From Acidimicrobiia bacterium (GTDB taxonomy: Bacteria > Actinomycetota > Acidimicrobiia > Acidimicrobiales > VFJN01): 64,000 nt of DNA. How positions within the stretch are numbered: position 1 is the first letter of the stretch; the number at the start of each line of letters is the position of its first letter. The notes under the pieces are model-generated. The model did no database searches and had not been told where the DNA came from. It saw only the letters and a list, made by a program, of their open reading frames with translations. Below are positions 1 to 64,000 of this stretch, piece after piece. The position numbers were made by a program, and so were the translations under genes. The stretch lies in contig SHVB01000001.1 of assembly GCA_009694375.1 (NCBI GenBank), positions 134,366 to 198,365 on the forward strand, in the 5' to 3' direction.

Positions 1-1639
1 GGCGCTCCTCGAAGACCACCCAGTCCTCGTTGAAAAAGACGTGGGTGTTGACCAATCCCAACTCGGTGGCCAGACGCCGCGTCTCCACCGCCATCCGCAT
101 CTCGGGAATGTCGGGATTCGGGTGGCGGAGGCCAAGAAAAAACAGCCGGATCTCCGGGATACGGGTCCGCAGGCGGTCGACCGCTCGGATGAGGGTGAGC
201 GGATCGAACCAGTTGTACACCCCGCCGCCCCAGAGGATGACCTTGTCGTCGACACCAATCCCGGGGACCACCCCCTTGATGGCGGAGCGGCTCGCCACCG
301 GCGGTTCGCTGTCAACACCGAAGGGCACGACGGCGAGGAGGTTGTAGAGCGATTCGTCGCCATCGTAGGTAACCGGATTGATGCGAACGAGAGCCGCCAG
401 TTGGCCGAGCCATAGATCGCGCTGTTTGGTACTCGCACACAACACAAAGTCGGCCCGCCCGAGTTGCTCGTTGATCACATGAGTGGCGTTGCGCACCGCA
501 TCGAAGCGGCCGTGTTCACCCTCGGCGTCGTGTCCCTGCTCGAGTTGCTCCAGGTGCATCGGGTCATAGACGTCGGCAATGAGGACCTTGTCGGAATAGA
601 GGAGAAAGCCCCGACCTGCCAGCACCCAACCCTGGAACACGAAGACATCGCACCACCGCTCTAGATCGCGCAACCCTTTCTCGGCCACCGCCCGCACCTC
701 GAAGTTCTCGCCGCCGAGGTCGCAGCCACCCGTGGTCGCGAGCACCACCTCGTGCTCGGCGGCCAGACGACGAGCGATCTGCAGGGCGCGAATACCCGGT
801 CCGGCCATCCGCGCCGACAGCGTGTCGGCGGTAACCACTGCGATGCGTCGCCGGATACCGGCCCGCTCCGGGGCGCCAAGAAGAGCCAGAACCTCCGCCA
901 CCGGGGCCGCCTGTGGGTCCGTCGCCGCCCAGGCGGTAACCGCCCGATGGGCCAAGGGGAGCAATTCCCCGTCACCCCGTCGACGCCCGGGCTGGAGTAA
1001 CGGTCGTCGTACCATGCCGGTCCGGTGGGCCTCGCCGTAGTGCGAGTCGGTCCACCCGGCTGCTTCGAGGCTGGCATCGTCGAGCACCGAGGCCAGTACC
1101 AGCGCGACCCCCGCCCGCAGTTGATCGGGGTCGCCCAGCGATGCCGGAGCGTGGGGAGGCGGACCCATGCCGCGCACGCGGTACCCACCCAGCCACATGC
1201 GCCACCCCAGATCGAACCCTTCCATCACGCTCGGTACACGCACGTCGAATCCACCCAGGCCGTGGAAGGCCCGGTGACGGATCACGCAGGCCGACAGCGG
1301 CACAAACAGTTCGAACGCACCCACTGGCCCTCCGGTGGCCGACCAGCCCACCAGAGCGGTGGAGGCGTCACCCCGCAGTTGCTCGATAGCCCCGGCCACA
1401 AAGTGATCCGGCACCTCCACCCCCGCCTGCACGAACACCAGATAGTCGTTCGAATCCACCGTGGCCGCCGCATTGCGGGCATTGACCGTAGCGGCGACGT
1501 TCCCATTGACCTCGATCTTGGCGTTGGGCACCTGGACTCTTCGCAGGGCATCAGCGGTGGTCCGAGCGGCCGCGGCATCCTCGGGTCCGGCCATCACCAA
1601 CACCAGCACCCGGGCCGGCCGCGGCACCACGATGCTCAT
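1..1639 (-). CDS. Two-domain glycosyltransferase (GT2-like + GT4-like), cut by window edge
   Basis: A minus-strand frame stays open from the ATG at 1639 to the window edge, so the C-terminus is missing (about 546 codons seen). Residues 1-180 look like a GT-A family 2 domain: an NARN segment, an acidic stretch followed by YLVFVQAGVEVP, then GGFD and an E-x-x-DLGWRMW segment. From about residue 240 a GT-B/family 4 domain begins (RIAVVTADTLSARMAGPGIR) and continues with VILWGGGVYNWFDP. It probably transfers sugars in surface polysaccharide synthesis in the cytoplasm. The start codon overlaps the stop of the upstream ABC gene as ATGA, so the two are translationally coupled. The sugar and acceptor cannot be told from the sequence. 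Confidence 0.85.
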   Translation of the reverse strand, partial: MSIVVPRPARVLVLVMAGPEDAAAARTTADALRRVQVPNAKIEVNGNVAATVNARNAAATVDSNDYLVFVQAGVEVPDHFVAGAIEQLRGDASTALVGWSATGGPVGAFELFVPLSACVIRHRAFHGLGGFDVRVPSVMEGFDLGWRMWLGGYRVRGMGPPPHAPASLGDPDQLRAGVALVLASVLDDASLEAAGWTDSHYGEAHRTGMVRRPLLQPGRRRGDGELLPLAHRAVTAWAATDPQAAPVAEVLALLGAPERAGIRRRIAVVTADTLSARMAGPGIRALQIARRLAAEHEVVLATTGGCDLGGENFEVRAVAEKGLRDLERWCDVFVFQGWVLAGRGFLLYSDKVLIADVYDPMHLEQLEQGHDAEGEHGRFDAVRNATHVINEQLGRADFVLCASTKQRDLWLGQLAALVRINPVTYDGDESLYNLLAVVPFGVDSEPPVASRSAIKGVVPGIGVDDKVILWGGGVYNWFDPLTLIRAVDRLRTRIPEIRLFFLGLRHPNPDIPEMRMAVETRRLATELGLVNTHVFFNEDWVVFEER

Positions 1640-2862
1640 CGGAGTGGAGTTCGAAGGTCGGTTCCGCCGAGCACCCATCGCCCATGCATCGTGATCAGCC
1701 CGCTCCACCCGTCGCTTTGCGCACCGCCGTCCACATCGAAGCGCCGTTCCCGATGTCGCTCATCGTAGGTATGCAGCGCGGCAGAGTCGGTGATAGCACC
1801 GGACAGATCGTAGGTGCCCGGGAGAAGGGGGAGGCGATCCACCACCAGGTCCACGAACCCCGAACCCGATACTCCGGTAGGCACAATCGTCGCATCCCGA
1901 GTGTGCGGATTGGTCACCACGGCACCCTCCAACGTGTGGATAGCCAGGGAGAAGACCGGGTTGGGGACCGCAGCGGCCGCGGTGTAGTGACACCGAAACG
2001 TCACCGTGTCACCGGTGCGAATCACGTCGGTGGCACTCCCATCGGGTCCGAGGACCTCCAGCGCATCAATGGTGATCTCCCCGGACCCGGATCGACTGGC
2101 CGTAGCGTGGGTTTCGGTCGCCTCACGCTCCTCTCGCACCTCCGTGAGGTACTGCTCAATCACGCTCCCTGCGTTGCCGGTGGCCCGCAGGACACCGTCA
2201 TCGAGCCAGGCCACTTCGTCGCAGATGGCCTGAACCGAGCCGAGCGAGTGCGACACCACCACAATGGTACGGCCCTCCGCTCGGAGATCAGCAAAGCGTT
2301 CGTTACAACGCCGCTGGAACTGCTCATCTCCTACCGCCAACACCTCGTCGACCAAGAGGATGTCGGGGTCCACGTTGATGGCCACCGAAAACCCCAAACG
2401 CACATACATACCCGAGGAATAGTTCTTCACCGGGGTATCGATGAAGCGCTCCAACCCGGCGAAGGCCACGATGTCGTCGAAGCGGATATTCAGATCCGCT
2501 TTGGACATGCCCAGAATCGAACCGTTCAGATACACATTCTCCCGACCGGACAGTTCCGGGTGAAACCCAGCGCCGAGTTCGAGTAGCGCCGAAACCTTGC
2601 CGTTCGTGCGGCAACTTCCCTCGTCGGGTTCCAAGATGCGGGCCAAGCACTTGAGCAAGGTGCTCTTCCCGGAGCCGTTGGTACCAATAAACCCGTAGGT
2701 GACGCCCTCGGCTATCTCCAGGGACACGTCTCGTAGCGCCCAGAAATCCTCGTAGCGCGCCCTGCCGCCTCGCATCACGGTGGCTTTCAAACTCTGGTTG
2801 CGGTCGTGGTAGAGCCGGAAGCGCTTCGAAAGCTGCTCCACCGAGATGGCGGGTACCGTCAC
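1636..2862 (-). CDS. wzt: Polysaccharide ABC exporter ATP-binding protein, Wzt type
   Basis: 408 aa. The nucleotide-binding domain has Walker A GTNGSGKST, signature YSSGM, Walker B ILLVDEVLAVGD and the switch His in VVSHS. After about residue 250 comes a beta-rich extension, as in Wzt proteins whose C-terminal domain recognises the capped O-polysaccharide. It would energise export of a lipid-linked polysaccharide across the plasma membrane with the permease encoded just upstream. The GTG at 2862 was chosen because it overlaps the permease stop as GTGA and leaves the conserved ISVEQLSKRF start intact. A longer frame upstream runs into the permease. The 3' end overlaps the next glycosyltransferase by 4 nt. 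The three genes form one operon. Confidence 0.93.
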   Translation of the reverse strand: MTVPAISVEQLSKRFRLYHDRNQSLKATVMRGGRARYEDFWALRDVSLEIAEGVTYGFIGTNGSGKSTLLKCLARILEPDEGSCRTNGKVSALLELGAGFHPELSGRENVYLNGSILGMSKADLNIRFDDIVAFAGLERFIDTPVKNYSSGMYVRLGFSVAINVDPDILLVDEVLAVGDEQFQRRCNERFADLRAEGRTIVVVSHSLGSVQAICDEVAWLDDGVLRATGNAGSVIEQYLTEVREEREATETHATASRSGSGEITIDALEVLGPDGSATDVIRTGDTVTFRCHYTAAAAVPNPVFSLAIHTLEGAVVTNPHTRDATIVPTGVSGSGFVDLVVDRLPLLPGTYDLSGAITDSAALHTYDERHRERRFDVDGGAQSDGWSGLITMHGRWVLGGTDLRTPLR

Positions 2863-3674
2863 AGTTCCTCCGCCAGGCGGCCCTGCAGCCGGTTGAAGGA
2901 CACCCATCCGATCACCAGGGCCACCACCGCACAGAGCACCACGTAGCCAACATCAGCGATGGCGGGAGCCCGGAGCGAGTAGTAGAGATCTCGGTAGATC
3001 TCCGAGAATCTGGTCATGGGGTTGAGGCGATAGATACCCAGCAGGGTGGGGCGATCGGAGAGGGCGCTGTTTACCACCGACACCGGATACACGATGGGAG
3101 TGGCGTAGAACCAAAACTGAAGCCCGATACCGATGAGGTACTCGAGGTCGCGGAAGTACACGTTCCACACCGACAGGGCGAGCGCCACCCCAAGCACGAA
3201 CACCCCCTGAATCATCGCCACGCCCAGCATCGGCACCATCCAGGGCACCACCATGTTGCCGGCGATGAGCAAGGCGACGCTGAGTACGCCGAGTTCGATG
3301 AGGAAAGACACTCCGAAACCAGCCACGGTGGAGGCCACCAGGAGTTGCCGGGGAAACCACACCTTTTTCACGAGGCTGGCATTGGCGAGAAGGGACCCCA
3401 TCCCCCCGGTGATGCCGTTGGCCAGAAACGTCCAGGGCAGCAACCCACACAGGAGGAAGAAAGCGAACACGTGGAGCCCACTGGGGTCGCCCGTCGGTGG
3501 TTCGACCTTCAGGAAGAAGCCGAAAACGAGTGTGAAGATACCCATCTGCGCGAGCGGATTGAGCATCGACCAGCCCCAGCCCAAGGCCGACCGTTTGTAC
3601 TTTCCCCGCAGTTCCCGCAGCGTCAGGTTTACGAAGAGCTCTCGGTGGCGATGCAGTTCGCGAAGGGTAGTCAT
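2859..3674 (-). CDS. wzm: Polysaccharide ABC exporter permease, Wzm type
   Basis: 271 aa, the usual size for ABC-2 type polysaccharide permeases. The N-terminus carries the family signature around LTLRELRGKYKRSALGWGW, followed by about six hydrophobic segments and a periplasmic-like stretch. The ATG at 3674 was chosen because homology begins there; the frame is open far upstream, but that part is antisense to the glycosyltransferase on the other strand. It forms the membrane channel for the ATPase encoded downstream with a 4-nt overlap. It is divergent from the plus-strand glycosyltransferase, 60 bp away. Confidence 0.93.
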   Translation of the reverse strand: MTTLRELHRHRELFVNLTLRELRGKYKRSALGWGWSMLNPLAQMGIFTLVFGFFLKVEPPTGDPSGLHVFAFFLLCGLLPWTFLANGITGGMGSLLANASLVKKVWFPRQLLVASTVAGFGVSFLIELGVLSVALLIAGNMVVPWMVPMLGVAMIQGVFVLGVALALSVWNVYFRDLEYLIGIGLQFWFYATPIVYPVSVVNSALSDRPTLLGIYRLNPMTRFSEIYRDLYYSLRAPAIADVGYVVLCAVVALVIGWVSFNRLQGRLAEEL

Positions 3675-3734
3675 GGCGGGGGAAGGCCAGGGGTCGAATG
3701 ACGACCCGGCGTGGCCCACTACGTTACCTCTCTG

Positions 3735-6299
3735 ATGCGCATCACCGTGGTCTCTGCTCATTACCCTCCCAATTTCCGTAGCGGCGGCACCCTGCAACCC
3801 CAACGCCTGGCCCGTGGCCTCCTCGCGGGCGGCCATGACGTGCGTGTCTTCGCTGGCTACCTCGACAGCCAACGCGCACCGCTGGAGGAATGGGACGACA
3901 TCGACGAGGTGGGCCTCCCGGTGCATTGGGTGGTGTCCACACCCTGGATGGGGTGGGCAGATCCCCTGAACTACGACAATCCGGCCGTGGCCGAGCGCTT
4001 CGCCCGGCACCTGCGCGAACATCCCGCCGAGGTGGTGCACCTGCACGCCCTGCAGACCCTCGGGGCTGGGCTGGTGGGGGTGGCCAAGGCTTCGGGCGCC
4101 ATCACCGTGGTGACAATGCACGACTTCTGGTGGGTGTGCGCCCGGCAGTTCCTCGTGGACCGCAACGATCGCCCCTGCTCGCTCGTCGTGGACGCGGGGG
4201 CGTGCGCCTGTGAGGCCGGTCGGGAGCACCTCGAAGCGCGGGCGGCCCGATTGGCCGAACTGCTGGCCCCGGCCGACCTGGTCCTGGCACCGTCCCGCTC
4301 GGCGGCGGCGGTACTAGAGGCCAATGGAGTGGCCCCGGGTCGACTGGCCGTGGACGAGAACGGCATGGAGATAGGCACGGTCACCGCGCGGCGATCCCGC
4401 CGCTCCGATCAGCCGGTAGTGATCCGATACACCGGCGGCAGCAACCCCATGAAGGGATCGGCGGTCCTCCTCGATGCCGCCCATCAACTGGGCCCGCGTC
4501 CTGGCCTGCGCATCATCGCCCATGACCTCCAAGAAGCGGTGCAACGTGACGGCCGCCCCCTCGAGGCCACCGCGCTGGAGTTGGCTCCGGCCTACCACCC
4601 CGACGCCCTCAACGAGCTGCTCTCCTCCACCGATGTACTGCTACTGCCGTCGGTCATGCGCGAGTCGTACTCGCTGGTCACCCGGGAGGCCTTGCTGCGG
4701 CAGGTGCCGGTGATCGCCACCAACACGTTGGGACCTGAAGAAGTAGTGGAGGACGGTGTGAACGGGTTGATCGTGCCCGCCGGCGATCCCGAGCTGCTGC
4801 GGGCCGCCCTCGAACGCGTGCTGGACGCCCCCACCCTCGCCGCCCTGCAGACAGGAGCCGAGCACCCTCCCGTAGTGCGTTCGACCGGCGATCAGATCGA
4901 AGGCTTGGAGGCTCGATTTGAAGCGCTGCTGGCCTCTGGTGGCGCGACGGCCGCCGCCGCGCCCCTCGGCACAGTGCTGTTTTTGGTGGGTATCGATGGC
5001 GCCCCCTTGCGCTACCGAGCGCAACTGCCCGCCGAGGCCATCGCCCACCGAGGCGTGGCGAGCACCATCGCCCACTACCGCGACCCCGACGTGGCGGCGC
5101 GAGCGGCCGCCGCCGATGTTGTGGTGGTCTATCGGGTGCCGGCGACGCCACAGGTGCTCGCTCTTATCGAGGCCACCCGAGCGGCGGGCACCCCGGTGCT
5201 GTTCGATGTGGACGACCTCATCTTCGACCCGACCATCGACGATGAAATCCCGGCCCTCCAACTGCTTCCCGCCGCTGAGAGTGCGCTCTGGCTCCAGGGC
5301 GTGCAGCGTTACCGCACCACAATGGAGGCGTGCGATGCCTACATCGGATCCACCGCCGCGCTCGTAGACCACGCTCGTCGAGTGGTGGGGATCGAGGCCT
5401 ACCTCTTCGAAAACGGCGTGGGGGCCGCCCTGGGAGCGGCCAGCGAGGTCGCCACTACTCGCCCTCGACGCCCGGGACCCCTACGGGTGGGGTACTTCAG
5501 CGGCACCACCACCCACGACGCCGACTGGCGCCACATCGAAGCGGCGGTGGCGAGTGTGCTGATGGCCCATCCCGATGTCGAACTCTGGCTGGGTGGTCCT
5601 CTGGCCCCCACCGAGGCGGTGATGGCGACCTTGGGCGAGCGCGTGCACCGCATCCCCTGGACGGCGTGGGAGGCCCTGCCCGAGGTGCTGCGCGACATCG
5701 ACATCAACCTGGCCCCCCTGCAACCGGGAAGTCGGTTCAACGACGCCAAAAGCGCCATCAAGTGGCTCGAAGCGGCGCTGGTGGCCACCCCCACCATTGC
5801 CAGCCCCACGGCTCCCTTCGTCGATGCCATCACGCCCGGCCGCACAGGATGGCTAGCCGACTCCCCCGACGAGTGGGCCCTCGCCTTGCACCACGCCCTG
5901 GCCCACGGGGCCGATCGCGTCACGGTGGGCGAAGACGCCCGTCGCGCCGCTCTCCTGCGCTGGTCGCCGTTCCGTCAGGCGGATCGTTACCTGGCCATCC
6001 TCGACCACGCCCGGCACCCCACCGGCCTGCGACGCCAGCCCAACCCCTCCTGGACCACCGTGGTCGTCGACGAACCCTGGCTGCCGCAGCCCACCGCTCT
6101 GGCGCCGTATCCCCCCCACCACCCGTCGATAGGTGAAGTCGTATCGCCGCCGATCAAGCGCCCGTCGCTCATGGGGAGGCTCCGGGCCAAGGTTGCCCTT
6201 GTAACCACCCGCTATCGGCAGGAAGGACCGGTCGGGGTGGCCCGAGGAGCCACCCGCTGGGCTCAACAGCGAGTCGGTTGGGCTCGTCGCGGTCGCTGA
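3735..6299 (+). CDS. Tandem two-domain family 4 glycosyltransferase
   Basis: 854 aa. Residues 1-405 are a GT4 enzyme: N-terminal ITVVSAHYPPNFRSGG, HLHALQTLG, GGSNPMKGSAVLLDA, and the C-terminal ExxxxxxxE region in SYSLVTREALLRQVPVIA. A second GT4-like unit fills residues 420-800, with DVDDLIFDP and a C-terminal LGGPLAPTEAV/NLAPLQPGSRFNDAKS region. Both should act in the cytoplasm on an exported polysaccharide. ATG 3735 was chosen over 3711 because the family start MRITVVSAHYPP lies there. TACGTT at 3720-3725 could be its -10 element. It is divergent from the wzm-wzt operon. Two active sites in one chain suggest it adds successive sugars, which is inference. Confidence 0.88.
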   Translation: MRITVVSAHYPPNFRSGGTLQPQRLARGLLAGGHDVRVFAGYLDSQRAPLEEWDDIDEVGLPVHWVVSTPWMGWADPLNYDNPAVAERFARHLREHPAEVVHLHALQTLGAGLVGVAKASGAITVVTMHDFWWVCARQFLVDRNDRPCSLVVDAGACACEAGREHLEARAARLAELLAPADLVLAPSRSAAAVLEANGVAPGRLAVDENGMEIGTVTARRSRRSDQPVVIRYTGGSNPMKGSAVLLDAAHQLGPRPGLRIIAHDLQEAVQRDGRPLEATALELAPAYHPDALNELLSSTDVLLLPSVMRESYSLVTREALLRQVPVIATNTLGPEEVVEDGVNGLIVPAGDPELLRAALERVLDAPTLAALQTGAEHPPVVRSTGDQIEGLEARFEALLASGGATAAAAPLGTVLFLVGIDGAPLRYRAQLPAEAIAHRGVASTIAHYRDPDVAARAAAADVVVVYRVPATPQVLALIEATRAAGTPVLFDVDDLIFDPTIDDEIPALQLLPAAESALWLQGVQRYRTTMEACDAYIGSTAALVDHARRVVGIEAYLFENGVGAALGAASEVATTRPRRPGPLRVGYFSGTTTHDADWRHIEAAVASVLMAHPDVELWLGGPLAPTEAVMATLGERVHRIPWTAWEALPEVLRDIDINLAPLQPGSRFNDAKSAIKWLEAALVATPTIASPTAPFVDAITPGRTGWLADSPDEWALALHHALAHGADRVTVGEDARRAALLRWSPFRQADRYLAILDHARHPTGLRRQPNPSWTTVVVDEPWLPQPTALAPYPPHHPSIGEVVSPPIKRPSLMGRLRAKVALVTTRYRQEGPVGVARGATRWAQQRVGWARRGR

Positions 6300-6387
6300 G
6301 GACGGCGGCTAGGCGAACGATGACGGCTGGCTGCTCGAGTAGTTCGACCGGCATGGGGGCCAGGGCACAATCGACATACGGCTGCGA

Positions 6388-7380
6388 TTAGCGACGGCCG
6401 GAAAGCCGACGCAGCGGCGCCAGCATCCGGTAGCCGCGGGTGGATTGCAGCGCGACGACATGCGCGGCAAGTTCTTGGCACTGCGCCTCGAAGCAATCGG
6501 CGCAGCCGGCCGATTCCTCGAGCGCGATGGTGGCTTGATCGAGCGCGATGGTGGCTTGATTCAGCCCAACACGAGTGGACTCCAACTCAGCCTCCGCTAC
6601 CACCAAACGGGCTCGCTCCCGATCAAGGGCCGTCCCCAACTCAACCACCCGGTTGGCCAGGTTGGCGATCTCGACATCGCCATCATGGGCGACCGCCCGA
6701 AGCACGAACTGGTACGTCTCGGATTCGGCCTCGGCCACCACCTCCGCGAGAAGCGCCGGCGATACGGTGGAGGGCTCCACGGCCTGTTCGCTGCTGAACA
6801 CCGGCACGATCACGCGTTGGAGGTCCACCACGACCAGGCCCGCATCGTGCACCAGTTCCTGGATGGATTCCAACGTGAAGAAGTGCAGGTGCGTCCGATC
6901 CAGTAGCCCCGTCTCGCGATACCGGAACCGACCCGCCAGCAACTGGAGCTTCACATCGGCATGGGCGATATTGGGTACGGAGAGCACTACGTAGCCACCG
7001 GGTTTGAGGGCCGCCCGGCAGGCTCGGATTACCCGCAGCGGATCGGAGAGGTGCTCCAGTACGTCGCCCCCCAACACCACGTCGAAACGCTCATCGTCGA
7101 TAGCCGCGGCCACTACGGCGGGATCGGAGAGATCCCCCACGATCACCCGCTCGGTTACCTCATGAAGGAACGTGGCGGACCCGGCATCAACCTCAATGGC
7201 CACCACCCGACACCCGTTGGCCACCAATGACCGGGTCACATGGCCGGCGGCGGCCCCTAGTTCCAACACCCGCTTGTTGCAGCCCACCAACGCCAGCGCT
7301 GCTGCGCAAGCGTTATTGACGGCGTCCGGGTCAACCTCGGCCCAATAGATGTTGCCGACATGATCAGCCACCGGATCCAC
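6388..7380 (-). CDS. SAM-dependent methyltransferase with C-terminal coiled coil
   Basis: 330 aa. Residues 30-200 are a class I methyltransferase: motif I LELGAAAGHVTRSL, then DVVLGGDVLEHL and an ALKPGGYVVLSVPN segment. Residues 225-310 are rich in E, A, L and R and look like a coiled coil, ending in TRGYRMLAPLRRL, a tail common in surface-polysaccharide methyltransferases and glycosyltransferases. The coiled coil contains a perfect 7-residue duplication (QATIALD/QATIALE). The GTG start at 7380 sits 6 nt after a TAGGAT element and has no ribosome-binding site, suggesting a leaderless mRNA. It is convergent with the tandem glycosyltransferase and probably belongs to the same polysaccharide cluster. 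Confidence 0.85.
   Translation of the reverse strand: MDPVADHVGNIYWAEVDPDAVNNACAAALALVGCNKRVLELGAAAGHVTRSLVANGCRVVAIEVDAGSATFLHEVTERVIVGDLSDPAVVAAAIDDERFDVVLGGDVLEHLSDPLRVIRACRAALKPGGYVVLSVPNIAHADVKLQLLAGRFRYRETGLLDRTHLHFFTLESIQELVHDAGLVVVDLQRVIVPVFSSEQAVEPSTVSPALLAEVVAEAESETYQFVLRAVAHDGDVEIANLANRVVELGTALDRERARLVVAEAELESTRVGLNQATIALDQATIALEESAGCADCFEAQCQELAAHVVALQSTRGYRMLAPLRRLSGRR
6520..6561. repeat. 21-bp in-frame tandem duplication in coiled coil
   Basis: Two adjacent 21-bp units (6520-6540 and 6541-6561) differ only at the last base. The unit equals one heptad of the methyltransferase coiled coil, so gain or loss changes its length without breaking the frame. Confidence 0.85.
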
Positions 7381-7386
7381 CGCTCT

Positions 7387-7392
7387 ATCCTA
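7387..7392 (-). promoter_or_regulatory. -10 element TAGGAT, leaderless start
   Basis: TAGGAT lies 6 nt before the GTG start of the methyltransferase on the minus strand. At this spacing transcription would begin at or next to the start codon. Confidence 0.5.
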
Positions 7393-7397
7393 GCGGA

Positions 7398-9476
7398 TCA
7401 CCGATACCAGACGGCATCCAGCAGATTGCCCAATCCGTACCAAAAGATACCGTCGTCACCCCCGGTGCTGAAACCGCCCACCACCGCTTCCTGCAGGCTG
7501 GGCAGCACCAAGCCGGAGCTTGACCACACTCCCCGACTGGCGAACCGCCATAAGAAATCGGCGGCAGGGCCGGGGGCATACCACACCACGTCATCGCGTC
7601 CGGTCTCGTAAAGATCCGCCACCACGGGGTTGTAGAGGCCATTGACCACAAGGCCAGAACTGGTCATCGTCCCCAAGGGCCCCCCGTACCACATGTAGTC
7701 CTGGGCCACCCCGGGGCCGTACCAGAGCACATCGTCGCGTCGATCGCCATCGAAGTCGCCTACGGCAGGCTCGTAGGTCAGGAACACTGAGCGGGGCAAG
7801 GAGAGGTAGCCACCGGCCAGTTTGTGCAGCCAGAGGAAATCGGGATCACCGCCAGGAGCATAGAAAAAAATGTCATCACAACCATTCCCGTCAAAATCGC
7901 CGACGAAGGGTTGATAGCGGCCCGACACCAAAACGGCCGACGACACCACGGTGCCCCCCGAGAGGTCCCACACCTTGTCGGCCAAAGCACCGGTGCCATA
8001 CCAGAACAGTTCCTGTGCGCCATCGCAATCACGATCGAGGAACAGCGGCATCAACCCCACGCCCGGAGCCAACCCCCCCACGCTAGTGAAGGTGCCGTCC
8101 CCGTTGGATCGCCAGAGGAAGGTCAGGCCGGAGACACTGTTGTAGAACAACACCTCGTCGTCGCCGTCGCCGTCTGCGTCGCCAGCAATGATGTAGTCGT
8201 AGACCAAGTTGACCGTCGCCGGCCGGGTGCTGAAGGTGCCCGAGCCCTGCCCCAACAACAACGTGTCAGCCACGCCGCCGGGACCATAGAACAACAGGTC
8301 ACCGCGCTGATCGCCATCAGCGTCGAGGGCAATGGCGCGGGCCACCGACACGATGGTGGGAGAGGAGGAAGAAAGCCCCGGTGGCGTGAGGGGCCTACAG
8401 GCCCCGCGAACCGTGGTGAGATCACACAGCCCGGAAGAAGACGACCAGGTCAAGCCGGATCCGGGCTGCGAGGACCGGGGCCGAGCGTTCTTCCCGATCG
8501 TGCGGCTCGCCTTGATGTCGATGGAATACCCGGTATCCGCGCGCAGCCAATGGCGCTCCTCGGTCGTCCCCCGATCAACCACATAGAACGCCGCAGACAG
8601 CGGAGCGGGTGCCACGGTGGGGTTTCCCCCGCCATCGATTTTGTAGGTGGCCCACGCCGTGGATCCCTGGATCACCCCCACCACTGGTTGCACGTACCAA
8701 CACGGCACCGGCACTACCACATCCGGTAACGAACACGTACGAGCGACCGTGCCTCCGAGCGCGTCGATTCCCGGCACCGTTTTCACATTGGCGAAATACG
8801 GCACCGATGCCGTCATTTCGCCGAAGTAGGTCTGGCACTGCGTGCACGGGAAGCCCCAGTCGCCCCATGCCGCGTAGCGACGTTCTTGATCCGAGAACGG
8901 CGCCCCGTGGCCCACCAGGGAGGTCGGAGGGTTGCAGTAACGCGACGCCATCACCCGGGCTACGTCGGCGGCCACCACGCGAACATCCATCGCCTCGACG
9001 GCTGTGAACGGTGCCCCCAACCCGGCCGAGTCGTACTGCCAGATCCCAATCCCCGGGTGCCAGTACGCCCGCACATACGACGTGTAGGGGTTTCGAAAGG
9101 CGTAGAGGCCATAGTTGGCGTTGGCGGAACTGTTGGTGTCGAACACGCCGGACCATTCGTCATAACGCGACAGCGTCATCGGCGCCGGGGCCGACGCCAC
9201 AGTGGTGGCGGCGGAGGACTCCTTGAACACCGGCGCCCACACCAGGGCGGCCAAACCCTTGTCGCTGATGGTGCAACTACGAGCGGTGGCGGCGGCGGCC
9301 TCAAGAACGGCCTGGAATGGCCCAACGCCGACGTAACGGGTGGTGGCGGTAGCCGTAGGGAGCGGAACCGCGGTGGTGGAGGCGACGCCGGGCGATGCTT
9401 GGGCCGACGCGCCGGATCCGACGAGCACAAGGAGAAGGGCGGCGCAGGCCGCGAGTCGGAGGAACAGCGCAGGCAT
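7398..9476 (-). CDS. Secreted protein with C-terminal FG-GAP/VCBS beta-propeller
   Basis: 692 aa. A signal peptide (LAACAALLLVLVGSGASAQA) shows export. Residues 40-300 form a unique Cys-containing domain (CTISDKG, FPCTQCQTYFG) that I do not recognise; it mentions no clear catalytic motif. From about residue 370 to the end there are roughly seven repeats of about 45 residues with the pattern GD-D-DG-x-DD-x-x-WYGPG, typical of FG-GAP/VCBS blades that bind calcium through DxDxDG loops. It is divergent from, and shares the propeller with, the CAP-domain gene at 9588, so the two may act together outside the cell. A TAGGAT element at 9506-9511 may be its -10, leaving a leader of about 30 nt. Confidence 0.8.
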   Translation of the reverse strand: MPALFLRLAACAALLLVLVGSGASAQASPGVASTTAVPLPTATATTRYVGVGPFQAVLEAAAATARSCTISDKGLAALVWAPVFKESSAATTVASAPAPMTLSRYDEWSGVFDTNSSANANYGLYAFRNPYTSYVRAYWHPGIGIWQYDSAGLGAPFTAVEAMDVRVVAADVARVMASRYCNPPTSLVGHGAPFSDQERRYAAWGDWGFPCTQCQTYFGEMTASVPYFANVKTVPGIDALGGTVARTCSLPDVVVPVPCWYVQPVVGVIQGSTAWATYKIDGGGNPTVAPAPLSAAFYVVDRGTTEERHWLRADTGYSIDIKASRTIGKNARPRSSQPGSGLTWSSSSGLCDLTTVRGACRPLTPPGLSSSSPTIVSVARAIALDADGDQRGDLLFYGPGGVADTLLLGQGSGTFSTRPATVNLVYDYIIAGDADGDGDDEVLFYNSVSGLTFLWRSNGDGTFTSVGGLAPGVGLMPLFLDRDCDGAQELFWYGTGALADKVWDLSGGTVVSSAVLVSGRYQPFVGDFDGNGCDDIFFYAPGGDPDFLWLHKLAGGYLSLPRSVFLTYEPAVGDFDGDRRDDVLWYGPGVAQDYMWYGGPLGTMTSSGLVVNGLYNPVVADLYETGRDDVVWYAPGPAADFLWRFASRGVWSSSGLVLPSLQEAVVGGFSTGGDDGIFWYGLGNLLDAVWYR

Positions 9477-9587
9477 GAGGGAGAGAAGGCGTTAGCGGAG
9501 ATTGGATCCTACCGTGGTCCTCCTTGCGTGTCTCGGCACTGGCGCATTATCTCAAGTATCAGGGTTTGGCGACCGATGAACTAGAGG

Positions 9588-10964
9588 ATGATTCTCCGAC
9601 GCAACTCCCTCCGCGCCGCCTCGGCCGTGCTCCTGTGTCTGCTCATCTCCACCGTCTCCCCTGCGGTGATCCCCTCCGCCGGTGCGGCGACGACGGCGGT
9701 GACCACCAGCGCCGGCGAGGCCGAAGCCACCTTCGCCACCAAACTCAACCAAGAGCGGGTAAAGCGTGGCCTCCCGACTCTCGTGATCGACACGAAACTA
9801 GCGGCCACCTCGCGCGACTGGTCCTCCCGCATGAACAGCACCGGCACCCTGATGCACGATCCCGGTCTCGCCGCCGACATCGCCGCGGTGGAACCCTCCT
9901 GGCAGGCCGCCGCCGAGAACGTCGGGGTGGGCTACGACGTGCAACAACTCCACGATGCCTTCATGGGCTCACCGGGCCATCTGCATAACATCGTGGGGGA
10001 TTACAACCGGCTCGGCATCGGTGTCGCGACCAACGGTGCCAAAATCTGGGTGACGTTCCGCTTTCTGCGGGGTCCGGCCATCGCCGGCTCCACCGGCCTC
10101 GTGACCCCGGGCGTACGCACCCCGCTCAGTGGCGACTTCAACGGCGACGGTCGCGAGGACCTCTTGGCCTACGGCCCCGGTTCGAGCATCGACGAGTTGT
10201 GGTTTGGCAACGCCAACAAAACCCTCCGCCAGGCAACTGTCTCGATAGCCGGGCAGTACCGCCCCGCCGCCGGCGACTTCGACGGCGATGGGCGCACCGA
10301 CATCCTCTGGTACGCACCCGGCGCCCCCTCGGACTACCTCTGGAGTTGGAACGGCACCTCCTGGACGTCCAAGTCGATGACCATCGCCGGCACCTACGTC
10401 CCGCTGGTGGGCGACTACGACGGTGATGGCGTGGATGACCTCCTGTGGTATTCCCCCGGATCGGGCGCCGACTACTACTGGTACGGCAACCGCAACGACA
10501 CCTTTACTTCGGTAGCCACCCCCATCAACGGCATGTACCGACCCATCATCGGAAACCTCGACAACACCGCCGGCGACGATCTCTTCTGGTACGCCCCCGG
10601 CTCCGCTAGCGACTGGATCTGGTACTCCACCGGCGCCCGGGGGCAGTACAAAAACACCGCCAGCGTCGTGAACGGCCTCTACACGCCCTTTACCGCCAAC
10701 ATCGATGGCCGCTTCGGCGACGACATCTACTGGTACGCCCCGGGAGAAGCCGCCGACTTTCTCTGGTTCGCCGGCGCCACCCGCAGCACGTTTACTTCGA
10801 GCCAACGCAACGTCGGCGGGTACTACCTCCCCGCCAGCGGGGACTTCGACGGCAACCAGGCCGACGACATCGTGTGGTTCAACCCCTCGACCGTCGCCGG
10901 CGACCCGCTGTGGTGGTCCACTGCGGGATCGACCTCCCCCACAATGTCTTCAGTGCACGGCTGA
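9588..10964 (+). CDS. Secreted CAP (SCP/PR-1) domain protein with FG-GAP propeller
   Basis: 458 aa. A signal peptide covers about residues 1-33. Residues 45-165 are a CAP domain with LNQERVKRGLPTL, SRDWSSRMNSTGTLMHDP, AAENVG and SPGHLHNIVGDYNRLGIG, including the conserved His and Glu residues. The rest is about six propeller repeats ending in WYAPG, the same type as in the divergent gene at 7398-9476. CAP proteins are extracellular and of varied, mostly unknown function in bacteria. The fusion to a propeller suggests surface or ligand binding. Its last 15 nt overlap the 3' end of the convergent gene that ends at 10950. Confidence 0.85.
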   Translation: MILRRNSLRAASAVLLCLLISTVSPAVIPSAGAATTAVTTSAGEAEATFATKLNQERVKRGLPTLVIDTKLAATSRDWSSRMNSTGTLMHDPGLAADIAAVEPSWQAAAENVGVGYDVQQLHDAFMGSPGHLHNIVGDYNRLGIGVATNGAKIWVTFRFLRGPAIAGSTGLVTPGVRTPLSGDFNGDGREDLLAYGPGSSIDELWFGNANKTLRQATVSIAGQYRPAAGDFDGDGRTDILWYAPGAPSDYLWSWNGTSWTSKSMTIAGTYVPLVGDYDGDGVDDLLWYSPGSGADYYWYGNRNDTFTSVATPINGMYRPIIGNLDNTAGDDLFWYAPGSASDWIWYSTGARGQYKNTASVVNGLYTPFTANIDGRFGDDIYWYAPGEAADFLWFAGATRSTFTSSQRNVGGYYLPASGDFDGNQADDIVWFNPSTVAGDPLWWSTAGSTSPTMSSVHG

Positions 10965-11882
10965 GCGCCGTAACGCCAGCGAACCGATCACGGCACCCAC
11001 CGCATCCACCAGTACGAACACCAGTCGTGCGGCCAACGCCACCGCGGCGGCCACCCCCGGGTCAAGCGATCCCGCCGCCGCCACGAATACCGCTTCCCGT
11101 ACCCCGAGACCTCCGGGCACCGGCACCAGTACGAAGCCAACCACCCACGACAGTACCGCCGCCGCCGCCACCTGCAGCAACGGCGCTTGCGGATCGAGGG
11201 CCCGCGCCACCGCCCAGGTGGCCCCGCCAATCGCCACCCAGGCCGGCACGTAGCGAAACACCAGGGACACCGATCTACCCCACGCCGGGATGACAAAATC
11301 CACCGGGTGGCGGATGACGCGCTCCACCAGGGCCTGCGTTCGCTGCAGGACCGCCGGGTGCAACGCGCCGAGGCCCACTGGGAGCAAGGCCACCACGACC
11401 AGTGCCGCAGCATCCTCGCTGCCCCACAACGCGGGTAGGGCCATCACCACCATGGTCATCGCCGCCAGGTACAAGGTGATGAGCGACAACAACACGCTTC
11501 CGTAAGCGGCCGGACGAGGGATCCCCCAGCGGGTGGCCAGTTCGGCGCGACCCAAAATCGACCACACCCCACCCGGCACGTACTTACCGATCTCGCCCAC
11601 GTAGTAGCGGGCGATCACCTGGGATAGCGGCAGGTCCTCGCCGACGCTCCGAATGGCGTAGCGCCACGGGATGGCGATGGCGGTCATCCCCACCACCGCG
11701 AGCACGACCGCAACGGCCATCCATCCCGGCGATGCCCCCGATAGCGTATCGCCGAGTTGGCGTCGATCCCGCACCACCGTGTGGGCCACGAATCCTCCCG
11801 CCACCAGCGCGAGCACCACCCCGAGGATGGTCGAGGCCCGCCGCGCCGGGGTGCGTTGAGGAAAAGGAGCAGGGGTGGTCAC
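10950..11882 (-). CDS. Lysylphosphatidylglycerol synthase TM-region / UPF0104 family membrane protein
   Basis: 310 aa with about seven to eight membrane segments. The signature of this family is visible: YYVGEIGKYVPGGVWSILGRAELA in the middle and VPGGLGVREAVFVAAA near the C-terminus. Members are transmembrane parts of aminoacyl-lipid synthases or stand-alone proteins thought to move lipids or lipid-linked sugars. No aminoacyltransferase domain is attached here. The start is GTG at 11882: upstream sequence in this frame is antisense-like and lies in the MoeB gene. It follows the moeB-like gene with a 46-bp gap and may be cotranscribed with it. Confidence 0.8.
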   Translation of the reverse strand: MTTPAPFPQRTPARRASTILGVVLALVAGGFVAHTVVRDRRQLGDTLSGASPGWMAVAVVLAVVGMTAIAIPWRYAIRSVGEDLPLSQVIARYYVGEIGKYVPGGVWSILGRAELATRWGIPRPAAYGSVLLSLITLYLAAMTMVVMALPALWGSEDAAALVVVALLPVGLGALHPAVLQRTQALVERVIRHPVDFVIPAWGRSVSLVFRYVPAWVAIGGATWAVARALDPQAPLLQVAAAAVLSWVVGFVLVPVPGGLGVREAVFVAAAGSLDPGVAAAVALAARLVFVLVDAVGAVIGSLALRRSAVH

Positions 11883-11928
11883 GCGATGCCATCTTCGCCG
11901 CTGGCGCGCCCGGCGCGCCGGACGCTCC

Positions 11929-13110
11929 TCAGCGAGCCGCAGGAGCCTGGAGCGGATGGGGTAGGCACAGGCCATCGAGTGCGGCCACCACAATGCGGTC
12001 CCGGTTCGCGTAGGTGATCTCGTTGGTCGGGTCCGGCCGAATCTTGTACTCCCGGAAAGACTGCTCGAGGCTGTCATAGGCCAGCAGGCGGCCCACCAAG
12101 GGATCTCCCAGTTCGAGGAGCAACTTGATGGTCTCGATGGCCTGGATCGAGCCGATGATCCCCGGCAGCACGCCCAGCACCCCCGCCTCGGCACAACTCG
12201 GCGCCATTTCGGCGGGAGGTGGCTCCGGCACCATGTCGCGGTAGGTGGGTCCGTGCTGCGGATCAAACACGGTGACCATGCCCTCGAACCGGAAAATCGA
12301 ACCGTGGACAACGGGAATGCCGAGTTTCACGGAGGCGTCGTTCACCAAAAAGCGGGTGGGGAAGTTGTCGGTGCCATCCACGATGATGTCCCAACCCGGG
12401 AGGATGTCCATCACGTTGTCCGCACCGAGGCGCACATCGAAGGAGACGACGTCGACATCGGGGTTGAGCAGCGTCAGGGTTTTGCGGGCGGAGTCCACCT
12501 TGCGGTCGCCAATGCGCTCCATGTTGTGGAGGATCTGGCGCTGCAGATTCGATGCGTCAACGACATCCATGTCGATGATGCCGATGGTCCCCACCCCGGC
12601 GGCCGCCAGATAGAGCGCCGCGGGCGAGCCCAAACCACCGGCCCCCAACAAGAGCACCCGGGAGTCGAGGAGGGTTTGCTGGCCGACCACATCGACCTCG
12701 GGGAGCAGCAGGTGGCGCTGATAGCGGTTGCGCTGATCGGCGTTGAGGCTCCGGGGGGCGGCCCAGTCGCGGCTCTCGTCTTTCCACTTGTTGAATCCAC
12801 CCGCCATGGAGGCAACGTCGGTGTAGCCCAGTTCGGCGAGCGTCTTGGCGGCGAAGGCAGAGCGCGCTCCCGAGGCGCAGTGGATAATGACCGGCGTTGA
12901 CTTGTTCGGGATGCGGCTCTCGATCGAACTCTCCAGGGTGCCGCGAGCGATGTGGAGCGCCCCGGGGATCGCCCCTTGCTCGTGTTCCTCGGGCTCACGC
13001 ACGTCGAGGATCACGACGTCGTCCCGGGCTCGCGCCGCCTCGGTCTCGGCGGTGTCGACTTCGCGAATCTCGGTCTTGGTGGTGGCCAGAAGTTCACGGA
13101 AACTAGGCAT
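11929..13110 (-). CDS. Rhodanese-MoeB/ThiF E1-like sulfur-carrier adenylyltransferase
   Basis: 393 aa. Residues 1-110 are a rhodanese domain with active-site loop HCASGARS. Residues 125-390 are an E1-like adenylyltransferase with nucleotide loop GAGGLGSPAALYL, an Arg in NLQRQILH and the catalytic Cys in SCAEAGVLG. It would adenylate the C-terminus of a small sulfur carrier (MoaD/ThiS/CysO type) and hand it sulfur. Two features are odd. The rhodanese is N-terminal, whereas MoeZ of mycobacteria has it at the C-terminus. Also, the two CxxC pairs that bind zinc in MoeB are absent: the segment reads GPTYRDMVPEP, and the later pair is also missing. Confidence 0.88.
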   Translation of the reverse strand: MPSFRELLATTKTEIREVDTAETEAARARDDVVILDVREPEEHEQGAIPGALHIARGTLESSIESRIPNKSTPVIIHCASGARSAFAAKTLAELGYTDVASMAGGFNKWKDESRDWAAPRSLNADQRNRYQRHLLLPEVDVVGQQTLLDSRVLLLGAGGLGSPAALYLAAAGVGTIGIIDMDVVDASNLQRQILHNMERIGDRKVDSARKTLTLLNPDVDVVSFDVRLGADNVMDILPGWDIIVDGTDNFPTRFLVNDASVKLGIPVVHGSIFRFEGMVTVFDPQHGPTYRDMVPEPPPAEMAPSCAEAGVLGVLPGIIGSIQAIETIKLLLELGDPLVGRLLAYDSLEQSFREYKIRPDPTNEITYANRDRIVVAALDGLCLPHPLQAPAAR

Positions 13111-13198
13111 CGGAATCAGTCCTCGGGGGGAATCTCAAGTAGACGGGGAAAGCCTACTGAAGAGGTCAACAATTGAACCAGGCCCCTCATTCCCGCCC

Positions 13199-15295
13199 TC
13201 ACCGCAGCGGGTGCAACACGGAGCGGCCCGCCACCGTGGTCACCTCGTAGGCATCGATCTGATTCGCCCCCTCGCGCAGATACGGGCCCAGCATCGAGTA
13301 GAAGGACCAACTGTCGTCATCCTGACGCCGATAGCCACCAGCGACCCCCGCGACCGTGCCATTGGCCACCAAAACCACGTTGGGCGGTGGGTCCTCGCCC
13401 GATCCGGTGATGTTCCCTACGATCAACTGCGGCATCTGCCCCGCTTCGTCCGGCAATGAGGCGAACGAAGCCTCGTTGATGGCCGCCCAACTCAGCGCCG
13501 CCCTCTCTCCCACCTCAAGGTCGGCCAGCGCGGTGCCCACCAGCGGGCCCGGCTCCCCCACCGCCGCCAGGGCGATCCAGTCGTCGCCGTGGGGAAAGTC
13601 CGCCTCATGGCGGCGCACGAGGTCCAGGAGCGGTGCCAGTTCTTCGCTCACCGTCGGCGTGGCGCGGCGCTGGCTGCCATCCACCAGCGAGTGACCGTCC
13701 ATGACCCAGTCGGTCTTGATGCCCAGGAGGTCGATCAGGGTGGGCAACAGGTCGATGGTCATGGCCACCTCGTCATTCACCACGGCACCGGCCTGTCCGG
13801 GTGTCTTGATGAACATCGGCACCCGGAAGATCTCGTCGGCATTATTGCCGGTTACCGCACGACCTAGATCGGGTCCCAGCAGGCTCGTGCCATGGTCGGC
13901 GGTCACGATGACGGTTGCGTCGTCCCACACCCCCGACGCCTCCAGATGGTCGATTACGTCCCCGAGGGCCACATCGGTCGCTCCTACCTGGAGGGAGTGG
14001 CGCTGGTAGCGCAGTTGCACGCTGCTGTTGAAGCCCGGCAGGGTCGCATCCTCAACCCAGGACGGTGTCGGAGGCATGACGCGAGTACCCCAGGGGGTGG
14101 AGAACCATGGCGAGTGGGGCAGCACCACATGCACGAAATAAAATCCGGGGGTGGAGTCCACCGCCAGCCCCTGTTCCACCAGACGAGCCGCCTGGGTCCC
14201 GGGTTCTCGTTCGGATGCGGCAAACGCACGGTAGCGGGCGAGCGGATCGGACTGGCCGAACCCATCATCAGGAGTGGCGCCACCCACCGAAGCCACGCTG
14301 ATTCCCTTCCCGAAGGTCCCCCAGGCATCGTTGATAGGCGGCAGGTGCTGACGCAGATGCGCGGGCAGTACCCGGTGCTGGAATACAACCGCGGCGTCGG
14401 ACAGCGCCTGACGAAGCGACTGTCCCGGTCGGGCCTCGCAGGCCTCGGGAGGACACATATTAGTGACGGCTTCGTAGCGCTCCACCGGCATACCGGCGCT
14501 CATGAGCGCCAGGATGTTGCGGGGGAGGTCCTGATAACTGGGCATCACACGGCCCCCCGGGATCACGCCCGTCATGATCGCCGGAACGGCCCTCTCGGTG
14601 GCCGGGCTCACGCTGCTGGCGTTTCGATACCAGGTGGAGGCTTTCGCCAACCGGGCGAAGGCGGGATAGCGCGCCTCGTTGATTGTGCCGTCGGACCGCA
14701 TCAAGGTGGACATCGGCAACTCGTCAAAGACGATGAACACCACTGGCCCCGACGGGGTTGGCACCGACACCTTGCCCAGCGCCTCCGGGTTGGATTCGTC
14801 GCTCAGCAGATCACTGGTAGGGCTCATCACCAGAAAACCAAACAGGAACAAAACGTTGGCCATCGCCAGGTACCCCAGGAGCATGCGGCCCCCCTTGGCC
14901 CGGGCCAGTACCACCGTGGCCGCCACCCCCAACACCGTGGCGAGCATCGCCACCACTCTGCGGTCCATCCCGAGCCCGCGCACGAGCACATTGCCGAAAA
15001 GTCCACCGAGTCCGCCCAGCAGCACCGCGTGGGTCCAGTTGCCCACTCGCGTCCCACACCACCGCGCCACTCCAAAGACCGCCACCACCACCAGCGAAGG
15101 TGCCACCGCCACTACCAAGGCGAACTCCACGACCTGGGCGGGGGTGTAGCGACCGGCGATGAAGAACTCCGGATTTTGACCCATCAGATCAAGCACGGGC
15201 TGGGTGATAGCGAGACTCGCCACTCCCGACAGCGCCGCCACCTGCCCCCAGACCGATGCCCATCCCCGATACGGATCGGTCACTGGTGTGTTCAC
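13199..15295 (-). CDS. Membrane-anchored sulfatase-like hydrolase/phosphotransferase
   Basis: 698 aa. The first 165 residues contain about five membrane segments. The extracytoplasmic rest is an alkaline-phosphatase/sulfatase fold with FIVFDELP near residue 185, a TERAVPAIMTG segment where the nucleophile Thr/Ser would sit, HVVLPHSPW, and the metal-site motif TADHGTSLLG. No CxPxR formylglycine motif is visible, so a phosphotransferase such as LtaS, or a hydrolase, is more likely than a true sulfatase. The GTG start at 15295 lies 6 nt after TAGAGT. It is divergent from the 60-aa membrane protein and the kinase-like/methyltransferase gene, suggesting joint work on the envelope. Confidence 0.82.
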   Translation of the reverse strand: MNTPVTDPYRGWASVWGQVAALSGVASLAITQPVLDLMGQNPEFFIAGRYTPAQVVEFALVVAVAPSLVVVAVFGVARWCGTRVGNWTHAVLLGGLGGLFGNVLVRGLGMDRRVVAMLATVLGVAATVVLARAKGGRMLLGYLAMANVLFLFGFLVMSPTSDLLSDESNPEALGKVSVPTPSGPVVFIVFDELPMSTLMRSDGTINEARYPAFARLAKASTWYRNASSVSPATERAVPAIMTGVIPGGRVMPSYQDLPRNILALMSAGMPVERYEAVTNMCPPEACEARPGQSLRQALSDAAVVFQHRVLPAHLRQHLPPINDAWGTFGKGISVASVGGATPDDGFGQSDPLARYRAFAASEREPGTQAARLVEQGLAVDSTPGFYFVHVVLPHSPWFSTPWGTRVMPPTPSWVEDATLPGFNSSVQLRYQRHSLQVGATDVALGDVIDHLEASGVWDDATVIVTADHGTSLLGPDLGRAVTGNNADEIFRVPMFIKTPGQAGAVVNDEVAMTIDLLPTLIDLLGIKTDWVMDGHSLVDGSQRRATPTVSEELAPLLDLVRRHEADFPHGDDWIALAAVGEPGPLVGTALADLEVGERAALSWAAINEASFASLPDEAGQMPQLIVGNITGSGEDPPPNVVLVANGTVAGVAGGYRRQDDDSWSFYSMLGPYLREGANQIDAYEVTTVAGRSVLHPLR

Positions 15296-15301
15296 TTGCG
15301 G

Positions 15302-15307
15302 ACTCTA
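15302..15307 (-). promoter_or_regulatory. -10 element TAGAGT, leaderless start
   Basis: TAGAGT is 6 nt before the GTG of the sulfatase-like gene; no ribosome-binding site lies between. Confidence 0.5.
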
Positions 15308-15377
15308 CCGCCCCTGCAAGTGAACGCACCAGCACCACCAGATCACCCAAAAGCAACCACTGGATGAACGAAGCGAC

Positions 15378-15383
15378 TAAGGT
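15378..15383 (+). promoter_or_regulatory. -10 element TAAGGT, leaderless start
   Basis: TAAGGT is 6 nt before the ATG of the 60-aa membrane protein. It is divergent from the sulfatase promoter 70 bp away. Confidence 0.5.
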
Positions 15384-15389
15384 TTGGCC

Positions 15390-15572
15390 ATGTTTAGTTA
15401 CTTAGACGCCAACACCGGATCCATGATCCTAACGGCCTTGGCCGGTGGTGCCGCCGGTATTGCCGTGCTTCTCCGAATGTACGGCCACCGCTTCCTCGGG
15501 ATTTTTTCCAAGAAGCATCGTGACCAAGCCGAAGCCAGCTTCGAAGACCTCATGGGCGAGCAGCCAGACTGA
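15390..15572 (+). CDS. Small membrane protein of the SYLDPGTGS-type family
   Basis: 60 aa. It begins MFSYLDANTGSMIL, which resembles the short MxSYLDPGTGS proteins often seen next to sulfatase and methyltransferase genes. One membrane helix (about residues 11-29) is followed by a basic, charged tail with the segment KKHRDQAEASFEDLMG. ATG 15390 was preferred to the TTG two codons earlier because of the -10 spacing and family start. It is followed after 5 bp by the kinase-like/methyltransferase gene, so the two form an operon. The function is unknown; it may anchor or recruit the neighbouring cytoplasmic enzyme. Confidence 0.75.
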   Translation: MFSYLDANTGSMILTALAGGAAGIAVLLRMYGHRFLGIFSKKHRDQAEASFEDLMGEQPD

Positions 15573-15577
15573 GTCCG

Positions 15578-16978
15578 GTGTCCCCCTTCGCCGATCCCGG
15601 TTCGTTTCGGGATCCCACATCACGCGTGTACCTCGACGACCAGGCGGTGTGGCGCGGCCTGAATACCCAGGCCTGGACCGATTTTCAGGCCTTCGCCGCC
15701 ACCGCCACCTACCGCAACGCCCAGGCCGATGGTCGCCTGATCGCCACCACCGCGGTTGCGGTCGAGGATGCACCGGTGGACGAGGGTTGGGTTGCCGCGC
15801 TGCGCCACCGGCGGCTCCCGGTGATCAGCTATCCCTACGAGTGGTCCTTCTCAATGCTCCAAGACGCCGCCCTGCTGCAACTCGATCTGGCCCGAGAAGC
15901 ACTGGCCGAAGGCATCCTCACCAAGGACGCCACCTCGTACAACGTGCAGTTCGACGGCAGCCAACCGGTGTTCATCGACCTCGGGTCCTTTGAGCGTTTG
16001 GTCTCCGGGCAACCGTGGCCGGGCTACCGGCAGTTCTGTGCACTATTCCTGAACCCGCTGATCCTCCAAGCCGAAGCGGAAATCCCGTTCCAGCCCTGGC
16101 TGCGCGGGGCGATCAACGGCATCTCCCCCACCCAGGCCGCGGCCGCAATCGGAAAGCGCCGCCGATTCCGCAAGGACCTCTTCACTCACGTCCGACTGCA
16201 CGCCCGGGCCGAATCCCGCTTCGCCAATAGCGACAAGGACCATGATGTGGGCCGCGAGCTGCAACGAGCGGGCTTCGGGCCCAAGCTCATCGACGCGCAG
16301 CTCGCCAACCTGCAACGCTCGGTGCGACGCCTCGAGTGGACTGCAGCGGCGTCCGCATGGTCGGAATACAGCGACCGCAGCCACTACACCGATGACGATC
16401 TCGACGCGAAAGCCGACTTCGTGGCGCGCGCCACTCGGTCGTTGACGACCCCCACGGTGCTTGATCTCGGTGCCAACGACGGCCGGTTCTCCCGCGTGGC
16501 GCTCGATGCGGGAGCGGGTCTCGCCGTCGCGGTCGACGGCGATCACCTCACCGTGGACCATCTCTACCGGCAGTTGCGACAGGACGGCGAGTCGCGGATC
16601 CTCCCGTTGGTGGTCGACCTCGCCGATCCCTCCCCCGCCCTCGGGTGGCGCTCACGGGAGCGGCCCTCCTTCCTGGAGCGGGTGCGGCCCGATCTGGTGC
16701 TGTGCCTGGCGGTCATCCACCACCTGGCCCTTACCAACACGGTGCCCTTTCCTGAGATCGTGGCCTTCCTCGCCGACTTCCAGGCGCCGATCGTGGTGGA
16801 GATGCCCCACCGCAACGATCCGATGGCCGCCCGTCTCCTCAACCGCAAGCGCGACGGCCTCTTCGACCAGTACGACCAGCCCCAGTGGGAAGTCGCCCTG
16901 CGGCAACGTTTCCGCGTGGTGGAGCAGGTCACCCTGCCCTCGGGCACCCGCACGCTCTACCTCTGCCACCCGAGCTAG
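15578..16978 (+). CDS. Kinase-like domain fused to SAM-dependent methyltransferase
   Basis: 466 aa. The C-terminal half (from about 270) is a class I methyltransferase: motif I PTVLDLGANDGRFSRVAL, then VVDLADPSP, DLVLCLAVIHHL and a VVEMPHRNDPM segment. The N-terminal half has SYPYEWSFSMLQDAALL and then KDATSYNVQFDGSQPVFIDL. The spacing of D, N and ID in this stretch resembles the catalytic loop and metal motif of aminoglycoside-kinase-like folds; this is my inference. The GTG start at 15578 is 5 bp after the stop of the small membrane protein. It ends 4 bp from the convergent Sir2 gene. Its role is probably modification of an envelope glycan or lipid, not shown. Confidence 0.78.
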   Translation: MSPFADPGSFRDPTSRVYLDDQAVWRGLNTQAWTDFQAFAATATYRNAQADGRLIATTAVAVEDAPVDEGWVAALRHRRLPVISYPYEWSFSMLQDAALLQLDLAREALAEGILTKDATSYNVQFDGSQPVFIDLGSFERLVSGQPWPGYRQFCALFLNPLILQAEAEIPFQPWLRGAINGISPTQAAAAIGKRRRFRKDLFTHVRLHARAESRFANSDKDHDVGRELQRAGFGPKLIDAQLANLQRSVRRLEWTAAASAWSEYSDRSHYTDDDLDAKADFVARATRSLTTPTVLDLGANDGRFSRVALDAGAGLAVAVDGDHLTVDHLYRQLRQDGESRILPLVVDLADPSPALGWRSRERPSFLERVRPDLVLCLAVIHHLALTNTVPFPEIVAFLADFQAPIVVEMPHRNDPMAARLLNRKRDGLFDQYDQPQWEVALRQRFRVVEQVTLPSGTRTLYLCHPS

Positions 16979-16982
16979 CGGC

Positions 16983-17729
16983 TCAGGACAGCAGGGCCGG
17001 CAGCACGTCGCTGATCGATCCTCGCAGCACAGCATCGGCGCGCTCGTCCATGGCGGTGGGGCTCTCGTTGAGGATCACCACCTGAGCCCCCGCCGCCGCC
17101 GCCGTCGGCACCATGTTGGCCACCGGGAAGACCCCCAATGTGGTGCCAACGGCCAGCAGCATGTCGCAGCGGCGGGCGGCGTTGTCCGCCCGCTCCAGAT
17201 CGGCCGGCACGAGCGCTTGCCCAAAACTGATGGTGGCGGCCTTCAGGATCCCTCCACATCTACCGCAGGCCGGGTCCTGCTCTCCGGCCCGCACCCGGGC
17301 GAGGGTCGAGTCCATCGGCCCCCGCTCCCCACAGGTGAGGCACGCCACCGAGCGGGTCGTGCCGTGCACCTCCACCACCAGGGCCGGATCAGATCCCGCC
17401 GCCAGGTGCAGTCCGTCCACATTTTGGGTGACCAACGCCAAGAGGCGACCGCTCCTCTCAAAATCCACCAGGGCGCGATGCCCGGCATTGGGTTGTGGAG
17501 CCGGGCCGGTGATCTGGGCCCGCCGCCGCCACGCCGCCTTGCGCAGGTCGGCGTCGGCCACGTACTGGGAAATGTCCGATTTCTTCTCGGCCTCGGGGTT
17601 TTTCGTCCAGACCCCTTGAGGACCGCGGTAATCAGCAATCCCACTATCGGTGCTGATCCCGGCACCGGTGAGCACCGCGATCCGCTGGGCGTTCGCCACC
17701 CATTCCCGCACCACCGCCTGATCAGCCAC
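16983..17729 (-). CDS. cobB: NAD-dependent protein deacylase, Sir2 family
   Basis: 248 aa, the normal size. Visible motifs are VLTGAGISTDSGIADYRG, TQNVDGLH, the catalytic His in EVHGTT, and two zinc pairs (CLTC and CGRC). The common FRG of the NAD pocket reads YRG here. It removes acyl groups from lysines using NAD, making nicotinamide and O-acyl-ADP-ribose. The GTG at 17729 lies 7 nt behind TAGTCT, so it is probably leaderless. It is divergent from the gene at 17808. Confidence 0.93.
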   Translation of the reverse strand: MADQAVVREWVANAQRIAVLTGAGISTDSGIADYRGPQGVWTKNPEAEKKSDISQYVADADLRKAAWRRRAQITGPAPQPNAGHRALVDFERSGRLLALVTQNVDGLHLAAGSDPALVVEVHGTTRSVACLTCGERGPMDSTLARVRAGEQDPACGRCGGILKAATISFGQALVPADLERADNAARRCDMLLAVGTTLGVFPVANMVPTAAAAGAQVVILNESPTAMDERADAVLRGSISDVLPALLS

Positions 17730-17736
17730 GCACCCC

Positions 17737-17742
17737 AGACTA
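17737..17742 (-). promoter_or_regulatory. -10 element TAGTCT, leaderless start
   Basis: TAGTCT is 7 nt before the GTG of the Sir2 gene. Confidence 0.45.
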
Positions 17743-17746
17743 CCCG

Positions 17747-17785
17747 TTGACGCTGGCGTGAAAATGCATGAAACTCCATGAAACT
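17747..17785 (+). promoter_or_regulatory. Promoter with overlapping ATGAAACT direct repeat
   Basis: TTGACG at 17747-17752 and GAAACT at 17770-17775 are spaced by 17 nt and fit a promoter for the gene at 17808. The octamer ATGAAACT occurs twice, at 17768-17775 and 17778-17785, a 10-bp (one helical turn) spacing over the -10 and start region, which could be an operator. A GAGGAG ribosome-binding site follows at 17797-17802. Confidence 0.4.
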
Positions 17786-17807
17786 GCTAGAAATTTGAGG
17801 AGACTTC

Positions 17808-18443
17808 ATGCCAGCCCTACCCACCTTCCCCATCACCACCCTGGCGGTGCGGCCCCTGCCCGATGCCGTCATCGACCAGATCGGCCACGACGCTCGCTCC
17901 GCGTATGTGGAACGCTTCTGGCTCGGCATCCTCGGCCCTAGTGCCACCTGGTTGCTGCGACGCTTGGTGGACGCACTCGAGGCCGCCCCCGAAGGCTTCG
18001 ACCTCGATCTGGCCCTCATCGCCACCGAACTCGGCCTCGGCACCCGCTCCGGCCAGAACTCCCCCTTCGTGCGCACAGTGCAACGCTGCGCCCGCTTCGG
18101 GGTGGTGGCCATGGTGGGCACCACCGAACTACAGGTGCGACGAAAACTCCCGCCCCTCACGCAATACCAAATCGATCGCCTTCCCCCACATCTCCGCGAA
18201 GAGCATCACCGCTGGACGGCCAGTGAGCGGGCCCACCCCTCCCCCGATGAGCGTCGAGAACACGCTCGCGGCCTGGCGCTATCACTACTCGCTGACGGCG
18301 AGGACGTTGCCACCGCCGAGCGCTTGCTCCACGGTCGCGCCGTGCACCCGGCCATGGCCCATGAGGCGGTGGCCTGGGCCGTCGCGCACGGTGGGGTGAC
18401 GCAACGACTCACCGCCGGTGACCGGCCCCCAACCGCCGCCTGA
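17808..18443 (+). CDS. Conserved actinobacterial protein of unknown function
   Basis: 211 aa, soluble, no signal peptide. I do not recognise a domain. The first 110 residues contain a patterned helical region (ERFWLGILGPSATWLLRRLV, then ALIATELGLGTRSGQNSPF) that resembles a small winged-helix or replication-initiator-like fold, but this is weak. The C-terminal 60 residues are charged and helical. Unlike most genes here it has a clear ribosome-binding site (GAGGAG, 5 nt before ATG) and a short leader with the repeat at 17768-17785. It is convergent with pepA, 7 bp apart. Confidence 0.7.
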   Translation: MPALPTFPITTLAVRPLPDAVIDQIGHDARSAYVERFWLGILGPSATWLLRRLVDALEAAPEGFDLDLALIATELGLGTRSGQNSPFVRTVQRCARFGVVAMVGTTELQVRRKLPPLTQYQIDRLPPHLREEHHRWTASERAHPSPDERREHARGLALSLLADGEDVATAERLLHGRAVHPAMAHEAVAWAVAHGGVTQRLTAGDRPPTAA

Positions 18444-18450
18444 GGTCGGT

Positions 18451-19908
18451 TCAGGCGATCGGCTTCGGCTTCACGAAACCGTCGATCATCTCCACCAGGG
18501 TGCGCACTCCGAATCCGGTGCCCCCCTTCACGATCTCACCGTCAACTTCGGGAGCATCGGCCGGACCGGCGATATCGAGGTGAACCCAGGGGATGTCGCC
18601 CGCCACGAAGTGCTCCAGGAACACTCCCGCCGCCAGGGTGCCGCCGTAGCGCAGGCCGGTGATGTTCTTCAGATCAGCGATGTCGCTGCGAAGTTTGCCC
18701 TTCAGATACGGCGGCAGAGGCAGGGGCCACACCCACTCCCCCGCCCGCTCGGCGGCCGAGCACACCTGCGCTGACCATCCGGCGTGATTGCTCATCAGAC
18801 CGGCGATGCGTTCGCCCAGCCCCACCATGCAGGCGCCGGTCAACGTGGCGAGATCCACGATGGCATCAGGCTCGTGCTCCGAAGCCAGCGACAGCGCATC
18901 GGCCAGCAGCAACCGACCTTCGGCATCGGTGTTGAGCACCTCCACGGTGGTCCCGTTGCGAATCGTGAGCACATCGCCCACCCGAGTGGCATCGCCACCG
19001 GTCATATTGTCGGTCAACGGAAGGAATCCCAGCACTCGCACCTTGGCCCCGAGGGTGGCGATCGCACTCATGGCCCCGAGCACGGCGGCGGCGCCCGCCA
19101 TGTCTTCCTTCATGCCGACCATCCCCTCCGAGGACTTGAGCGACAAGCCACCGGAGTCGAAGGTGACTCCCTTACCCACGAGGGCGACGGTGCTGCGCGG
19201 TTTGGCGGGTTCATAGGACAACTGCAGAAAGCGCGGCGCCTGGAAGGAACCGCGGCTGATCCCGAGCAGGCCACCGAGGCGTTGCTGGCGGATCTCCTTC
19301 TCATCCCACACGGTCACGGTGAACCCGGCCCGCTGACCTTCCTTCACGGCCCGCTTGGCAAATTCGATCGGCGTCAGCGTGCCCCCGGGTTCATTCACCA
19401 AGTCCCGGGTGCGGTTCACCGCCTCGGCGATCACCACCCCGCGATCGATCGCCGCCTGCACCCGCTGACCGCCACCACCCAGGATGGTCACCCGCTCCAG
19501 TACCGTGGGGGTGGGGTCGGCCTTGTAGGTCAAGAAGCGGTAGCCGCCCAGCACAAGGCCCTCGGCGATGGCCTGGGCCACCCGAGCGGGGCTCAATTCA
19601 TCCCGCACACACCCCGAGAAATCCACCGACAACGTGCTGTACCGCCGCGCCGCCCGAGCCAGACCGCCACAGGCATGACGAACGACATTGGCATCCACCA
19701 TGGCCGCCGGACCGACCCCCACCACAAAAGTGACGTGCCCAGCCGAGTCCGACAGGACCCGCACCTCGCCCCGTCGGCCATGGAAACGCTGGGCCTCGAG
19801 GGAGACCCAGTCCACCCCGCCCCCGCTGCTTTGGCCCTCGAACATGGCCACGGCATGCGCCTCGAGCCCGGCCGGGATACTGCGAGCAAGCGTGATGGTC
19901 AGCGGCAT
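18451..19908 (-). CDS. pepA: Leucyl aminopeptidase (M17)
   Basis: 485 aa. The C-terminal catalytic domain has VGKGVTFDSGGLSLK, KEDMAGAAAVLGAM, NTDAEGRLLLADAL and a TGACMVGLG segment, which hold the two-metal site of M17 peptidases. The N-terminal domain is the usual macro-like fold. It releases N-terminal residues from peptides in the cytoplasm. AAGGA sits 8 nt before the ATG, and the gene starts 19 bp after the adenosyltransferase gene, so the two are probably cotranscribed. Confidence 0.95.
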   Translation of the reverse strand: MPLTITLARSIPAGLEAHAVAMFEGQSSGGGVDWVSLEAQRFHGRRGEVRVLSDSAGHVTFVVGVGPAAMVDANVVRHACGGLARAARRYSTLSVDFSGCVRDELSPARVAQAIAEGLVLGGYRFLTYKADPTPTVLERVTILGGGGQRVQAAIDRGVVIAEAVNRTRDLVNEPGGTLTPIEFAKRAVKEGQRAGFTVTVWDEKEIRQQRLGGLLGISRGSFQAPRFLQLSYEPAKPRSTVALVGKGVTFDSGGLSLKSSEGMVGMKEDMAGAAAVLGAMSAIATLGAKVRVLGFLPLTDNMTGGDATRVGDVLTIRNGTTVEVLNTDAEGRLLLADALSLASEHEPDAIVDLATLTGACMVGLGERIAGLMSNHAGWSAQVCSAAERAGEWVWPLPLPPYLKGKLRSDIADLKNITGLRYGGTLAAGVFLEHFVAGDIPWVHLDIAGPADAPEVDGEIVKGGTGFGVRTLVEMIDGFVKPKPIA

Positions 19909-19927
19909 GGTGGGGATCCTTCGAGGA

Positions 19928-20467
19928 TCAGGTTTCTCGGGCGAGAAGTGGCACGCCTTCTACCCAGCGAGCGAAGGTCCACAAAAGGGAGGAAAGACGA
20001 TTCAGGTACGGGATGATCTGGGAGCCATCCTCCACTACCCCCACCGAGGCTCGTTCCGCCCGCCGCACCACCGCGCGAGCAAGGTCCAGCAACGCCGAGG
20101 TTCGGTCCTGGCCGGGCACCACGAACTCGGCGGGAAGCACGAAGCGCTCGCTCACGTTGTCGATGATCACCTCGATGGCGGTCACCATGGCGGCTGAGAC
20201 CTTCGAGGTGCCCTCGGTGAGTTTCGGGTGGTTGGCGGTATCGGTCGCCATCTCCGCCATAAGGACCCACAGATCTCGCTCAACCGCCACGAGGAACCCG
20301 TTCAGCTCGCCCTGAGCGGCCGTCTCGGCGCGAGCCATCCCGATAGCCGCCTGCGCTTCATCCAGGTGACCGAGGGCCTCGAACCGAGGAGACGACTTGA
20401 GATCACGACCGCCATAGAGCAGTCCGGTGGTGCCATCGTCTCCCTTGCCTGTCCAGATCTTTGTCAC
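19928..20467 (-). CDS. pduO: PduO-type cob(I)alamin adenosyltransferase
   Basis: 179 aa. The family start TKIWTGKGDDGTTGLLYGG is clear, followed by LGHLDEAQAAIGMAR and, later, the binding segment ADYATV-like region in the helical bundle and a VVRRAERASV motif. It transfers the adenosyl group from ATP to cob(I)alamin. GTG 20467 was chosen because TAGGGT lies 8 nt upstream, giving a leaderless mRNA. An alternative GTG at 20509 overlaps the stop of the carboxylase gene (GTGA) and adds 14 residues without homology. The cobalamin-dependent metH lies nearby. Confidence 0.9.
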   Translation of the reverse strand: MTKIWTGKGDDGTTGLLYGGRDLKSSPRFEALGHLDEAQAAIGMARAETAAQGELNGFLVAVERDLWVLMAEMATDTANHPKLTEGTSKVSAAMVTAIEVIIDNVSERFVLPAEFVVPGQDRTSALLDLARAVVRRAERASVGVVEDGSQIIPYLNRLSSLLWTFARWVEGVPLLARET

Positions 20468-20475
20468 GGACGACA

Positions 20476-20481
20476 ACCCTA
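20476..20481 (-). promoter_or_regulatory. -10 element TAGGGT before pduO
   Basis: TAGGGT lies 8 nt before GTG 20467. The surrounding CCGGTAGGGTTGTC is repeated exactly upstream of lpdA (around 37455-37468), which supports it being a promoter core. Confidence 0.5.
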
Positions 20482-20505
20482 CCGGCGTCTCGCCGCGTCC
20501 CCGAA

Positions 20506-22287
20506 TCACCAGGTATCAATGTTGGGCCGCTTCTTGCCCGTCCGGATCACCGTCGGGGCGGCGGCGAAGGTGGTGGCGATCCAGCGTCGAGAGTCGGCCG
20601 GATCCACCACGTCATCGATCTCAAAGTGGCTGGCCGTGTTCACCGCCCGGCCGTGAACATACATGCGGTCGACCATCTCCTCGTACGTGCGCTTTCGCTC
20701 GGCGGGGTCGGTGATGGCCTCAAGTTCCTGGCGGTACCCAAGACGCACAGCACCTTCGAGACCCATCCCCCCGAACTCGCCAGTGGGCCACGCGATGCAA
20801 AACAGGGGGGCCTTGAAACTGCCGCCCGCCATCGCCTGCGCCCCGAGCCCATAGCCCTTGCGCAGGATGATGGTGCCCGTCGGCACGGTGATGTTGGCCC
20901 CGGTGACGAAAAGTCGGCTCACGTGGCGCACGAGTGCCGTGGCCTCTGCCTCCGGGCCCACCATGATCCCCGGCGTATCGCACAGAAACAGCACGGGCAG
21001 GTCAAAGGCATCGCAGAGTTGCAAAAAGCGAGCGGCCTTATCGGCCCCGTCGGCGTCGATGGCGCCGGCCCGGTGGAGGGGATTGTTGGCCACGATCCCG
21101 AGTGGAGAACCCTCGACGCGGGCCAGCGCGGTAACCATGCCGGCACCGAAGGCGGAGCGCAGTTCGAGCACCGAGTCCACATCAACGATCGAGGCCACCG
21201 CGGCGCGTACGTCGTACACCGCCAACCGATTCTCCGGGATCACGGTGCGGGCCAGCGCAGGGTCCGGAGCCGTCCAGTCTTCGGTGCTGCCCTGAAAATA
21301 GGAGAGGTACTGCCGGGCGGCCACCACGGCGGCGGCCTCGTCGGGTACGGCAATGTCGACCACGCCGTTAGGGACCTGCACCGCCATCGGGCCGATGGCC
21401 TCCGGGGGAAACACGCCGAGGCCACCGCCTTCAATCATGGCCGGACCGCCCATGCCGATATTGGAGCCGTCGGTGGCGATGATCACGTCGCAACAGCCAA
21501 GGATGGCCGCGTTGCCGGCGAAGCAGCGGCCACTGGTGATGCCCACCAACGGCACGAGCCCTGAAAGTTGGCCGAAGAACAGAAAGGCCATGCAATCGAG
21601 ACCGGATACGCCGGTGCCGTCGGTGTCGCCGGGGCGGCCGCCGCCGCCCTCGGCAAAGAACACCACGGGAAGTTGTTGACGCTCGGCCACATCGAACAGG
21701 CGGTCCTTCTTGCGGTGATTCTGCAGGCCCTGCGTACCGGCGAGGACGGTGTAGTCGTACGACATCGCCACCACCGGGTGACCCGCCACGGTGCCCATAC
21801 CCCCCACCAGACCATCGGCGGGGGTGCGCTCGATGAGGTCCTCCAGCGGTCGGCGGCGGCGCTGGGCGGCGATAGCCAGGGGGCCGTACTCCACGAAACT
21901 GCCCGCATCGAGGAGATCCTCCACATTCTCCCGGGCGGTGCGCTGCCCGGTGCGGCGCCGCCGCTCCACCGCATCCGGCCGGGCCCCGTCGAGCCCGATG
22001 GCATGACGGGCTCGCACCTCGGCGAGGTCGTCACGCGTTCTCCCCAACTCCACCTCGGCCACCGCCGGTACGTCAGTTGGCTCGAGTACGGCCAACCGGT
22101 CCCCCACCGCCACCCCATCGCCGGGCGCCACCCACAGGCGCATCACCACACCGCCGACGCTGGCCTCCACCGGGTATTCCATCTTCATCGACTCCAACAC
22201 GACCACCGCTCGGCCCGCCGGCACCGCCTCACCCACCGCCGCTACCCTCACCACGGTCCCCGCCAGCGGTGCGCGCAACTCAATCAT
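20506..22287 (-). CDS. Acyl-CoA carboxylase: biotinyl domain fused to carboxyltransferase
   Basis: 593 aa. Residues 1-75 form a biotinyl/lipoyl-type domain with the biotin Lys at about 35 in ESMKME. After a linker, residues 110-593 form a carboxyltransferase of the AccD5/PccB type (TARENVEDLLDAGSF, GGGGRPGDTDGTG, NIGMGGPAMIEGGG, GYGLGAQAMAGGSF). It would move CO2 from carboxybiotin to an acyl-CoA such as acetyl-, propionyl- or methylcrotonyl-CoA. Most relatives carry the biotin domain on the biotin carboxylase subunit, which is not in this window. ATG 22287 was chosen because MIELRAPLAGTVV is the domain start. It is divergent from metH. Confidence 0.88.
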   Translation of the reverse strand: MIELRAPLAGTVVRVAAVGEAVPAGRAVVVLESMKMEYPVEASVGGVVMRLWVAPGDGVAVGDRLAVLEPTDVPAVAEVELGRTRDDLAEVRARHAIGLDGARPDAVERRRRTGQRTARENVEDLLDAGSFVEYGPLAIAAQRRRRPLEDLIERTPADGLVGGMGTVAGHPVVAMSYDYTVLAGTQGLQNHRKKDRLFDVAERQQLPVVFFAEGGGGRPGDTDGTGVSGLDCMAFLFFGQLSGLVPLVGITSGRCFAGNAAILGCCDVIIATDGSNIGMGGPAMIEGGGLGVFPPEAIGPMAVQVPNGVVDIAVPDEAAAVVAARQYLSYFQGSTEDWTAPDPALARTVIPENRLAVYDVRAAVASIVDVDSVLELRSAFGAGMVTALARVEGSPLGIVANNPLHRAGAIDADGADKAARFLQLCDAFDLPVLFLCDTPGIMVGPEAEATALVRHVSRLFVTGANITVPTGTIILRKGYGLGAQAMAGGSFKAPLFCIAWPTGEFGGMGLEGAVRLGYRQELEAITDPAERKRTYEEMVDRMYVHGRAVNTASHFEIDDVVDPADSRRWIATTFAAAPTVIRTGKKRPNIDTW

Positions 22288-22355
22288 CCCCGCCGTTCTA
22301 GCCCAACCCCACTCCCCGGCACGGTTTGGGTGCGAGGTGTGAGGGAGAGCACCGG

Positions 22356-22361
22356 TAACCT
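22356..22361 (+). promoter_or_regulatory. -10 element TAACCT before metH
   Basis: TAACCT is 8 nt before the metH ATG, with no ribosome-binding site. The 82-bp gap to the divergent carboxylase is too short for a cobalamin riboswitch and none is visible. Confidence 0.4.
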
Positions 22362-22369
22362 CTGGCCTC

Positions 22370-25300
22370 ATGGGCACCACGACCTACCTCGAGTTACTCC
22401 GGGAGAAGGTGGTCGTCTACGACGGCGCTTTCGGCACCTACGTGCAGACCCTCGAACTCGGCCCCGACGACTTCGGAGGGGAACACTTCGAGGGCTGCAA
22501 CGAACTGCTCGTAGCCACCCGGCCCGATGTGATCGCCGGGATGCACGAAGAGTTCTTCCGGATCGGCGTGGATGTGGTGGAGACCGCCAGTTTTGGCTCC
22601 TTCGCCATCCCCCTCGGCGAATACGGGATCGGAGAGCGCAGCCACGAGCTCAACGTCACCGCCGCCCGGATCGCCCGCGAAGTGGCCGACGGGTACGACG
22701 GGCTGGTGGCCGGCTCAATCGGCCCCGGCACCAAGTTCGCGTCGCTCGGCCAGATCCGATTCGCCGAACTGCGCGATGCCTACGAGGTGCAGGCCCGCGG
22801 CCTCCTCGAGGGGGGCGTCGACGTCTTCCTCGTGGAAACCCAGTTCGACCTCCTCGGGGCGAAAGCCGCCATGATCGGCTGCCGCCGGGCCATGGCGGCG
22901 GAGGGCCGCGACGTTCCTATCCAGGTGCAGGTCACCATGGAACTCACCGGCACCATGCTTCCCGGCACCGAAATCGGCGCCGCCCTCGCCGCCCTCGACG
23001 CCATGCGGCCCGATGCGATTGGCATCAACTGCGCCACCGGCCCCGCTGAGATGAGCGAGCACCTTCGCTATCTCAACCAACACTCGCGCGTTCCGATCGC
23101 CTGTCTCCCCAACGCCGGTCTGCCGTCGGTACTCAACGGCAAAATGCACTACGACCTCACCCCCACCCAACTGGCCGACTTCCAGCGTCGCTTCGTGACC
23201 GACTTTGGGGTGGGCATCGTGGGCGGGTGCTGCGGAACCACCGTCGAACACATTGCCGCGGTGGTCGAGGCCGTGAAGGACCTCACCCCGACCACCCGCA
23301 CGTTCGAACACGAAGATGGCGCCACCTCCATCTACTCGTTCACCCCCTTCGAGCAACAACTCACCTACCTCTCCATCGGCGAACGCACTAACGCCAACGG
23401 CTCCAAGAAGTTCCGGGAGGCGATGCTGGCGGGCGACTGGGACATGTGCGTGGCCATGGCCCGGGAGCAGGAAAAAGAAGGTGCTCACGTCCTCGATCTG
23501 TGCGTGGATTACGTGGGCCGAGATGGCTCCGCCGACATGGATGAGATCGCGTCCCGTTTCGCCACGCAGGCCACCGTCCCGATCATGATCGACTCCACCG
23601 AACCCCAGGTGATCGAAACGGCTCTCCAGTGGATTGGCGGACGCGCCATTCTGAACTCGGTGAACCTGGAAGACGGCGACGCCCCCGGCACTCGCCTTGA
23701 TCGCTTCCTGTCTCTCGCTCGCGAGTACGGCGCCGCCGTGGTGTGCACATGCATCGACGAGGAGGGCCAAGCCCGCACCCCCGAATGGAAACTCAAGGCC
23801 GCCACCGCCATTCACGACATCGCCGTACATCGCTACGGCCTCGAGCCCGGCGACTTGTTCTTCGATCCGTTGGCCCTCACCCTCGGGACGGGCATGGAGG
23901 AAAGCCGCGGCGACGGCGCCTCCACCCTGGAGGGCATCCGCCTCATCAAAGCGCACCTGCCCGGGGTGCACACCACCCTCGGTCTGTCCAACATCTCCTT
24001 TGGCCTCAACCCACCCGCCCGCCACGCCCTCAACTCCGTCTACCTGCACGAGGCCGCCCAAGCAGGCCTCGATTCCGCCATCGTGCACGCCGCCCGCATC
24101 ATGCCGCTCGCTCGTATCCCCGATGAGCAAAAGCAGGTGTGCCTTGATGTGATCTACGACCGCCGCACCGACGACTACGACCCGCTCCAGGTGCTGTTGG
24201 CCATGTTTGACGGGGTCACCGCCTCGACGGTTGAAAAAGAGGACCGCTCCGACTGGCCCATCGAAAAGTTGCTGGCCACCCGCATCATCGACGGCGACCG
24301 CGATGGCCTGACCGCCCATCTCGATTTGGCTCTTGAGCAAGGCCACCCACCGCTCGCCATCATCAACGACATCCTCCTCGAGGGCATGAAGACCGTCGGC
24401 GACCTCTTTGGCAAAGGGGAGATGCAATTACCGTTCGTGCTGCAATCGGCCGAAACCATGAAGGCGGCGGTGGCCTACCTCGAGCCGATGATGGACAAGG
24501 TGGACGGCGAGTCCACTAAGGGCCGCATCGTGCTCGCCACGGTGAAGGGCGATGTGCATGACATCGGCAAGAACCTGGTGGACATCATCCTCACCAACAA
24601 CGGCTACGAGGTGCACAACCTCGGCATCAAGGTGAACGTGACCGAAATGGTGGACAAGGCAGTGGAGGTCAAAGCCGACGCCATCGGCATGAGCGGACTA
24701 CTGGTGAAAAGCACTCTCATCATGCGGGAGAACCTGGAGGAGTTGAACAGCCGCGGCTTGGCCGACATTCCGGTGCTCCTCGGCGGCGCCGCCCTCACCC
24801 GGGTGTATGTCGAGCGCGACCTGCGCGAGGTCTACGACGGTCGGCTCTTCTACGGCAAGGACGCCTTTGAGGGCCTGCACGTGATGGACCGCATCGGCGC
24901 CACCAAACGCGGCGACACTCCCGACGACCCCGACTGGGGTCGCATCCCCACCGACTCCACCATCGAGTTGAAAGGCCGCTTCGCCAAACCGGGGTCTAGC
25001 GACGCCAACCCGGTTGAGGTTCCCGCCCGCTCCCCCGAGGTGGCCACCGATAACGAAGTCTTCGTGCCGCCGTTCCTCGGCAGTGAAGTGGTGAAGGGCA
25101 TCTCCCTCGACGAGATCGCTGGCTTCATCAACGAAACCGCCCTGTTTCGCAATCAGTGGCAGTTTCGCCCCACCAAGGGGGAGAATGACACCGCCTTCAA
25201 GGACCGCATCCGGCCGATGCTCAGGGAGGAACTAGCCAAGGCCAAGGCGGCGGGCATCCTCACCCCACAGCTGGTCTACGGCTATTTCCCGGCGAACGGC

Positions 25301-25852
25301 GACGGCGACGACCTCGTGATCTGGTCCGACGAAACCCGCACGGCCGAGCAAGCCCGCTTCCACTTCCCTCGTCAGCAGAAGGACAAGTTCCTCTGTATCG
25401 CTGATTTCTTCCGGCCCGCCGACGGGCCCACGGTGGACTACGCGGCGTTCCACATCGTGACGATGGGACCCGCCGTCAGTGAGGCCGCCGCCGTGCTGTT
25501 TCAGGAGGATCGCTACCAGGAATACCTGCTGCTGCACGGCTTGGGTGTGGAAATGGCCGAGGCGCTCGCCGAACTCTGGCACCAGCGCATCCGCACGGAG
25601 TGGGGCTTTGTGGACCAGGACGGCCCGGCGGTGGCGGGCCTGTTTCGCCAGCAGTACCGCGGCGGCCGCTACTCCAGTGGCTATCCGGCCTGCCCAGACC
25701 TCGAAGACAACGTCACCATCTCGGACCTCCTCGGCGGCCCGCGCATCGGCCTCGAGTGCAGCGAGGACACCGGGTTCCAGTATCAGCCCGAGCAGACCAC
25801 CAGTGCCTTGATCTGTCATCACCCACAGGCCAAGTACTTCGTGGCCCGCTAG
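22370..25852 (+). CDS. metH: Cobalamin-dependent methionine synthase
   Basis: 1160 aa, full length. Domains in order are: homocysteine-binding barrel (residues 1-310; zinc Cys in GINCAT and GGCCGTT), folate barrel (about 340-600; SIGERTNANGSKKFRE), helical cap, B12 domain (DVHDIGKN near 727, His the lower cobalt ligand) and the activation domain (about 900-1160; YSSGYPACPDLED). It methylates homocysteine to methionine in the cytoplasm with methyl-folate and cobalamin. It lies near pduO and the carboxylase. It is well conserved; the 570-codon open frame opposite it is a composition artefact. Confidence 0.97.
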   Translation: MGTTTYLELLREKVVVYDGAFGTYVQTLELGPDDFGGEHFEGCNELLVATRPDVIAGMHEEFFRIGVDVVETASFGSFAIPLGEYGIGERSHELNVTAARIAREVADGYDGLVAGSIGPGTKFASLGQIRFAELRDAYEVQARGLLEGGVDVFLVETQFDLLGAKAAMIGCRRAMAAEGRDVPIQVQVTMELTGTMLPGTEIGAALAALDAMRPDAIGINCATGPAEMSEHLRYLNQHSRVPIACLPNAGLPSVLNGKMHYDLTPTQLADFQRRFVTDFGVGIVGGCCGTTVEHIAAVVEAVKDLTPTTRTFEHEDGATSIYSFTPFEQQLTYLSIGERTNANGSKKFREAMLAGDWDMCVAMAREQEKEGAHVLDLCVDYVGRDGSADMDEIASRFATQATVPIMIDSTEPQVIETALQWIGGRAILNSVNLEDGDAPGTRLDRFLSLAREYGAAVVCTCIDEEGQARTPEWKLKAATAIHDIAVHRYGLEPGDLFFDPLALTLGTGMEESRGDGASTLEGIRLIKAHLPGVHTTLGLSNISFGLNPPARHALNSVYLHEAAQAGLDSAIVHAARIMPLARIPDEQKQVCLDVIYDRRTDDYDPLQVLLAMFDGVTASTVEKEDRSDWPIEKLLATRIIDGDRDGLTAHLDLALEQGHPPLAIINDILLEGMKTVGDLFGKGEMQLPFVLQSAETMKAAVAYLEPMMDKVDGESTKGRIVLATVKGDVHDIGKNLVDIILTNNGYEVHNLGIKVNVTEMVDKAVEVKADAIGMSGLLVKSTLIMRENLEELNSRGLADIPVLLGGAALTRVYVERDLREVYDGRLFYGKDAFEGLHVMDRIGATKRGDTPDDPDWGRIPTDSTIELKGRFAKPGSSDANPVEVPARSPEVATDNEVFVPPFLGSEVVKGISLDEIAGFINETALFRNQWQFRPTKGENDTAFKDRIRPMLREELAKAKAAGILTPQLVYGYFPANGDGDDLVIWSDETRTAEQARFHFPRQQKDKFLCIADFFRPADGPTVDYAAFHIVTMGPAVSEAAAVLFQEDRYQEYLLLHGLGVEMAEALAELWHQRIRTEWGFVDQDGPAVAGLFRQQYRGGRYSSGYPACPDLEDNVTISDLLGGPRIGLECSEDTGFQYQPEQTTSALICHHPQAKYFVAR

Positions 25853-25871
25853 CCCCACCGCCCGGAGTAGT

Positions 25872-25886
25872 TAGTTAGGATAACTA
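25872..25886. promoter_or_regulatory. Probable MarR operator palindrome
   Basis: TAGTTA-GGA-TAACTA is a perfect inverted repeat with a 3-nt centre. An extra TAGTTA copy overlaps it at 25868-25873. It occupies the -35 region of the promoter for the marR gene that starts at 25904, the classic position for MarR autorepression. Confidence 0.6.
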
Positions 25887-25891
25887 TCTGT

Positions 25892-25897
25892 TAGACT
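25892..25897 (+). promoter_or_regulatory. -10 element TAGACT, leaderless start
   Basis: TAGACT is 6 nt before the ATG of the marR gene; there is no ribosome-binding site. Confidence 0.55.
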
Positions 25898-25903
25898 TGG
25901 GGT

Positions 25904-26344
25904 ATGCCCGGCTCCCCCGCCCCAACCGACGTGGAAATCGCGGCTCGCCTGCGCCTCAGCGCCACGCGCCTGGCCCGCCGACTGCGCCAAGAAGGCGGCG
26001 GCGGGCTCACGCCCAGCCAACTCTCCGCCCTGGCGGCCGTCCACAACAACGGGCCCCTCACCCTGGGGGCGTTGGCCGACTACGAACGGGTCGCTCCCCC
26101 AACCATCACCAAGTGCGTGGCGAAACTCGAAGCCGCTGGTCTCCTCGAGCGCACCACCGACGGCACCGACCGACGGATTCATCGAGTGAGCACCACCAAA
26201 TCCGGCGATGCCCTCATCGCTGAGACGCGTCGCCGGAAGACCACCTGGCTGACCCAACGCCTTGAAGCCCTCGACCCCACCGAGCGATCCCGCCTCGCCG
26301 CCGCGCTCGATGTGCTCGATCGCTTATGCGAAGAACCCCGATGA
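25904..26344 (+). CDS. MarR family transcriptional regulator
   Basis: 146 aa. It has the winged-helix pattern of the family: helix SQLSALAAVHNNGPLTLGAL, recognition segment VAPPTITKCVAKLEAAGLLE and wing RTTDGTDRRIHRVSTT. It most likely represses its own operon (MFS exporter and nitroreductase) and responds to a small toxic ligand. A palindromic operator overlaps its promoter. Its stop overlaps the next start as ATGA. Confidence 0.92.
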   Translation: MPGSPAPTDVEIAARLRLSATRLARRLRQEGGGGLTPSQLSALAAVHNNGPLTLGALADYERVAPPTITKCVAKLEAAGLLERTTDGTDRRIHRVSTTKSGDALIAETRRRKTTWLTQRLEALDPTERSRLAAALDVLDRLCEEPR

Positions 26345-27642
26345 CGAGCCTGAACGTCGCTTCCCGCCAGACCTTCAGATCACTCGGCGTCCGCAACTTC
26401 CGCTTGTTCTTCGTAGGTCAGTCGATCTCGCAAGTGGGGAACTGGCTCACCCTTATCGCCCAGACCCTGTTGGTGCTCAAACTCACCAACAGCGGGATTG
26501 CCCTCGGGCTCCTCGCCGCCGCTCAATTCGGCCCGGTACTGGTCTTCGGAGCGTTCGCCGGCCTGGTGGCCGACCGAAGCGACAAACGAAAACTGCTCCT
26601 AGTGGTGCAGTCGCTCGCCATGGTGCAATCCTTCGCCCTGGCCGCCCTCGCCTTCCAGGCCCATCCCCCGATCTGGGCCATCTATCTCATCGCCAGTTTC
26701 GGTGGCCTCGCCACCGCCTTCGACAACCCCGCCCGTCGGTCCTACGTCGTGGAGATGGTTCCCACCAGCCACATCCCCAATGCCGTGAGCCTCAATACCG
26801 CCATGATGACCGGCTCCCGCATCATCGGACCAGCGTTGGGGGGTCTGCTGGTGGCCACCGTTGGATTCGGATGGGCGTTCATAGTCGACGGCCTCAGTTA
26901 CATCGCCGTGCTCACCAGTCTCGCCATGATCGATTCCCGCCAGGTGCGCCCCGCTCCGGTGACCCCGCGTGGTCGGGGACAGGTGCGGGCCGGCCTACTC
27001 CACGCGTGGCGCATCACGGAACTACGGGTTCCCATCATCATGCTGGCCGTGATCGGCACGCTGGCCTTCAACTTCCAGACCGTCCTACCCCTGTTTGCGG
27101 TGCGCAACCTCGGCGGCGCGGCCATCACCTTCTCGCTTCTGATGTCGGTGACGAGTATCGGCTCCCTCGCCGGAGCGCTCTACTCAGCTCGTCGGACCCA
27201 CATCTCCATCGACAGCGTGACGTTGGCGGCGGCGAGCTTCGGCGCCGCCCTCCTAGCCCTGGCCCTCGCCCCCAACCAGCCCATCGCCTTCGCCATTGGC
27301 GCGGTCATGGGCTTTGCCAGCATCTCCTTCATGACCACCTCTACCGCCATCGTGCAACTCCGGGCCGACCCGATGATGCGCGGTCGCATCCTCGCCCTGC
27401 AGTCCCTGGTATTCCTTGGGAGCACCCCCATCGGAGGCCCGATCCTCGGGTTCATCTCCCAGCGCTACGGCGCCCGCTACGGGCTGGCGGTGGGCGGCTT
27501 CGCCGGATTGGGGGCGGCCCTCTACGGGGCACTGGCCGTGCGGAAGGCCCGCCGAGCGGGCGAACACCACGCGACGCGTTCGCCCGGCGAGGGCCAGGGC
27601 CTCATCACCCCCGCGGTAGCCCCCCAACCGGTGAAATCATGA
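26341..27642 (+). CDS. MFS transporter (drug-efflux type)
   Basis: 433 aa with about 11-12 membrane segments and the loop motif GLVADRSDKRKLLL typical of major facilitator exporters of the MFS_3/EntS-like group. ATG 26341 overlaps the marR stop; homology (SLGVRNFRLFFVGQSIS) begins soon after. It probably expels a small compound sensed by MarR. The 3' end overlaps the nitroreductase start as ATGA. Confidence 0.9.
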   Translation: MTSLNVASRQTFRSLGVRNFRLFFVGQSISQVGNWLTLIAQTLLVLKLTNSGIALGLLAAAQFGPVLVFGAFAGLVADRSDKRKLLLVVQSLAMVQSFALAALAFQAHPPIWAIYLIASFGGLATAFDNPARRSYVVEMVPTSHIPNAVSLNTAMMTGSRIIGPALGGLLVATVGFGWAFIVDGLSYIAVLTSLAMIDSRQVRPAPVTPRGRGQVRAGLLHAWRITELRVPIIMLAVIGTLAFNFQTVLPLFAVRNLGGAAITFSLLMSVTSIGSLAGALYSARRTHISIDSVTLAAASFGAALLALALAPNQPIAFAIGAVMGFASISFMTTSTAIVQLRADPMMRGRILALQSLVFLGSTPIGGPILGFISQRYGARYGLAVGGFAGLGAALYGALAVRKARRAGEHHATRSPGEGQGLITPAVAPQPVKS

Positions 27643-28352
27643 CGGCCGACCTCCCGATTCCGCTGCTCGAGGGCCTAGCCACCACGCGAGCGATCCGACG
27701 GTTCCGCGACGAGCCCATCCCCGATACCGACCTGAACCAGATCCTGTGGCACGCCACCCGGGCTCCATCGGGGTCGAACCGCCAGCCCTTCCGCTTCATC
27801 GTGCTCCGGGATGGGCCGGTGGCCATCGATGCCCGGGCACTCCTCGGGCGGACCTTCCGGGCGATGTGGGCCGACAAGCGCGCCGCCGATGCGTACGGCA
27901 CCGGCAGTGGCACCGATGCCACCTCGCCCAAGGCCCGCATGGCCGAAACGATGCAGCACTTCGTGGACCACTTCGAAGCCACACCGGTGGTGGTGCTGGC
28001 GTGCATCAAGCGGGACCGCGACCCCGGACCCACCGAAGGAGCCAGCATCTACCCGGCCTGTCAGAACCTCCTCCTGGCGGCCCGAGCCCTCGGGTACGGC
28101 GGGGTGATGACCACCTGGCACGCCCTCGCCGAGCCCGCCCTGCGGCCTCTGCTCGGCCTTCCCGACACCGTGGGCATCTCCGCCACCCTGGCGTTGGGTC
28201 GACCCGCCGGGCACCACGGTCCCGTGCGCCGTCGCCCCATCGGGGAATTGGTGTACGACGACCGCTGGGAAGGCCCAGCCGCCTGGGCGCGCGACCCCGA
28301 CGGCACCCGCCACACCACCGCCGGCCCCCGCCCTGACACTCCGCCCCGCTAG
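27639..28352 (+). CDS. Nitroreductase family FMN oxidoreductase
   Basis: 237 aa. The N-terminal signature TTRAIRRFRDEPIPD and RAPSGSNRQPFRFIV binds FMN; a C-terminal ARALGYGGVMTTW segment and LPDTVGISATLALGRPAG complete the fold. It would reduce nitro-aromatics, quinones or similar with NAD(P)H. The ATG overlaps the MFS stop, giving a three-gene marR-MFS-nitroreductase operon for detecting, expelling and reducing an aromatic toxin (inference). Confidence 0.9.
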   Translation: MTADLPIPLLEGLATTRAIRRFRDEPIPDTDLNQILWHATRAPSGSNRQPFRFIVLRDGPVAIDARALLGRTFRAMWADKRAADAYGTGSGTDATSPKARMAETMQHFVDHFEATPVVVLACIKRDRDPGPTEGASIYPACQNLLLAARALGYGGVMTTWHALAEPALRPLLGLPDTVGISATLALGRPAGHHGPVRRRPIGELVYDDRWEGPAAWARDPDGTRHTTAGPRPDTPPR

Positions 28353-28390
28353 CACTTCGCCAAGAGCCGAGTTGACCGTGGCTACCACGG

Positions 28391-28766
28391 TCAGGGGGCG
28401 ACACGAGCAAGTTCGGCCCGCACCGGCCCACCCGGTTCCATCAACAGGTGGTCTCGTTGCACCGCGGCGAGGCGGACTCCATTGGTCATCACCTTCATCG
28501 AGGTGTCAGGGCCCACACAATCGTTGAGACGAATCGTGTACGCCACCGCCTCACCGATCTCCGTAGCAAGTTCCTCCTCGATCCGCTTCGACCCGGGTCG
28601 GCCGCCCGGCGTGGCGGCGGGGTGTGGCCGATCAGCCCCCGCACCCCGAGCCCGAGTTCTAGACAACGCTTCGGAAGATACGGCTCGTACCGGAGCCGGC
28701 CTCTCCCGCGATCACCGCCACCGGGCGGGCGGCCCGGCGCGCACCTCGGCGGCGTTGGTCGCTCAT
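28391..28766 (-). pseudogene. Remnant of HrpA-type DEAH RNA helicase
   Basis: The remnant begins with an ATG that overlaps the rsgA stop (ATGA) and encodes VAVIAGEAGSG, a Walker A start, but the Lys is gone. A frameshift then moves homology to a second frame (LPKRCLELGLGVRGLIGHT) and another to a third (IEEELATEIGEAVAYTIRL, then MKVMTNGVRLAAVQRDHLL). These match HrpA in order up to the segment before the DEAH box, after which similarity ends and a stop follows at 28391. The rest of the helicase is missing. The ancestral order was a coupled rsgA-hrpA pair. Confidence 0.8.
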
Positions 28767-29779
28767 GAGCGATCGGATTTTTTCGACGGCGCCTTGGTGG
28801 CCTGCCGGTCCTGGGTACGTCGAGCATGATCCTCGGCCCGCGCACCCGCCTCCATCGCCTCCTCCCGAAGCTCGAGATAGGCCTCAAGTCGATCCTCGGT
28901 GAGATTCCCCCCCGCCACGGCGGCCACCACGGCACACCCGGGTTCGCCAGTGTGGGCACAGTCGTTGAAGCGACACTGCAGAGCGAGTTCCTCGACATCG
29001 GTGAAGGTGGCGTCGACCGACTCCTCATCGCCGGCCAAGCCCACCTCACGAATCCCCGGTGAGTCGATGATCACGCCGCCGCCGGGAACGAGATGCAACT
29101 GCCGGTTCGTGGTGGTGTGGCGACCCTTGGCATCACCGGCTCGCACCGCCCCCGTGATGGCCACCTCCGCCCCCACGATGGCGTTGACCAGCCGGGACTT
29201 GCCCGCCCCGGACTCCCCCAACAGCACCGAGGTGCGTCCCGCCAGCCGGGTCCGAAGTGCGGTGATCCCTAACCCGGTGGGGGCAGCGGTGAGAAGGCAC
29301 TCCAGCCCCGGGTGAACGTCGGCGATAGCCGCCAGCGTCTCCTTGAGGTCCGGGGCGAGGTCGGCCTTGGTGAGGACAAGAATGGGGAGTGCCCCCGCGT
29401 CCCACGCCAGCGCCTCGCCGCGCTGCACCCGCCCCGCCCGCACGAACCGATCCAGGCCGCACACCAAGAGCACCAGGTCCACATTGGCGGCCAGTACCTG
29501 CAGGTCATCTCCCCCGGCCGCCCGGCGCCGCAGCAGCGACGACCGCTCCAGCACCGCCACCAGGGTGTCACCGGTCAAGGCCAGCCAATCGCCCACCGTG
29601 GGGGCATCCGCCCCCCGGCGAAGCTTCACGATCCGCTCACCGCTGGCGGTGAGCACATTCACCGACACCCCGTCGTGGCGAAGCACCCGGCCCGGCTCCA
29701 CCGCCTCACCGTGCTCGGCCAGCAGGGTGGCCCAACGCGAGCTCCAGCCAACGGGAACGAGAGAGTCGAAGGATGCCAC
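28763..29779 (-). CDS. rsgA: Ribosome small-subunit GTPase RsgA
   Basis: 338 aa. The circularly permuted GTPase order is visible: G4-like LVLTKADL comes before Walker A GESGAGKSRLVNAIVG, followed by GDAKGRHTTT (G2) and DSPGIRE (G3). A C-terminal zinc motif is C-x-FNDCAHTGEPGC. It checks maturation of the 30S subunit. GTG 29779 is the start; TACCGT sits 9 nt before it. It is followed by the decayed hrpA. Confidence 0.94.
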   Translation of the reverse strand: MASFDSLVPVGWSSRWATLLAEHGEAVEPGRVLRHDGVSVNVLTASGERIVKLRRGADAPTVGDWLALTGDTLVAVLERSSLLRRRAAGGDDLQVLAANVDLVLLVCGLDRFVRAGRVQRGEALAWDAGALPILVLTKADLAPDLKETLAAIADVHPGLECLLTAAPTGLGITALRTRLAGRTSVLLGESGAGKSRLVNAIVGAEVAITGAVRAGDAKGRHTTTNRQLHLVPGGGVIIDSPGIREVGLAGDEESVDATFTDVEELALQCRFNDCAHTGEPGCAVVAAVAGGNLTEDRLEAYLELREEAMEAGARAEDHARRTQDRQATKAPSKKSDRS

Positions 29780-29890
29780 GGCGCCCTAACGGTACAAGGG
29801 TGCACCGAGACACTACCGATCCGGCCGAAGGCGTCTTCGTGGGAGGATGGGGATCGTCCACCAGCATGATGAGGGCCCACCTTGCCGACC

Positions 29891-30994
29891 ATGACCCGCC
29901 GATCTTGTCTCATCGTTCTCGCACTGATCGTGGGGGTGGTGGCGGCCTGCTCGGGCCGCAACGCTCCGACGACCCGACTGGGCGACATCCAGGTCCTCGC
30001 CGGCCATAACGCATACCACCTTGAAGGCGAGGCGGCGCTGTTGGCGGTGATCACCGCTAACGTGCCCGCCCTCACGCCCACCATTGAGTACTCACACCCC
30101 ACCCTCACCGACTCGCTCAACGCCGGTTTGCGGTCCTTCGAACTCGACGTGTTCGAAGATCCCGACGGGGGCCGGTACGCCACCCCGAAAGCCCAGCCGA
30201 TTCTCGGCCTTGCCCCCATCGACCCCGCCATGCTCGATGCTGGCTTCAAGGTGTTCCACGTGCAGGAAGTGGACTACCGCTCTACCTGCGTCACCTTCGT
30301 TCTATGCCTCGAGCAACTCGAAACCTGGTCTGATGCCCACCCCGACCACCTGCCGATCATCATCCAGATCGAAACCAAAGATGACGTCATCCCCGATCCT
30401 CTCCACCTCGGCTTCGTGCAACCCATCCCCGCCACCACCGCCACCTACGTCGCACTGGAAGCGGAGATCCTTTCCGTGCTGGACAAGGACCAACTGGTAA
30501 CCGTGGCCGAGGTGCAGAGCGACGGGGACACCCTGCGCTCCACCATCGAGACCGTCGGGTGGCCCACGGTGGACAGCCTGCGAGGCCGCTTCATCTTCAC
30601 CCTCGACCACACCGGCGGCAAACGGGACCTCTACCGGGCGATCCACCCCGACACCAGAGACCGGCTCATCTTCGTGTCGGCGGAACCCCCCGATGTCGAT
30701 GCTGCCTTCATCGTCCTCAACGACCCGATTGCCGATGCCACTCGAATACGTGAACTAGTGATGCTCGGCTATCTCGTGCGCACCCGCAGCGACGCCGACA
30801 CGGTCGAAGCCCGCCGCGGCGACACCACCCGCCGCGACGCCGCGTTCGCCAGCGGTGCCCAGATCGTCAGCACGGACTACGAAACGGTCGACCCACGCTT
30901 CCCCAACTATGTAGTGACTCTGCCCGGCGGCGGGGTGGCCCGGTGTAATCCGGTGACAGCACCCGATTGCGACGCCGCCGCCCTGCAGGAATAA
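29891..30994 (+). CDS. Lipoprotein, calcium-dependent phosphoinositide phospholipase C-like
   Basis: 367 aa. A signal peptide ends in a lipobox (VVAACSG), so it is anchored outside the membrane. The rest matches the bacterial Ca-dependent PI-PLC group: AGHNAYHLEGE, SHPTLTDSLNAGLRSFELDVFED, the second-His region FKVFHVQEVDYRSTC, and DHLPIIIQIETKDD. It probably cleaves phosphodiester bonds of phosphatidylinositol or related lipids. ATG 29891 is preferred over TTG 29882, as the Arg-rich n-region follows it. It is divergent from rsgA. Confidence 0.8.
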   Translation: MTRRSCLIVLALIVGVVAACSGRNAPTTRLGDIQVLAGHNAYHLEGEAALLAVITANVPALTPTIEYSHPTLTDSLNAGLRSFELDVFEDPDGGRYATPKAQPILGLAPIDPAMLDAGFKVFHVQEVDYRSTCVTFVLCLEQLETWSDAHPDHLPIIIQIETKDDVIPDPLHLGFVQPIPATTATYVALEAEILSVLDKDQLVTVAEVQSDGDTLRSTIETVGWPTVDSLRGRFIFTLDHTGGKRDLYRAIHPDTRDRLIFVSAEPPDVDAAFIVLNDPIADATRIRELVMLGYLVRTRSDADTVEARRGDTTRRDAAFASGAQIVSTDYETVDPRFPNYVVTLPGGGVARCNPVTAPDCDAAALQE

Positions 30995-31001
30995 GACCGA
31001 C

Positions 31002-31856
31002 CTACCCCAGGAGGGCCCGAGCCACCAGATCGGTGACAAAAGCAGTGAGGATGGCGAGGTACAACAGGCCGGTGGCCGCCATGACGGCGGAGTATTGGCG
31101 CTCCTTCAGCGCTGCCCGGGTTACCCCCACCAGCACAATGGTGCCGATGGCGCACGCCGCCCACATCCAACCGAGAATCCCGGCGTACCCGTCGTCGATG
31201 GTGCCGTTGAGCACCGAGATCATCCCCACCGGCCAGAGCAGCACCAACATTTCGAGAGGCCAGATGACGGCCAGCGCCCGGATCAGTTCCAAGAGCGGAC
31301 CGCGCGGCATACCCGGCTGCACGAGATACCAGTGTCCCAAGAGCATGGCGTCGGTAACCGCACCGAGAAAGGCCGCCCCCACCACCACCCGAGCCACCGA
31401 CAACGCGGCCGGATCACCGGCGGAGATTCCGGCCGCCACCAGACCCACGAGCCCGACCACCGGTGCGATCAGGTCTAATCCAGGGGGAAACTCTGCGGCG
31501 GCAACATCCACCGCCGCCCGGGTGCGTTCGATGCCCGTCATCGCCGCCACCCGCTCGCTGCGCGCTTGCTCTCGACCGTGTTCGCCCGCCACCCCGGCCC
31601 GGCGACGCTGGACTGAAACCACGAGTGCAACCAGCGTGGCCACCACCACCGCCGCACTGGCGGCGTCGCGCACCGGCACCGGCTCGCCGTAGCGCACGCC
31701 GACAATCAAGGCTCCCACGGCCACCACCAGATAGGTGCCCCTCAGCAGCCACCCGTACCCCAACGACACCTGCCGCCGTCGTGTCGTCACCCACAGGAAG
31801 AACAGACCGCCCGCGGCCCATTGCAACAGCACCGTGGCAGCGTCAAGACGGATCAT
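31002..31856 (-). CDS. Polytopic membrane protein of unknown function
   Basis: 284 aa with about eight hydrophobic segments and a charged cytoplasmic loop near residues 85-110 (RRRAGVAGEHGREQARSERV). I recognise no family. It is the last gene of the lpdA-E2-lipBA-M24 run, 11 bp after the peptidase gene, so it is probably cotranscribed. It is convergent with the phospholipase-like gene, 7 bp away. Confidence 0.75.
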   Translation of the reverse strand: MIRLDAATVLLQWAAGGLFFLWVTTRRRQVSLGYGWLLRGTYLVVAVGALIVGVRYGEPVPVRDAASAAVVVATLVALVVSVQRRRAGVAGEHGREQARSERVAAMTGIERTRAAVDVAAAEFPPGLDLIAPVVGLVGLVAAGISAGDPAALSVARVVVGAAFLGAVTDAMLLGHWYLVQPGMPRGPLLELIRALAVIWPLEMLVLLWPVGMISVLNGTIDDGYAGILGWMWAACAIGTIVLVGVTRAALKERQYSAVMAATGLLYLAILTAFVTDLVARALLG

Positions 31857-31867
31857 GGGCGCAGCGG

Positions 31868-32977
31868 CTACAACAGAGCGAGGTCGTGGTCAGCGTGGTT
31901 GAGGACATCGGGGCCAGAGACCGCCGCCACCACGATGTCCTCTAACCGAAATCCGAAACGGCCCTCCACGTAAATGCCGGGTTCGATGGAAAACGCGTGG
32001 CCCGGCTCGAGCGGGGTCTCGTTGCCGCTCACGATGTAGGGATCCTCGTGTTCCTCGATGCCGATGCCATGCCCGGTGCGATGCATGAACTCCTCGCCCC
32101 ATCCCGCCGCCGTGATGATCCGGCGGGCGGTGGCGTCTACCTCTGCACACGATGTGCCCGCCACCGCCGCCGCCACTGCAGCCTGCTGGGCCTCGATCAG
32201 CACGGCGTAGGCCTCGGCCATCTCCTCGCTGGGCTCGCCCAGGTGCACACAGCGGGTGATGTCGGAGCAGTAGCCCACTCCGTGGTCATCGAACATCGAC
32301 CCACCAAAATCACAGAGCACGACCTCACCGGGTTTGATCACCACTTCGCCTGGCTCATGGTGAGGGCTGGCCGCGTTGGGGCCCGCCGCCACAATGGCGA
32401 AGTTCACCCGATGGTGGCCTTCGGCTCGGAGGCGGCGACCGAGTTCGGCTGATACCTGCGCTTCGGTGCGGCCCACCAATTCGATCTCGCCGGTCTGCAG
32501 GGCGAACGCCACCCGATCGGCGGCGGCCCCGGCGGCGCGCAGAGCCTCCACCTCAGCGGCGTCCTTCCGGGCACGCAGGGGCCCCAGTACCTCACTGGCC
32601 TTGCGCCAGGTGGTGCCCGGCCGTATCCCTTGGAGGTCGAGCACGAACCGAGCCCAGGTGCGATCGCCTATCGCCAGGCGGCCACCGGTTCCCATGAGAC
32701 CCTGCACGATAGCGATCGCGTCCTCCGTCTCACCCCAGGGCCTCAGCGTGAACTCGGGCCGTTCCATCACGCGGGGGGCTTCGAGGCGAGGAACCACCAA
32801 CGTCGCTTGTCCCTCGGCCGGGAGTACGAGCATGGTGAGCCGCTCCAGGGGCATCGCCTCGTACCCAGTGAGGTAGGGCAGATCGGGGCCGACCGAGAGC
32901 AGGAGGGTATCTACCGCGCCCTCCACCATGGCCGCCCGCGTCCGAGCGAAGCGATCGGAAAACGGGGCGGCGGCCAT
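31868..32977 (-). CDS. M24 family Xaa-Pro aminopeptidase-like metallopeptidase
   Basis: 369 aa. The N-terminal creatinase-like domain is followed by the pita-bread domain with all metal ligands: CDFGG, CSDITR, RTGHGIGIEEHE, SIEPGIY and FRLEDIV. It cleaves N-terminal X-Pro bonds. ATG 32977 was chosen because it overlaps the LipBA stop by one base (TGATG) and gives a normal start; a longer frame adds 10 residues inside lipBA. Confidence 0.92.
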   Translation of the reverse strand: MAAAPFSDRFARTRAAMVEGAVDTLLLSVGPDLPYLTGYEAMPLERLTMLVLPAEGQATLVVPRLEAPRVMERPEFTLRPWGETEDAIAIVQGLMGTGGRLAIGDRTWARFVLDLQGIRPGTTWRKASEVLGPLRARKDAAEVEALRAAGAAADRVAFALQTGEIELVGRTEAQVSAELGRRLRAEGHHRVNFAIVAAGPNAASPHHEPGEVVIKPGEVVLCDFGGSMFDDHGVGYCSDITRCVHLGEPSEEMAEAYAVLIEAQQAAVAAAVAGTSCAEVDATARRIITAAGWGEEFMHRTGHGIGIEEHEDPYIVSGNETPLEPGHAFSIEPGIYVEGRFGFRLEDIVVAAVSGPDVLNHADHDLALL

Positions 32978-34704
32978 CAACCCAGGATGACAGGTTGCAC
33001 GGCACATTCCTGCCCCGTCGTGTCGCCACTCCCGATAACCACCGGCACTGCGGACGCAGCCTGGCGAGCGTGGTAGCTCGACCGGACCAGCGGGCCAGCC
33101 TCGACGTGGCTGATGCCCATGGCCTCTCCGGCCACCTTCAGGGCGGTGAGTTCCTCAGGAGTCCACCAGCGCGCCACCGGCAGGTGGTTTGAGGTGGGTC
33201 GGAGATATTGACCGATAGTGACGATGTCTACCCCCACGCCCCGCAGGTCACCCAGGGTCTGGAGCATCTCATGGGTGGACTCCCCCATCCCCGCGATCAC
33301 CGAGGACTTGGTGGTGAGGCCGGCCCGTTTGGCCCGAGCCAGCACCGCCAGCGACCGAGCGTACGAGGCCGAGGGCCGCACGGCGCGCTGGAGCCGCGCC
33401 ACCGTCTCGATGTTGTGGTTCAACACGTCCGGCCGGGCGGCGAAGATAACCTCCAGGGCCGCAGGGTCGCCCTTGCAGTCGGGGATCAGCACCTCCACCG
33501 ACACGCCGGGAGTGCGGTCCCGAATGGCGCCGATCACCGCTGCGAACTCGGCGGCACCGCCATCGATGAGATCATCACGGGCCACCCCGGTGACCACCGC
33601 GAACTGCAAACCCATGCGGGCCACCGCCTCGGCCACGCGCCCCGGTTCGCTCCGATCGGGAGCCTCAGGATGACGCGTATCCACCAGACAAAACCCGCAA
33701 GCACGAGTGCATCGCTCCCCGTTGATCATGAAGGTAGCCGTGCCATCCGACCAACATTCCGACAGGTTCGGGCAGCCGGCTTCCTCGCACACGGTGACCA
33801 GATCGAGTTCGCGCATCGTGCGTCGAATAGCCATGACCTCAGGGGTCAGCACGAGCGGGGCTCGCATCCAGGCTGGCTTGCGGGCCGCCATCTCGATGCC
33901 CTCGGTTACCCCTGCCTCCACCAGGCGGGTGGCCCGCCGCGCCGTAGGACCCGGTCCCTCACCCCGACTGAAGGGCGCTAGATCCGCCGGAGTATGTCGC
34001 CAAGCCACCTCGGCCCGATCCACCCCGGCCGCTCCCCATCGCTCCCCCGCTCGAGCCACCACTGCGTCCACCACTTCGCGCATCGTGGCCGTCACTCCCT
34101 CCACCCGCAGGGAGGTCACCGCTTTGTCGGCGATGCCACAGGGAACGATGTGTTCGAACATCGCCAGATCGGGATCCACATTGAGCGCAAATCCGTGCAT
34201 CGACCGACCGCGAGAAAGTTTCACTCCGATGGCGCAGATCTTCCGGGGGGCTACCGAACTCGGCTCCACCCATACCCCCGGGAACCCTGTGAGCCGGCCC
34301 ACGTCGGTCAGGCCCAGGTCGTGCAGCACATCGATCACCAGTTGCTCCACCGACGCGACGTAAGCCACGGTGTCGGTGATCCCGCCGCCGCGCCGTCCGG
34401 GTACGGTCAGGATCGGATAACCCACCAACTGTCCGGGGCCGTGGAAGGTGACGTCACCACCCCGGTCGCTGTATTCCAGTGTGGCGCCAACCTCTTCGGG
34501 AGGTCGGCGAATGTTCCCGAGATCGCCCCGAATTCCGAGCGTGTAGACCGCCGGATGCTCCAACAGCAGGAAGTAATTCTGCGACGAGGACCCGACGAGT
34601 CCTCGCTGCAACGCATAGGCGTCGCGGTAGGCCACCCGGCCCAGCCACCGCACGCGCAGCCGGTTGGGGTGGTCCGCCACCGATCGGCCCGCCGCGTTGC
34701 TCAC
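32977..34704 (-). CDS. lipBA: LipB-LipA fusion: octanoyltransferase plus lipoyl synthase
   Basis: 575 aa in one uninterrupted frame. Residues 1-240 are LipB: RGGDVTFHGPGQLVGYP, catalytic Lys near 155 (RKICAIG) and catalytic Cys189 (VPCGIADKAV). Residues 275-575 are LipA, a radical-SAM enzyme: auxiliary cluster Cys306, 311 and 317, the SAM cluster C332-x3-C336-x2-C339, and the C-terminal RSSYHARQ. The chain would move octanoate from acyl carrier protein to an E2 Lys and insert the two sulfurs. GTG 34704 overlaps the E2 stop by one base. The E2 substrate and E3 are encoded directly upstream in the same operon. Confidence 0.93.
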   Translation of the reverse strand: MSNAAGRSVADHPNRLRVRWLGRVAYRDAYALQRGLVGSSSQNYFLLLEHPAVYTLGIRGDLGNIRRPPEEVGATLEYSDRGGDVTFHGPGQLVGYPILTVPGRRGGGITDTVAYVASVEQLVIDVLHDLGLTDVGRLTGFPGVWVEPSSVAPRKICAIGVKLSRGRSMHGFALNVDPDLAMFEHIVPCGIADKAVTSLRVEGVTATMREVVDAVVARAGERWGAAGVDRAEVAWRHTPADLAPFSRGEGPGPTARRATRLVEAGVTEGIEMAARKPAWMRAPLVLTPEVMAIRRTMRELDLVTVCEEAGCPNLSECWSDGTATFMINGERCTRACGFCLVDTRHPEAPDRSEPGRVAEAVARMGLQFAVVTGVARDDLIDGGAAEFAAVIGAIRDRTPGVSVEVLIPDCKGDPAALEVIFAARPDVLNHNIETVARLQRAVRPSASYARSLAVLARAKRAGLTTKSSVIAGMGESTHEMLQTLGDLRGVGVDIVTIGQYLRPTSNHLPVARWWTPEELTALKVAGEAMGISHVEAGPLVRSSYHARQAASAVPVVIGSGDTTGQECAVQPVILG

Positions 34705-35990
34705 TAGAGCTCGGCTGCCCAGTCCCGTGTTTCCAGGAGGTTCCTAACCTGGTTCAGAAACGATGCGGCGTAGGCGCCATCGAAGGCACGGTGGTCCCAT
34801 GACAACACGATATTTCCGACGGAGTGAATGGCGATGCTCTCTGAGCCGTCGGGTAGTTCAACCACCACGGGTCGGCGCTTCACCCCATCGGTGGACAGGA
34901 TCGCCACCTGGGGTTGATTGATGATCGGCATGGTCAACAGCGTGCCCTGGGGTCCGGGGTTGGTGATGGTGAAGGTGCCGTTGGAGATGTCGTCGGGGGT
35001 GAGTTTCTTGGAGCGCGCCCGGGCACCGAGATCCCTGATTTCCCGGGCGATCGCCCGCATCCTCTTCGAGCCGGCATCGCGCACTACCGGCACCATGAGG
35101 CCCTTGAAGTCCAAGTCCACCGCGATGCCGAGGTTCAGATACTGATGCACGATCAGCGCTTCGTCGGTGAAGGTGGCGTTCACCTCGGGGAATTCGGAAA
35201 TGGCATCGACCACTGCTCGAGTCACGAACGGCAGGTAGGTGAGGCTGAAACCTTCCGCATCGTTCCACTCCTCGCGATGGGCCCGCCGCACCCGGTCCAC
35301 CGCTTCGAAATCCACCTCGGTGGCCATGTAGACGTGGGCGGAGGTGTCCAACGACCGCCGCAGGTGCTCGGCGCTACGTCGGCGGATGTTGCTGTGGGGG
35401 ATGACCTGATCGCGATCGCCACTGTGCGGTCCCACTGCCGAATCCGAGGCCGGGGCTGGAACGTCGGGCTCCGCCGCCGACGATGCCCCAGTAGCCACGG
35501 TGGTGAGAGGCTGGCCGCCGGAGTCAACCACGGCGAGCACATCGCCACGGGTGATCCGCCCTCCAATCCCGGTGCCCACGATGGTGGACGGATCGAGGCC
35601 GTGCGTGGTCAGGAGGCGACGCACCACCGGCGACAACAACACCCCGGCGGCACTCGGTCGGGGAACCTCCGGCGGGGACACCGGAGCGGGCGCGGGCGCG
35701 GGCGCGGGCGGCAAGGTGGGCGCGGGCGGCAAGGTGGGCGCGGGCGCGGCCATCTCTGCCTCGCCGATCACGGCGAGCACCGCACCAACATCCACGGTCT
35801 CACCTTCGGCGACCCTGATCTCCAAAAGGGTGCCCGAGCACGGGGACGGCACCTCGGAATCCACTTTGTCGGTAGAGACCTCGTAGAGCACCTCGTCCTC
35901 GCCCACCAACTCGCCCACGGCCTTGAACCACTTCGTGATGGTGCCTTCGGTGATCGTCTCCCCGAGTTGGGGCATCGTGATGTCGGTCAT
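34704..35990 (-). CDS. 2-oxo acid dehydrogenase E2 (dihydrolipoamide acyltransferase)
   Basis: 428 aa. The lipoyl domain carries Lys42 in STDKVDSE. A Pro-Ala linker with near repeats (PAPTLPP) follows, then an E1/E3-binding domain (SPVVRRLLTTHGLD) and the catalytic domain ending with SWDHRAFDGAYAA. It serves as the core of a pyruvate or 2-oxoglutarate dehydrogenase complex; with AceE in the same window, pyruvate is likely. It lies between lpdA and lipBA, so the lipoyl acceptor and the lipoylating enzyme are made from one mRNA. Confidence 0.93.
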   Translation of the reverse strand: MTDITMPQLGETITEGTITKWFKAVGELVGEDEVLYEVSTDKVDSEVPSPCSGTLLEIRVAEGETVDVGAVLAVIGEAEMAAPAPTLPPAPTLPPAPAPAPAPVSPPEVPRPSAAGVLLSPVVRRLLTTHGLDPSTIVGTGIGGRITRGDVLAVVDSGGQPLTTVATGASSAAEPDVPAPASDSAVGPHSGDRDQVIPHSNIRRRSAEHLRRSLDTSAHVYMATEVDFEAVDRVRRAHREEWNDAEGFSLTYLPFVTRAVVDAISEFPEVNATFTDEALIVHQYLNLGIAVDLDFKGLMVPVVRDAGSKRMRAIAREIRDLGARARSKKLTPDDISNGTFTITNPGPQGTLLTMPIINQPQVAILSTDGVKRRPVVVELPDGSESIAIHSVGNIVLSWDHRAFDGAYAASFLNQVRNLLETRDWAAEL

Positions 35991-36011
35991 GGTTTCGATG
36001 GGTCCTTTTGA

Positions 36012-37418
36012 CTATCCGTGCAGCGAGCGGCCGGTGAGGCTGATCATGGCCTCGCCGAGCACCTCAGTGAGGGTGGGATGGGGTTGGATGAGAGCCGCCA
36101 TGTCTTGAACGGTGGCCTCCCAGTTCACGGCCAGGTAGCCCTGACCAATCTGCTCGGTCACCCACGGGCCCACCATGTGCACACCCAACACGCGCCCCGC
36201 CCCACCGTCGGCCATCTTTTCGGCGATGACCTTCACCATGCCCTCGGGTTGGTTGACGATCATGGCCCGGCCGTTGTGGTTGAAGCGGCTCTTCTGGGTC
36301 ACAACATCGAAGCCGGCTTCCCGAGCCGCCTCCTCCGACAGCCCCGTAAACGCCGCCTCGGGGCGGGTGTAGACGGCCCAGGGCACCTTGGCGTAATCCA
36401 CCGGGGTTGGGTTCTCGCCGAGAATGTCCCCGATGGCGTGCATCCCCTCGATGAACGCGATGTGGGCGAGGGCGGGGGTGTCGATGGCATCCCCCACGGC
36501 ATACACACTGGGCTCCGCGGTACGACAGCGGTCGTCAACCTCGATGAACCCGCGGTCCGAAACGGTCACGGCGGTGCCATCCAGACCCAGGTCAGTGGTG
36601 TTGGGTCGGCGCCCCACCGATACAACGACCACCTCGACGTGGACCGATTTCTCGCCTACCTGCACACTCGTACCGGTAGCGGCGGGTTGGTGGCCGCCCA
36701 CCTGAACCCCGGTGCGAATGGTGATGCCCCGTGCCTTGAAGGACTTCTCGATGACCTTGGTGAGGTCCTTGTCCAGGCCCGGCAGGATCTTGGGCAGCGC
36801 TTCAAGAATGGTTACCTCGGTGCCGAGGTCGGAGAGCAAGGACGCAAACTCGCACCCCACCACGCCGCCGCCGATGATGGCCGCCGACTTCGGCAACCGG
36901 GCGATCGAGAGGAACTCATCGGAGGTCATCACCACCTCGCCGTCTACCTCGAAACCGGGCAGGACGCGCGGCACGGAACCAGGCGCAAGCACTACGGCAC
37001 CACCGGTGAGCTCAACCTCACCCGATGCCCCACCCGCAACAGTGACGCGCCGGTCGGCGTGCAGCCGGCCGTAGCCGTCGAGCACGGTGACCTTGCGGCT
37101 CGTCAACAGGGATCCAAGACCCGCCACCAGCCCTGCCACGATGGAGTCCTTGCGATCAAGCGAGGTGGTCCAGTCGATGCGGGGCTCATCGGACACGATG
37201 CCGAACGCCCCCGCCTCTTTCACATGGCGGTAGGTGGCGGCGGTCTCGAGCAACTCTTTGGCGGGAATACACCCCACGTTGAGGCACGTCCCGCCGAGTT
37301 TGCCCTTCTCGATCATGGCGATGTTCAGTCCGGCGGCGGCACCGTAGAGCGCGGTGGCATAACCGCCGGGACCGCCGCCGATGACGACGACGTCGTAGTG
37401 CTCGGCCGTGGGAATCAC
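36012..37418 (-). CDS. lpdA: Dihydrolipoamide dehydrogenase (E3)
   Basis: 468 aa, family length. FAD motif VVVIGGGPGGYATAL, redox disulfide GGTCLNVGCIPAK, the NAD-domain GGGVVGCEFASLL and the C-terminal His-Glu in HPTLTEVLGEA are all visible. It reoxidises the lipoyl group of E2. The start is uncertain: GTG 37418 is the only codon near the family start, but a GGAGGTGAT sequence overlaps it directly. A TAGGGT element at 37459-37464 would give a leader of about 35 nt. First gene of the lpdA-E2-lipBA-M24-membrane operon. Confidence 0.93.
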   Translation of the reverse strand: MIPTAEHYDVVVIGGGPGGYATALYGAAAGLNIAMIEKGKLGGTCLNVGCIPAKELLETAATYRHVKEAGAFGIVSDEPRIDWTTSLDRKDSIVAGLVAGLGSLLTSRKVTVLDGYGRLHADRRVTVAGGASGEVELTGGAVVLAPGSVPRVLPGFEVDGEVVMTSDEFLSIARLPKSAAIIGGGVVGCEFASLLSDLGTEVTILEALPKILPGLDKDLTKVIEKSFKARGITIRTGVQVGGHQPAATGTSVQVGEKSVHVEVVVVSVGRRPNTTDLGLDGTAVTVSDRGFIEVDDRCRTAEPSVYAVGDAIDTPALAHIAFIEGMHAIGDILGENPTPVDYAKVPWAVYTRPEAAFTGLSEEAAREAGFDVVTQKSRFNHNGRAMIVNQPEGMVKVIAEKMADGGAGRVLGVHMVGPWVTEQIGQGYLAVNWEATVQDMAALIQPHPTLTEVLGEAMISLTGRSLHG

Positions 37419-37458
37419 CTCCGGGTGAAGTAGGCCGTGGACAGGAAGAACCGAGACA

Positions 37459-37464
37459 ACCCTA
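37459..37464 (-). promoter_or_regulatory. -10 element TAGGGT before lpdA
   Basis: TAGGGT within a 14-bp block identical to the pduO promoter region (CCGGTAGGGTTGTC). It would drive the five-gene lipoate/E2/E3 operon. Confidence 0.5.
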
Positions 37465-37498
37465 CCGGTGTGTCCACGCCCCTGGCGAAGAAGGGCCG

Positions 37499-37594
37499 TT
37501 AGCTCGCGCCGATGAGCACGAGTTGCAGCGCCCCCGCCATCAGGATCACCATGCCGCACAGCAGCGCAGCCACCAACAGGGCACGAGTGCTCAT
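37499..37594 (-). CDS. 31-aa single-helix membrane peptide
   Basis: A short frame from ATG 37594 to TAA encodes MSTRALLVAALLCGMVILM and ends ALQLVLIGAS. It is almost entirely one membrane helix with a basic N-terminus. It begins 10 bp after the stop of the upstream TrkA gene and would be the third gene of that operon. I know no family. It could be a small regulator of the potassium system, or chance. Confidence 0.4.
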   Translation of the reverse strand: MSTRALLVAALLCGMVILMAGALQLVLIGAS

Positions 37595-37604
37595 GGTGGG
37601 CCGC

Positions 37605-38276
37605 TCAGCGCCCGGTCAGGATGGCCTGAACGTCGGCCTCGCTGTCGGGGGTGACAAGGACCAGCACCTCATCACCGGGGGCCAGGCGCGTGTCGCCGCG
37701 GGGGAAGATCACTCGGTCGGCCCGCAATACCGCTACCACCGTGGATTCGTGGGGAAAATCAAGGCTGGCGATCTCCTGGTTGGCGGCCTTGGCATCGCTG
37801 GCCAGGGTTACCTCGATGAGCGTCGCCCGACCTTGATCGAAGCTGAGTAGCCGCACGAGCGTGCCCACCGACACCGCCTCCTCCACGAGGGCAGTGAGCA
37901 GATGTGGGGTGGACATCGCCACATCAACCCCCCAGCTCTCGTCGAACATCCAATTGTTCTTCGGATTGTTCACGCGAGCAATGACGCGGGGCACGGCGAA
38001 CTCCTGCTTGGCCAGAAGCGACACCACCAGGTTGTCCTCGTCGTCGCCGGTGACCGCCGCTAGGACGTCGACATCGTGGAGGGGCACCTTGCGCAGGTTG
38101 TCTACTTCGCAGGCATCGGCCAGCACCCAGCGCACCCGGGCGGTATCGCCGGATTTCACCGCTCGCTCCACGCGGTCGGCCTCGATCTCGATAATCGTCA
38201 CGTCGTGCCCTCCGCGCGTGAGCTCCTCCGCCGTGAAGGTACCCACGTTTCCGCCCCCCACAATGACGACCTTCAT
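37605..38276 (-). CDS. trkA: TrkA-type potassium uptake regulatory protein (second of pair)
   Basis: 223 aa. RCK-N Rossmann domain KVVIVGGGNVGTFTAEEL with an acidic residue after beta-2 (IIEIEAD) for NAD(H), and a C-terminal RCK-C domain (LIEVTLASDAKAAN, then LAPGDEVLVLV). It gates a Trk/Ktr potassium channel at the membrane. Start overlaps the stop of the paralog upstream as ATGA. No channel subunit is seen in this window. Confidence 0.92.
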   Translation of the reverse strand: MKVVIVGGGNVGTFTAEELTRGGHDVTIIEIEADRVERAVKSGDTARVRWVLADACEVDNLRKVPLHDVDVLAAVTGDDEDNLVVSLLAKQEFAVPRVIARVNNPKNNWMFDESWGVDVAMSTPHLLTALVEEAVSVGTLVRLLSFDQGRATLIEVTLASDAKAANQEIASLDFPHESTVVAVLRADRVIFPRGDTRLAPGDEVLVLVTPDSEADVQAILTGR

Positions 38277-38941
38277 GACCCGCCTCCGTGGGTGGTCCCC
38301 AACAGATGGGCGTCGAGTTCCTCGATCCGATCGGCGCTCACCGTCATGTACACCACATCGCCTTCCTGAGTAACAAGGGTGGAATCTGGTACTTGGCCGA
38401 CCCCAAGGCGGGACAGGGCGGCCACCCGAGCCAGACCGGGTAGCTCAAGGTCGGCCAGGCGGCGTCCCACCCAACTCGCAGCCACCGGGCGCTCCACCAT
38501 CGCGATCTTCGCCGAAGGGTCCACCCATTCAGTGACGGAAACATCGGGGAGGATCCGACGCAGCACGCGGTCGGTGGTCCACTGCACGGTGGCGATCGTG
38601 GGAATGCCGAGTTTTTCGTAGATGGCCGCCCGGCGAGGGTCATAAATGCGGGCGATCACACGCTCCAAGCCGAAGACTTCGCGTGCGGTGCGTGCCACCA
38701 TGATGTTTGAGTTGTCACCGCTGGTGACCGCCGCGAGAGCATCGGCGTGCTCGATGCCAGCCTCGCGAAGATGCGTACGGTCGAACCCAACGCCCTGAAT
38801 GAATCGACCCGCAAAACCCTCGGGAAGGCGACGGAAGGCCTTGGCTTGCTTGTCGATCACGGCCACGGTGTGCCCACCGTCTTCCAAAATGCTGGCGAGC
38901 CCCGAGCCCACCCGTCCGCATCCCACTATGACCACGTGCAC
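38273..38941 (-). CDS. trkA: TrkA-type potassium uptake regulatory protein (first of pair)
   Basis: 222 aa, paralog of the next gene. Motif HVVIVGCGRVGSGLA with VIDKQ binds the dinucleotide; the C-terminal RCK-C part holds ADLELPGLARVAAL. GTG 38941 was chosen because GGAGGAG lies 6 nt upstream; the ATG at 38956 would place that site inside the gene. The two probably form a heteromeric CeoB/CeoC-like gating ring. Confidence 0.92.
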   Translation of the reverse strand: MHVVIVGCGRVGSGLASILEDGGHTVAVIDKQAKAFRRLPEGFAGRFIQGVGFDRTHLREAGIEHADALAAVTSGDNSNIMVARTAREVFGLERVIARIYDPRRAAIYEKLGIPTIATVQWTTDRVLRRILPDVSVTEWVDPSAKIAMVERPVAASWVGRRLADLELPGLARVAALSRLGVGQVPDSTLVTQEGDVVYMTVSADRIEELDAHLLGTTHGGGS

Positions 38942-39042
38942 GCTGTACTCCTCCATCCCTGACCAGGCGACTTGCAGAGGCCATAGGCCTGCGCAGCAAG
39001 ACCCTAAAGCCCCAACCTTTCGGGCACGAAACCTTGCGTCGA

Positions 39043-39456
39043 TCAGTCGGAGACCGGGGCGGGCTTGAGCAAGTCCCGGATCTCCCGCAACACGAGGGTC
39101 TCCTCGCTGAGATTGCGCTCTTCGTCATCGGCTTCTCCGGCCAGACGCCGGGCGGCGATGGCCTTTGAGGGTTTGAGGATGAGGAAGAACAACACGAGGA
39201 GCGTGGCTAACAACGTGAGGCCGGCATCGATAACCCGGCCGTAGAAGAAGTAGTTTCTGCGCCAGGTGAAGGTCAAGGTTTTGAAGTCGGTGTCGAAAAC
39301 CACGCCAATCAGAGGGGTGACCAGTTCAGAGGTGATGGCCGAGATGAAAGCGGTAAAGGTCACACCGATCACCACAGCAGAGGCCAACCCCACCACGTTG
39401 CCCTGAAACAGGAACTTCTTAAACTCTACGATCACTTTCTTCAACTCATCGATCAC
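39043..39456 (-). CDS. mscL: Large-conductance mechanosensitive channel MscL
   Basis: 137 aa, family length. The first helix has FKKFLFQGNVVGLASAVVIG, then a periplasmic loop with TWRRNYFFYG, a second membrane helix (DAGLTLLATLLVLFFLIL) and a charged cytoplasmic helix. It releases solutes on hypo-osmotic shock. GTG 39456 follows GGAGGG; the frame upstream of it is antisense to the next gene. Confidence 0.93.
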   Translation of the reverse strand: MIDELKKVIVEFKKFLFQGNVVGLASAVVIGVTFTAFISAITSELVTPLIGVVFDTDFKTLTFTWRRNYFFYGRVIDAGLTLLATLLVLFFLILKPSKAIAARRLAGEADDEERNLSEETLVLREIRDLLKPAPVSD

Positions 39457-39504
39457 TTTCCCTCCAGTGGTGTCTGCAGCCGTCAGAAACTCGAACGCGA
39501 TCGA

Positions 39505-39510
39505 TAGACT
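39505..39510 (+). promoter_or_regulatory. -10 element TAGACT, leaderless start
   Basis: TAGACT is 7 nt before the GTG of the epimerase gene at 39518; it identifies that GTG as the start rather than the earlier in-frame codon at 39467. Confidence 0.55.
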
Positions 39511-39517
39511 AGCGAGC

Positions 39518-40411
39518 GTGCGTATCGCTATCACCGGTTCCAGTGGACTGATCGGTAGTGCGCTGATCCGCTCGCTCGAAACCAGCGGACATACGGCGAT
39601 CCGAATCCTGCGAAGCCCCGGCGGCCCCGGCACCCTCCGCTGGGACATCACCGAGGGCCACATCGACCACGAGGGCCTCGAAAACCTCGACGCCGTCGTG
39701 CATTTAGCCGGGGAGGGCATCGCCGAGCGGCGCTGGAGCGACGAGCAGAAGCGCAAGATCCTCGAGAGCCGTACCCAGGGAACCGCCCTGCTCGCCAACG
39801 CGCTGGCGGCCCTCACCCACAAGCCCCCGGTGCTGCTGTGTGGCTCGGCTATTGGTTTTTACGGCAACCGCGGCGACGAGCACCTCCAGGAGACGAGCGC
39901 CCGCGGTAGCGGTTTTCTCGCCGAGGTGGTGGTGGCCTGGGAGGCGGCGGCCGCTCCGGCGGAAGCCGCCGGCATCCGTACCCCCCGCCTGCGTACCGGG
40001 ATCGTCCTTGCTGACCATGGAGGGGTGCTCGGCCGTATCGCGCCCCTGGCCAAACTCGGCCTCCTCGGAAAACTCGGCGACGGAAAGCAATGGATGAGTT
40101 GGATCAGCCTGCACGACGAAGTGCGCGCCATCCGCTATCTCCTGGAGACCGATGTGACCGGTCCCGTGAACCTCACGGCCCCCGTCCCGGTCACCAACGC
40201 GGCCTTCACCAAGGCGGTGGGCAGTGTGCTCCATCGACCCACGTTGCTGCCGATCCCCCGGTTTGGGCCAAAACTCCTCCTCGGTCCCGAGTTGGCCGAT
40301 GCGCTCCTGTTCGAGGGTCAGCGGGTATTCCCCGAGGTCCTCCAAGAGGCGGGGTTCCACTTCGACCATCCCGAGATCGACGGCACCCTCCGGAGCATCT
40401 TCAACCGCTGA
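39518..40411 (+). CDS. TIGR01777-type NAD(P)-dependent sugar-epimerase-like protein
   Basis: 297 aa. The N-terminal Rossmann motif ITGSSGLIGSAL is followed by VVHLAGEGI, the family segment ERRWSDEQKRKILESR, and the C-terminal DUF1731-like part (RPTLLPIPRFGPKLLLG, then VLQEAGFHFDHP). The substrate of the family is unknown. It is divergent from mscL and convergent with the dehydrogenase gene. Confidence 0.92.
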   Translation: MRIAITGSSGLIGSALIRSLETSGHTAIRILRSPGGPGTLRWDITEGHIDHEGLENLDAVVHLAGEGIAERRWSDEQKRKILESRTQGTALLANALAALTHKPPVLLCGSAIGFYGNRGDEHLQETSARGSGFLAEVVVAWEAAAAPAEAAGIRTPRLRTGIVLADHGGVLGRIAPLAKLGLLGKLGDGKQWMSWISLHDEVRAIRYLLETDVTGPVNLTAPVPVTNAAFTKAVGSVLHRPTLLPIPRFGPKLLLGPELADALLFEGQRVFPEVLQEAGFHFDHPEIDGTLRSIFNR

Positions 40412-40429
40412 GGCGATCGCTGCGTCAGG

Positions 40430-41206
40430 TCACTTCGGCTGCATGCGGACGCCACCATCCACGCGGATGGTCTCAGCGTTCATGTAACTGTTCGACAGCA
40501 GTTCGATGGCCATCGAGGAGAACTCCGTGGCGAAGCCGAGCCGATCAGGGAAGAGCACATCACGCTTCAACTTGTCTTTGAACGCCTCGGAGGCTTCGCC
40601 CTCGCCGTAGATCGGGGTGTCGATGAGGCCTGGGGCAATGCAGTTCACCCGGATCCCCGCCGCCGAGAGATCACGGGCCACCGGCAGGGTCATTCCCACC
40701 ACACCGCCCTTGGAAGCGGAGTAGGAAGCTTGGCCGATCTGCCCATCAAAGGCCGCCACGGAAGCCACTGTGACAATGGCCCCCTTCTCGTTGTCGGCCA
40801 GCGGTTCGTTCTGGCCCATGGCGGTGGCCGCCAAACGAATGCAGTTGAAGGTGCCCACGAGGTTCACCTCGATCACCTTTTTGAAAATGGCAAGATCATG
40901 GGCCGAGTCGTACTGACCGTCGCGCCCGATGGTGCGGGTAGCCCAACCCACCCCGGCCGCAGTGACCAGCGCCCGCAGCGGACCGAGTTCCTTGGCGGCC
41001 TCCACTGCCGCGATCACCTGATCCGGGTCGGAGACGTCGGCCTGGGCGAAAACCCCACCGACGTCTTTGGCGACGGCCTCGCCCTTCTCCGGGTTCATGT
41101 CCACCACCACGACCCGGGCGCCGCGACTGGCGAGGCTGCGAACGGTGGCTTCGCCGAGGCCCGACGCGCCGCCAGTGACGATTGCTGAGATGCCGTTGAG
41201 ATCCAT
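40430..41206 (-). CDS. Short-chain 3-hydroxyacyl-CoA dehydrogenase
   Basis: 258 aa. SDR motifs TGGASGLGEA, the catalytic Ser/Tyr/Lys in SVAAFDGQIGQASYSASKGG, and an IAPGLIDTPI segment resemble the HSD17B10 group, which oxidises 3-hydroxyacyl-CoA in fatty acid breakdown. ATG 41206 is placed by MDLNGISAIVTGG and a TAGAGT element 7 nt upstream. Confidence 0.9.
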   Translation of the reverse strand: MDLNGISAIVTGGASGLGEATVRSLASRGARVVVVDMNPEKGEAVAKDVGGVFAQADVSDPDQVIAAVEAAKELGPLRALVTAAGVGWATRTIGRDGQYDSAHDLAIFKKVIEVNLVGTFNCIRLAATAMGQNEPLADNEKGAIVTVASVAAFDGQIGQASYSASKGGVVGMTLPVARDLSAAGIRVNCIAPGLIDTPIYGEGEASEAFKDKLKRDVLFPDRLGFATEFSSMAIELLSNSYMNAETIRVDGGVRMQPK

Positions 41207-41213
41207 ACGGGCG

Positions 41214-41219
41214 ACTCTA
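41214..41219 (-). promoter_or_regulatory. -10 element TAGAGT, leaderless start
   Basis: TAGAGT is 7 nt before the ATG of the dehydrogenase gene. Confidence 0.5.
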
Positions 41220-41496
41220 TTGACGGAGCACCCACGAGGCGAAACCCGCCCCTGGCCGCCAGGATGCCGACGCCATCGCCCGGCTCCCGGCCCAGCCCCA
41301 CCCCGCCGGCCCGTCGCTTGCTCCCGCGGTTGCCCGTAGGTCGTGACCTTCCCGCCGCAGATCAAACGCCGGGCGGTGGCGGGGTGGGAATCGATGATCA
41401 AGCCCCGGTTCACAACGGGGTAGTCCAGCTCGCCCCGGGAGGTGGTGCCCTTGCCCCCCTTTCCAGATGCTCGCCAATGCTGTCGATCAGCACAAC

Positions 41497-42207
41497 ATGA
41501 CCCCCTGCCGCTGGTTTTCTGGCCTCGCCATCGCCCTGCTCGTAGGTGCCGTGGGCATCGCTCCGGCGGTCAGGGCCCAAACCGCCATGCCGCAGCAGCC
41601 CGCCATGAGAGCGGTCTCGATGGCGAGGAGCGCATCGTCCTCGCTGGACGCGGAGTTCCTCAGCCGAATCAACAGCCTGCGGGCGTCCAAGGGTCTCAGT
41701 CAGCTTCACCTGTCGGGCGAACTAGGGGGCGTGGCCCGAAACAGGACCGACCAAAGGGCGGCCGCTCATGCCATTTCCCACAACCCAAACCTCTCCGGGC
41801 AGGTCAGCGGAGCCTGGACCATGCTCGGCGAAAACGTGGGATCCAGCGGCCCCACCAACAGCGTTGACGTGCTCATGCCGGCCTTCCACGAGACCCTCGA
41901 CCATGACGCCAACCGCCCCGAGGCCACTCGCCCTCCCGGGGCAGGCGACACGCCCCTGCGCATGGCGGTGCCGGCGACGGTGGTGGTACGGATCGACCGG
42001 CGCGGCGCGGTGACCGCCGCGATGTCCAATACGGGCCGTCCGCCAGAGCCGGGTGATGACCTGTGGGTAGCCCGCACCGGCCACCCCGACATCGAGCCGG
42101 CACCGCCCGCCCTCGTTCGCGCCGTCATGGCGCAAACCTGGCCGGGCCACTGGCCGGAGCCGGGCATCTGGAATCGGGCGGCCACCGATCCCGCCGAGAA
42201 CCCCTAA
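41497..42207 (+). CDS. Secreted CAP-like protein, diverged C-terminus
   Basis: 236 aa. ATG 41497 starts a signal peptide (LAIALLVGAVGIAPAVRAQ). Residues 45-140 match the first half of a CAP domain: FLSRINSLRASKGLSQL, SHNPNLSG, MLGENVGSSG. After that the expected GH-x-x-NI segment is replaced by HETLDHDANRPEA and the end is Pro-rich without CAP similarity. It may be a diverged or decaying paralog of the CAP protein at 9588. The 3' end overlaps the convergent small HTH gene by 4 nt. Confidence 0.6.
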   Translation: MTPCRWFSGLAIALLVGAVGIAPAVRAQTAMPQQPAMRAVSMARSASSSLDAEFLSRINSLRASKGLSQLHLSGELGGVARNRTDQRAAAHAISHNPNLSGQVSGAWTMLGENVGSSGPTNSVDVLMPAFHETLDHDANRPEATRPPGAGDTPLRMAVPATVVVRIDRRGAVTAAMSNTGRPPEPGDDLWVARTGHPDIEPAPPALVRAVMAQTWPGHWPEPGIWNRAATDPAENP

Positions 42208-42419
42208 GGCGAACAAACCGGAAGGTGTATGCCTGGTGTAGGTCTTTCCGTCGGTCCCTGTGATCGGCACTGGTGTCTCCTCCTGCCCAACAGGTTCATC
42301 CTCATCAGGTTCAGAGGTGTGCGACTTTGCACACCTGATGCGAGTGCATCCCGAACGCTGCCGTCACTGTCTCCGGTTGCGGATGCGATCGCCCGAATGC
42401 TCATACCCGACTCACGCAT
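42204..42419 (-). CDS. Small helix-turn-helix protein
   Basis: 71 aa from ATG 42419. The first 30 residues (SIRAIASATGDSDGSVRDAL) look like a HTH of the kind found in phage and plasmid regulators. The C-terminal half is basic and without pattern. It starts 8 bp after the stop of the WhiB-like gene and is probably cotranscribed with it. Confidence 0.5.
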   Translation of the reverse strand: MRESGMSIRAIASATGDSDGSVRDALASGVQSRTPLNLMRMNLLGRRRHQCRSQGPTERPTPGIHLPVCSP

Positions 42420-42426
42420 CAGCAGA

Positions 42427-42768
42427 TCAAGCGGCACCTCGGCGAGCCATCTTCCGGCCACGCTCCAACATCCCAACCCAGATCCCGCAGGCATCCGAAC
42501 TAGCAGCTGCCAAACACTCGCAGCGCATCGGGCAGGACGCACAGAGAGCGACCCGCGGGCGAACGTCTGCACCACGGGCCGGGAACCACTGCTCGACACC
42601 CTGCCCGCGACAAGCAGCCCGCTCATGCCACCGCAGGCGATGACAGATCAGATCGAGCAGCTCCTCCCGGGCCTCCACCAACTCGGCCCGGTCTTTACCG
42701 GCAGGGAAGCCGGAGGTGGCGCTGCGCCTATTCCCCCCACGCAGCGGAATGTTCACTTCGGGGGGCAC
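42427..42768 (-). CDS. WhiB-family iron-sulfur regulator-like protein
   Basis: 113 aa. Four conserved cysteines are present in order: AACRG, then the cluster CASC and CEC (C-x2-C-x5-C), with GIWVGM in place of the usual G-I/V-W-G-G turn and a basic end (RGRKMARRG). It should bind a 4Fe-4S cluster and act in transcription or redox sensing. GTG 42768 gives a 43-residue lead before the WhiB core. Together with the small HTH gene it may be of phage or plasmid origin, since such WhiB copies are frequent there. Confidence 0.75.
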   Translation of the reverse strand: MPPEVNIPLRGGNRRSATSGFPAGKDRAELVEAREELLDLICHRLRWHERAACRGQGVEQWFPARGADVRPRVALCASCPMRCECLAAASSDACGIWVGMLERGRKMARRGAA

Positions 42769-42980
42769 ACAGAACGGGGCGGGGTTACCGAGGTGGATGG
42801 CCTCGCCCGGTGGGACGGCCGGCCCCCCTTCGTGGAAAACCGTTGTGCGTGTAGGACGGAAGGGGCTGGGGTTTCCGGGGGTGTTGGCGTCACCGAAAGA
42901 CCGGGTGCGGGGGTTTGTTGATGGTGGCTTTGGTCAAGGTGCGTTGCGACGGTCATGGCTCCTCGTGGGATGCTGGTTAG

Positions 42981-43709
42981 GTGAGCAGGTACGAGGTGAC
43001 GTGGGCGCTGATGCGCCCGGTGACAGCGATGCGGCGCCGGCAAACGAAGCGGCGGCTGGGCGACGTCGAATTCGGAACGTTCGAGGCGAATCACTACCGG
43101 CCGTCGTTCGCCCGGTTCCGCGCAGCCGCCCTGGTCGACCCGTCGTTGCTGCTCGACGCCAACCTCGACGGTGGGGTGATCCTCGACGTAGGAGGGTTCG
43201 AGGGCGGCTGGTCAAACCGCTTGGTCCGTCACATCGGCGACACCCCTGTCCGCATTCTGGCGTTCGAGCCGGTCCCGATGATGGCCGACAAGTGGCGGCC
43301 GACCGACCCGCGAGTCGAGCTCCACCGCGTCGGCCTCGCTGGTAGTGACCGAACCGAGAAGATCACGCTCGCCGGGCAGGGATCGACCATCTTTGGAGCT
43401 GGAACCTTCGAGATCCAGATGCGCGACGTAGACAACCTGCTGCGCACCGAGGGAGTCGAGCGAGTCGACCTGGCGAAGGTCAACATCGAGGGCGGCGAGT
43501 ACGAGCTGATTGACCGGATGCACGCCACGGGCCTGCTCGACCGGACCAGAACGCTCATCATTCAGTTTCACGACTTCGTGCCCGGGGCGCACCGCCTCCG
43601 GCGACGGGCCCGGCGACTGCTGGAGGAGACCCACGAGTGCACCTGGTGCTACCCCTGGGTGTACGAGCGCTGGGACCACCGCCCGGCCGCCACCAGCACT
43701 CCAAGGTGA
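42981..43709 (+). CDS. FkbM family methyltransferase
   Basis: 242 aa. The SAM motif VILDVGGFEGGWSNRLV, LAFEPVPMMADKW and the family segment VDLAKVNIEGGEYELI are clear. FkbM members O-methylate sugars or polyketides. GTG 42981 is the start. Neighbours on the right are wrecked mobile genes, and codon choice (many GTC, GAG, ACC) looks like the right-hand mosaic zone, suggesting transfer. Confidence 0.85.
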   Translation: MSRYEVTWALMRPVTAMRRRQTKRRLGDVEFGTFEANHYRPSFARFRAAALVDPSLLLDANLDGGVILDVGGFEGGWSNRLVRHIGDTPVRILAFEPVPMMADKWRPTDPRVELHRVGLAGSDRTEKITLAGQGSTIFGAGTFEIQMRDVDNLLRTEGVERVDLAKVNIEGGEYELIDRMHATGLLDRTRTLIIQFHDFVPGAHRLRRRARRLLEETHECTWCYPWVYERWDHRPAATSTPR

Positions 43710-43931
43710 TCTATGGAAATCGGGCCTCGCTGCCCACCAGCATTCCTTCGAGGTGTCGTGACGGCTGCGAATCGCAGACGAGAACGCATTGTCGTACGGG
43801 TTGCCCATGCCCGGTATGAAAGCGGGCTGTGGGCCGCCCCTACGAGACCGTCGATTCGTGCGGGGAGGGAAAGGCAGGGGGCGCTGTTACGCCTAGGGGT
43901 TGGGGGGGTTACGGCGGGAAGGGGTGCCCGG

Positions 43932-44215
43932 TCACCATCGCCCGGTGGTGTGGGTCGGGGCTCTGTCGGCCCGTTTGCGGGCTTCGCCGATGCGTTGGCC
44001 GTCTCGGGCGTTGCATGACAGGTGCGAGGGCCGGAACCCGGTCGGGTCGAGGGGTGCGCCACCATGGGCGAGGGGGATCGCGTGATCCACGGAGAAGCTC
44101 ATCCGATGGGCCATCGGAGTTGGTCGTCGATCGGTTGCCCGCCGAACGCGCCGCGGCCTCCGACCTGTTCACAGGCGTTCTTGTACCGGGCGGTGATCTT
44201 CGTCCCTCTCGCGCC
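43932..44215 (-). pseudogene. HNH endonuclease remnant (frameshifted)
   Basis: In one frame RYKNACEQVGG is followed by GGQPIDDQLRWP, and after a frameshift a second frame continues with MSFSVDHAIPLAHGGAPLD and RPSHLSCNARDG. Together they read as a phage-type HNH nuclease whose N-terminal cysteines have been lost. The DH and N of the active site are still visible. It cannot be translated as one protein. Confidence 0.65.
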
Positions 44216-44568
44216 TGAGCACACCTGACGTGCCGACGAAGACGACGTGACCGATCCTCGCTCTCCTGGCGGCTCACGGAGCCGATCGTGAGCCCGGTGG
44301 CCTCCACCCTGGCGATGAAGCTCTCCATCTCTTTCGGCGAACGATGCCGGCGGTCGCGATGCGACACCACGAGCGCGTCGTCGACGACCGGTCGGATGTC
44401 GTCGAGCGTGGCCTCGTAGAGCGGCCTGCGTTTGCCGTAGGCGCTGGCGTCGTTCTCCGGCACTACGGCGGCAACAGTCCACCCGGTGTTCTCGCAGTAG
44501 GCCCTGCAGTCCTCCTCCGGGCGCTTGATGCCTAGGGCGGTGCCAGCGTCCTTGCTGATCCTCGTGTA
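44205..44568 (-). pseudogene. Serine recombinase (resolvase/integrase) remnant
   Basis: The frame reads TVIYTRISKDAG (with the nucleophile Ser), ALGIKRPEEDCRAY, then DALVVSHRDRRHRSPKEM and ends in SEDRSRRLRRH. These are consecutive parts of the catalytic domain of a large serine recombinase, but about 20 residues between GSVS and the SEDRSRR segment are missing, no start codon is present and the DNA-binding domain is gone. It sits with the HNH remnant, so an integrated phage or plasmid has decayed here. Confidence 0.7.
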
Positions 44569-44676
44569 GATGACTGTTCGCAGGAGTACACCTCAGCCAG
44601 TCTTCCCTAACGCCACCCCCCGGATTGCCGCCACCGCCACGACCAGCCGCGCCGCCCTCCCCCCGCAGCGGGCAGG

Positions 44677-47196
44677 ATGGCAGCCGTGCTGCTCCTATCC
44701 GACTGCATCCCGGTCAACCCAACCCCCGATTCCCTCTTCGATGCCTTCGCCGACTGGGTGACCAATCGGGGCCTTACCCTGTACCCCGCGCAGGAGGAAG
44801 CTCTGATCGACGTGGTGTCGGGATCCAACGTGATCGTGGCCACGCCCACCGGTTCGGGCAAGAGCCTCGTGGCCGCCGGGGCCCACTTCGCCGCCCTGGC
44901 CGCCGGCCAGCGCACCTTTTACACAGCACCGATCAAAGCACTCGTGAGCGAGAAGTTTTTCGACCTGTGCCACATGTTCGGACGCGAGACCGTAGGGATG
45001 ATGACCGGCGACGCGGCGGTAAACCCCGCGGCCCCGATCATTTGCTGCACGGCAGAGATCCTGGCCAACATCGCCCTCCGCCGCGGTGAGCAAGCCGACG
45101 TGGGCCAGGCCGTGATGGACGAGTTCCACTTCTATGCCGACCCGGACCGCGGGTGGGCCTGGCAGGTGCCGCTCCTCACCCTCCCCCATGTGCAATTCAT
45201 CTTGATGTCGGCCACCCTCGGCGACGTCACCCGCTTCGAAGCCGACCTCACCACCCGCACCGGCCGACCCACCACCACGGTCCGCTCGGCCACGCGTCCA
45301 GTGCCCCTCGATTACTCCTTCCGTCTCACCCCCGTGCTCGAGACGATCGACGACCTACTCGAGCAGGGGAAGGCCCCCATCTACATCGTGCACTTCACCC
45401 AAGCGTCGGCCAGCGAACGGGCCCAGCAACTGATGAGCACGAACCTGTGCACCCGCGAAGAGAAGGATCGCATCACCGAACTCATCGCCGACTTCCGCTT
45501 CTCTACCGGCTTCGGCAAGACGCTCTCCCGCTTCGTGCGCAGCGGGGTGGGGGTGCACCATGCCGGGATGCTCCCGAAGTACCGGCGGTTGGTGGAACGC
45601 CTGGCCCAGGCCGGGCTGTTGAAGGTGATCTGTGGCACCGACACCCTCGGGGTAGGCATCAATGTGCCCATCCGCACGGTGCTGTTTACCGCCCTGTCCA
45701 AATACGACGGAACCCGCACTCGCCACCTCGGTGCCCGGGAGTTTCACCAGATTGCGGGCCGGGCGGGCCGGGCGGGTTACGACGTGGAGGGATCGGTGGT
45801 GGTGCAAGCCCCCGAACACGTCACCGAAAACGAGAAGGCCGTGGCCAAGGCCGGGGACGACCCGAAGAAGCGCCGCAAAATCGTGAGGAAGAAGGCGCCC
45901 GAGGGCTTCGTGTCTTGGGGCGAAGGCACCTTCGAGCGACTCGTCGCGGCCGAGGCTGAGCCACTCACCTCCAGTTTCGCCGTCTCGCATTCGATGTTGC
46001 TCAACGTGCTCGACCGGCCCGGCGATGGCTGTTTGGCCCTACGCCGCCTCCTGACCGACAACCACGAAACACGACCCGCCCAGCGGGCTCATATCCGACG
46101 CGCCATCGGCACCTACCGGTCTCTCATGGCGGCTGGGGTGATCGAACGTCTCGATGAGCCCGACGAGCAGGGTCGTCTGGTACGCGTCACGGTGGACCTC
46201 CAGCGGGATTTCGCCCTCAATCAGCCGCTCGCCCCCTTCGCCCTGGCCGCCGTGGAACTTTTTGACCGCCGCGATGTTGGCTATGCCCTGAACATCGTGT
46301 CGGTGGTGGAAGCCGTGCTCGATGACCCGGGGGTGGTCCTTAGCGCCCAGGTGAACAAGGCCAAGGGCGAGTTGGTGGCCGAGCTCAAAGCGGCGGGCAT
46401 GGAGTACGAGGAGCGCATGACCCGGCTCGAGGAGGTCACCTACCCCCAGCCCCTCGCCGACGAACTCGGGGCCGCCTTCGCCATGTACGCCCAATCCCAG
46501 CCCTGGGTGGCCGATCACCCGCTCTCCCCCAAGTCTGTGGTGAGGGATCTCTGGGAGCGGGCCATGACCTTCGCCGACTACGTGGGGTACTACGGCCTCA
46601 CCCGGGCCGAGGGCACGTTGCTGCGGTACCTCAGCAACGCCTACAAGGCCCTCATCCAAACCGTGCCCGAGGCCGCCAAGACCGATGACCTCTACGACCT
46701 CACGGAGTGGCTGGGCGAACTGGTGCGTCAGGTCGACTCCAGCCTGCTCGACGAATGGCAAGCCCTCTCCCACCCCGAGGAGCTCCTTGAGGAGTCCGGG
46801 GCCGACGTCGACCATGCGCCACCACCGCTCACCGACAATCGGCGTGCCTTCCGGATTCTGATCCGCAACGAACTCTTCCGGCGGGTCGAACTCGCCGCCC
46901 ACCGCCGGATCACCCAACTCGTTGAACTCGACGGCGACACCGGATGGGATTGGCACCGCTGGTCCGCCGTGCTCGACGCCTACTTTGCCGAGCACAACTC
47001 CATCGGCACCGACTCCGTGGCACGCGGGTCGGCCTTTTTTGAAGTGGACGAGAGCGGGCGCCGCTGGGCAGTACGCCAAGTGCTGGCCGACCCCGCCGGT
47101 GACCACGACTGGATCATCGCCGCCGAGGTGGACCTCGACGCTTCTGATGCCGCCGGCGTGGCCGTGGTGCGCGTCCTGGATCTCAGGGAGCGATGA
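44677..47196 (+). CDS. Ski2-like DEAD/DExH helicase with C-terminal DUF3516
   Basis: 839 aa. RecA-like motifs are clear: Walker A ATPTGSGKS, motif Ia, DEFH, SAT, and HQIAGRAGRAGYD in the second domain. The C-terminal 380 residues match the extension called DUF3516, seen in actinobacterial helicases of this type. It probably unwinds RNA or DNA in the cytoplasm; the substrate is unknown. ATG 44677 is the first codon; homology begins at PTPDSLFDAFADW. Confidence 0.92.
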   Translation: MAAVLLLSDCIPVNPTPDSLFDAFADWVTNRGLTLYPAQEEALIDVVSGSNVIVATPTGSGKSLVAAGAHFAALAAGQRTFYTAPIKALVSEKFFDLCHMFGRETVGMMTGDAAVNPAAPIICCTAEILANIALRRGEQADVGQAVMDEFHFYADPDRGWAWQVPLLTLPHVQFILMSATLGDVTRFEADLTTRTGRPTTTVRSATRPVPLDYSFRLTPVLETIDDLLEQGKAPIYIVHFTQASASERAQQLMSTNLCTREEKDRITELIADFRFSTGFGKTLSRFVRSGVGVHHAGMLPKYRRLVERLAQAGLLKVICGTDTLGVGINVPIRTVLFTALSKYDGTRTRHLGAREFHQIAGRAGRAGYDVEGSVVVQAPEHVTENEKAVAKAGDDPKKRRKIVRKKAPEGFVSWGEGTFERLVAAEAEPLTSSFAVSHSMLLNVLDRPGDGCLALRRLLTDNHETRPAQRAHIRRAIGTYRSLMAAGVIERLDEPDEQGRLVRVTVDLQRDFALNQPLAPFALAAVELFDRRDVGYALNIVSVVEAVLDDPGVVLSAQVNKAKGELVAELKAAGMEYEERMTRLEEVTYPQPLADELGAAFAMYAQSQPWVADHPLSPKSVVRDLWERAMTFADYVGYYGLTRAEGTLLRYLSNAYKALIQTVPEAAKTDDLYDLTEWLGELVRQVDSSLLDEWQALSHPEELLEESGADVDHAPPPLTDNRRAFRILIRNELFRRVELAAHRRITQLVELDGDTGWDWHRWSAVLDAYFAEHNSIGTDSVARGSAFFEVDESGRRWAVRQVLADPAGDHDWIIAAEVDLDASDAAGVAVVRVLDLRER

Positions 47197-47282
47197 AACG
47201 CGCCTGAGCCCACCTTTTCCGCAACCCGACCCCCGCCGGGGGCCCGGCCGCCCAGGGGGAACCACGGTAGCGATAGCGAGTG

Positions 47283-48311
47283 CTACCGCGAGGGCTGGAC
47301 GAAGAGCACTTGGTCCGCCCCGAGGTGATCCTCCAGCACTCGCACGAGGCGACCGACCTCGGCGTCTTGGCGATCCCAGACCACCACCGCCGTGTCCACC
47401 TGCGTAGCCAGCCAGTCGTCCCGTTTCCCGAGTGCCAGTCCCGCCCCTTGTTTGGAGGTGGGTACCTTGCGATCGAGGGTGACGGCTTTTTTGGCCTGGG
47501 CCACAAGGCCGGCAAAGCGCCGTCGCGCCTCGGGCGGCCACGGAGCATCGGGGGCGGGGTACGGCAAGACCGCCACCAGCGGGAACCCCTGCTCCAGGGC
47601 GGCCTCGGCGCCAAGTTGCTCCGCCCCCAGGCGCAACCCGCTTACCACCGTGAAGGGTCCGTCGATGGTCCGCAGGCCCACGAGCAACTCGCCTAGCCGG
47701 GCCCGCACCGCGTCGGAGATGGGGTTGTCGCCGTAGCCACCCACGGCGCCGGGGCGGTGGCCCGCCACCAGCACCAGTCGCCCCGCCGGCAGCCGCTTAT
47801 CGCGCCCGCCCCTACTAGGCCCCACCGCGTCGGGCGGACCCAGGTCGGTGGGCTCCCCCTCGCCGGTACGGCCAGCCTGGGTTACCGCCGCCTCCACCGC
47901 CAAGCGGTCCACCAGATCGTTCATCGGATCGCCGGCATGCCCCTTCACCCACTCGAAGTTCACATCCCCGCGCTCGAGGTACTCGTCGATGAACGGCTCC
48001 CACAGGTCCTGGTTGGCTACCGGCTCCCGCTTGGAGTTCTTCCAGCCCCGCTTCTGCCAGCCTTCGTACCACTTGTCACGGAAGCAATGAACCACGTAGG
48101 TGCTGTCACTCACGATGGTGAGCGGTCCTTGGATGGCGGCCAGGGCCTCATGAGCCGCCGTGAGCTCCATGCGTTGGTTGGTGGAATGGCCCTCGGCACC
48201 CGATGCGAACCGCCCTCCCGGGATAGCCCACGCCCACCCTCCCGGACCCGGGTTTCCCGAGCAGGCACCGTCCGTGTAGGCCACGTTTGGGTGGCGAGCC
48301 GAAGTAGTCAC
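47283..48311 (-). CDS. RNase HI fused to a SLOG (YpsA-like) domain
   Basis: 342 aa. Residues 5-150 are RNase HI: YTDGACSGNPGPGGW, the Glu in MELTAAHEAL, VSDSTYV and MNDLVDRLA give the four catalytic acids. After a linker, residues 185-342 form a Rossmann-like domain: LVLVAGHRP, then VVSGLRLGAEQLGAEAAL, VAVLPYP and DTAVVVWDRQDAE, the pattern of YpsA/SLOG proteins that bind nucleotide-derived ligands. GTG 48311 was chosen over ATG 48329, as the RNase H start follows it. It is divergent from aceE. The fusion may tie RNA-DNA hybrid removal to a nucleotide signal (inference). Confidence 0.85.
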   Translation of the reverse strand: MTTSARHPNVAYTDGACSGNPGPGGWAWAIPGGRFASGAEGHSTNQRMELTAAHEALAAIQGPLTIVSDSTYVVHCFRDKWYEGWQKRGWKNSKREPVANQDLWEPFIDEYLERGDVNFEWVKGHAGDPMNDLVDRLAVEAAVTQAGRTGEGEPTDLGPPDAVGPSRGGRDKRLPAGRLVLVAGHRPGAVGGYGDNPISDAVRARLGELLVGLRTIDGPFTVVSGLRLGAEQLGAEAALEQGFPLVAVLPYPAPDAPWPPEARRRFAGLVAQAKKAVTLDRKVPTSKQGAGLALGKRDDWLATQVDTAVVVWDRQDAEVGRLVRVLEDHLGADQVLFVQPSR

Positions 48312-48346
48312 AGGGCGATGGTGGCGCATGGGGGCGCTCGAAGCGA

Positions 48347-48352
48347 GACAAT
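48347..48352 (+). promoter_or_regulatory. -10-like element GACAAT before aceE
   Basis: GACAAT ends 6 nt before the aceE ATG, fitting the leaderless spacing of this genome but with a G in the first position. Confidence 0.3.
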
Positions 48353-48358
48353 GGACAG

Positions 48359-51058
48359 ATGAGCATTGACGGCTTCCTGGATCAACTCCCCGACACGGAC
48401 CCGGCGCAGACCCAGGAGTGGATCGACTCCCTTGATGCCGTCACCACCATCGAAGGGCGGACCCGCGCCCGATTCCTGCTGGCCCGGCTGCTCGAACGAG
48501 CCCGTGAGCTTCATGTGGGCGCCCCCGTCAGCGTGTCGACGCCCTACGTGAACTCGATCCCAACCGATCAGGAGCCGTTGTTCCCCGGCGATGAATACAT
48601 CGAACGCCGAATCCGAGCCTTCATCCGCTGGAACGCGGCGGTGATGGTGGTCAAGGCCAACCACCACGATCAGGGCATCGGCGGTCACCTCGCCACCTTC
48701 GCGTCTTCCGCCGCTTTGTATGAAGTGGGCTTCAATCACTTCTTCCGCGGCAAAGACGGCGGCCGGGCCGGTGACCACCTTTATGTGCAGGGTCACGCCG
48801 CTCCCGGCATCTACGCCCGGGCATTCCTGGAAGGCCAACTGACCGCCGACCAGCTCGATCACTTCCGGCGCGAAATAGGCGGTGGCGGCCTGTCGTCATA
48901 CCCTCATCCTCGGCTCATGCCGACCTTCTGGGAGTTCCCGACCGTCTCCATGGGCCTCGGGGCGCTGTGTTCGATCTACCACGCCCGCTTCAACAAATAC
49001 CTTCACAATCGCCAGCTGGTCGACACCAGCGAATCCCGGGTGTGGGCCTTCGTGGGCGATGGAGAGTGTGATGAGCCGGAGACGTTGGGCTCTATTTCCC
49101 TGGCCGCACGCGAGGGCCTCGACAATCTCACCTGGGTGGTCAACTGCAACCTTCAGCGACTCGACGGTCCGGTGCGGGGCAACGGCAAGATCATCCAGGA
49201 ACTGGAGGCGATGTTTCGCGGGGCGGGATGGAATGTCATCAAGGTGGTGTGGGGCCAGAAGTGGGACGAACTGCTGATGCGGGACGTGGACGGCGTGCTG
49301 CTGACCAAAATGCAGACCACCGTGGACGGGGAGTTCCAGCGCTACGCGGTGGAATCCGGCGCGTACGCCCGGGAGCATTTTTTCGGCCCCGATCCACGCC
49401 TGACACAACTGGTCGAACACCTCAGCGACGAGGAGATCCGTAACCTTCCTCGTGGTGGCCACGACTACCAAAAGCTTTACGCCGCGTATCGCGCCGCCAC
49501 CGAGCAAGTGGGCGGACCCACGGTGATCCTGGCCAAGACCGTGAAGGGTTGGACACTCGGCCCGGAGGTGGAGAGCCGCAATGCCACCCACCAGATCAAA
49601 AAGATGACCACCGGCCAATTCCGTGCCCTGCGCGAGCGACTCCACCTCCAAGACGAGGTGCCGGAGGAGGCCCTGGCCGATGACCAGGAGCCTCCCTACG
49701 TCACCGTGGATGCGGACTCAGACATCGGAAAATACCTCCGGGCCCAACGCCACGCCTTGGGCGGCTCACTCCCCCAGCGGATCGTGAACATCCAACGCCC
49801 GCTGGAACTCCCGGCCAAGAAAGCGTTCGAGCCCCTGTTGGCCGGCAGCGGCCACCAGGCGGCGTCCACCACTACGTCCTTCACTCGTCTGCTCCGCAAC
49901 CTCTGTCGGGATCCCAACTTCGGCCCCCGGGTAGTGCCGATCATTCCGGACGAAGCGCGTACCTTCGGCATGGATTCATTATTCAAAGAGTTCGGGATCT
50001 ACGCCTCCCACGGGCAGCACTACGAGCCGGTAGACCACGCCCTGTTGCTTTCCTACAAGGAGAGTCAGTCTGGCCAGATCCTCGAAGAGGGCATCACCGA
50101 GGCCGGCGGTCTGGCGTCATTTATCGCCGCCGGCACCAGTTACGCCACCCAAGGGGTGCCGATGGTGCCCTTCTTCACCTTCTATTCGATGTTCGGCTTC
50201 CAACGGGTGGGCGACCTGATCTGGCAGGCGACCGATGCCCGGGCCCGAGGGTTCCTCCTCGGCGCCACCGCCGGGCGCACGACCTTGATGGGTGAGGGGC
50301 TCCAGCATCAAGACGGCCATAGCCTCCTGTTGGCATCGGTGAATCCGGCGGTGGAGGCCTACGACCCGGCCTTCGCCTACGAAGTGGCCACCATCGTGCG
50401 GCACGGGCTGCGTCGCATGTGGCTCGACAATGAAGACACCATCTTCTATCTCACCCTCTACAACGAGAATCAACTCATGCCCGCCATGGCGGACGGCGTG
50501 GCGAAGGGGGTGGTGGAAGGCCTCTACCGGTGGGCTGAGGCACCCAGCGGCCCTCGGCATAAGGCCACCATCGTGTTCTCGGGGGCGGCCAACGTGGCCG
50601 CTCGGGAGGCCCAGACCGAACTGGCCGAGCGCTATGACGTGGCCGCCGAACTGTTCTCCGCCACTAATTACAAGCGACTACGCGAACAGGCGCTCACCAC
50701 CGAACGGTGGAACCGTCTCCATCCGGACCTACCCCACCGTCGGGCTCGCGTCACGGAAATCCTTGCCGGGCAGGGTCCGGTGATCGCCGTCACGGACTTC
50801 ATGAAGGCCGTCCCCGACCAGGTGGCCCGCTGGATTCCCCCGGGTCGACGCTTTACTCCGCTGGGCACCGATGGGTTTGGTCGCAGCGACACCCGCGAGG
50901 CGCTCCGGCGTTACTTCGAAGTAGACGCCGCCAACATCGTGGTGGCCACCCTGGCCGCACTGGTGGCCGATGGGGAACTCCAGGCTCCGGTGGTCACGGA
51001 AGCCATCCGTCACTACGGTCTCGACCCCGAGCGAGCCGACCCTCGGCTCACGCCCTAA
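48359..51058 (+). CDS. aceE: Pyruvate dehydrogenase E1 component, homodimeric
   Basis: 899 aa, normal AceE length. The ThDP motif is split as GDGECDEPETLGS and NCNLQRLDGPV. The catalytic His region YASHGQHYEPVDH and the C-terminal GFGRSDTREALRRYFEVD are also typical. It decarboxylates pyruvate and acetylates the lipoyl group of E2. The E2/E3 genes are in the operon at 34.7-37.4 kb, which is the arrangement in actinobacteria. It ends just before the 128-bp repeat. Confidence 0.96.
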   Translation: MSIDGFLDQLPDTDPAQTQEWIDSLDAVTTIEGRTRARFLLARLLERARELHVGAPVSVSTPYVNSIPTDQEPLFPGDEYIERRIRAFIRWNAAVMVVKANHHDQGIGGHLATFASSAALYEVGFNHFFRGKDGGRAGDHLYVQGHAAPGIYARAFLEGQLTADQLDHFRREIGGGGLSSYPHPRLMPTFWEFPTVSMGLGALCSIYHARFNKYLHNRQLVDTSESRVWAFVGDGECDEPETLGSISLAAREGLDNLTWVVNCNLQRLDGPVRGNGKIIQELEAMFRGAGWNVIKVVWGQKWDELLMRDVDGVLLTKMQTTVDGEFQRYAVESGAYAREHFFGPDPRLTQLVEHLSDEEIRNLPRGGHDYQKLYAAYRAATEQVGGPTVILAKTVKGWTLGPEVESRNATHQIKKMTTGQFRALRERLHLQDEVPEEALADDQEPPYVTVDADSDIGKYLRAQRHALGGSLPQRIVNIQRPLELPAKKAFEPLLAGSGHQAASTTTSFTRLLRNLCRDPNFGPRVVPIIPDEARTFGMDSLFKEFGIYASHGQHYEPVDHALLLSYKESQSGQILEEGITEAGGLASFIAAGTSYATQGVPMVPFFTFYSMFGFQRVGDLIWQATDARARGFLLGATAGRTTLMGEGLQHQDGHSLLLASVNPAVEAYDPAFAYEVATIVRHGLRRMWLDNEDTIFYLTLYNENQLMPAMADGVAKGVVEGLYRWAEAPSGPRHKATIVFSGAANVAAREAQTELAERYDVAAELFSATNYKRLREQALTTERWNRLHPDLPHRRARVTEILAGQGPVIAVTDFMKAVPDQVARWIPPGRRFTPLGTDGFGRSDTREALRRYFEVDAANIVVATLAALVADGELQAPVVTEAIRHYGLDPERADPRLTP

Positions 51059-51081
51059 GGCAAGACAACCACTCGGTCCTC

Positions 51082-51209
51082 CGAGATGGGCACGCAGGCT
51101 GCCAACCGGTAACCACTATCAAGACCCCCTTCACGGGCAACCCCGAAGCAGACGCCCTCCTCACCGAAAACCCGCTTGCTCTGCTCTGTGGCATGGTGCT
51201 CGACCAGCA
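51082..51209. repeat. 128-bp direct repeat, left copy (decayed 5' end of HhH gene)
   Basis: It aligns without gaps to 54567-54694 with 12 mismatches. It holds the promoter and first 39 codons or so of the HhH gene, but the -10 reads CAGGCT, the start GTG reads GTA, and the frame stops at 51219. It lies 23 bp after the aceE stop, where the intact gene would have been before the insertion. Confidence 0.9.
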
Positions 51210-51243
51210 CGGGCAATGAAGGCACAGAAGCGTCCGTCAGTGG

Positions 51244-51273
51244 TAGACAGGCACTGTTGCAGATTGCTACACT
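51244..51273 (+). promoter_or_regulatory. Promoter TAGACA-18-TACACT of the toxin-antitoxin operon
   Basis: A -35 like TAGACA (51244-51249), 18-nt spacer and -10 TACACT (51268-51273), then 6 nt to the GTG of the antitoxin gene. A leaderless start. Confidence 0.5.
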
Positions 51274-51279
51274 TCAACC

Positions 51280-51654
51280 GTGGCCACGACGTCTCCCGCT
51301 CGTATCGACGATGACCTCTACGCCTCGGCGAAGCTCGCCGGCGAGGTCCAGAGTCGCAGCGCATCCCAGCAGGTCGTCCACTGGGCGAGGATCGGCCGGG
51401 AAATCGAGGCATCGGCCAGCATCGCGCAGAAGGACATCGCCGCAGTGCTCGCAGCGAGCCGGTCGTACGACTCCTTGAGCGCCAAGGACCAGGCCATCGT
51501 GCGGGCAGAGTGGTCCGCGCTGATGGACGATCGGCGAGCGGCGTTGAACCTCGCTGAGCAGTTCGCCCGGGACGGGCGGGCTTGGGTCGAGCTCGACGAC
51601 AGCGGCACCGTCGTCCACCGCGACCAGGCCGCCGAACGCCCGCCGGATGCCTGA
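51280..51654 (+). CDS. ParD-like antitoxin
   Basis: 124 aa. The first 60 residues (RIDDDLYASAKLAGEVQSRSASQQVVHWARIGREIEAS, shown only in part here) match the TA-associated ParD-like ribbon-helix-helix family: PARIDDDLYASAK and QQVVHWARIG. The C-terminal half is acidic and probably wraps the toxin. Its end overlaps the toxin gene by 8 nt (ATG within its last codons), the usual antitoxin-first order. Confidence 0.78.
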   Translation: MATTSPARIDDDLYASAKLAGEVQSRSASQQVVHWARIGREIEASASIAQKDIAAVLAASRSYDSLSAKDQAIVRAEWSALMDDRRAALNLAEQFARDGRAWVELDDSGTVVHRDQAAERPPDA

Positions 51655-52228
51655 CCCGGTCCTCCACCTCGTCGTAGGACCGAACGGTGCCGGCAAGTCC
51701 ACCCTTCACGAACTCGTGATCGGCCCGACAACACGTCTCGAGCTCGTGAACGCGGACGTGATCGCCGTGCAGAACTGGCCCGATGATGCCGCCCGCCGGT
51801 CCTACGACGCCGCCGCCCTCGCGGCGACACGGCGGGCCGAGCTGATCGAGGCCCGGACTTCCTTCGTCACCGAGACGGTCTTCTCCCACCGCTCCAAGCT
51901 CGAGCTGGTCAGCGCCGCCGTCAACGCGAGCTATCTGGTGTCGCTGCACATCGTGCTCGTACCCGAAGCCCTCGCCGTGGCCCGCGTGGCGAACCGGGTC
52001 GAGGGTGGAGGGCACACCGTCCCGGAGGCCAAGATCCGCGAGCGATACGGGCGACTGTGGCCACTCGTCGCCGAGGCCATCACCGTGGTCGACAACGCCA
52101 CCGTCTACGACAACAGCCGGGCCGCGAAGCCGTTCCGGATCGTCGCCACCTTCGAGCGCGGCTACGCCCTCGGCGACGCACCCTGGCCCACCTGGACACC
52201 CGAGGCCCTGCGCAACGCGGGCCGTTGA
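51647..52228 (+). CDS. Zeta-toxin family kinase
   Basis: 193 aa. Walker A VVGPNGAGKSTL, then NADVIA (substrate-binding Asp), FVTETVFSH and the helix RVANRVEGGGHTVPEAKIRERY followed by DNATVYDN. It resembles zeta toxins that phosphorylate UDP-N-acetylglucosamine and stop cell-wall synthesis; the exact substrate here is unknown. It is coupled to the ParD-like antitoxin, an unusual partner compared with the classical epsilon or PezA. Confidence 0.85.
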   Translation: MPDPVLHLVVGPNGAGKSTLHELVIGPTTRLELVNADVIAVQNWPDDAARRSYDAAALAATRRAELIEARTSFVTETVFSHRSKLELVSAAVNASYLVSLHIVLVPEALAVARVANRVEGGGHTVPEAKIRERYGRLWPLVAEAITVVDNATVYDNSRAAKPFRIVATFERGYALGDAPWPTWTPEALRNAGR

Positions 52229-52984
52229 GCGGCGTCGCCTCGCCGTCGTCTCCTGCCCTGCCGAAGCCCAAGATGTCCGCCACCGGCATCCCAAGGCCGA
52301 CCAGCTCATACAGCAACGAACAGAAGTTCCACGTCCTCTCATGCCGCCCCACGCACCGGCGTGACTGGCACGTGAGCGATGCCCCCCCCGCTTGGCCCAC
52401 ATCCGAGCTCGCCCAGACCCACCTTTGGTGGGCCCGTGCCACCGTGGCGCGGCCCCGACTAGGTGATGCCGCTGATGATGCAGGCGGTGGTCCCCGTTCG
52501 GACTCGCGCAACCTCCCGGAAACCGGCGGGTGGATCGAAGGACTCCGCACAGGCGTTTGACGTAGCTTGCGACCGCGATCCGGTTCCACCCAGACCCAGG
52601 AAGGTGCGGGCAGCCGCCCACGACACCACCCCGTGCACGGTCAGGCCGTCGGTGCTGCCGAACTCGTTGCGGCCGTCGAAAGCGGCGGCAGCTTCCTGGC
52701 CCGGGACGGCGGTACCGAAGTCGACGCCGCCACGTGGGAGGCGGAGACCGTTCCTCGTCCGTCGATCGAGTCGTCCTTCGCTCCCCGCCGCCTCGCAGGC
52801 CGACGATGAATCCGGGGTGACGAGCGGCCCCTCTAGATCGCAGCGCCGACCGGCGTGGCTCGGCCGTTCGGACAGGTCCGGCTGAGCCAAAAGGGTGTCG
52901 GGCGGCGCCGCGAGTGCGTCAGATCGGCAGTTATTGACCGCGAACGTCAGTACCGCTCCGTGTCGCCCGGTCCTCCCGGCAGCC
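52229..52984. other. Gene-free stretch inside the insertion
   Basis: About 750 bp between the toxin and the DnaQ-BRCT gene. Several frames are open because of high GC, but none has recognisable domains, a plausible start or codon pattern. It is probably decayed sequence. Confidence 0.5.
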
Positions 52985-54601
52985 TCAGAACACACCGGGG
53001 TGTGTGTCACCGGAGCAGCTCGGACACCGCTGTGGTTTGCGTCCCCGAACGCGCTCTCGCACCCACGGAAGACCGCAGTCGGTGCAGGTCAGCGTCTCGA
53101 TCGTGGGGGCCGCCGGGACGGCCGAGCGGGGCGCAGATGGATGGGTGGCGGGTCGCGGTGGGGCGCAGTCCTCGCATCGGCGGGTGGACTGCGCTCCCGA
53201 CCTGGCTCCCACCGTCCAGGTGGCGTGGCAGTCGGGGCAGGTCACGACCTTCTTCGTCTCGGTCGACGATCCGATCGCTTCGAGGGGGTCGCCGAGGCTG
53301 GCGCCGGCGAACTGGGTGGTCGTGATGATCGGGACCCCGTAGGACCGGGCTTTGGTTGCCTTGCCCGATGAGGTGTCTGCTTCGTAGACGACAAGCAGGT
53401 CGGTCTGCTTGGTGACGCTCTTGCCGACGATCAGTCCGAAGCTGGTGGCGCGGTCGATGAGTTCAGCTCGGGTGTGCGCCGGGTCGTCGCCCGTGAAGGT
53501 GACGCTCATCCCTTCGGTGAGCGGCACCGTGGTAGTCGTGATCCGGGCGGGCCGCGTGCGCTGTTCGACAGTCTTGGGATCGACTTCCAGCGCGCTACCC
53601 ACCCGCAGAAGGACATCGAGCTCGTCGTCGGTCACGACGTCGTCCGCGAGGGCAGCATCGATGAGGTCGTTCATGTAGCGGCGGTGGGCTTGGGCGAGCT
53701 GTGCCTCGTTGAGTCCCAGCTCGGCGGCCCACACCGCTAGTTCGGCGCGTTCGTTTCGGTCGATGTGGAGGTCCGAGACGGCGCGTCCGAGGACGTCGAG
53801 GTAGGCGAGCATGTCCGCTTCGATGCCGTCGTGGTTGAGGGCGTAGGCGAGTTGAGCGACGTGCGGTGGGTCCGGTACCACGACGGTGGCGATGACGCCA
53901 CGGCGAAGGACACGACCTGATCGAGTGAGGCCCACCGGAGCGGCGGCGGGACCGCCGGTGCCGCAGCCGCTGGCGACTCGGATGAGGAGCGTGGCGGTGG
54001 CGGTTGCGTCGGCGAGGGCGCTGTGGTGGTCCACGAGCGTGATGCGGTGTTCAGTGCAGGCGACTTCGAGGCGACATCGGGTTGCCGTGAGGGTGTCGAG
54101 CCCGGAGGGCGCGGCGAAGTCGGCGCCGATCCGCTCGTACTCGTTGGTAAGCATGCGCCGGTCGAAACCGAGGTTGTGGGCTGCGAGGCAGGCGCCGTGG
54201 AGGCGGATGGCGATGTCGCCGGCGATGTCGGCGAAGGTGGGTGCGTCCCGGAGGCTTTCGGCGGTGAGACCGTGGATGTGGGAGGCGCCGACGTCGCGCT
54301 GGGGCTGGACGAGCGTGTCCCATTCGTCGATAACCTGGCCGTTGAGGTCGACGGTGACGATGGCGATCTCGACAATGCGGTCGCTGTTGTAGACGCCGGT
54401 GGTTTCGCAGTCGACGACCGCGACTCGGTCGGCACCGCCGGTTAGCGCGGCGAGGGGAGCGGTGCTCAGGGGCGGTAGCGGCTCGAACGCGTCGGTGAGG
54501 TTCTTGAATCGGTCGAGGAACCTCCAGCCCCTACTTCCACACCGGGTCGAGCCGGGAGAAGTCGAACGAGATGGGCACGTAGGCTGCTTCGCAGTGACCA
54601 C
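52985..54601 (-). CDS. DnaQ-like 3'-5' exonuclease with BRCT domain and zinc ribbons
   Basis: About 538 aa from GTG 54601; the start is uncertain. The DEDDh exonuclease shows VVDCETTG, the HNLGFDRRML segment and HSALADATATATLL. A middle TerB-like helical region follows (ERAELAVWAAELGL), then a BRCT domain (VTFTGDDPAHTRAEL, IVGKSVTKQTDLLVV) and two C-x2-C zinc-ribbon motifs at the end. It could act in DNA repair or in a mobile element's replication. No ATG or GTG lies between the DnaQ core and the host HhH sequence; the only GTG is inside the right 128-bp repeat, so the native start may have been lost by the insertion. Confidence 0.72.
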   Translation of the reverse strand: MVTAKQPTCPSRSTSPGSTRCGSRGWRFLDRFKNLTDAFEPLPPLSTAPLAALTGGADRVAVVDCETTGVYNSDRIVEIAIVTVDLNGQVIDEWDTLVQPQRDVGASHIHGLTAESLRDAPTFADIAGDIAIRLHGACLAAHNLGFDRRMLTNEYERIGADFAAPSGLDTLTATRCRLEVACTEHRITLVDHHSALADATATATLLIRVASGCGTGGPAAAPVGLTRSGRVLRRGVIATVVVPDPPHVAQLAYALNHDGIEADMLAYLDVLGRAVSDLHIDRNERAELAVWAAELGLNEAQLAQAHRRYMNDLIDAALADDVVTDDELDVLLRVGSALEVDPKTVEQRTRPARITTTTVPLTEGMSVTFTGDDPAHTRAELIDRATSFGLIVGKSVTKQTDLLVVYEADTSSGKATKARSYGVPIITTTQFAGASLGDPLEAIGSSTETKKVVTCPDCHATWTVGARSGAQSTRRCEDCAPPRPATHPSAPRSAVPAAPTIETLTCTDCGLPWVRERVRGRKPQRCPSCSGDTHPGVF

Positions 54602-54694
54602 TATCAAGACCCCCTTCACGGGCAACCCCGAAGCAGACGCCCTCCTGACCGAGAACCCGCTTGCTCTACTTTGTGGCATGTTGCTCGACCAGCA
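54567..54694. repeat. 128-bp direct repeat, right copy (intact 5' end of HhH gene)
   Basis: Partner of 51082-51209, about 90% identical and gapless. This copy has the working promoter and start of the HhH gene. The two copies bound about 3.36 kb of foreign-looking DNA. Confidence 0.9.
54580..54585 (+). promoter_or_regulatory. -10 element TAGGCT of the HhH gene
   Basis: TAGGCT lies 8 nt before GTG 54594. In the left repeat the same position reads CAGGCT, a loss expected in a dead copy. Confidence 0.5.
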
Positions 54695-55175
54695 GGTGCC
54701 GATGGAGTGGGCGTTCGCCTCGCCGCTGAGGCTCCAACAGCGTTTGGGCGTCCCCCTTGATGCTGCCCACATTGCCGAGTTGCCGCTGGAGGAACTCGAG
54801 AGGCACTTCACGGGCCCGCCCGCCCTGCACCGCTACCCGTCCTCCATGGCCAAGCGAACCCAGCAGTTATGCCACCACCTCGTGGATCACTACGACGGCA
54901 AGGCCGAGGCGATCTGGACCGGCGTATCCACCGGTGAGGAACTTTTTGACCGACTGCGCGCCCTTCCGGGTTTTGGCGGCGAGAAGGCCAAGATCTTCCA
55001 GGCCCTGCTGGCCAAGCGATTCGGGATCACTCCGCCAGGCTGGGAGGGGCCCGCCCAGCCTTTCTCGGATGCCACGCACCGATCCATCGCCGACGTCGAC
55101 TCGCCCGACGCGCTGGTGGAAGTACGGGCCTTCAAGAAGATGATGAAAGCCCAGGGCAAGGGCAAGGACGGCTGA
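54594..55175 (+). CDS. HhH-GPD family protein (TIGR03252 type)
   Basis: 193 aa. TPFTGNPEADALL, LCGMLLDQQVPMEWAF and the helix-hairpin-helix LRALPGFGGEKAKIFQALL are the marks of this actinobacterial family, related to base-excision DNA glycosylases. Activity is unproven. GTG 54594 is set by the promoter spacing and family start. Its 5' end is duplicated beside aceE, showing that the two genes were once adjacent. Confidence 0.88.
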   Translation: MTTIKTPFTGNPEADALLTENPLALLCGMLLDQQVPMEWAFASPLRLQQRLGVPLDAAHIAELPLEELERHFTGPPALHRYPSSMAKRTQQLCHHLVDHYDGKAEAIWTGVSTGEELFDRLRALPGFGGEKAKIFQALLAKRFGITPPGWEGPAQPFSDATHRSIADVDSPDALVEVRAFKKMMKAQGKGKDG

Positions 55176-55205
55176 GCGTATCGTGCCCGACGTTCCTTCG
55201 TATGA

Positions 55206-55568
55206 CTAGTCGCCGGGATAGTCCGGACCTTTGCGCACGAACGCTTCGTAGGCCTCTGGACCGATGATGTTAGAGACCCCGTTCTTGCGCTCGAAGGTAC
55301 GGCGTGGGGTGTCCCCATTGTTGTCAAAGAGGCGAAGCTCGTCGCATAGGTCACGTTCAGCCGCTTCACGGAAGGTGCCTGACACGGATCCGAGGGTCCG
55401 GCGGATGATGTCCTCCGGGACATGCCGCCCTGAACTCTGACCTCCGAGAACAGTCCGGCGCACAGTTTCCTCCGTGTCGACTGTGGCGTAGTCGGCCACT
55501 ATCCGCTGGGCACCGTTCATGATGCGCAACTCCCCCGGCCCCGGAGCCACCCCACCCACCCCCGCCAC
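55206..55568 (-). pseudogene. Chimeric frame: acyltransferase start + hydrolase piece + zeta-toxin end
   Basis: 120 codons made of three parts. Residues 1-12 (MAGVGGVAPGPG) equal the start of the acyltransferase at 55568-57628. Residues 13-20 (ELRIMNGA) come from a 27-bp block identical to the hydrolase gene at 62992-63018. The rest, with GRHVPEDIIRR and LFDNNGDTPRRTF, matches the C-terminal part of zeta-type toxins. No Walker A is present, so it cannot be an active toxin. It may be transcribed but is most likely debris of recombination. Confidence 0.65.
55510..55536. repeat. 27-bp block shared with the hydrolase gene
   Basis: Identical to 62992-63018, which is inside the 3' part of the alpha/beta hydrolase gene, in the same orientation, about 7.5 kb away. 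Confidence 0.85.
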
Positions 55569-55588
55569 TACCTCAACACCCCGTTCTC
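55531..55588. repeat. 58-bp flanking repeat, left copy
   Basis: Matches 57591-57648 with four mismatches. It spans the last codons and stop of the acyltransferase gene and the first codons of the next frame, i.e. a gene-to-gene junction. Confidence 0.85.
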
Positions 55589-57628
55589 GATCAGGTACTC
55601 GTACAGATCGGGCGCCAAGGTCTTGACGAACGAGCTCGTCAGATGGGTGAAGTCACTGTTCACGACCACGCCGTTCACGATCGGGTCGCAGATCGGCAGG
55701 AACGGGCACACCAACCCGTCCAGATCCAACGACCACACCTGGTCATCTGCCGCGTCCAGTTCCCGATACAGCGCTTCGAGGGAGCTGCGGGTGGGGTCCG
55801 CCACGTAGCGGCACTCGTCCACCACCTCGGCCTCCGAGAGGCAGCTCAGGGGGTTGAAGCCGTCACCCGCATAGGGGATGGGATCGAGCAGGACGACCTT
55901 GCGACCTCCGGCGCGCAGCTCGGCCAACGAGCGCGTCGTGGTCTCCTCGATCCAGTCCTCCAGCTCCGCGGATCCGCTCAGGAGCTCGTCGCCATCAGGC
56001 CCCAGCACGGTCATCATTTCGCCTCGCTCGTAGCCGAGGTTCATGGCGACGACGACGTCGGGGTCAAGCTCGTCGAGGAGCCGATTGTAGGTGTCCTCCT
56101 TCGCCCGCTCACAGGCCTTCCGCCGTGCGACAGGGTCGTTCTGCGGCACGACGTAGAGGTCGCGCTGCCAGGGGCAGGCCAGCCGGGCGGACACAGAAAG
56201 GGTGAGGTCGTGTTCTTCGGCGATGGCGAGGAACGCAGGGATCAACATGCCGGCGTGGCTGTCCCCGATGAGCAGGATGCTGGCGCCGTCGCCCGTGGCG
56301 ATGGTGCAGGCGGAGGCGGGCTTGGCCAGGCAGTCCGGCAGTTTGATCCCGTTGTTGGACTTGATGGCGCTGTAGTCGAGGTCGGATGGGACAGGGATGA
56401 AGCCGCTGGTGGCGGTGGTGGTGGTGATGGGGGTGCGGGTGGTGGTGGGTTGGAGGATGTTGGGGATGAGGAGGAGGGCGGAGAGAGCGCTGGTGGCGAG
56501 GCCAGTGGCGATGACGGGGTAGCGGTGGCGGTCGAGGAGCTGGGAGAGGCGGATGGGGTGTTCGAGGAGCTGGTAGCTCAGCGATGCGAGGGCGGTGGCG
56601 ACCACAACGGTGTAGGCGGTGGTGCTCCAGGGAGAGAGGCCGAAGGTGCGGGTGATGATCAGGATGACGGGCCAGTGCCAGAGGTAGGTCCCGTAAGAGA
56701 TCTTGCCGAGGTAGACGATCGGGGCCAGGGAGAGGCCCCAGCGGGCGGGGCCGGTAGTGGTGGTCTCCAGGCCGATCAAGATGACGACGGTCAAGGCGGT
56801 GACGGCGGTGCCGCGCTGGATGGGGTCGAGGGTGTTGGTGGCGGAGGAGGCGACCAGCACGATCCCGGCGATGGCGGCCAGGGCGACCCATCCGGCGGCG
56901 CGGGCGTAGCGCCGGAAGCGGCCGATGAGGCCGGGGGTGAGGGCGAGGAGGGCGCCGGCGAGAAGCTGGTAGGCGCGGGCGTCGGTGCCGTAGTAGGCGC
57001 GGCTGGGATCGGAGTTGCGGAGCGACCAGGCCCAGGCCAGCGACAGGATCCCGGCGGTCAGGATGGTGCCTTGGCGGATGCGCCATTGGGCGCGTCCGAA
57101 GCGGCGGGTGATGGCGAACAGGCCCCCGAGCAGCAGGGGCCAGGCCAGGTAGAACTGCTCTTCCACGGCGAGGGACCAGAACTGCAGAACGGGGTTGGTG
57201 GCCAGGTCGGCCCCGAAGTAGTCGGCGGCTTGGTCGATGAAGTACCAGTTGGCGACGTAGAGGAACGCGGCCTTGAACCCGCCCACCGCGTCGGCGATCT
57301 CCACCGGGGACGCCAACGCGGCATAGACCAGGGCAGTGATTACCAACACCACGAACGCGGCCGGCAACAGGCGCCGGAACCGCCGGGCGTAGAACCGGCC
57401 GTAGCCGACCCGGCCCGCTTCGCTGGTCAGGTCCTTCAACAGCAGTCGGGTGACCAGGAACCCCGACAGGACGAAGAACACGTCCACCCCCACGAACCCA
57501 CCCGCCCACCCGGCCACCCCCGCGTGGAACACCACCACCAGATACACCGCCACCGCCCGCAACCCATCCAACCACGCCCGATACCCCGTATCCCCGGGCC
57601 CCGGAGCCACCCCACCGACCCCCGCCAC
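55568..57628 (-). CDS. Acyltransferase 3 with C-terminal SGNH domain (OafA/YrhL type)
   Basis: 686 aa. The N-terminal 370 residues have about ten membrane helices and the family motifs WLDGLRAVAVYLVVVFHAG, GFVGVDVFFVLSGFL and WSLAVEEQFYLAWP. Residues 420-686 are an SGNH hydrolase-like domain with ILLIGDSHAGMLIP near the start and SDFTHLTSSFVKTL near the end (catalytic Asp and His). Such proteins O-acetylate surface glycans. GTG 57628 overlaps the stop of an upstream remnant by one base, as its own stop does with the following frame. Confidence 0.9.
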   Translation of the reverse strand: MAGVGGVAPGPGDTGYRAWLDGLRAVAVYLVVVFHAGVAGWAGGFVGVDVFFVLSGFLVTRLLLKDLTSEAGRVGYGRFYARRFRRLLPAAFVVLVITALVYAALASPVEIADAVGGFKAAFLYVANWYFIDQAADYFGADLATNPVLQFWSLAVEEQFYLAWPLLLGGLFAITRRFGRAQWRIRQGTILTAGILSLAWAWSLRNSDPSRAYYGTDARAYQLLAGALLALTPGLIGRFRRYARAAGWVALAAIAGIVLVASSATNTLDPIQRGTAVTALTVVILIGLETTTTGPARWGLSLAPIVYLGKISYGTYLWHWPVILIITRTFGLSPWSTTAYTVVVATALASLSYQLLEHPIRLSQLLDRHRYPVIATGLATSALSALLLIPNILQPTTTRTPITTTTATSGFIPVPSDLDYSAIKSNNGIKLPDCLAKPASACTIATGDGASILLIGDSHAGMLIPAFLAIAEEHDLTLSVSARLACPWQRDLYVVPQNDPVARRKACERAKEDTYNRLLDELDPDVVVAMNLGYERGEMMTVLGPDGDELLSGSAELEDWIEETTTRSLAELRAGGRKVVLLDPIPYAGDGFNPLSCLSEAEVVDECRYVADPTRSSLEALYRELDAADDQVWSLDLDGLVCPFLPICDPIVNGVVVNSDFTHLTSSFVKTLAPDLYEYLIENGVLR

Positions 57629-57648
57629 TACCCCAACACCCCGCTCTC
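57591..57648. repeat. 58-bp flanking repeat, right copy, with end of a lost paralog
   Basis: Partner of 55531-55588. Just upstream on the minus strand about 18 codons (DDERSALDVFLSESGVLG, then stop) look like the tail of another acyltransferase, comparable to IENGVLR at the end of the intact gene. This suggests a former tandem array. Confidence 0.7.
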
Positions 57649-57731
57649 CGAGAGGAACACATCCAACGCCGACCGCTCGTCATCGCCGGCGGAGATCGAG
57701 GCGCACCGGGCATGCATGGCCGTGCATGCTC

Positions 57732-57959
57732 TCACTCGCCGGCCGCCAATCGGTAATCAGCCTTGCGGCCGGCGCCTCGTGAGCTCGGGTAGTTCGCCCG
57801 GCCGGGCGATCCTCGATGTGGCGGCGTTCCAGCGACAACGATCTCGTAGGTGTGCGTGTACCCGTCTGTGCAGAGGTGCTGGGCCACCTGGCCCATCGGC
57901 CCTGACGCAGCCTCGACAGCGTTGCGGAGGTGGTCGAGTCGCTTGCCCTTGCCAGCCAT
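57732..57959 (-). CDS. Hypothetical small protein
   Basis: 75 aa from ATG 57959. The first 45 residues (LDHLRNAVEAASGPMGQVAQ) look like ordinary protein; the C-terminal 30 are Arg/Gly-rich and may be read-through after truncation. TACGCT lies 9 nt before the start. No family recognised. It lies in the mosaic zone between the acyltransferase and an HNH remnant. Confidence 0.4.
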   Translation of the reverse strand: MAGKGKRLDHLRNAVEAASGPMGQVAQHLCTDGYTHTYEIVVAGTPPHRGSPGRANYPSSRGAGRKADYRLAAGE

Positions 57960-58025
57960 ACCCCAACGAGCGTACCGGCCTGCGACAACATCCGAGGTGG
58001 CGCGCTCAGCCGCCAGAGGGGACGG

Positions 58026-58300
58026 TCAGTAGCCGGACTTCAGACGGCTGTCCTTGATACACGGCATCGGGCAGTTCTGCAGCGTGGTCTTGCCGCCCGA
58101 GCGCCAGGGCTTGATGTGGTCCGCCCCCCTGCCGTCGAAGGGGCAGGTCTCCTCGCGGACGGGGCGCACGCCCTTCTGATCGAAGGCGGACCGCTTCTCC
58201 GAGTTTCGGAACTGCCGGAGATTCAGCCACTTCTCCTCGCCGGTGAGGACATAGGTGTAGTTCCCCTCGGCGGCCCTCAGCGCACCACCGGCAGCACGTC
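58026..58300 (-). pseudogene. HNH endonuclease C-terminal remnant
   Basis: One frame encodes GEEKWLNLRQFRNSEKRSAF, then FDGRGADHIKPWRSGGKTTL; a shift of one base after LQNC continues as MPCIKDSRLKSGY and a stop. This is the end of an HNH nuclease of the kind that follows DUF262-type proteins. The zinc Cys pair is partly lost (RPVREETC) and the start is missing. Confidence 0.65.
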
Positions 58301-58323
58301 ACCCGCATGGTCCGGCGCAGCCA

Positions 58324-59436
58324 TCAGTAAAGGACCGGGACCTGACCGGCGGGGTAGGCCGACGGCGCGAAGAACCAGGACTCGATGGCGTGACGCTCCT
58401 GCGTCATCGCCGGGGAGGCTCCCGTGCGGTGGAGGAGGAGGTGGTCGAAGATCAGCGCATCGCCTGCCCCGAACTCGGGCCGCAGGATGGGGGTGTCCGC
58501 AGCAGCGGCCGCCACGGCCTCGTCGGACGCCGCCCAGTCGTAGCGGGCGCCGTCGTTGGGGACGATACCCTCGAGGCGCTTCGGCACGATGTCGAGCCCC
58601 GGCGCGTCGACCCCGCACGGCGTCAGCGCGAGCCAGCAGTTGAAGGCGGCCACGTGCTCACCGAGGAAGGCGCCGTCCTGGTACCAGCGACCGTCGGTGT
58701 CGACGTCCGGCGGCATCCGTCGGAGCGTGCCCTTGATGGCGGACATCACGGGCCGCTCGCCGAGGAAGTCCGTCATCAGCGGGCCGAGCCCCACCTCGTC
58801 GATCAGCTCGAACAGCTCGAAGAGCATCCGGGGCGAGTCGACCGTCCACAGGCTCCCCCGCGACCGGAGGAAGGCCCGGTGAACGTCCTCCGGCAGCCCG
58901 GGGCTGACGCGGTCGGGCATGGGGCCGGGGTCGTACCACCCCGCGTCCACTGACCCGCTTCCGGCGAGGGCGGCGTCGTAGGCGGCGGCCAGTCGCGCCG
59001 CCCGCTCGGCGGAGGCGAGCCCGGCGGCCAGTCGCGCCGCCCGCTCGGCGGAGGCGAGCCCGGCGGCCAGTCGCGCCGCCCGCTCGGCGGAGGCGAGCCC
59101 GCGTACCAGCACGCACCCACTGCGGGCAATCCCATCGCGCAGCACATCGGCGGTCAGCGATTCGGAAGCGACCTCGACGATCGTGCCGTCGGCCGGGACG
59201 GGGGCGATGGCGCTCGGCTGGCGCGTCTGGCCAAGGGGGAGGAGCTCGGCGCCATCGCGACGAAGCCGGACGAGGGCCCGCTCGAGGTCGCCGTGACGCT
59301 CGGTCCGGTTCGCTCGGGTGAGCACCTCGATGGCCTCGTGGACCGCATCGTCAGCCGCCAGGTCGTCGGCCCACGCGACCGTGGCGACGACTGCCGCGGA
59401 CGGGCCCGCCTCGATCACCGACCCACCTTCCTGCAT
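58324..59436 (-). CDS. Phytanoyl-CoA dioxygenase (PhyH) family protein
   Basis: 370 aa. The PhyH half (residues 120-370) has WYQDGAFLGEHVAAFNCWLAL (His/Asp-type Fe site region) and FGAGDALIFDHLLLHRTG with the distal His and Arg for 2-oxoglutarate. The N-terminal 110 residues are of unknown type. Residues around 115-155 hold three copies of LASAERAARLAAG from a 39-bp repeat. ATG 59436 sits 9 nt after TAGCAT. It likely hydroxylates a small substrate; which one is unknown. Confidence 0.8.
   Translation of the reverse strand: MQEGGSVIEAGPSAAVVATVAWADDLAADDAVHEAIEVLTRANRTERHGDLERALVRLRRDGAELLPLGQTRQPSAIAPVPADGTIVEVASESLTADVLRDGIARSGCVLVRGLASAERAARLAAGLASAERAARLAAGLASAERAARLAAAYDAALAGSGSVDAGWYDPGPMPDRVSPGLPEDVHRAFLRSRGSLWTVDSPRMLFELFELIDEVGLGPLMTDFLGERPVMSAIKGTLRRMPPDVDTDGRWYQDGAFLGEHVAAFNCWLALTPCGVDAPGLDIVPKRLEGIVPNDGARYDWAASDEAVAAAAADTPILRPEFGAGDALIFDHLLLHRTGASPAMTQERHAIESWFFAPSAYPAGQVPVLY
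58985..59101. repeat. 39-bp unit repeated three times in frame
   Basis: Three contiguous, identical 39-bp units encode a 13-residue helical repeat in the PhyH-family protein. Exact identity points to recent expansion. Confidence 0.92.
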
Positions 59437-59445
59437 CCACCCACA

Positions 59446-59451
59446 ATGCTA
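59446..59451 (-). promoter_or_regulatory. -10 element TAGCAT of PhyH gene
   Basis: TAGCAT is 9 nt before ATG 59436 and there is no ribosome-binding site. Confidence 0.35.
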
Positions 59452-59626
59452 CGCGCCGCTCCGCGCATCATCTGGCGGCCAGCCCCGTCAACGGGCCGCG
59501 CTTGCCCGCGAGGTTGTCGGAGGAGCATGTCGGCTCGGCGCCGCACCCAGGCGTCAAGCGAAGCCCCTCACGCAGGGCAGGGGCCGACCTGGAGGTGCTG
59601 TGGATGACTGACCCCGCTCCGATCCC

Positions 59627-60220
59627 CTACCTCTCTGCGAACGGAGCGCGGGATGCGACCCGCGCCGTCTTCATCCCCGCACGGGCGAGCGCCCCAACGT
59701 CCATCATGAAACCGATGGCTACCAGGTCAAGGATGAAGTGCGTGCTGCCGCCAGTGGTCGCTCCGCAGCGCACGTTGATCGAGCCGTCCACCAAGGACAA
59801 CCACGTGAAGGCGTTGTTGGCGATCGTCTGACCTTGTCTGTCCCAATTGATGCTGGAGGTTCCCGGCCACTCTTCGTCTCCCGGGAACAGGGACAAGTAT
59901 CCGGTAGACCCCACGGTTCCGGTGAGCCTCACGTTGAAGCAGTAGGCAAACTCCTCGGGCTCAGCAAACTCACCCCCGAGATTCCGAGTCTGGTTTCGGC
60001 CGATCCGACCGCCCCCTTTCGCGGGAGTCGTACAGCCGCATCGGCCCGAAGGGCAGGTAGACGGGAACGAGCGGAGCCGCCCCCGCGGGCCCTGCCGTGA
60101 CCACGGACGATCCGACACCCGCCGCCTGCGCACCGCGATGGTCGGCAAACATGTCACCGGCTGGTGGGCCTACGCCCACGTCAACGGCGGCGTCGACAAG
60201 TTCATGCTGCGTCGTCACAC
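59627..60220 (-). pseudogene. Remnant of secreted repeat-domain protein
   Basis: A first frame holds APLVPVYLPFGPMRLYDSR, the start of a domain common in actinobacterial secreted proteins; after a frameshift near 60010 a second frame continues with AYCFNVRLTGTVGSTGYL, SLFPGDEEWPGTSSINW and GQTIANNAF. The order of parts fits one domain, so the gene has been broken. N-terminal signal peptide is not evident. Confidence 0.55.
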
Positions 60221-60728
60221 CGTCGCGCGGCCCATAAACGGTGACGCTGGAATCTCCTCGTAGTTTCGGCCGCCAGCAGCAGCTTCAAAGAAGCCCACGC
60301 AGACTGCCGACTAACGGACGTTTCTCGTCGCCGACCTGGGTGACCGAAACCGGTGGCCGACGTTTGTCGCCGCCGCAGTCAAGGCGGCCACAAACGGTGT
60401 TACGCGAATCAAGCGTGGGTTTCGGTCGCGACGACTCGAGATGAACGATCGAGATTCGGCCGCCGACTATCCCTCTAGTACGACACGGCCACGCCTGGTC
60501 GGTGGCGAAATCGACCATCTGTGGGCAGCATTCAGTGGCGGTCGTCAATCTCGCGGCCGTTCAGTCTCTGCCCACCGGGACCCCGCTGCAACCCGGCCTC
60601 GAGGCGAGTGCCGCTGCCCGTGAGCTCCACCCATGCTGATCGGTCTGGCCACGATGGCGCCCCCGGCGGATCGTGCTCGCGAGGGGAAGCACCGCCATCG
60701 CAAAGCGAAGGCGCCACTAGTCGTCGGC
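60221..60728. other. Gene-free stretch
   Basis: About 500 bp with no recognisable coding sequence, RNA or repeat. Short frames are open on both strands but lack homology. Confidence 0.45.
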
Positions 60729-62162
60729 TCAACCAGACAACCAGCAGGCACCCTTGCCGTCGCTGGCCTGATCCGAGGTCGCGAGGTAGTTAATCTTCAA
60801 TTTTCCGCCATCGGCGTTGAAGTCGTAGGGCTGGCAGGAGAACCTTCTCTGCCACTGGTCTGGGTTGCTGTCGCTCTGCGATTCAGTCAGGGTGAGGACA
60901 TATGCGTCCTGCGGTTTACCCAGCGGAATGGAGTTGTCTTTGACGAACCTATCGAGTGAGGAACTCAGGCTAGACCTTGCTGAAGGGGACAGTTCACTGA
61001 TCGTCTTCATGCCAGCTGGAAGTTTGACGACGATGCTGTCCCAATTGCTCGGACTGCTGTCGATGCTCTTCGATACCGGGGTTTCATTCCAACCCCAGTA
61101 GTACTTCATCCCGTCTTGATCGGTCAGATTCCGCTGCCCGTCCGGAGCCTGAGGCACTAGGCCGTTGAACCAGCTCGCGCGGGTCCGCCAAAAAGCATTT
61201 TGCAGAGCGACCAGGTCGTTGATGTCTGATACCCAGCAGGATGACCAGTCCATTGCAAACATTGGGGCCTTGCCCGCCTGTCCGCCTGACTCGTTGTAGG
61301 GGGTGTTCGTGTCGTTACCGGTGAAGTAGGTGTATTGCGGCAATATGCCCGGGTGGTTGCTGGCGTACTTGAGCCAGTGATCAATCCAGTCGGCCCAACC
61401 GTTCCCGCTGAGTTTAGCTTCGCACTTGCATGTCGGGTCGGAGACTAACTTCAGTCCATCAGGGCCTGGAGCGTCTACCTGCGTCGGCTGGCAGCCTTTG
61501 CCGTCAACACTGCCTGCCCCACCCTTTCCGTCAGAGCCCGGGCATTCGTAGGCCGAACCGTTCCAACGGCATCTCTTGTCAGTCGAGTTGGAATCCGTCG
61601 GGTAGTAGATGCCGCTATCAAATCTCTTTAGCTGTGTTCCGACAACCACCCCGACCGCAGCCTCGAGGAATGGGTCGACGCCGGCAAGCTGGCCCCTGCC
61701 ATCGGGTGGTGAACTCGAGTCTGAGCAGAAATCGATAACAAATTCCTGCGCGCTCACATAGCCATCAGTGGCGCTTTCGTTCCCCGTGCCAGTGCATTGC
61801 GGCGGGTCAACATACATCTGCGTAGGAGGGTAGATGTCGTTGCGTGTGAAGGTCGCCGGCACGACTGTGCCGTCAAGACCGTCAGGGACTCGCAGCAGCA
61901 CGCCTGAGCCACTCGGTTCGAGCATGGAGTTCAGTGCACTGGTGATGTCGGTCTGACCTGAGTCAGAGGGCGACGATTCCCCGTCAGAGGGCGACGATTC
62001 CCCGTCAGAGGGCGAGGATTCCCCTGACGACGAGCACGCGGCGACCAGGAACAGCACCACCAACACAGCAAGCAGCCGAAGCCACAAATTTGCGAGCGCG
62101 GATCCGACCACACGAGGAGGGTAGTCTTCCGCACGTTGGCTTGGAAAGTTGAGGATCGGCAT
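60729..62162 (-). CDS. Putative lipoprotein of unknown function
   Basis: 477 aa. A hydrophobic segment and lipobox (FLVAACSSS) mark lipid anchoring; the n-region of 28 residues is long, so a later GTG start is possible. A linker with three GESSPSD repeats follows, then a globular part rich in Cys, Trp and Asp (SSCWVSDINDL, YYWGWNETP). No family recognised. The gene is visibly poorer in GC than its neighbours, suggesting transfer. Confidence 0.75.
   Translation of the reverse strand: MPILNFPSQRAEDYPPRVVGSALANLWLRLLAVLVVLFLVAACSSSGESSPSDGESSPSDGESSPSDSGQTDITSALNSMLEPSGSGVLLRVPDGLDGTVVPATFTRNDIYPPTQMYVDPPQCTGTGNESATDGYVSAQEFVIDFCSDSSSPPDGRGQLAGVDPFLEAAVGVVVGTQLKRFDSGIYYPTDSNSTDKRCRWNGSAYECPGSDGKGGAGSVDGKGCQPTQVDAPGPDGLKLVSDPTCKCEAKLSGNGWADWIDHWLKYASNHPGILPQYTYFTGNDTNTPYNESGGQAGKAPMFAMDWSSCWVSDINDLVALQNAFWRTRASWFNGLVPQAPDGQRNLTDQDGMKYYWGWNETPVSKSIDSSPSNWDSIVVKLPAGMKTISELSPSARSSLSSSLDRFVKDNSIPLGKPQDAYVLTLTESQSDSNPDQWQRRFSCQPYDFNADGGKLKINYLATSDQASDGKGACWLSG
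61962..62024. repeat. 21-bp unit repeated three times in lipoprotein linker
   Basis: Three contiguous 21-bp units, the third with one mismatch, encode the GESSPSD linker after the lipobox. Likely changes the length of the spacer from the membrane. Confidence 0.85.
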
Positions 62163-62488
62163 CGGAAGAATTCATAAATGCTTCGGGATGTGGTCGAGGA
62201 TCACCCGTGGTTGTGAACGCCACGAACACCCAGAGCTCGGCGCACGGGCATCCATCCGGAGTGCCTCAACGCGCTTGCTCAGTGCGGAAGATGTAGCGAA
62301 CTGAAATGGACGTTTTCGGGCGGCTGATTCAGCAGCAGGGGTGGCAACTAGCTCCCAACAATCCGCGCATTTTGTCACCCACATTCACACTCTGAGACAT
62401 CTATACCGACACCAGAGCGGAGAGCTGTTTATCCACAAACAGGGAGACATGCGCGGGGGAGCCCCAGAAATTGAGGAACACGAGCGGG
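62163..62488. other. AT-richer intergenic stretch
   Basis: About 325 bp between divergent genes, poorer in GC than the rest. It contains the DnaA-box palindrome at 62425-62442 and otherwise nothing recognisable. Confidence 0.5.
62425..62442. promoter_or_regulatory. Perfect DnaA box in a short palindrome
   Basis: TTATCCACA at 62429-62437 is the exact DnaA-box consensus. It is inside CTGTTT-ATCCAC-AAACAG, a perfect 6-bp inverted repeat. A single box is not an origin; it could be a regulator site or a relic of an element's origin. Confidence 0.4.
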
Positions 62489-63004
62489 ATGGCCAACGAC
62501 CACTACGGAACAGTCCTCACATTCCCCAGCGGCAAAGCCGCCCCTGACAGTGACAACACGATTGCCGATGAACTCGACGACATCGAGAAAGCCTTGACCG
62601 CCGCCGCCATACGGCTGCGCCAGATGTCGCAGAACCTCGATCGACAACTGCAACACGGGCACCTCGACCAACTAGACGACCCGTTCGCCGTCACCGCCGA
62701 CGTGGGGGACCGGATCGACCAGGCGTCGCAGGCCGCCACCCTCGCCGCCCCGCAGCAACGCACGCCGATTCAGGCGGTCTTCCATCGCGTCATCTGTCAT
62801 CTGTTTCTCCCCGGTCGTTATACGCCCATTTCTTCTTCCCATGAACCCGGTGCGACAACGTCGAGGGTGGTGGTGGGGCGGTCACGCGGCCCGTCCACCC
62901 CACGCTGCATCAGTCGAGACGGTGCCGTTGGCGATCGAGCCATCCCAGCAGGACCGCCACCGCCCGAGGGTCGTGACGGAGGCGATGACCAGCACCGTTC
63001 ATGA
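62489..63004 (+). CDS. Hypothetical protein with helical core, likely truncated
   Basis: The frame encodes about 171 aa, but only the first 105 look like protein: DHYGTVLTFPSGKAAPD, then a charged helical region (ADELDDIEKALTAAAIRLRQ). Beyond about 62810 the frame runs antisense into the hydrolase gene and has no protein character, so the natural end was probably lost at an island border. TTGAGGA upstream is a possible ribosome-binding site. Confidence 0.5.
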   Translation: MANDHYGTVLTFPSGKAAPDSDNTIADELDDIEKALTAAAIRLRQMSQNLDRQLQHGHLDQLDDPFAVTADVGDRIDQASQAATLAAPQQRTPIQAVFHRVICHLFLPGRYTPISSSHEPGATTSRVVVGRSRGPSTPRCISRDGAVGDRAIPAGPPPPEGRDGGDDQHRS

Positions 63005-63671
63005 TGCGCAACTCCCCCAGCCCGGAAGCATCCGCCAGAACCCGAGCGTCGAATACCGGCACGAGGTCGTCTTCGCTGCCGTGGATCACCAGCAAGGCCC
63101 GGGGCGCGATGGCGGGGGCAAAGGCCACCGCCCGCCACTCCCGCAACTGACCGGCCCAGGCCGCCATGTCGGGCGGGAAGGTGGCATCGCGCACCATGCC
63201 CACCTCCCGAGCGTGCTCCAGTAAGCGGCCCGGATGCGATGCCCAATCATCAAAATCGGCCGGCGCTCCGAGCGTGGCGGCACCCTGCACCTCGGGATCT
63301 TGGGCGGTGGCACAAATAGCCAGCGCCCCTCCGGTGCCAAATCCTGCGATCCACACCGCGCTCACACTGGCATCGTTGCGCAGGTGGGCGGCGGCGGCGG
63401 CGATGTCCTCGAGCCAGCCGCCGAGTGAGAAACTTCCTTCGGACTCGCCACAGCCGCGCAGTGCCACCACCATGACCACCCAGCCCAACTCGGCGGCAAT
63501 ACGATCGGCCAACTCCGGCAGCGCCGCCGCCACCATCGAGGCTTCGGTGACGTCGCTGGGGTAGCCGTGGACGAGCACCAGGGCCGGGCTCTGGGTCACA
63601 TCAGCCCGCATCGGCGGACGGGCCAAGTGGGCGGCGAGAAGCTGCCCGTGTGAGGGGAAGCGATACTCCAA
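62910..63671 (-). CDS. Alpha/beta hydrolase-like protein without nucleophile Ser
   Basis: 253 aa. Fold marks are LVLVHGYPSD (oxyanion loop), ALRGCGESEG, HGSEDDLVPV (acid) and NGAGHRLRHD (His). The nucleophile elbow reads GFGTGG where GxSxG is expected, so the Ser is replaced by Gly. It may be a non-catalytic or differently acting member. TTG 63671 begins 5 bp after the upstream gene's stop. A 27-bp piece of it recurs at 55510. Confidence 0.8.
   Translation of the reverse strand: MEYRFPSHGQLLAAHLARPPMRADVTQSPALVLVHGYPSDVTEASMVAAALPELADRIAAELGWVVMVVALRGCGESEGSFSLGGWLEDIAAAAAHLRNDASVSAVWIAGFGTGGALAICATAQDPEVQGAATLGAPADFDDWASHPGRLLEHAREVGMVRDATFPPDMAAWAGQLREWRAVAFAPAIAPRALLVIHGSEDDLVPVFDARVLADASGLGELRIMNGAGHRLRHDPRAVAVLLGWLDRQRHRLD
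62992..63018. repeat. 27-bp block shared with 55510-55536
   Basis: Encodes GELRIMNGA in the hydrolase; the identical block at 55510-55536 is part of the chimeric frame. Confidence 0.85.
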
Positions 63672-63676
63672 CGCGC

Positions 63677-63883
63677 TCAGTCGGGCTCGCCGTAGGGAGA
63701 CGCGGCGCGATAGCCACGGTTGCGCGCCTCGGCGAGCGTGTCGGGCCCGAAGGAAAGGAAGGTTTCGGCGGCCATCAGTTCGTCGATCACCTCAGGTCGG
63801 TCGAAGGTATCGAGGTCGTAGACGGTTTGGGTGCGCTTATCTCCGAGCCAACGGGTGTGCTCGAAACGGGTCGGACGGTCCAT
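63677..63883 (-). CDS. Small conserved hypothetical protein
   Basis: 68 aa, soluble, acidic: FEHTRWLGDKRTQTVYDLD, then DELMAAETFLSFGPDTL. No domain recognised. ATG 63883 is 6 nt behind TAGGTT, so it is probably the leaderless first gene of a pair with the hydrolase, which begins 5 bp after its stop. Confidence 0.7.
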   Translation of the reverse strand: MDRPTRFEHTRWLGDKRTQTVYDLDTFDRPEVIDELMAAETFLSFGPDTLAEARNRGYRAASPYGEPD

Positions 63884-63889
63884 CCCTGC

Positions 63890-63895
63890 AACCTA
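63890..63895 (-). promoter_or_regulatory. -10 element TAGGTT, leaderless start
   Basis: TAGGTT is 6 nt before ATG 63883. Confidence 0.5.
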
Positions 63896-63910
63896 TCGGG
63901 AGACGCGGAT

Positions 63911-63945
63911 CGGGGATCGCATCGACATCGTCGACACGATCCCCG
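63911..63945. promoter_or_regulatory. 9-bp inverted repeat upstream of 63883 gene
   Basis: CGGGGATCG at 63911-63919 and CGATCCCCG at 63937-63945 are perfect complements with a 17-nt loop. It lies over the -35 side of the minus-strand promoter and could be an operator; on the plus strand TTTCC follows, so a terminator for an unseen gene is also possible. Confidence 0.3.
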
Positions 63946-64000
63946 TTTCCGTTCGTACTGGGAAGAACCGGAGGGCATCACCCTGACGGGCTGAGGGGTG

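Follow-up and report, generated by a model that had tools for sequence, protein, structure and literature searches.

The closest described counterpart of the genes analysed here is the nodL-noeA-noeB operon of Sinorhizobium, a set of host-range nodulation genes that includes homologues of all three. Ensifer canadensis pT173b carries, in sequence, nodL, a 71-aa 'hypothetical protein' (AHA-YLDPGTGSM...), noeA and noeB. According to the papers cited here, as far as their available text goes, the activity of NoeA and NoeB has stood as a hypothesis, Nod factor modification, since 1995, and a role of NoeA in that modification is put forward in this form in PMC9048898. The accessible part of PMC9758233 deals with the Lani_1194 family, for which NoeA is a named homologue: a kinase plus a methyltransferase is predicted, NoeB is assigned an alkaline phosphatase fold, and the neighbourhood is conserved, with Lani_1193 present in 65% of 816 neighbourhoods and Lani_1195 also a neighbour. 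A third system is WbdD of E. coli O9a, an enzyme working at the inner membrane with an envelope glycan as its substrate; according to PMC3482155, it phosphorylates a polyprenol-linked glycan and then methylates that phosphate. The available text of PMC9758233 calls WbdD and a second family, Lcin_0519, remotely related, and compares WbdD with Lcin_0519, not with Lani_1194.

The window (the whole analysed stretch of 64,000 nucleotides) comes from an actinobacterium with no visible link to legumes, in contrast to the nodulation genes of Sinorhizobium. It carries a three-gene unit that is widespread in bacteria and half-known from root-nodule bacteria:

13199..15295, minus strand: gene of the NoeB-type membrane enzyme, 698 aa, GTG start
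14597..14599, minus strand: codon of Thr233 of the NoeB-type enzyme, the presumed nucleophile replacing the formylglycine-Cys
15296..15389, no strand: divergent intergenic region, 94 bp
15390..15572, plus strand: gene of the small 'YLD' membrane protein, ATG start giving 60 aa (or 62 aa if TTG at 15384 is the start)
15578..16978, plus strand: gene of the NoeA-type enzyme, 466 aa, GTG start
15578..16345, plus strand: kinase-fold half of the NoeA-type enzyme, residues 1–256
16346..16975, plus strand: class I SAM-dependent methyltransferase half of the NoeA-type enzyme, residues 257–466

The three open reading frames are arranged as an earlier note on this DNA had described them. The NoeB-type gene runs divergently to the small ORF and the two-domain enzyme; the 94 bp that separate 15295 from 15390 gave no sigma-70-type match in a promoter scan, and the small ORF ends 5 bp before the two-domain enzyme (gap 15573–15577). 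No glycan genes adjoin the three. Unlike the Sinorhizobium operon, the window lacks nodL, has its noeB-type gene in divergent orientation, and encodes a noeB-type protein of 698 instead of 553 aa.

Judged by its alignment with Sinorhizobium noeA (35% identity, 97–98% coverage, E ~1e-56), the two-domain enzyme is a full-length NoeA homologue, and it belongs to the same enzyme family as Lani_1194 in the available text of PMC9758233. The structure model of the full-length 466-aa protein had a pLDDT of 92.5 and a pTM of 0.93. A fold search with this model listed methyltransferases throughout, and the N-terminal half (residues 1–256) was therefore predicted alone. The best 50 matches listed for this half all had the kinase fold (kinases, pseudokinases and RNase L), the best one with Z 11.3 and rmsd 3.9 over 200 of the 256 residues. 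The earlier note had singled out KDATSYNVQF (residues 116–125) and FIDLGSF (residues 132–138) as kinase-like and had proposed this very comparison of predicted folds; the motifs are present, and the outcome did not refute the kinase reading. D117, N122 and D134 in these motifs, together with R26, which occupies the place of the usual kinase Lys, show no variation among 62 aligned NoeA-type sequences from many phyla, with identities down to ~28%. No kinase family of Pfam was reached in these 62 members, so that the kinase likeness comes from the fold, and the N-terminal half is predicted to have a kinase fold with active-site Asp, Asn and Asp. One might suppose that this half is degenerate, regulatory or structural, that methylation is the one real activity, and that the small protein serves simply as a membrane tether or as a short regulatory peptide. 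The motifs are atypical, Lys is changed to Arg, the ion-pair Glu is not identifiable in the available account of the family (PMC9758233), and a few fold neighbours are pseudokinases (IRAK3). However, because D117, N122, D134 and R26 are invariant across 62 such divergent sequences, we favour catalysis by the kinase half and consider its degeneracy quite improbable.

The C-terminal half, previously called a clear methyltransferase, earns the name by its fold (Z 16–18 to methyltransferases, several of which fit as well as WbdD), whereas its Pfam support is weak (best 0.0032). Computation thus shows a kinase fold and a methyltransferase joined in one cytosolic NoeA-type chain. WbdD likewise joins a kinase and a methyltransferase in one chain, but its order is methyltransferase, kinase and coiled coil, whereas the kinase precedes the methyltransferase in the window enzyme. 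WbdD is also the best PDB sequence-profile match of the whole enzyme (5.8e-5), through the SAM motif only. A different chemistry would have the NoeA-type enzyme phosphorylate an amino-alcohol and methylate its nitrogen, in the manner of the conversion of phosphoethanolamine to phosphocholine, with the NoeB-type enzyme handling the resulting phospholipid or phosphodiester outside. Transferases of the alkaline phosphatase (AP) superfamily with Thr commonly move head groups of the phosphoethanolamine or phosphocholine style, in keeping with this idea, and phospho(methyl)ethanolamine N-methyltransferases do appear among the weak PDB profile matches (0.072–0.29, SAM motif only). These matches are nevertheless weaker than that to WbdD, and no cytidylyltransferase occurs among the Pfam-scanned neighbours of the window genes, which makes such soluble head-group chemistry decidedly unlikely. 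A role in defence, suggested by just a weak match to PADLOC mad2 (2e-07) over the methyltransferase half, was set aside.

The 698-aa protein had been described as a sulfatase-like membrane enzyme without the formylglycine motif. It does match Pfam Sulfatase (4.2e-21), and the C/S-x-P-x-R nucleophile motif is indeed absent: the position reads ATERAVPAIMTG, with Thr233 (T233-E-R-A-V-P) falling on the matching Cys of 4upk in the alignment. Its identity as a formylglycine sulfatase was accordingly discarded, and it is better described as a member of the AP superfamily with a putative Thr nucleophile, like that of phosphotransferases. Across 57 NoeB-type rows, the nucleophile position holds Thr in 44, Ser in nine and another residue or a gap in four (Thr/Ser in 53 of 57). 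D191, T233, H389, H394, D467 and H468 are conserved among the relatives, the metal-site residues of the superfamily being present in 48 of 49 (D191), 51 of 51 (D467) and 51 of 51 (H468) rows with a residue. Hydrophobic segments lie at about 58–76, 113–131 and 138–156 (Kyte-Doolittle), and the extracytoplasmic catalytic domain follows them. No curated NCBIfam cut-off was reached (NF053595, 37.8 of 970 bits). The computation shows, in sum, a NoeB-type membrane enzyme of the AP superfamily whose nucleophile position is occupied by Thr.

Thr serves as the nucleophile in LTA synthase and in phosphoethanolamine transferases of the EptA type, which share with the NoeB-type enzyme a membrane-anchored AP-superfamily fold, and LTA synthase (LtaS) chains were also matched by its profile (1.5e-12). 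Phosphonate monoester hydrolases are, in contrast, the better profile matches, and among solved structures the top relatives belong to the phosphonate monoester/phosphodiester hydrolases (4upk, 4.7e-28; 2w8s, 3.5e-19). The enzyme might then be a hydrolase, akin to phosphodiesterases or phosphonate monoester hydrolases, that takes off or edits what NoeA has added. We regard this as unlikely, though worth keeping in mind, since those hydrolases use a formylglycine-Cys where the NoeB-type family has the Thr of the transferases, and since the NoeB-type enzyme is membrane-anchored and no soluble hydrolase.

The small protein consists of an N-terminal YLDxxTGS motif, one transmembrane segment (residues 10–28, Kyte-Doolittle) and a basic, then acidic tail. 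Pfam, NCBIfam and PADLOC hold no family for it, and a scan of 40 YLD members with Pfam and NCBIfam gave nothing above a curated cut-off, the scattered hits being to unrelated models (best 0.00093). Its HMM, whose seed sequences were picked with a regular expression from part of the loci, where matches are therefore partly circular, found it in 74 of 80 NoeA-like loci that had been retrieved through the enzyme only. In 69 of the 74 it lies on the same strand as NoeA and ends −60 to +200 nt from the aligned start of the enzyme (gene calls outside the named loci are longest-ORF guesses made by script). Because the small protein is so frequent and so tightly placed, the three-gene arrangement is far above chance; with an AP-superfamily gene detected in 57 of the 80 stretches, the repeated co-occurrence that the earlier note had asked about is found.

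Six of the 80 NoeA loci have no small protein nearby; in one of them, L056, it seems to lie elsewhere in the genome (G347), where NoeA is on a different contig from the small protein and NoeB. An AP-superfamily gene went undetected in 23 of the 80 stretches, 11 of which extend 2.5 kb or further in each direction. These exceptions would suit a mere neighbourhood of three genes often co-transferred but serving separate tasks. Against this explanation, which we hold to be very improbable, stand the altered gene orders of the same parts (L029, L036 and L084), their fusions and their co-presence at the genome level. The genome counts were made with the small-protein alignment A2, covering further genomes beyond the seed loci, at E limits that differ between samples (1e-3, 1e-6 and 1e-5). 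The small protein occurs in 29 genomes of the window's class, 28 of the phylum and 12 of the class of L074, 66 of them distinct; G095 (2.1e-4), included in the 30 found at the 1e-3 limit, was left out of the 29, since the small-protein HMM did not confirm it in L127. Treating genomes as independent, though they are related, Fisher p values for co-presence were 2.6e-22, 1.5e-31 and 5.9e-10.

NoeA is present in 57 of the 66 genomes, and the remaining nine have a TagF-like CDP-glycerol-type transferase. The small protein had been proposed as a helper of the kinase-methyltransferase; the linkage stands, but it is not the partner of NoeA alone. Without NoeA, it pairs with the TagF-like transferase, usually still beside a NoeB-like gene: among 18 small-protein stretches without an adjoining NoeA (L123–L131, L135, L137–L140 and L151–L154), an AP-superfamily gene was found in 12 (L123, L124, L128, L129, L130, L135, L137, L138, L139, L140, L153 and L154) and not in six (L125, L126, L127, L131, L151 and L152). 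L127 and L131 are weak small-protein matches, and the small gene of L152 lies at a contig end. In L128, phosphonate pathway genes lie between two pairs of small protein and AP gene. Natural fusions join the same parts: the small protein with the TagF-like enzyme in L153, a small-like with an AP part in L140, adjoining a fusion of YidC-like and TagF-like parts, and TagF-like, YLD-like and NoeB-like parts within a single 1377-aa chain in L164, whose small-like segment is below threshold with the small-protein HMM (0.09).

Parts of this unit are already in print. The enzyme and the sulfatase-like protein are of NoeA and NoeB type, and the available text of PMC9758233 already gives the kinase and methyltransferase reading, so that the idea of a new small system falls. 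An envelope module of phosphorylation and methylation helped by a small protein fits the kinase fold and the co-occurrence. Lani_1193 may be the YLD protein, an identity not described in that text, which likewise makes no mention of a TagF-like partner, a fusion or a link to phosphonates. Searches of the open-licence PMC literature found neither YLDPGTGS-type motif strings nor a link of phosphonate (PntC), glycerophosphotransferase and sulfatase, or of CDP-glycerol glycerophosphotransferase, YidC and sulfatase/AP superfamily; for NoeA and NoeB in connection with a kinase and a methyltransferase, they led back to PMC9758233. The linkage of the small YLD protein to NoeA and TagF-like enzymes and its fusions were thus not found in print within that literature.

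Our preferred reading, with a probability of roughly 45%, is that of a NoeA/NoeB-type unit in which a membrane adaptor links a cytosolic enzyme that adds a phosphate group with an extracytoplasmic phosphotransferase that has a Thr nucleophile and modifies a glycan of the envelope. The substrate would be a lipid-linked glycan. At the inner face of the membrane, the kinase half would use ATP to phosphorylate a hydroxyl, either on a lipid-linked sugar or on the head group of a lipid, and the methyltransferase half would methylate that phosphate, as WbdD does. The methylated product would cross the membrane, and the NoeB-type enzyme would transfer (or cut) the phosphodiester outside via Thr233, while the YLD protein, with its motif outside and its tail inside, would keep both halves together across the membrane. 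Two interchangeable routes, by NoeA or by the TagF-like enzyme, might lead to one type of carrier bearing an alkyl-phosphate or phosphonate group.

In its wider form, held just as tentatively, this reading makes NoeA/NoeB one edition of an unrecognised envelope machine composed of the YLD adaptor, the Thr-phosphotransferase of the AP superfamily and, as the source of the phosphorus group, a cytosolic enzyme that can be exchanged. This enzyme could be NoeA (ATP and SAM giving a methyl phosphate) or a TagF-like transferase (a CDP/CMP-activated group, which at some loci would come from a phosphonate pathway); a YidC-like membrane domain is sometimes present as well. Two genera of a single actinobacterial family would have the TagF edition as one chain of the 1377-aa type, running from cytosolic transferase through adaptor to outer enzyme. 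On this view, the 71-aa ORF that separates nodL from noeA would be a nodulation gene so far missed, and a knockout of noeA or noeB only would let it escape the test. The fold, the Thr nucleophile, the parallel with WbdD, the exchange of NoeA for a TagF-like enzyme and the fusions come together in a single testable chemical proposal, in which the tiny YLD protein, so far overlooked, is the most telling part. The unit is found in many phyla, including soil Micromonospora, Planctomycetota and Bacteroidota, without nodulation, and therefore bears on cell envelopes generally.

Six genomes have NoeA without the small protein (G121, G180, G282, G315, G510 and G522), and in three of them (G282, G315 and G522) NoeA lies at a contig end or close to one. 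G081 has a TagF-like match but no small protein, and weak, partial matches of this kind occur in G226, G247, G315 and G353.

The window belongs to a 2.58-Mb draft genome of 36 contigs (96% complete). Reading its open frames recovered the three genes described in the earlier note, a sulfatase-like enzyme, a small membrane protein and a two-domain enzyme:

13199-15295, minus strand: NoeB-type enzyme of the alkaline phosphatase (AP) superfamily, 698 aa
15390-15572, plus strand: one-helix membrane protein with a YLD motif, 60 aa
15578-16978, plus strand: two-domain NoeA-type enzyme, 466 aa

Sinorhizobium NoeA is a full-length homologue of the two-domain enzyme (35% identity, 97% coverage). In nodulation, noeA and noeB affect host range and are hypothesised to act in Nod factor modification (PMC9048898), and a poorly nodulating strain carries a truncated noeA (PMC4053727). 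Krysinska and others have predicted a kinase plus methyltransferase for Lani_1194/NoeA and an AP fold for NoeB, and described the gene surroundings as conserved (65% and 38% of 816; PMC9758233). The window unit therefore belongs to a known kind and is not the new small system that had been proposed; the interest rests in a wider pattern comprising the small protein, an exchangeable partner and gene fusions, of which we found no description in the open-licence PMC texts accessible to us, although Lani_1193, the neighbour of Lani_1194, may be the small YLD protein.

The kinase-like nature suggested for the N-terminal half of the two-domain enzyme was borne out by structure prediction. The full-length model (pLDDT 92.5) returned a fold-match list filled by methyltransferases; residues 1-256 modelled alone (pLDDT 92.7) matched kinases over the whole half; all 50 matches listed were kinase folds, the best being PKR (6d3l; Z 11.3, rmsd 3.9, 200 residues). 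R26, D117, N122 and D134 were unchanged in 62 of 62 aligned sequences. The top PDB sequence-profile match, spanning the SAM motif, was WbdD (5.8e-5), an E. coli enzyme that adds a phosphate to the terminal mannose of a polyprenol-linked O-antigen and afterwards methylates it (PMC3482155). The methyltransferase half also gave a weak PADLOC match to mad2 (2e-07).

The NoeB-type enzyme has the Pfam Sulfatase fold (4.2e-21), with Thr233 in the place of the sulfatase nucleophile, aligned by HMMER with the corresponding Cys of 4upk. This place is held by Thr in 44 of 57 aligned relatives, by Ser in nine and by another residue or a gap in four; D191, H389, H394, D467 and H468 are conserved in the family. 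The solved relatives are, best first, phosphonate monoester hydrolases (4.7e-28), sulfatases and LTA synthases (1.5e-12). Given Thr233 and these closest relatives, 'sulfatase' is the name of the fold only, and phosphodiesters would be the likelier substrates. A 491-aa open frame on the opposite strand (13892-15367) is most probably an artefact caused by high G+C.

The small protein matched no Pfam or NCBIfam family. Its Tyr and Asp of the YLD motif are invariant in 40 of 40 aligned sequences, 14 of which have A-x-A immediately before the Tyr, behind a hydrophobic leader. Because this arrangement resembles a signal-peptide cleavage site, the mature protein is predicted to start with YLDPGTGS outside, cross the membrane once and keep its charged tail inside. 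A clear member is an unnamed frame on Ensifer canadensis pT173b, between nodL and noeA, possibly a missed nodulation gene:

L109:5748-5963: 71-aa YLD frame with a leader ending in AHA; 23-nt overlap with noeA at its annotated start

The genes of the proposed module do recur together. Among 80 named NoeA-type loci, kept from 95 relatives found and spanning Actinomycetota, Planctomycetota, Pseudomonadota, Bacteroidota, Acidobacteriota, Chloroflexota and one methanogen, an HMM built here detected the small protein in 74, and an AP-superfamily gene lay in 57 within the stretch available per locus. In 69 of the 80 the small gene shares the strand of the enzyme gene and has its end -60 to +200 nt from the aligned start of the enzyme; it lies at other nearby places in L029, L034, L036, L084 and L102, and the HMM scan did not find it in L056, L072, L079, L081, L083 and L089. 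Of 148 genomes of the window's class, 26 had NoeA, 30 the small protein and 25 both (Fisher p 2.6e-22), the corresponding figures being 30, 28 and 27 of 246 in a phylum sample (1.5e-31) and 10, 12 and 8 of 190 in the class of the Chelativorans locus (5.9e-10), with p values that treat genomes as independent and are uncorrected for relatedness.

The small protein also occurs away from NoeA. In G347, seemingly the genome of L056, a small plus NoeB-type pair is on a different contig from NoeA (stretches L135 and L136), showing that the pair can exist apart. Of 18 stretches that carry a small gene but no adjoining NoeA, 12 contained an AP-superfamily gene, mostly adjacent. The 190-genome sample had four genomes with the small protein and no NoeA (G397, G404, G487, G568), exactly the four with a TagF-like (CDP-glycerol-type) transferase. 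The query for this enzyme was the C-part and fusion of locus L153, and 6 of 7 members match Pfam Glyphos_transf. The four firm cases in the window's class (G037, G052, G056, G133) and the sole one in the phylum sample (G159) also have it. Thus, among 66 distinct small-positive genomes (G095 left out), 57 have NoeA and the remaining nine the TagF-like enzyme. G013, also of the window's class, has NoeA with one small gene, and TagF-like with two small genes on another contig; in that class the query further matched G081, more weakly and with no small gene. In the phylum sample it also matched G346 and, weakly and partially, G226, G247, G315 and G353, where the small protein did not pass the limit applied.

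Several of these parts are fused. In L153 (G487) the small protein is joined to the TagF-like enzyme (432 aa; HMM 4.7e-11); next to it are genes for a 1003-aa protein that combines YidC-like (60KD_IMP) and Sulfatase parts, for an EamA protein and for a cytidylyltransferase-like protein. L140 (G159) encodes a YidC-like plus TagF-like protein (722 aa), then a small-like segment (1.1e-7 with the small-protein profile A2) plus Sulfatase (731 aa). L164 (G346) holds these four parts in one frame:

L164:3637-7770: single 1377-aa frame; 60KD_IMP (YidC-like insertase domain) 38-223, TagF-like 280-639, small-like ~697-750, Sulfatase to the end

Its small-like segment, which contains ATARPAFAYVDPSVMTYTIQAL, is a tentative assignment by place, motif and relatives (E 0.09 with our HMM). 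Across 140 genomes of G346's family, the chain has matches in 35; it is one frame in G346, G595, G646, G647 and G648 (query 1-1377 or 15/19-1369/1375), and most others are split near residues 650-690, immediately before the small-like segment.

A phosphonate-type pathway accompanies the unit at one locus, and L123 has the same gene kinds, with the PEP mutase equivalog matched:

L128:4932-13344: two small plus AP pairs flanking genes for PEP mutase-cytidylyltransferase, a phosphonopyruvate-decarboxylase-like protein, Fe-alcohol dehydrogenase and a TagF-like protein

That these parts are found as three separate genes, in two-part fusions and in a single chain is most simply read as one machine. 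Its exchangeable part would be cytosolic and add a phosphorus group, using ATP and SAM in the NoeA version and a CDP/CMP-activated donor in the TagF-like one, whereas the adaptor with its single helix and, outside, the Thr-type AP enzyme would be constant. On this reading, a lipid-linked or membrane carrier would receive an alkyl-phosphate or phosphonate group at the inner side, and the AP enzyme would handle that group outside.

Two genes from the unit, the window encodes an LPG_synthase_TM-type flippase-like membrane protein (10950-12311; 3.9e-22) with no evident tie to it; this gene overlaps the end of a rhodanese-MoeZ-like gene (11929-13110).

Follow-up and report, generated by a model that had tools for sequence, protein, structure and literature searches.

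Throughout almost the whole class Acidimicrobiia, the octanoyltransferase LipB and the lipoyl synthase LipA are encoded as a single fused chain. The fusion is real and conserved, while the chemistry, both enzymes and the adjacency of their genes were already known. The gene lies in a window of 64,000 nucleotides (the whole stretch of DNA that was analysed) from the genome of an Acidimicrobiia bacterium (assembly GCA_009694375.1, contig SHVB01000001.1), referred to here as the source genome. The features that concern us are as follows, in window coordinates.

36012..37559, minus strand: lpdA, dihydrolipoyl dehydrogenase (E3); TIGR01350, 477 bits.
34704..35990, minus strand: E2 acyltransferase with one lipoyl domain (DKV lysine motif); PF00364, PF02817 and PF00198.
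32977..34704, minus strand: LipB-LipA fusion gene, 575 aa, GTG start at 34704; open reading frame with halves assigned by Pfam and NCBIfam.
34048..34683, minus strand: LipB octanoyltransferase half, residues 8-219; PRK14345 and TIGR00214, structural match to 1w66 (Z 29.4), invariant Lys155 and Cys189.
33946..34020, minus strand: linker proper, approximately residues 229-253, which differs between fusions in both length and sequence; judged from column conservation, pLDDT and length range.
33889..33945, minus strand: residues 254-272, structurally equivalent to the N-terminal tail that M. tuberculosis LipA has as a separate protein; aligned to 5exk from its residue 11.
33055..33894, minus strand: LipA lipoyl synthase half, residues 271-550; TIGR00510, structural match to 5exk (Z 41.5), invariant columns.
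31868..32977, minus strand: M24 metallopeptidase, likely ATG at 32977; PF00557.

The LipB half matches PF21948 at residues 26-217 in a Pfam search, and it passes both TIGR00214 lipB of NCBIfam (128.8 bits against a cut-off of 83.55) and PRK14345 (residues 8-219; 178.1 against a cut-off of 155). The LipA half passes TIGR00510 lipA (residues 271-549; 335.2 against a cut-off of 310.25) and contains the auxiliary-cluster motif Cx4Cx5C (Cys306, Cys311 and Cys317) followed by the radical-SAM motif Cx3Cx2C (Cys332, Cys336 and Cys339). In an alignment of 46 fused relatives, Lys155, Cys189 and the RGG loop (R81-G82-G83) of the LipB half were invariant; the same held in the LipA half for the six cluster cysteines and for Ser543, the serine in RSSY. 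Roles have been described for the Lys/Cys dyad and RGG loop of LipB (PMC9307952) and for Cx4Cx5C, Cx3Cx2C and RSSY as ligands in LipA (PMC12246082). A reading of the window made from sequence only had proposed that this 575-codon frame holds a complete octanoyltransferase and a complete lipoyl synthase with six cluster cysteines; the profile matches and the positions of these residues bear out both parts of the proposal. With this complement of residues, the fused chain would be expected to have both enzyme activities.

The fusion belongs to a conserved group of genes. Among relatives with enough flanking DNA, a gene for E2 lies directly upstream of the fusion in 54 of 61 loci and lpd lies upstream in 52 of 54, while an M24 peptidase is directly downstream in approximately 40 of 71. 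The position of the fusion behind lpdA and E2, noted in the sequence-only reading, therefore reflects a conserved E3-E2-LipBA order, which supports an operon, and from this gene order lpdA, E2 and LipBA would be co-transcribed. That reading also had the genes joined by one-base stop/start overlaps. This holds for E2 and LipBA, whose stop and start share one base (TAGTG, 34706-34702), but lpdA and E2 are separated by 21 bp, with the end of lpdA at 36012 and the start of E2 at 35990. The second one-base overlap is instead between the LipBA stop and the ATG of the M24 peptidase (TGATG, 32979-32975). The E2 protein comprises a lipoyl domain, an E3-binding domain and a catalytic domain, and it is likely the main substrate of the fusion enzyme.

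We searched the remainder of the source genome (2.58 Mb, 96% complete) for other proteins of lipoylation. Neither a separate lipA or lipB nor a second fusion-related copy was found there, leaving one locus only, so that any de novo synthesis of lipoate would depend on the fusion chain for both steps. The E2 encoded at 34704..35990 is the sole 2-oxoacid dehydrogenase E2 matched by the lipoyl-domain model in this genome; the other matches were biotin-type carboxylase proteins and one unrelated secretion-type protein. Because GcvH, a second lipoyl acceptor, is encoded on another contig, at least two acceptors are expected and the fusion probably serves acceptors beyond E2. The same genome encodes an orphan protein of 234 aa with the LplA/LipB fold (PF21948, 40.7 bits; L137:1315-2019, plus strand, contig C7). 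Its gene is located just upstream of mraZ, it carries an RRSGGGA motif, and it had no match to a specific curated family; it could be a lipoate ligase or an amidotransferase.

In the established pathway octanoate passes from ACP to the LipB cysteine and from there to the lipoyl lysine; the octanoyl-lysine so formed is the substrate of LipA (PMC9307952, PMC12246082). We propose that octanoyl-ACP would donate its octanoate to Cys189 of the LipB half, where Lys155 would act as partner, and that this half would then load the group onto the lysine in the lipoyl domain of E2, as well as that of GcvH. The LipA half would follow with radical-SAM chemistry, consuming its auxiliary iron-sulfur cluster to insert two sulfurs, at C6 and C8 of the octanoyl group. 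The product is not covalently bound to the enzyme, and the lipoyl domain would have to swing or re-bind between the two sites. Since the intermediate sits on E2 or GcvH, any passing between active sites would have to mean movement of the lipoyl domain itself. The likely benefits are that the two enzymes are supplied at a fixed 1:1 ratio and that a lipoyl domain fresh from octanoylation by LipB finds LipA at high local concentration. We consider it very probable that the fusion is one bifunctional lipoylation enzyme, the product of a single ancient joining of lipB and lipA, for which tethering would be the advantage. Counting against this explanation, the orphan LplA/LipB-fold protein might do part of the transfer.

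How closely the two halves cooperate depends on what lies between them. An AlphaFold2 model of the 575-aa chain gave a mean pLDDT of 85.7 and a pTM of 0.88, and a model of the fusion putatively from A. ferrooxidans gave 89.9 and 0.91. In the source-genome model the LipA half superimposes on M. tuberculosis LipA (5exk; Z 41.5, 2.0 A over 294 residues, 48% identity) and the LipB half on M. tuberculosis LipB (1w66; Z 29.4, 1.9 A over 202 residues). Residues 254-272, which include a short helix at 255-263 in the model, match the N-terminal tail of the stand-alone LipA, which leaves only approximately residues 229-253 as the linker itself, with the lowest predicted confidence at residues 241-250. 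From the catalytic cysteine of LipB to the first cysteine of LipA there are 117 residues in the source-genome fusion and between 95 and 238 in the 151 fusions measured, and column conservation shows the middle of the linker to be poorly conserved in sequence. The longest linker seen, at locus L179 (genome G253), owes more than 100 additional residues to REHD-like repeats. The linker motif F-S/A/T-R-G was considered as a diagnostic and rejected, being present in only 103 of the 151 fusions.

These observations bear on whether the halves form a rigid two-site machine that hands the octanoyl-lipoyl domain straight from the LipB to the LipA pocket. The high pTM of both whole-chain models, above what would be expected for freely floating halves, argues for a preferred predicted arrangement, and the gene for the E2 substrate adjoins the fusion in nearly all loci. 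However, the wide range of lengths of the joining stretch is easier to reconcile with a tether than with a rigid channel, its middle is poorly conserved, and the second substrate GcvH is encoded elsewhere; we therefore regard a rigid machine as unlikely. Equally doubtful is the broader proposal of a class-wide machine, in which a conserved two-site arrangement would let a single encounter suffice for octanoylation and sulfuration of the E2 lipoyl domain, and E3, E2 and the enzyme would be co-produced as a self-contained unit.

It is also conceivable that the fusion is functionally two proteins, with free LipA made in addition by internal initiation or by proteolysis of the linker. The linker is indeed variable and of low predicted confidence, and Met272 is placed just ahead of the conserved LipA start. 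Against this stands the persistence of one frame across the class: all 20 loci chosen from deep families of Acidimicrobiia are fused in one stop-free frame, with no reversal to two genes, which suggests that the join itself is maintained. We judge the production of free LipA to be quite improbable. That one half is inactive and acts only as a scaffold is highly improbable, because neither half shows any variation in its catalytic or cluster residues and the source genome yielded no further lipA or lipB.

Following the suggestion of the sequence-only reading, we looked for genomes in which LipB and LipA match one protein, and found the fusion across the class Acidimicrobiia, ruling out an oddity local to one genome. 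In the source genome's own family it is present in 7/7 genomes, although contig ends truncate the gene in one of these (G001). Matches were obtained in 142 of 148 genomes sampled from the order and in 275 of 296 sampled from the class, and among the matches listed most span both halves. When the 55 genomes with a partial or fragmented match were searched again, halves located on one contig always shared a frame, except in G330 and G131, where the frame breaks inside or next to LipA. One further genome, G225, encodes a lone LipB of 250 aa (L184, contig C15) with a cytochrome P450 gene where LipA is expected. LipA was not found in this genome bin; it may be on a missing contig or may have been lost, and the case counts against the preferred explanation. 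Separately, three records titled 'Bifidobacterium breve' (L082, L111 and L122) carry the Acidimicrobiia-type fusion and look like mislabelled metagenome bins.

A stop or a sequencing error at the join had been named in advance as the observation that would speak against the fusion. A base-by-base check found both halves in one stop-free frame in 134/134 related loci, a count that includes some genomes twice because they were reached through two collections. Moreover, a closed chromosome of 2,158,157 bp encodes lpd, E2, a 540-aa LipB-LipA and an M24 peptidase in the same order as the source genome. The chromosome of the A. ferrooxidans type strain was published with this same length, 2,158,157 bp (PMC3035218), and the closed chromosome is thus putatively that of A. 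ferrooxidans. Although most relatives are metagenome-assembled genomes and the frame is broken in G330 and G131, the uninterrupted loci, the independent fused assemblies from dozens of families and the closed chromosome refute the idea that two genes were joined artificially in assembly or sequencing, the chance of which is now negligible.

Elsewhere in the phylum the two enzymes are encoded separately. None of the 79 actinobacterial genomes examined for both halves is fused, in keeping with the earlier statement that LipB and LipA are usually two genes; this sample was drawn from Actinomycetota, and fusions may exist in other phyla. In 30 of the 79 genomes lipB is followed by lipA within 400 nt, and within 5 kb in 23 more. 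These adjacent genes have the same order and strand as the fusion but, unlike it, occupy two separate and mostly out-of-phase frames, and 20/20 loci inspected from elsewhere in Actinomycetota are separate ORFs. Long frames around lipB made some genomes outside the class, for example G440, G401 and G403, possible fusions; in each LipA proved to be in another frame. In plasmid records recovered by a tBLASTn survey, lipA and lipB are annotated separately where they are annotated.

With separate genes elsewhere in the phylum and joined genes in almost all Acidimicrobiia, the join must be both real and old. Trees of LipB and LipA were built from 43 fused and 20 separate sequences, and in each the fused sequences fell on one side of a branch (SH-aLRT 91 for LipB and 96 for LipA). 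Considered alongside the adjacent lipB-lipA pairs of other actinobacteria, the fused clade makes a single joining followed by vertical descent the simplest history. The trees came from a quick search and contain several open forks and long branches, and so are compatible with a single origin rather than proof of one. The data fit one ancient fusion, in which neighbouring lipB and lipA would have been joined once, no later than the last common ancestor of Acidimicrobiia, and then kept almost without exception.

Each half closely resembles a known enzyme. The LipB half shares its fold, Lys/Cys dyad and RGG loop with M. tuberculosis LipB (1w66; TIGR00214), and unlike that stand-alone protein it runs without a stop into LipA. 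The LipA half shares its fold, both cluster motifs, the RSSY serine and the N-terminal tail with M. tuberculosis LipA (5exk; TIGR00510), and differs in having LipB at its N-terminus. The nearest known architecture is the NCBIfam family NF053790 (LplA_LipA_fuse, bifunctional lipoate--protein ligase/lipoyl synthase), which also places an acyl-attaching enzyme N-terminal to LipA; there it is the salvage ligase LplA, whereas in Acidimicrobiia it is LipB. The fusion described here is not a member of this family, as only profile positions 328-605 (LipA) match, with 335 bits against a cut-off of 800, and the LplA positions 1-327 are unmatched. We found no paper describing a LipB-LipA fusion in the literature on lipoate enzymes and fusions, of which few subscription papers were covered. 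If the closed chromosome is that of A. ferrooxidans, the fusion has been public at least since the 2009 genome of that organism.

As long as the two enzymes are separate, it is difficult to test whether LipB and then LipA act on one lipoyl domain in close proximity. The existence of a natural fusion maintained across a class is strong 'Rosetta stone' evidence for coupling of the two steps in the cell, and the fusion offers one chain in which the structure of the LipB/LipA pair with a lipoyl domain can be studied. For the Acidimicrobiia themselves, the fusion provides a clean molecular marker of the class.
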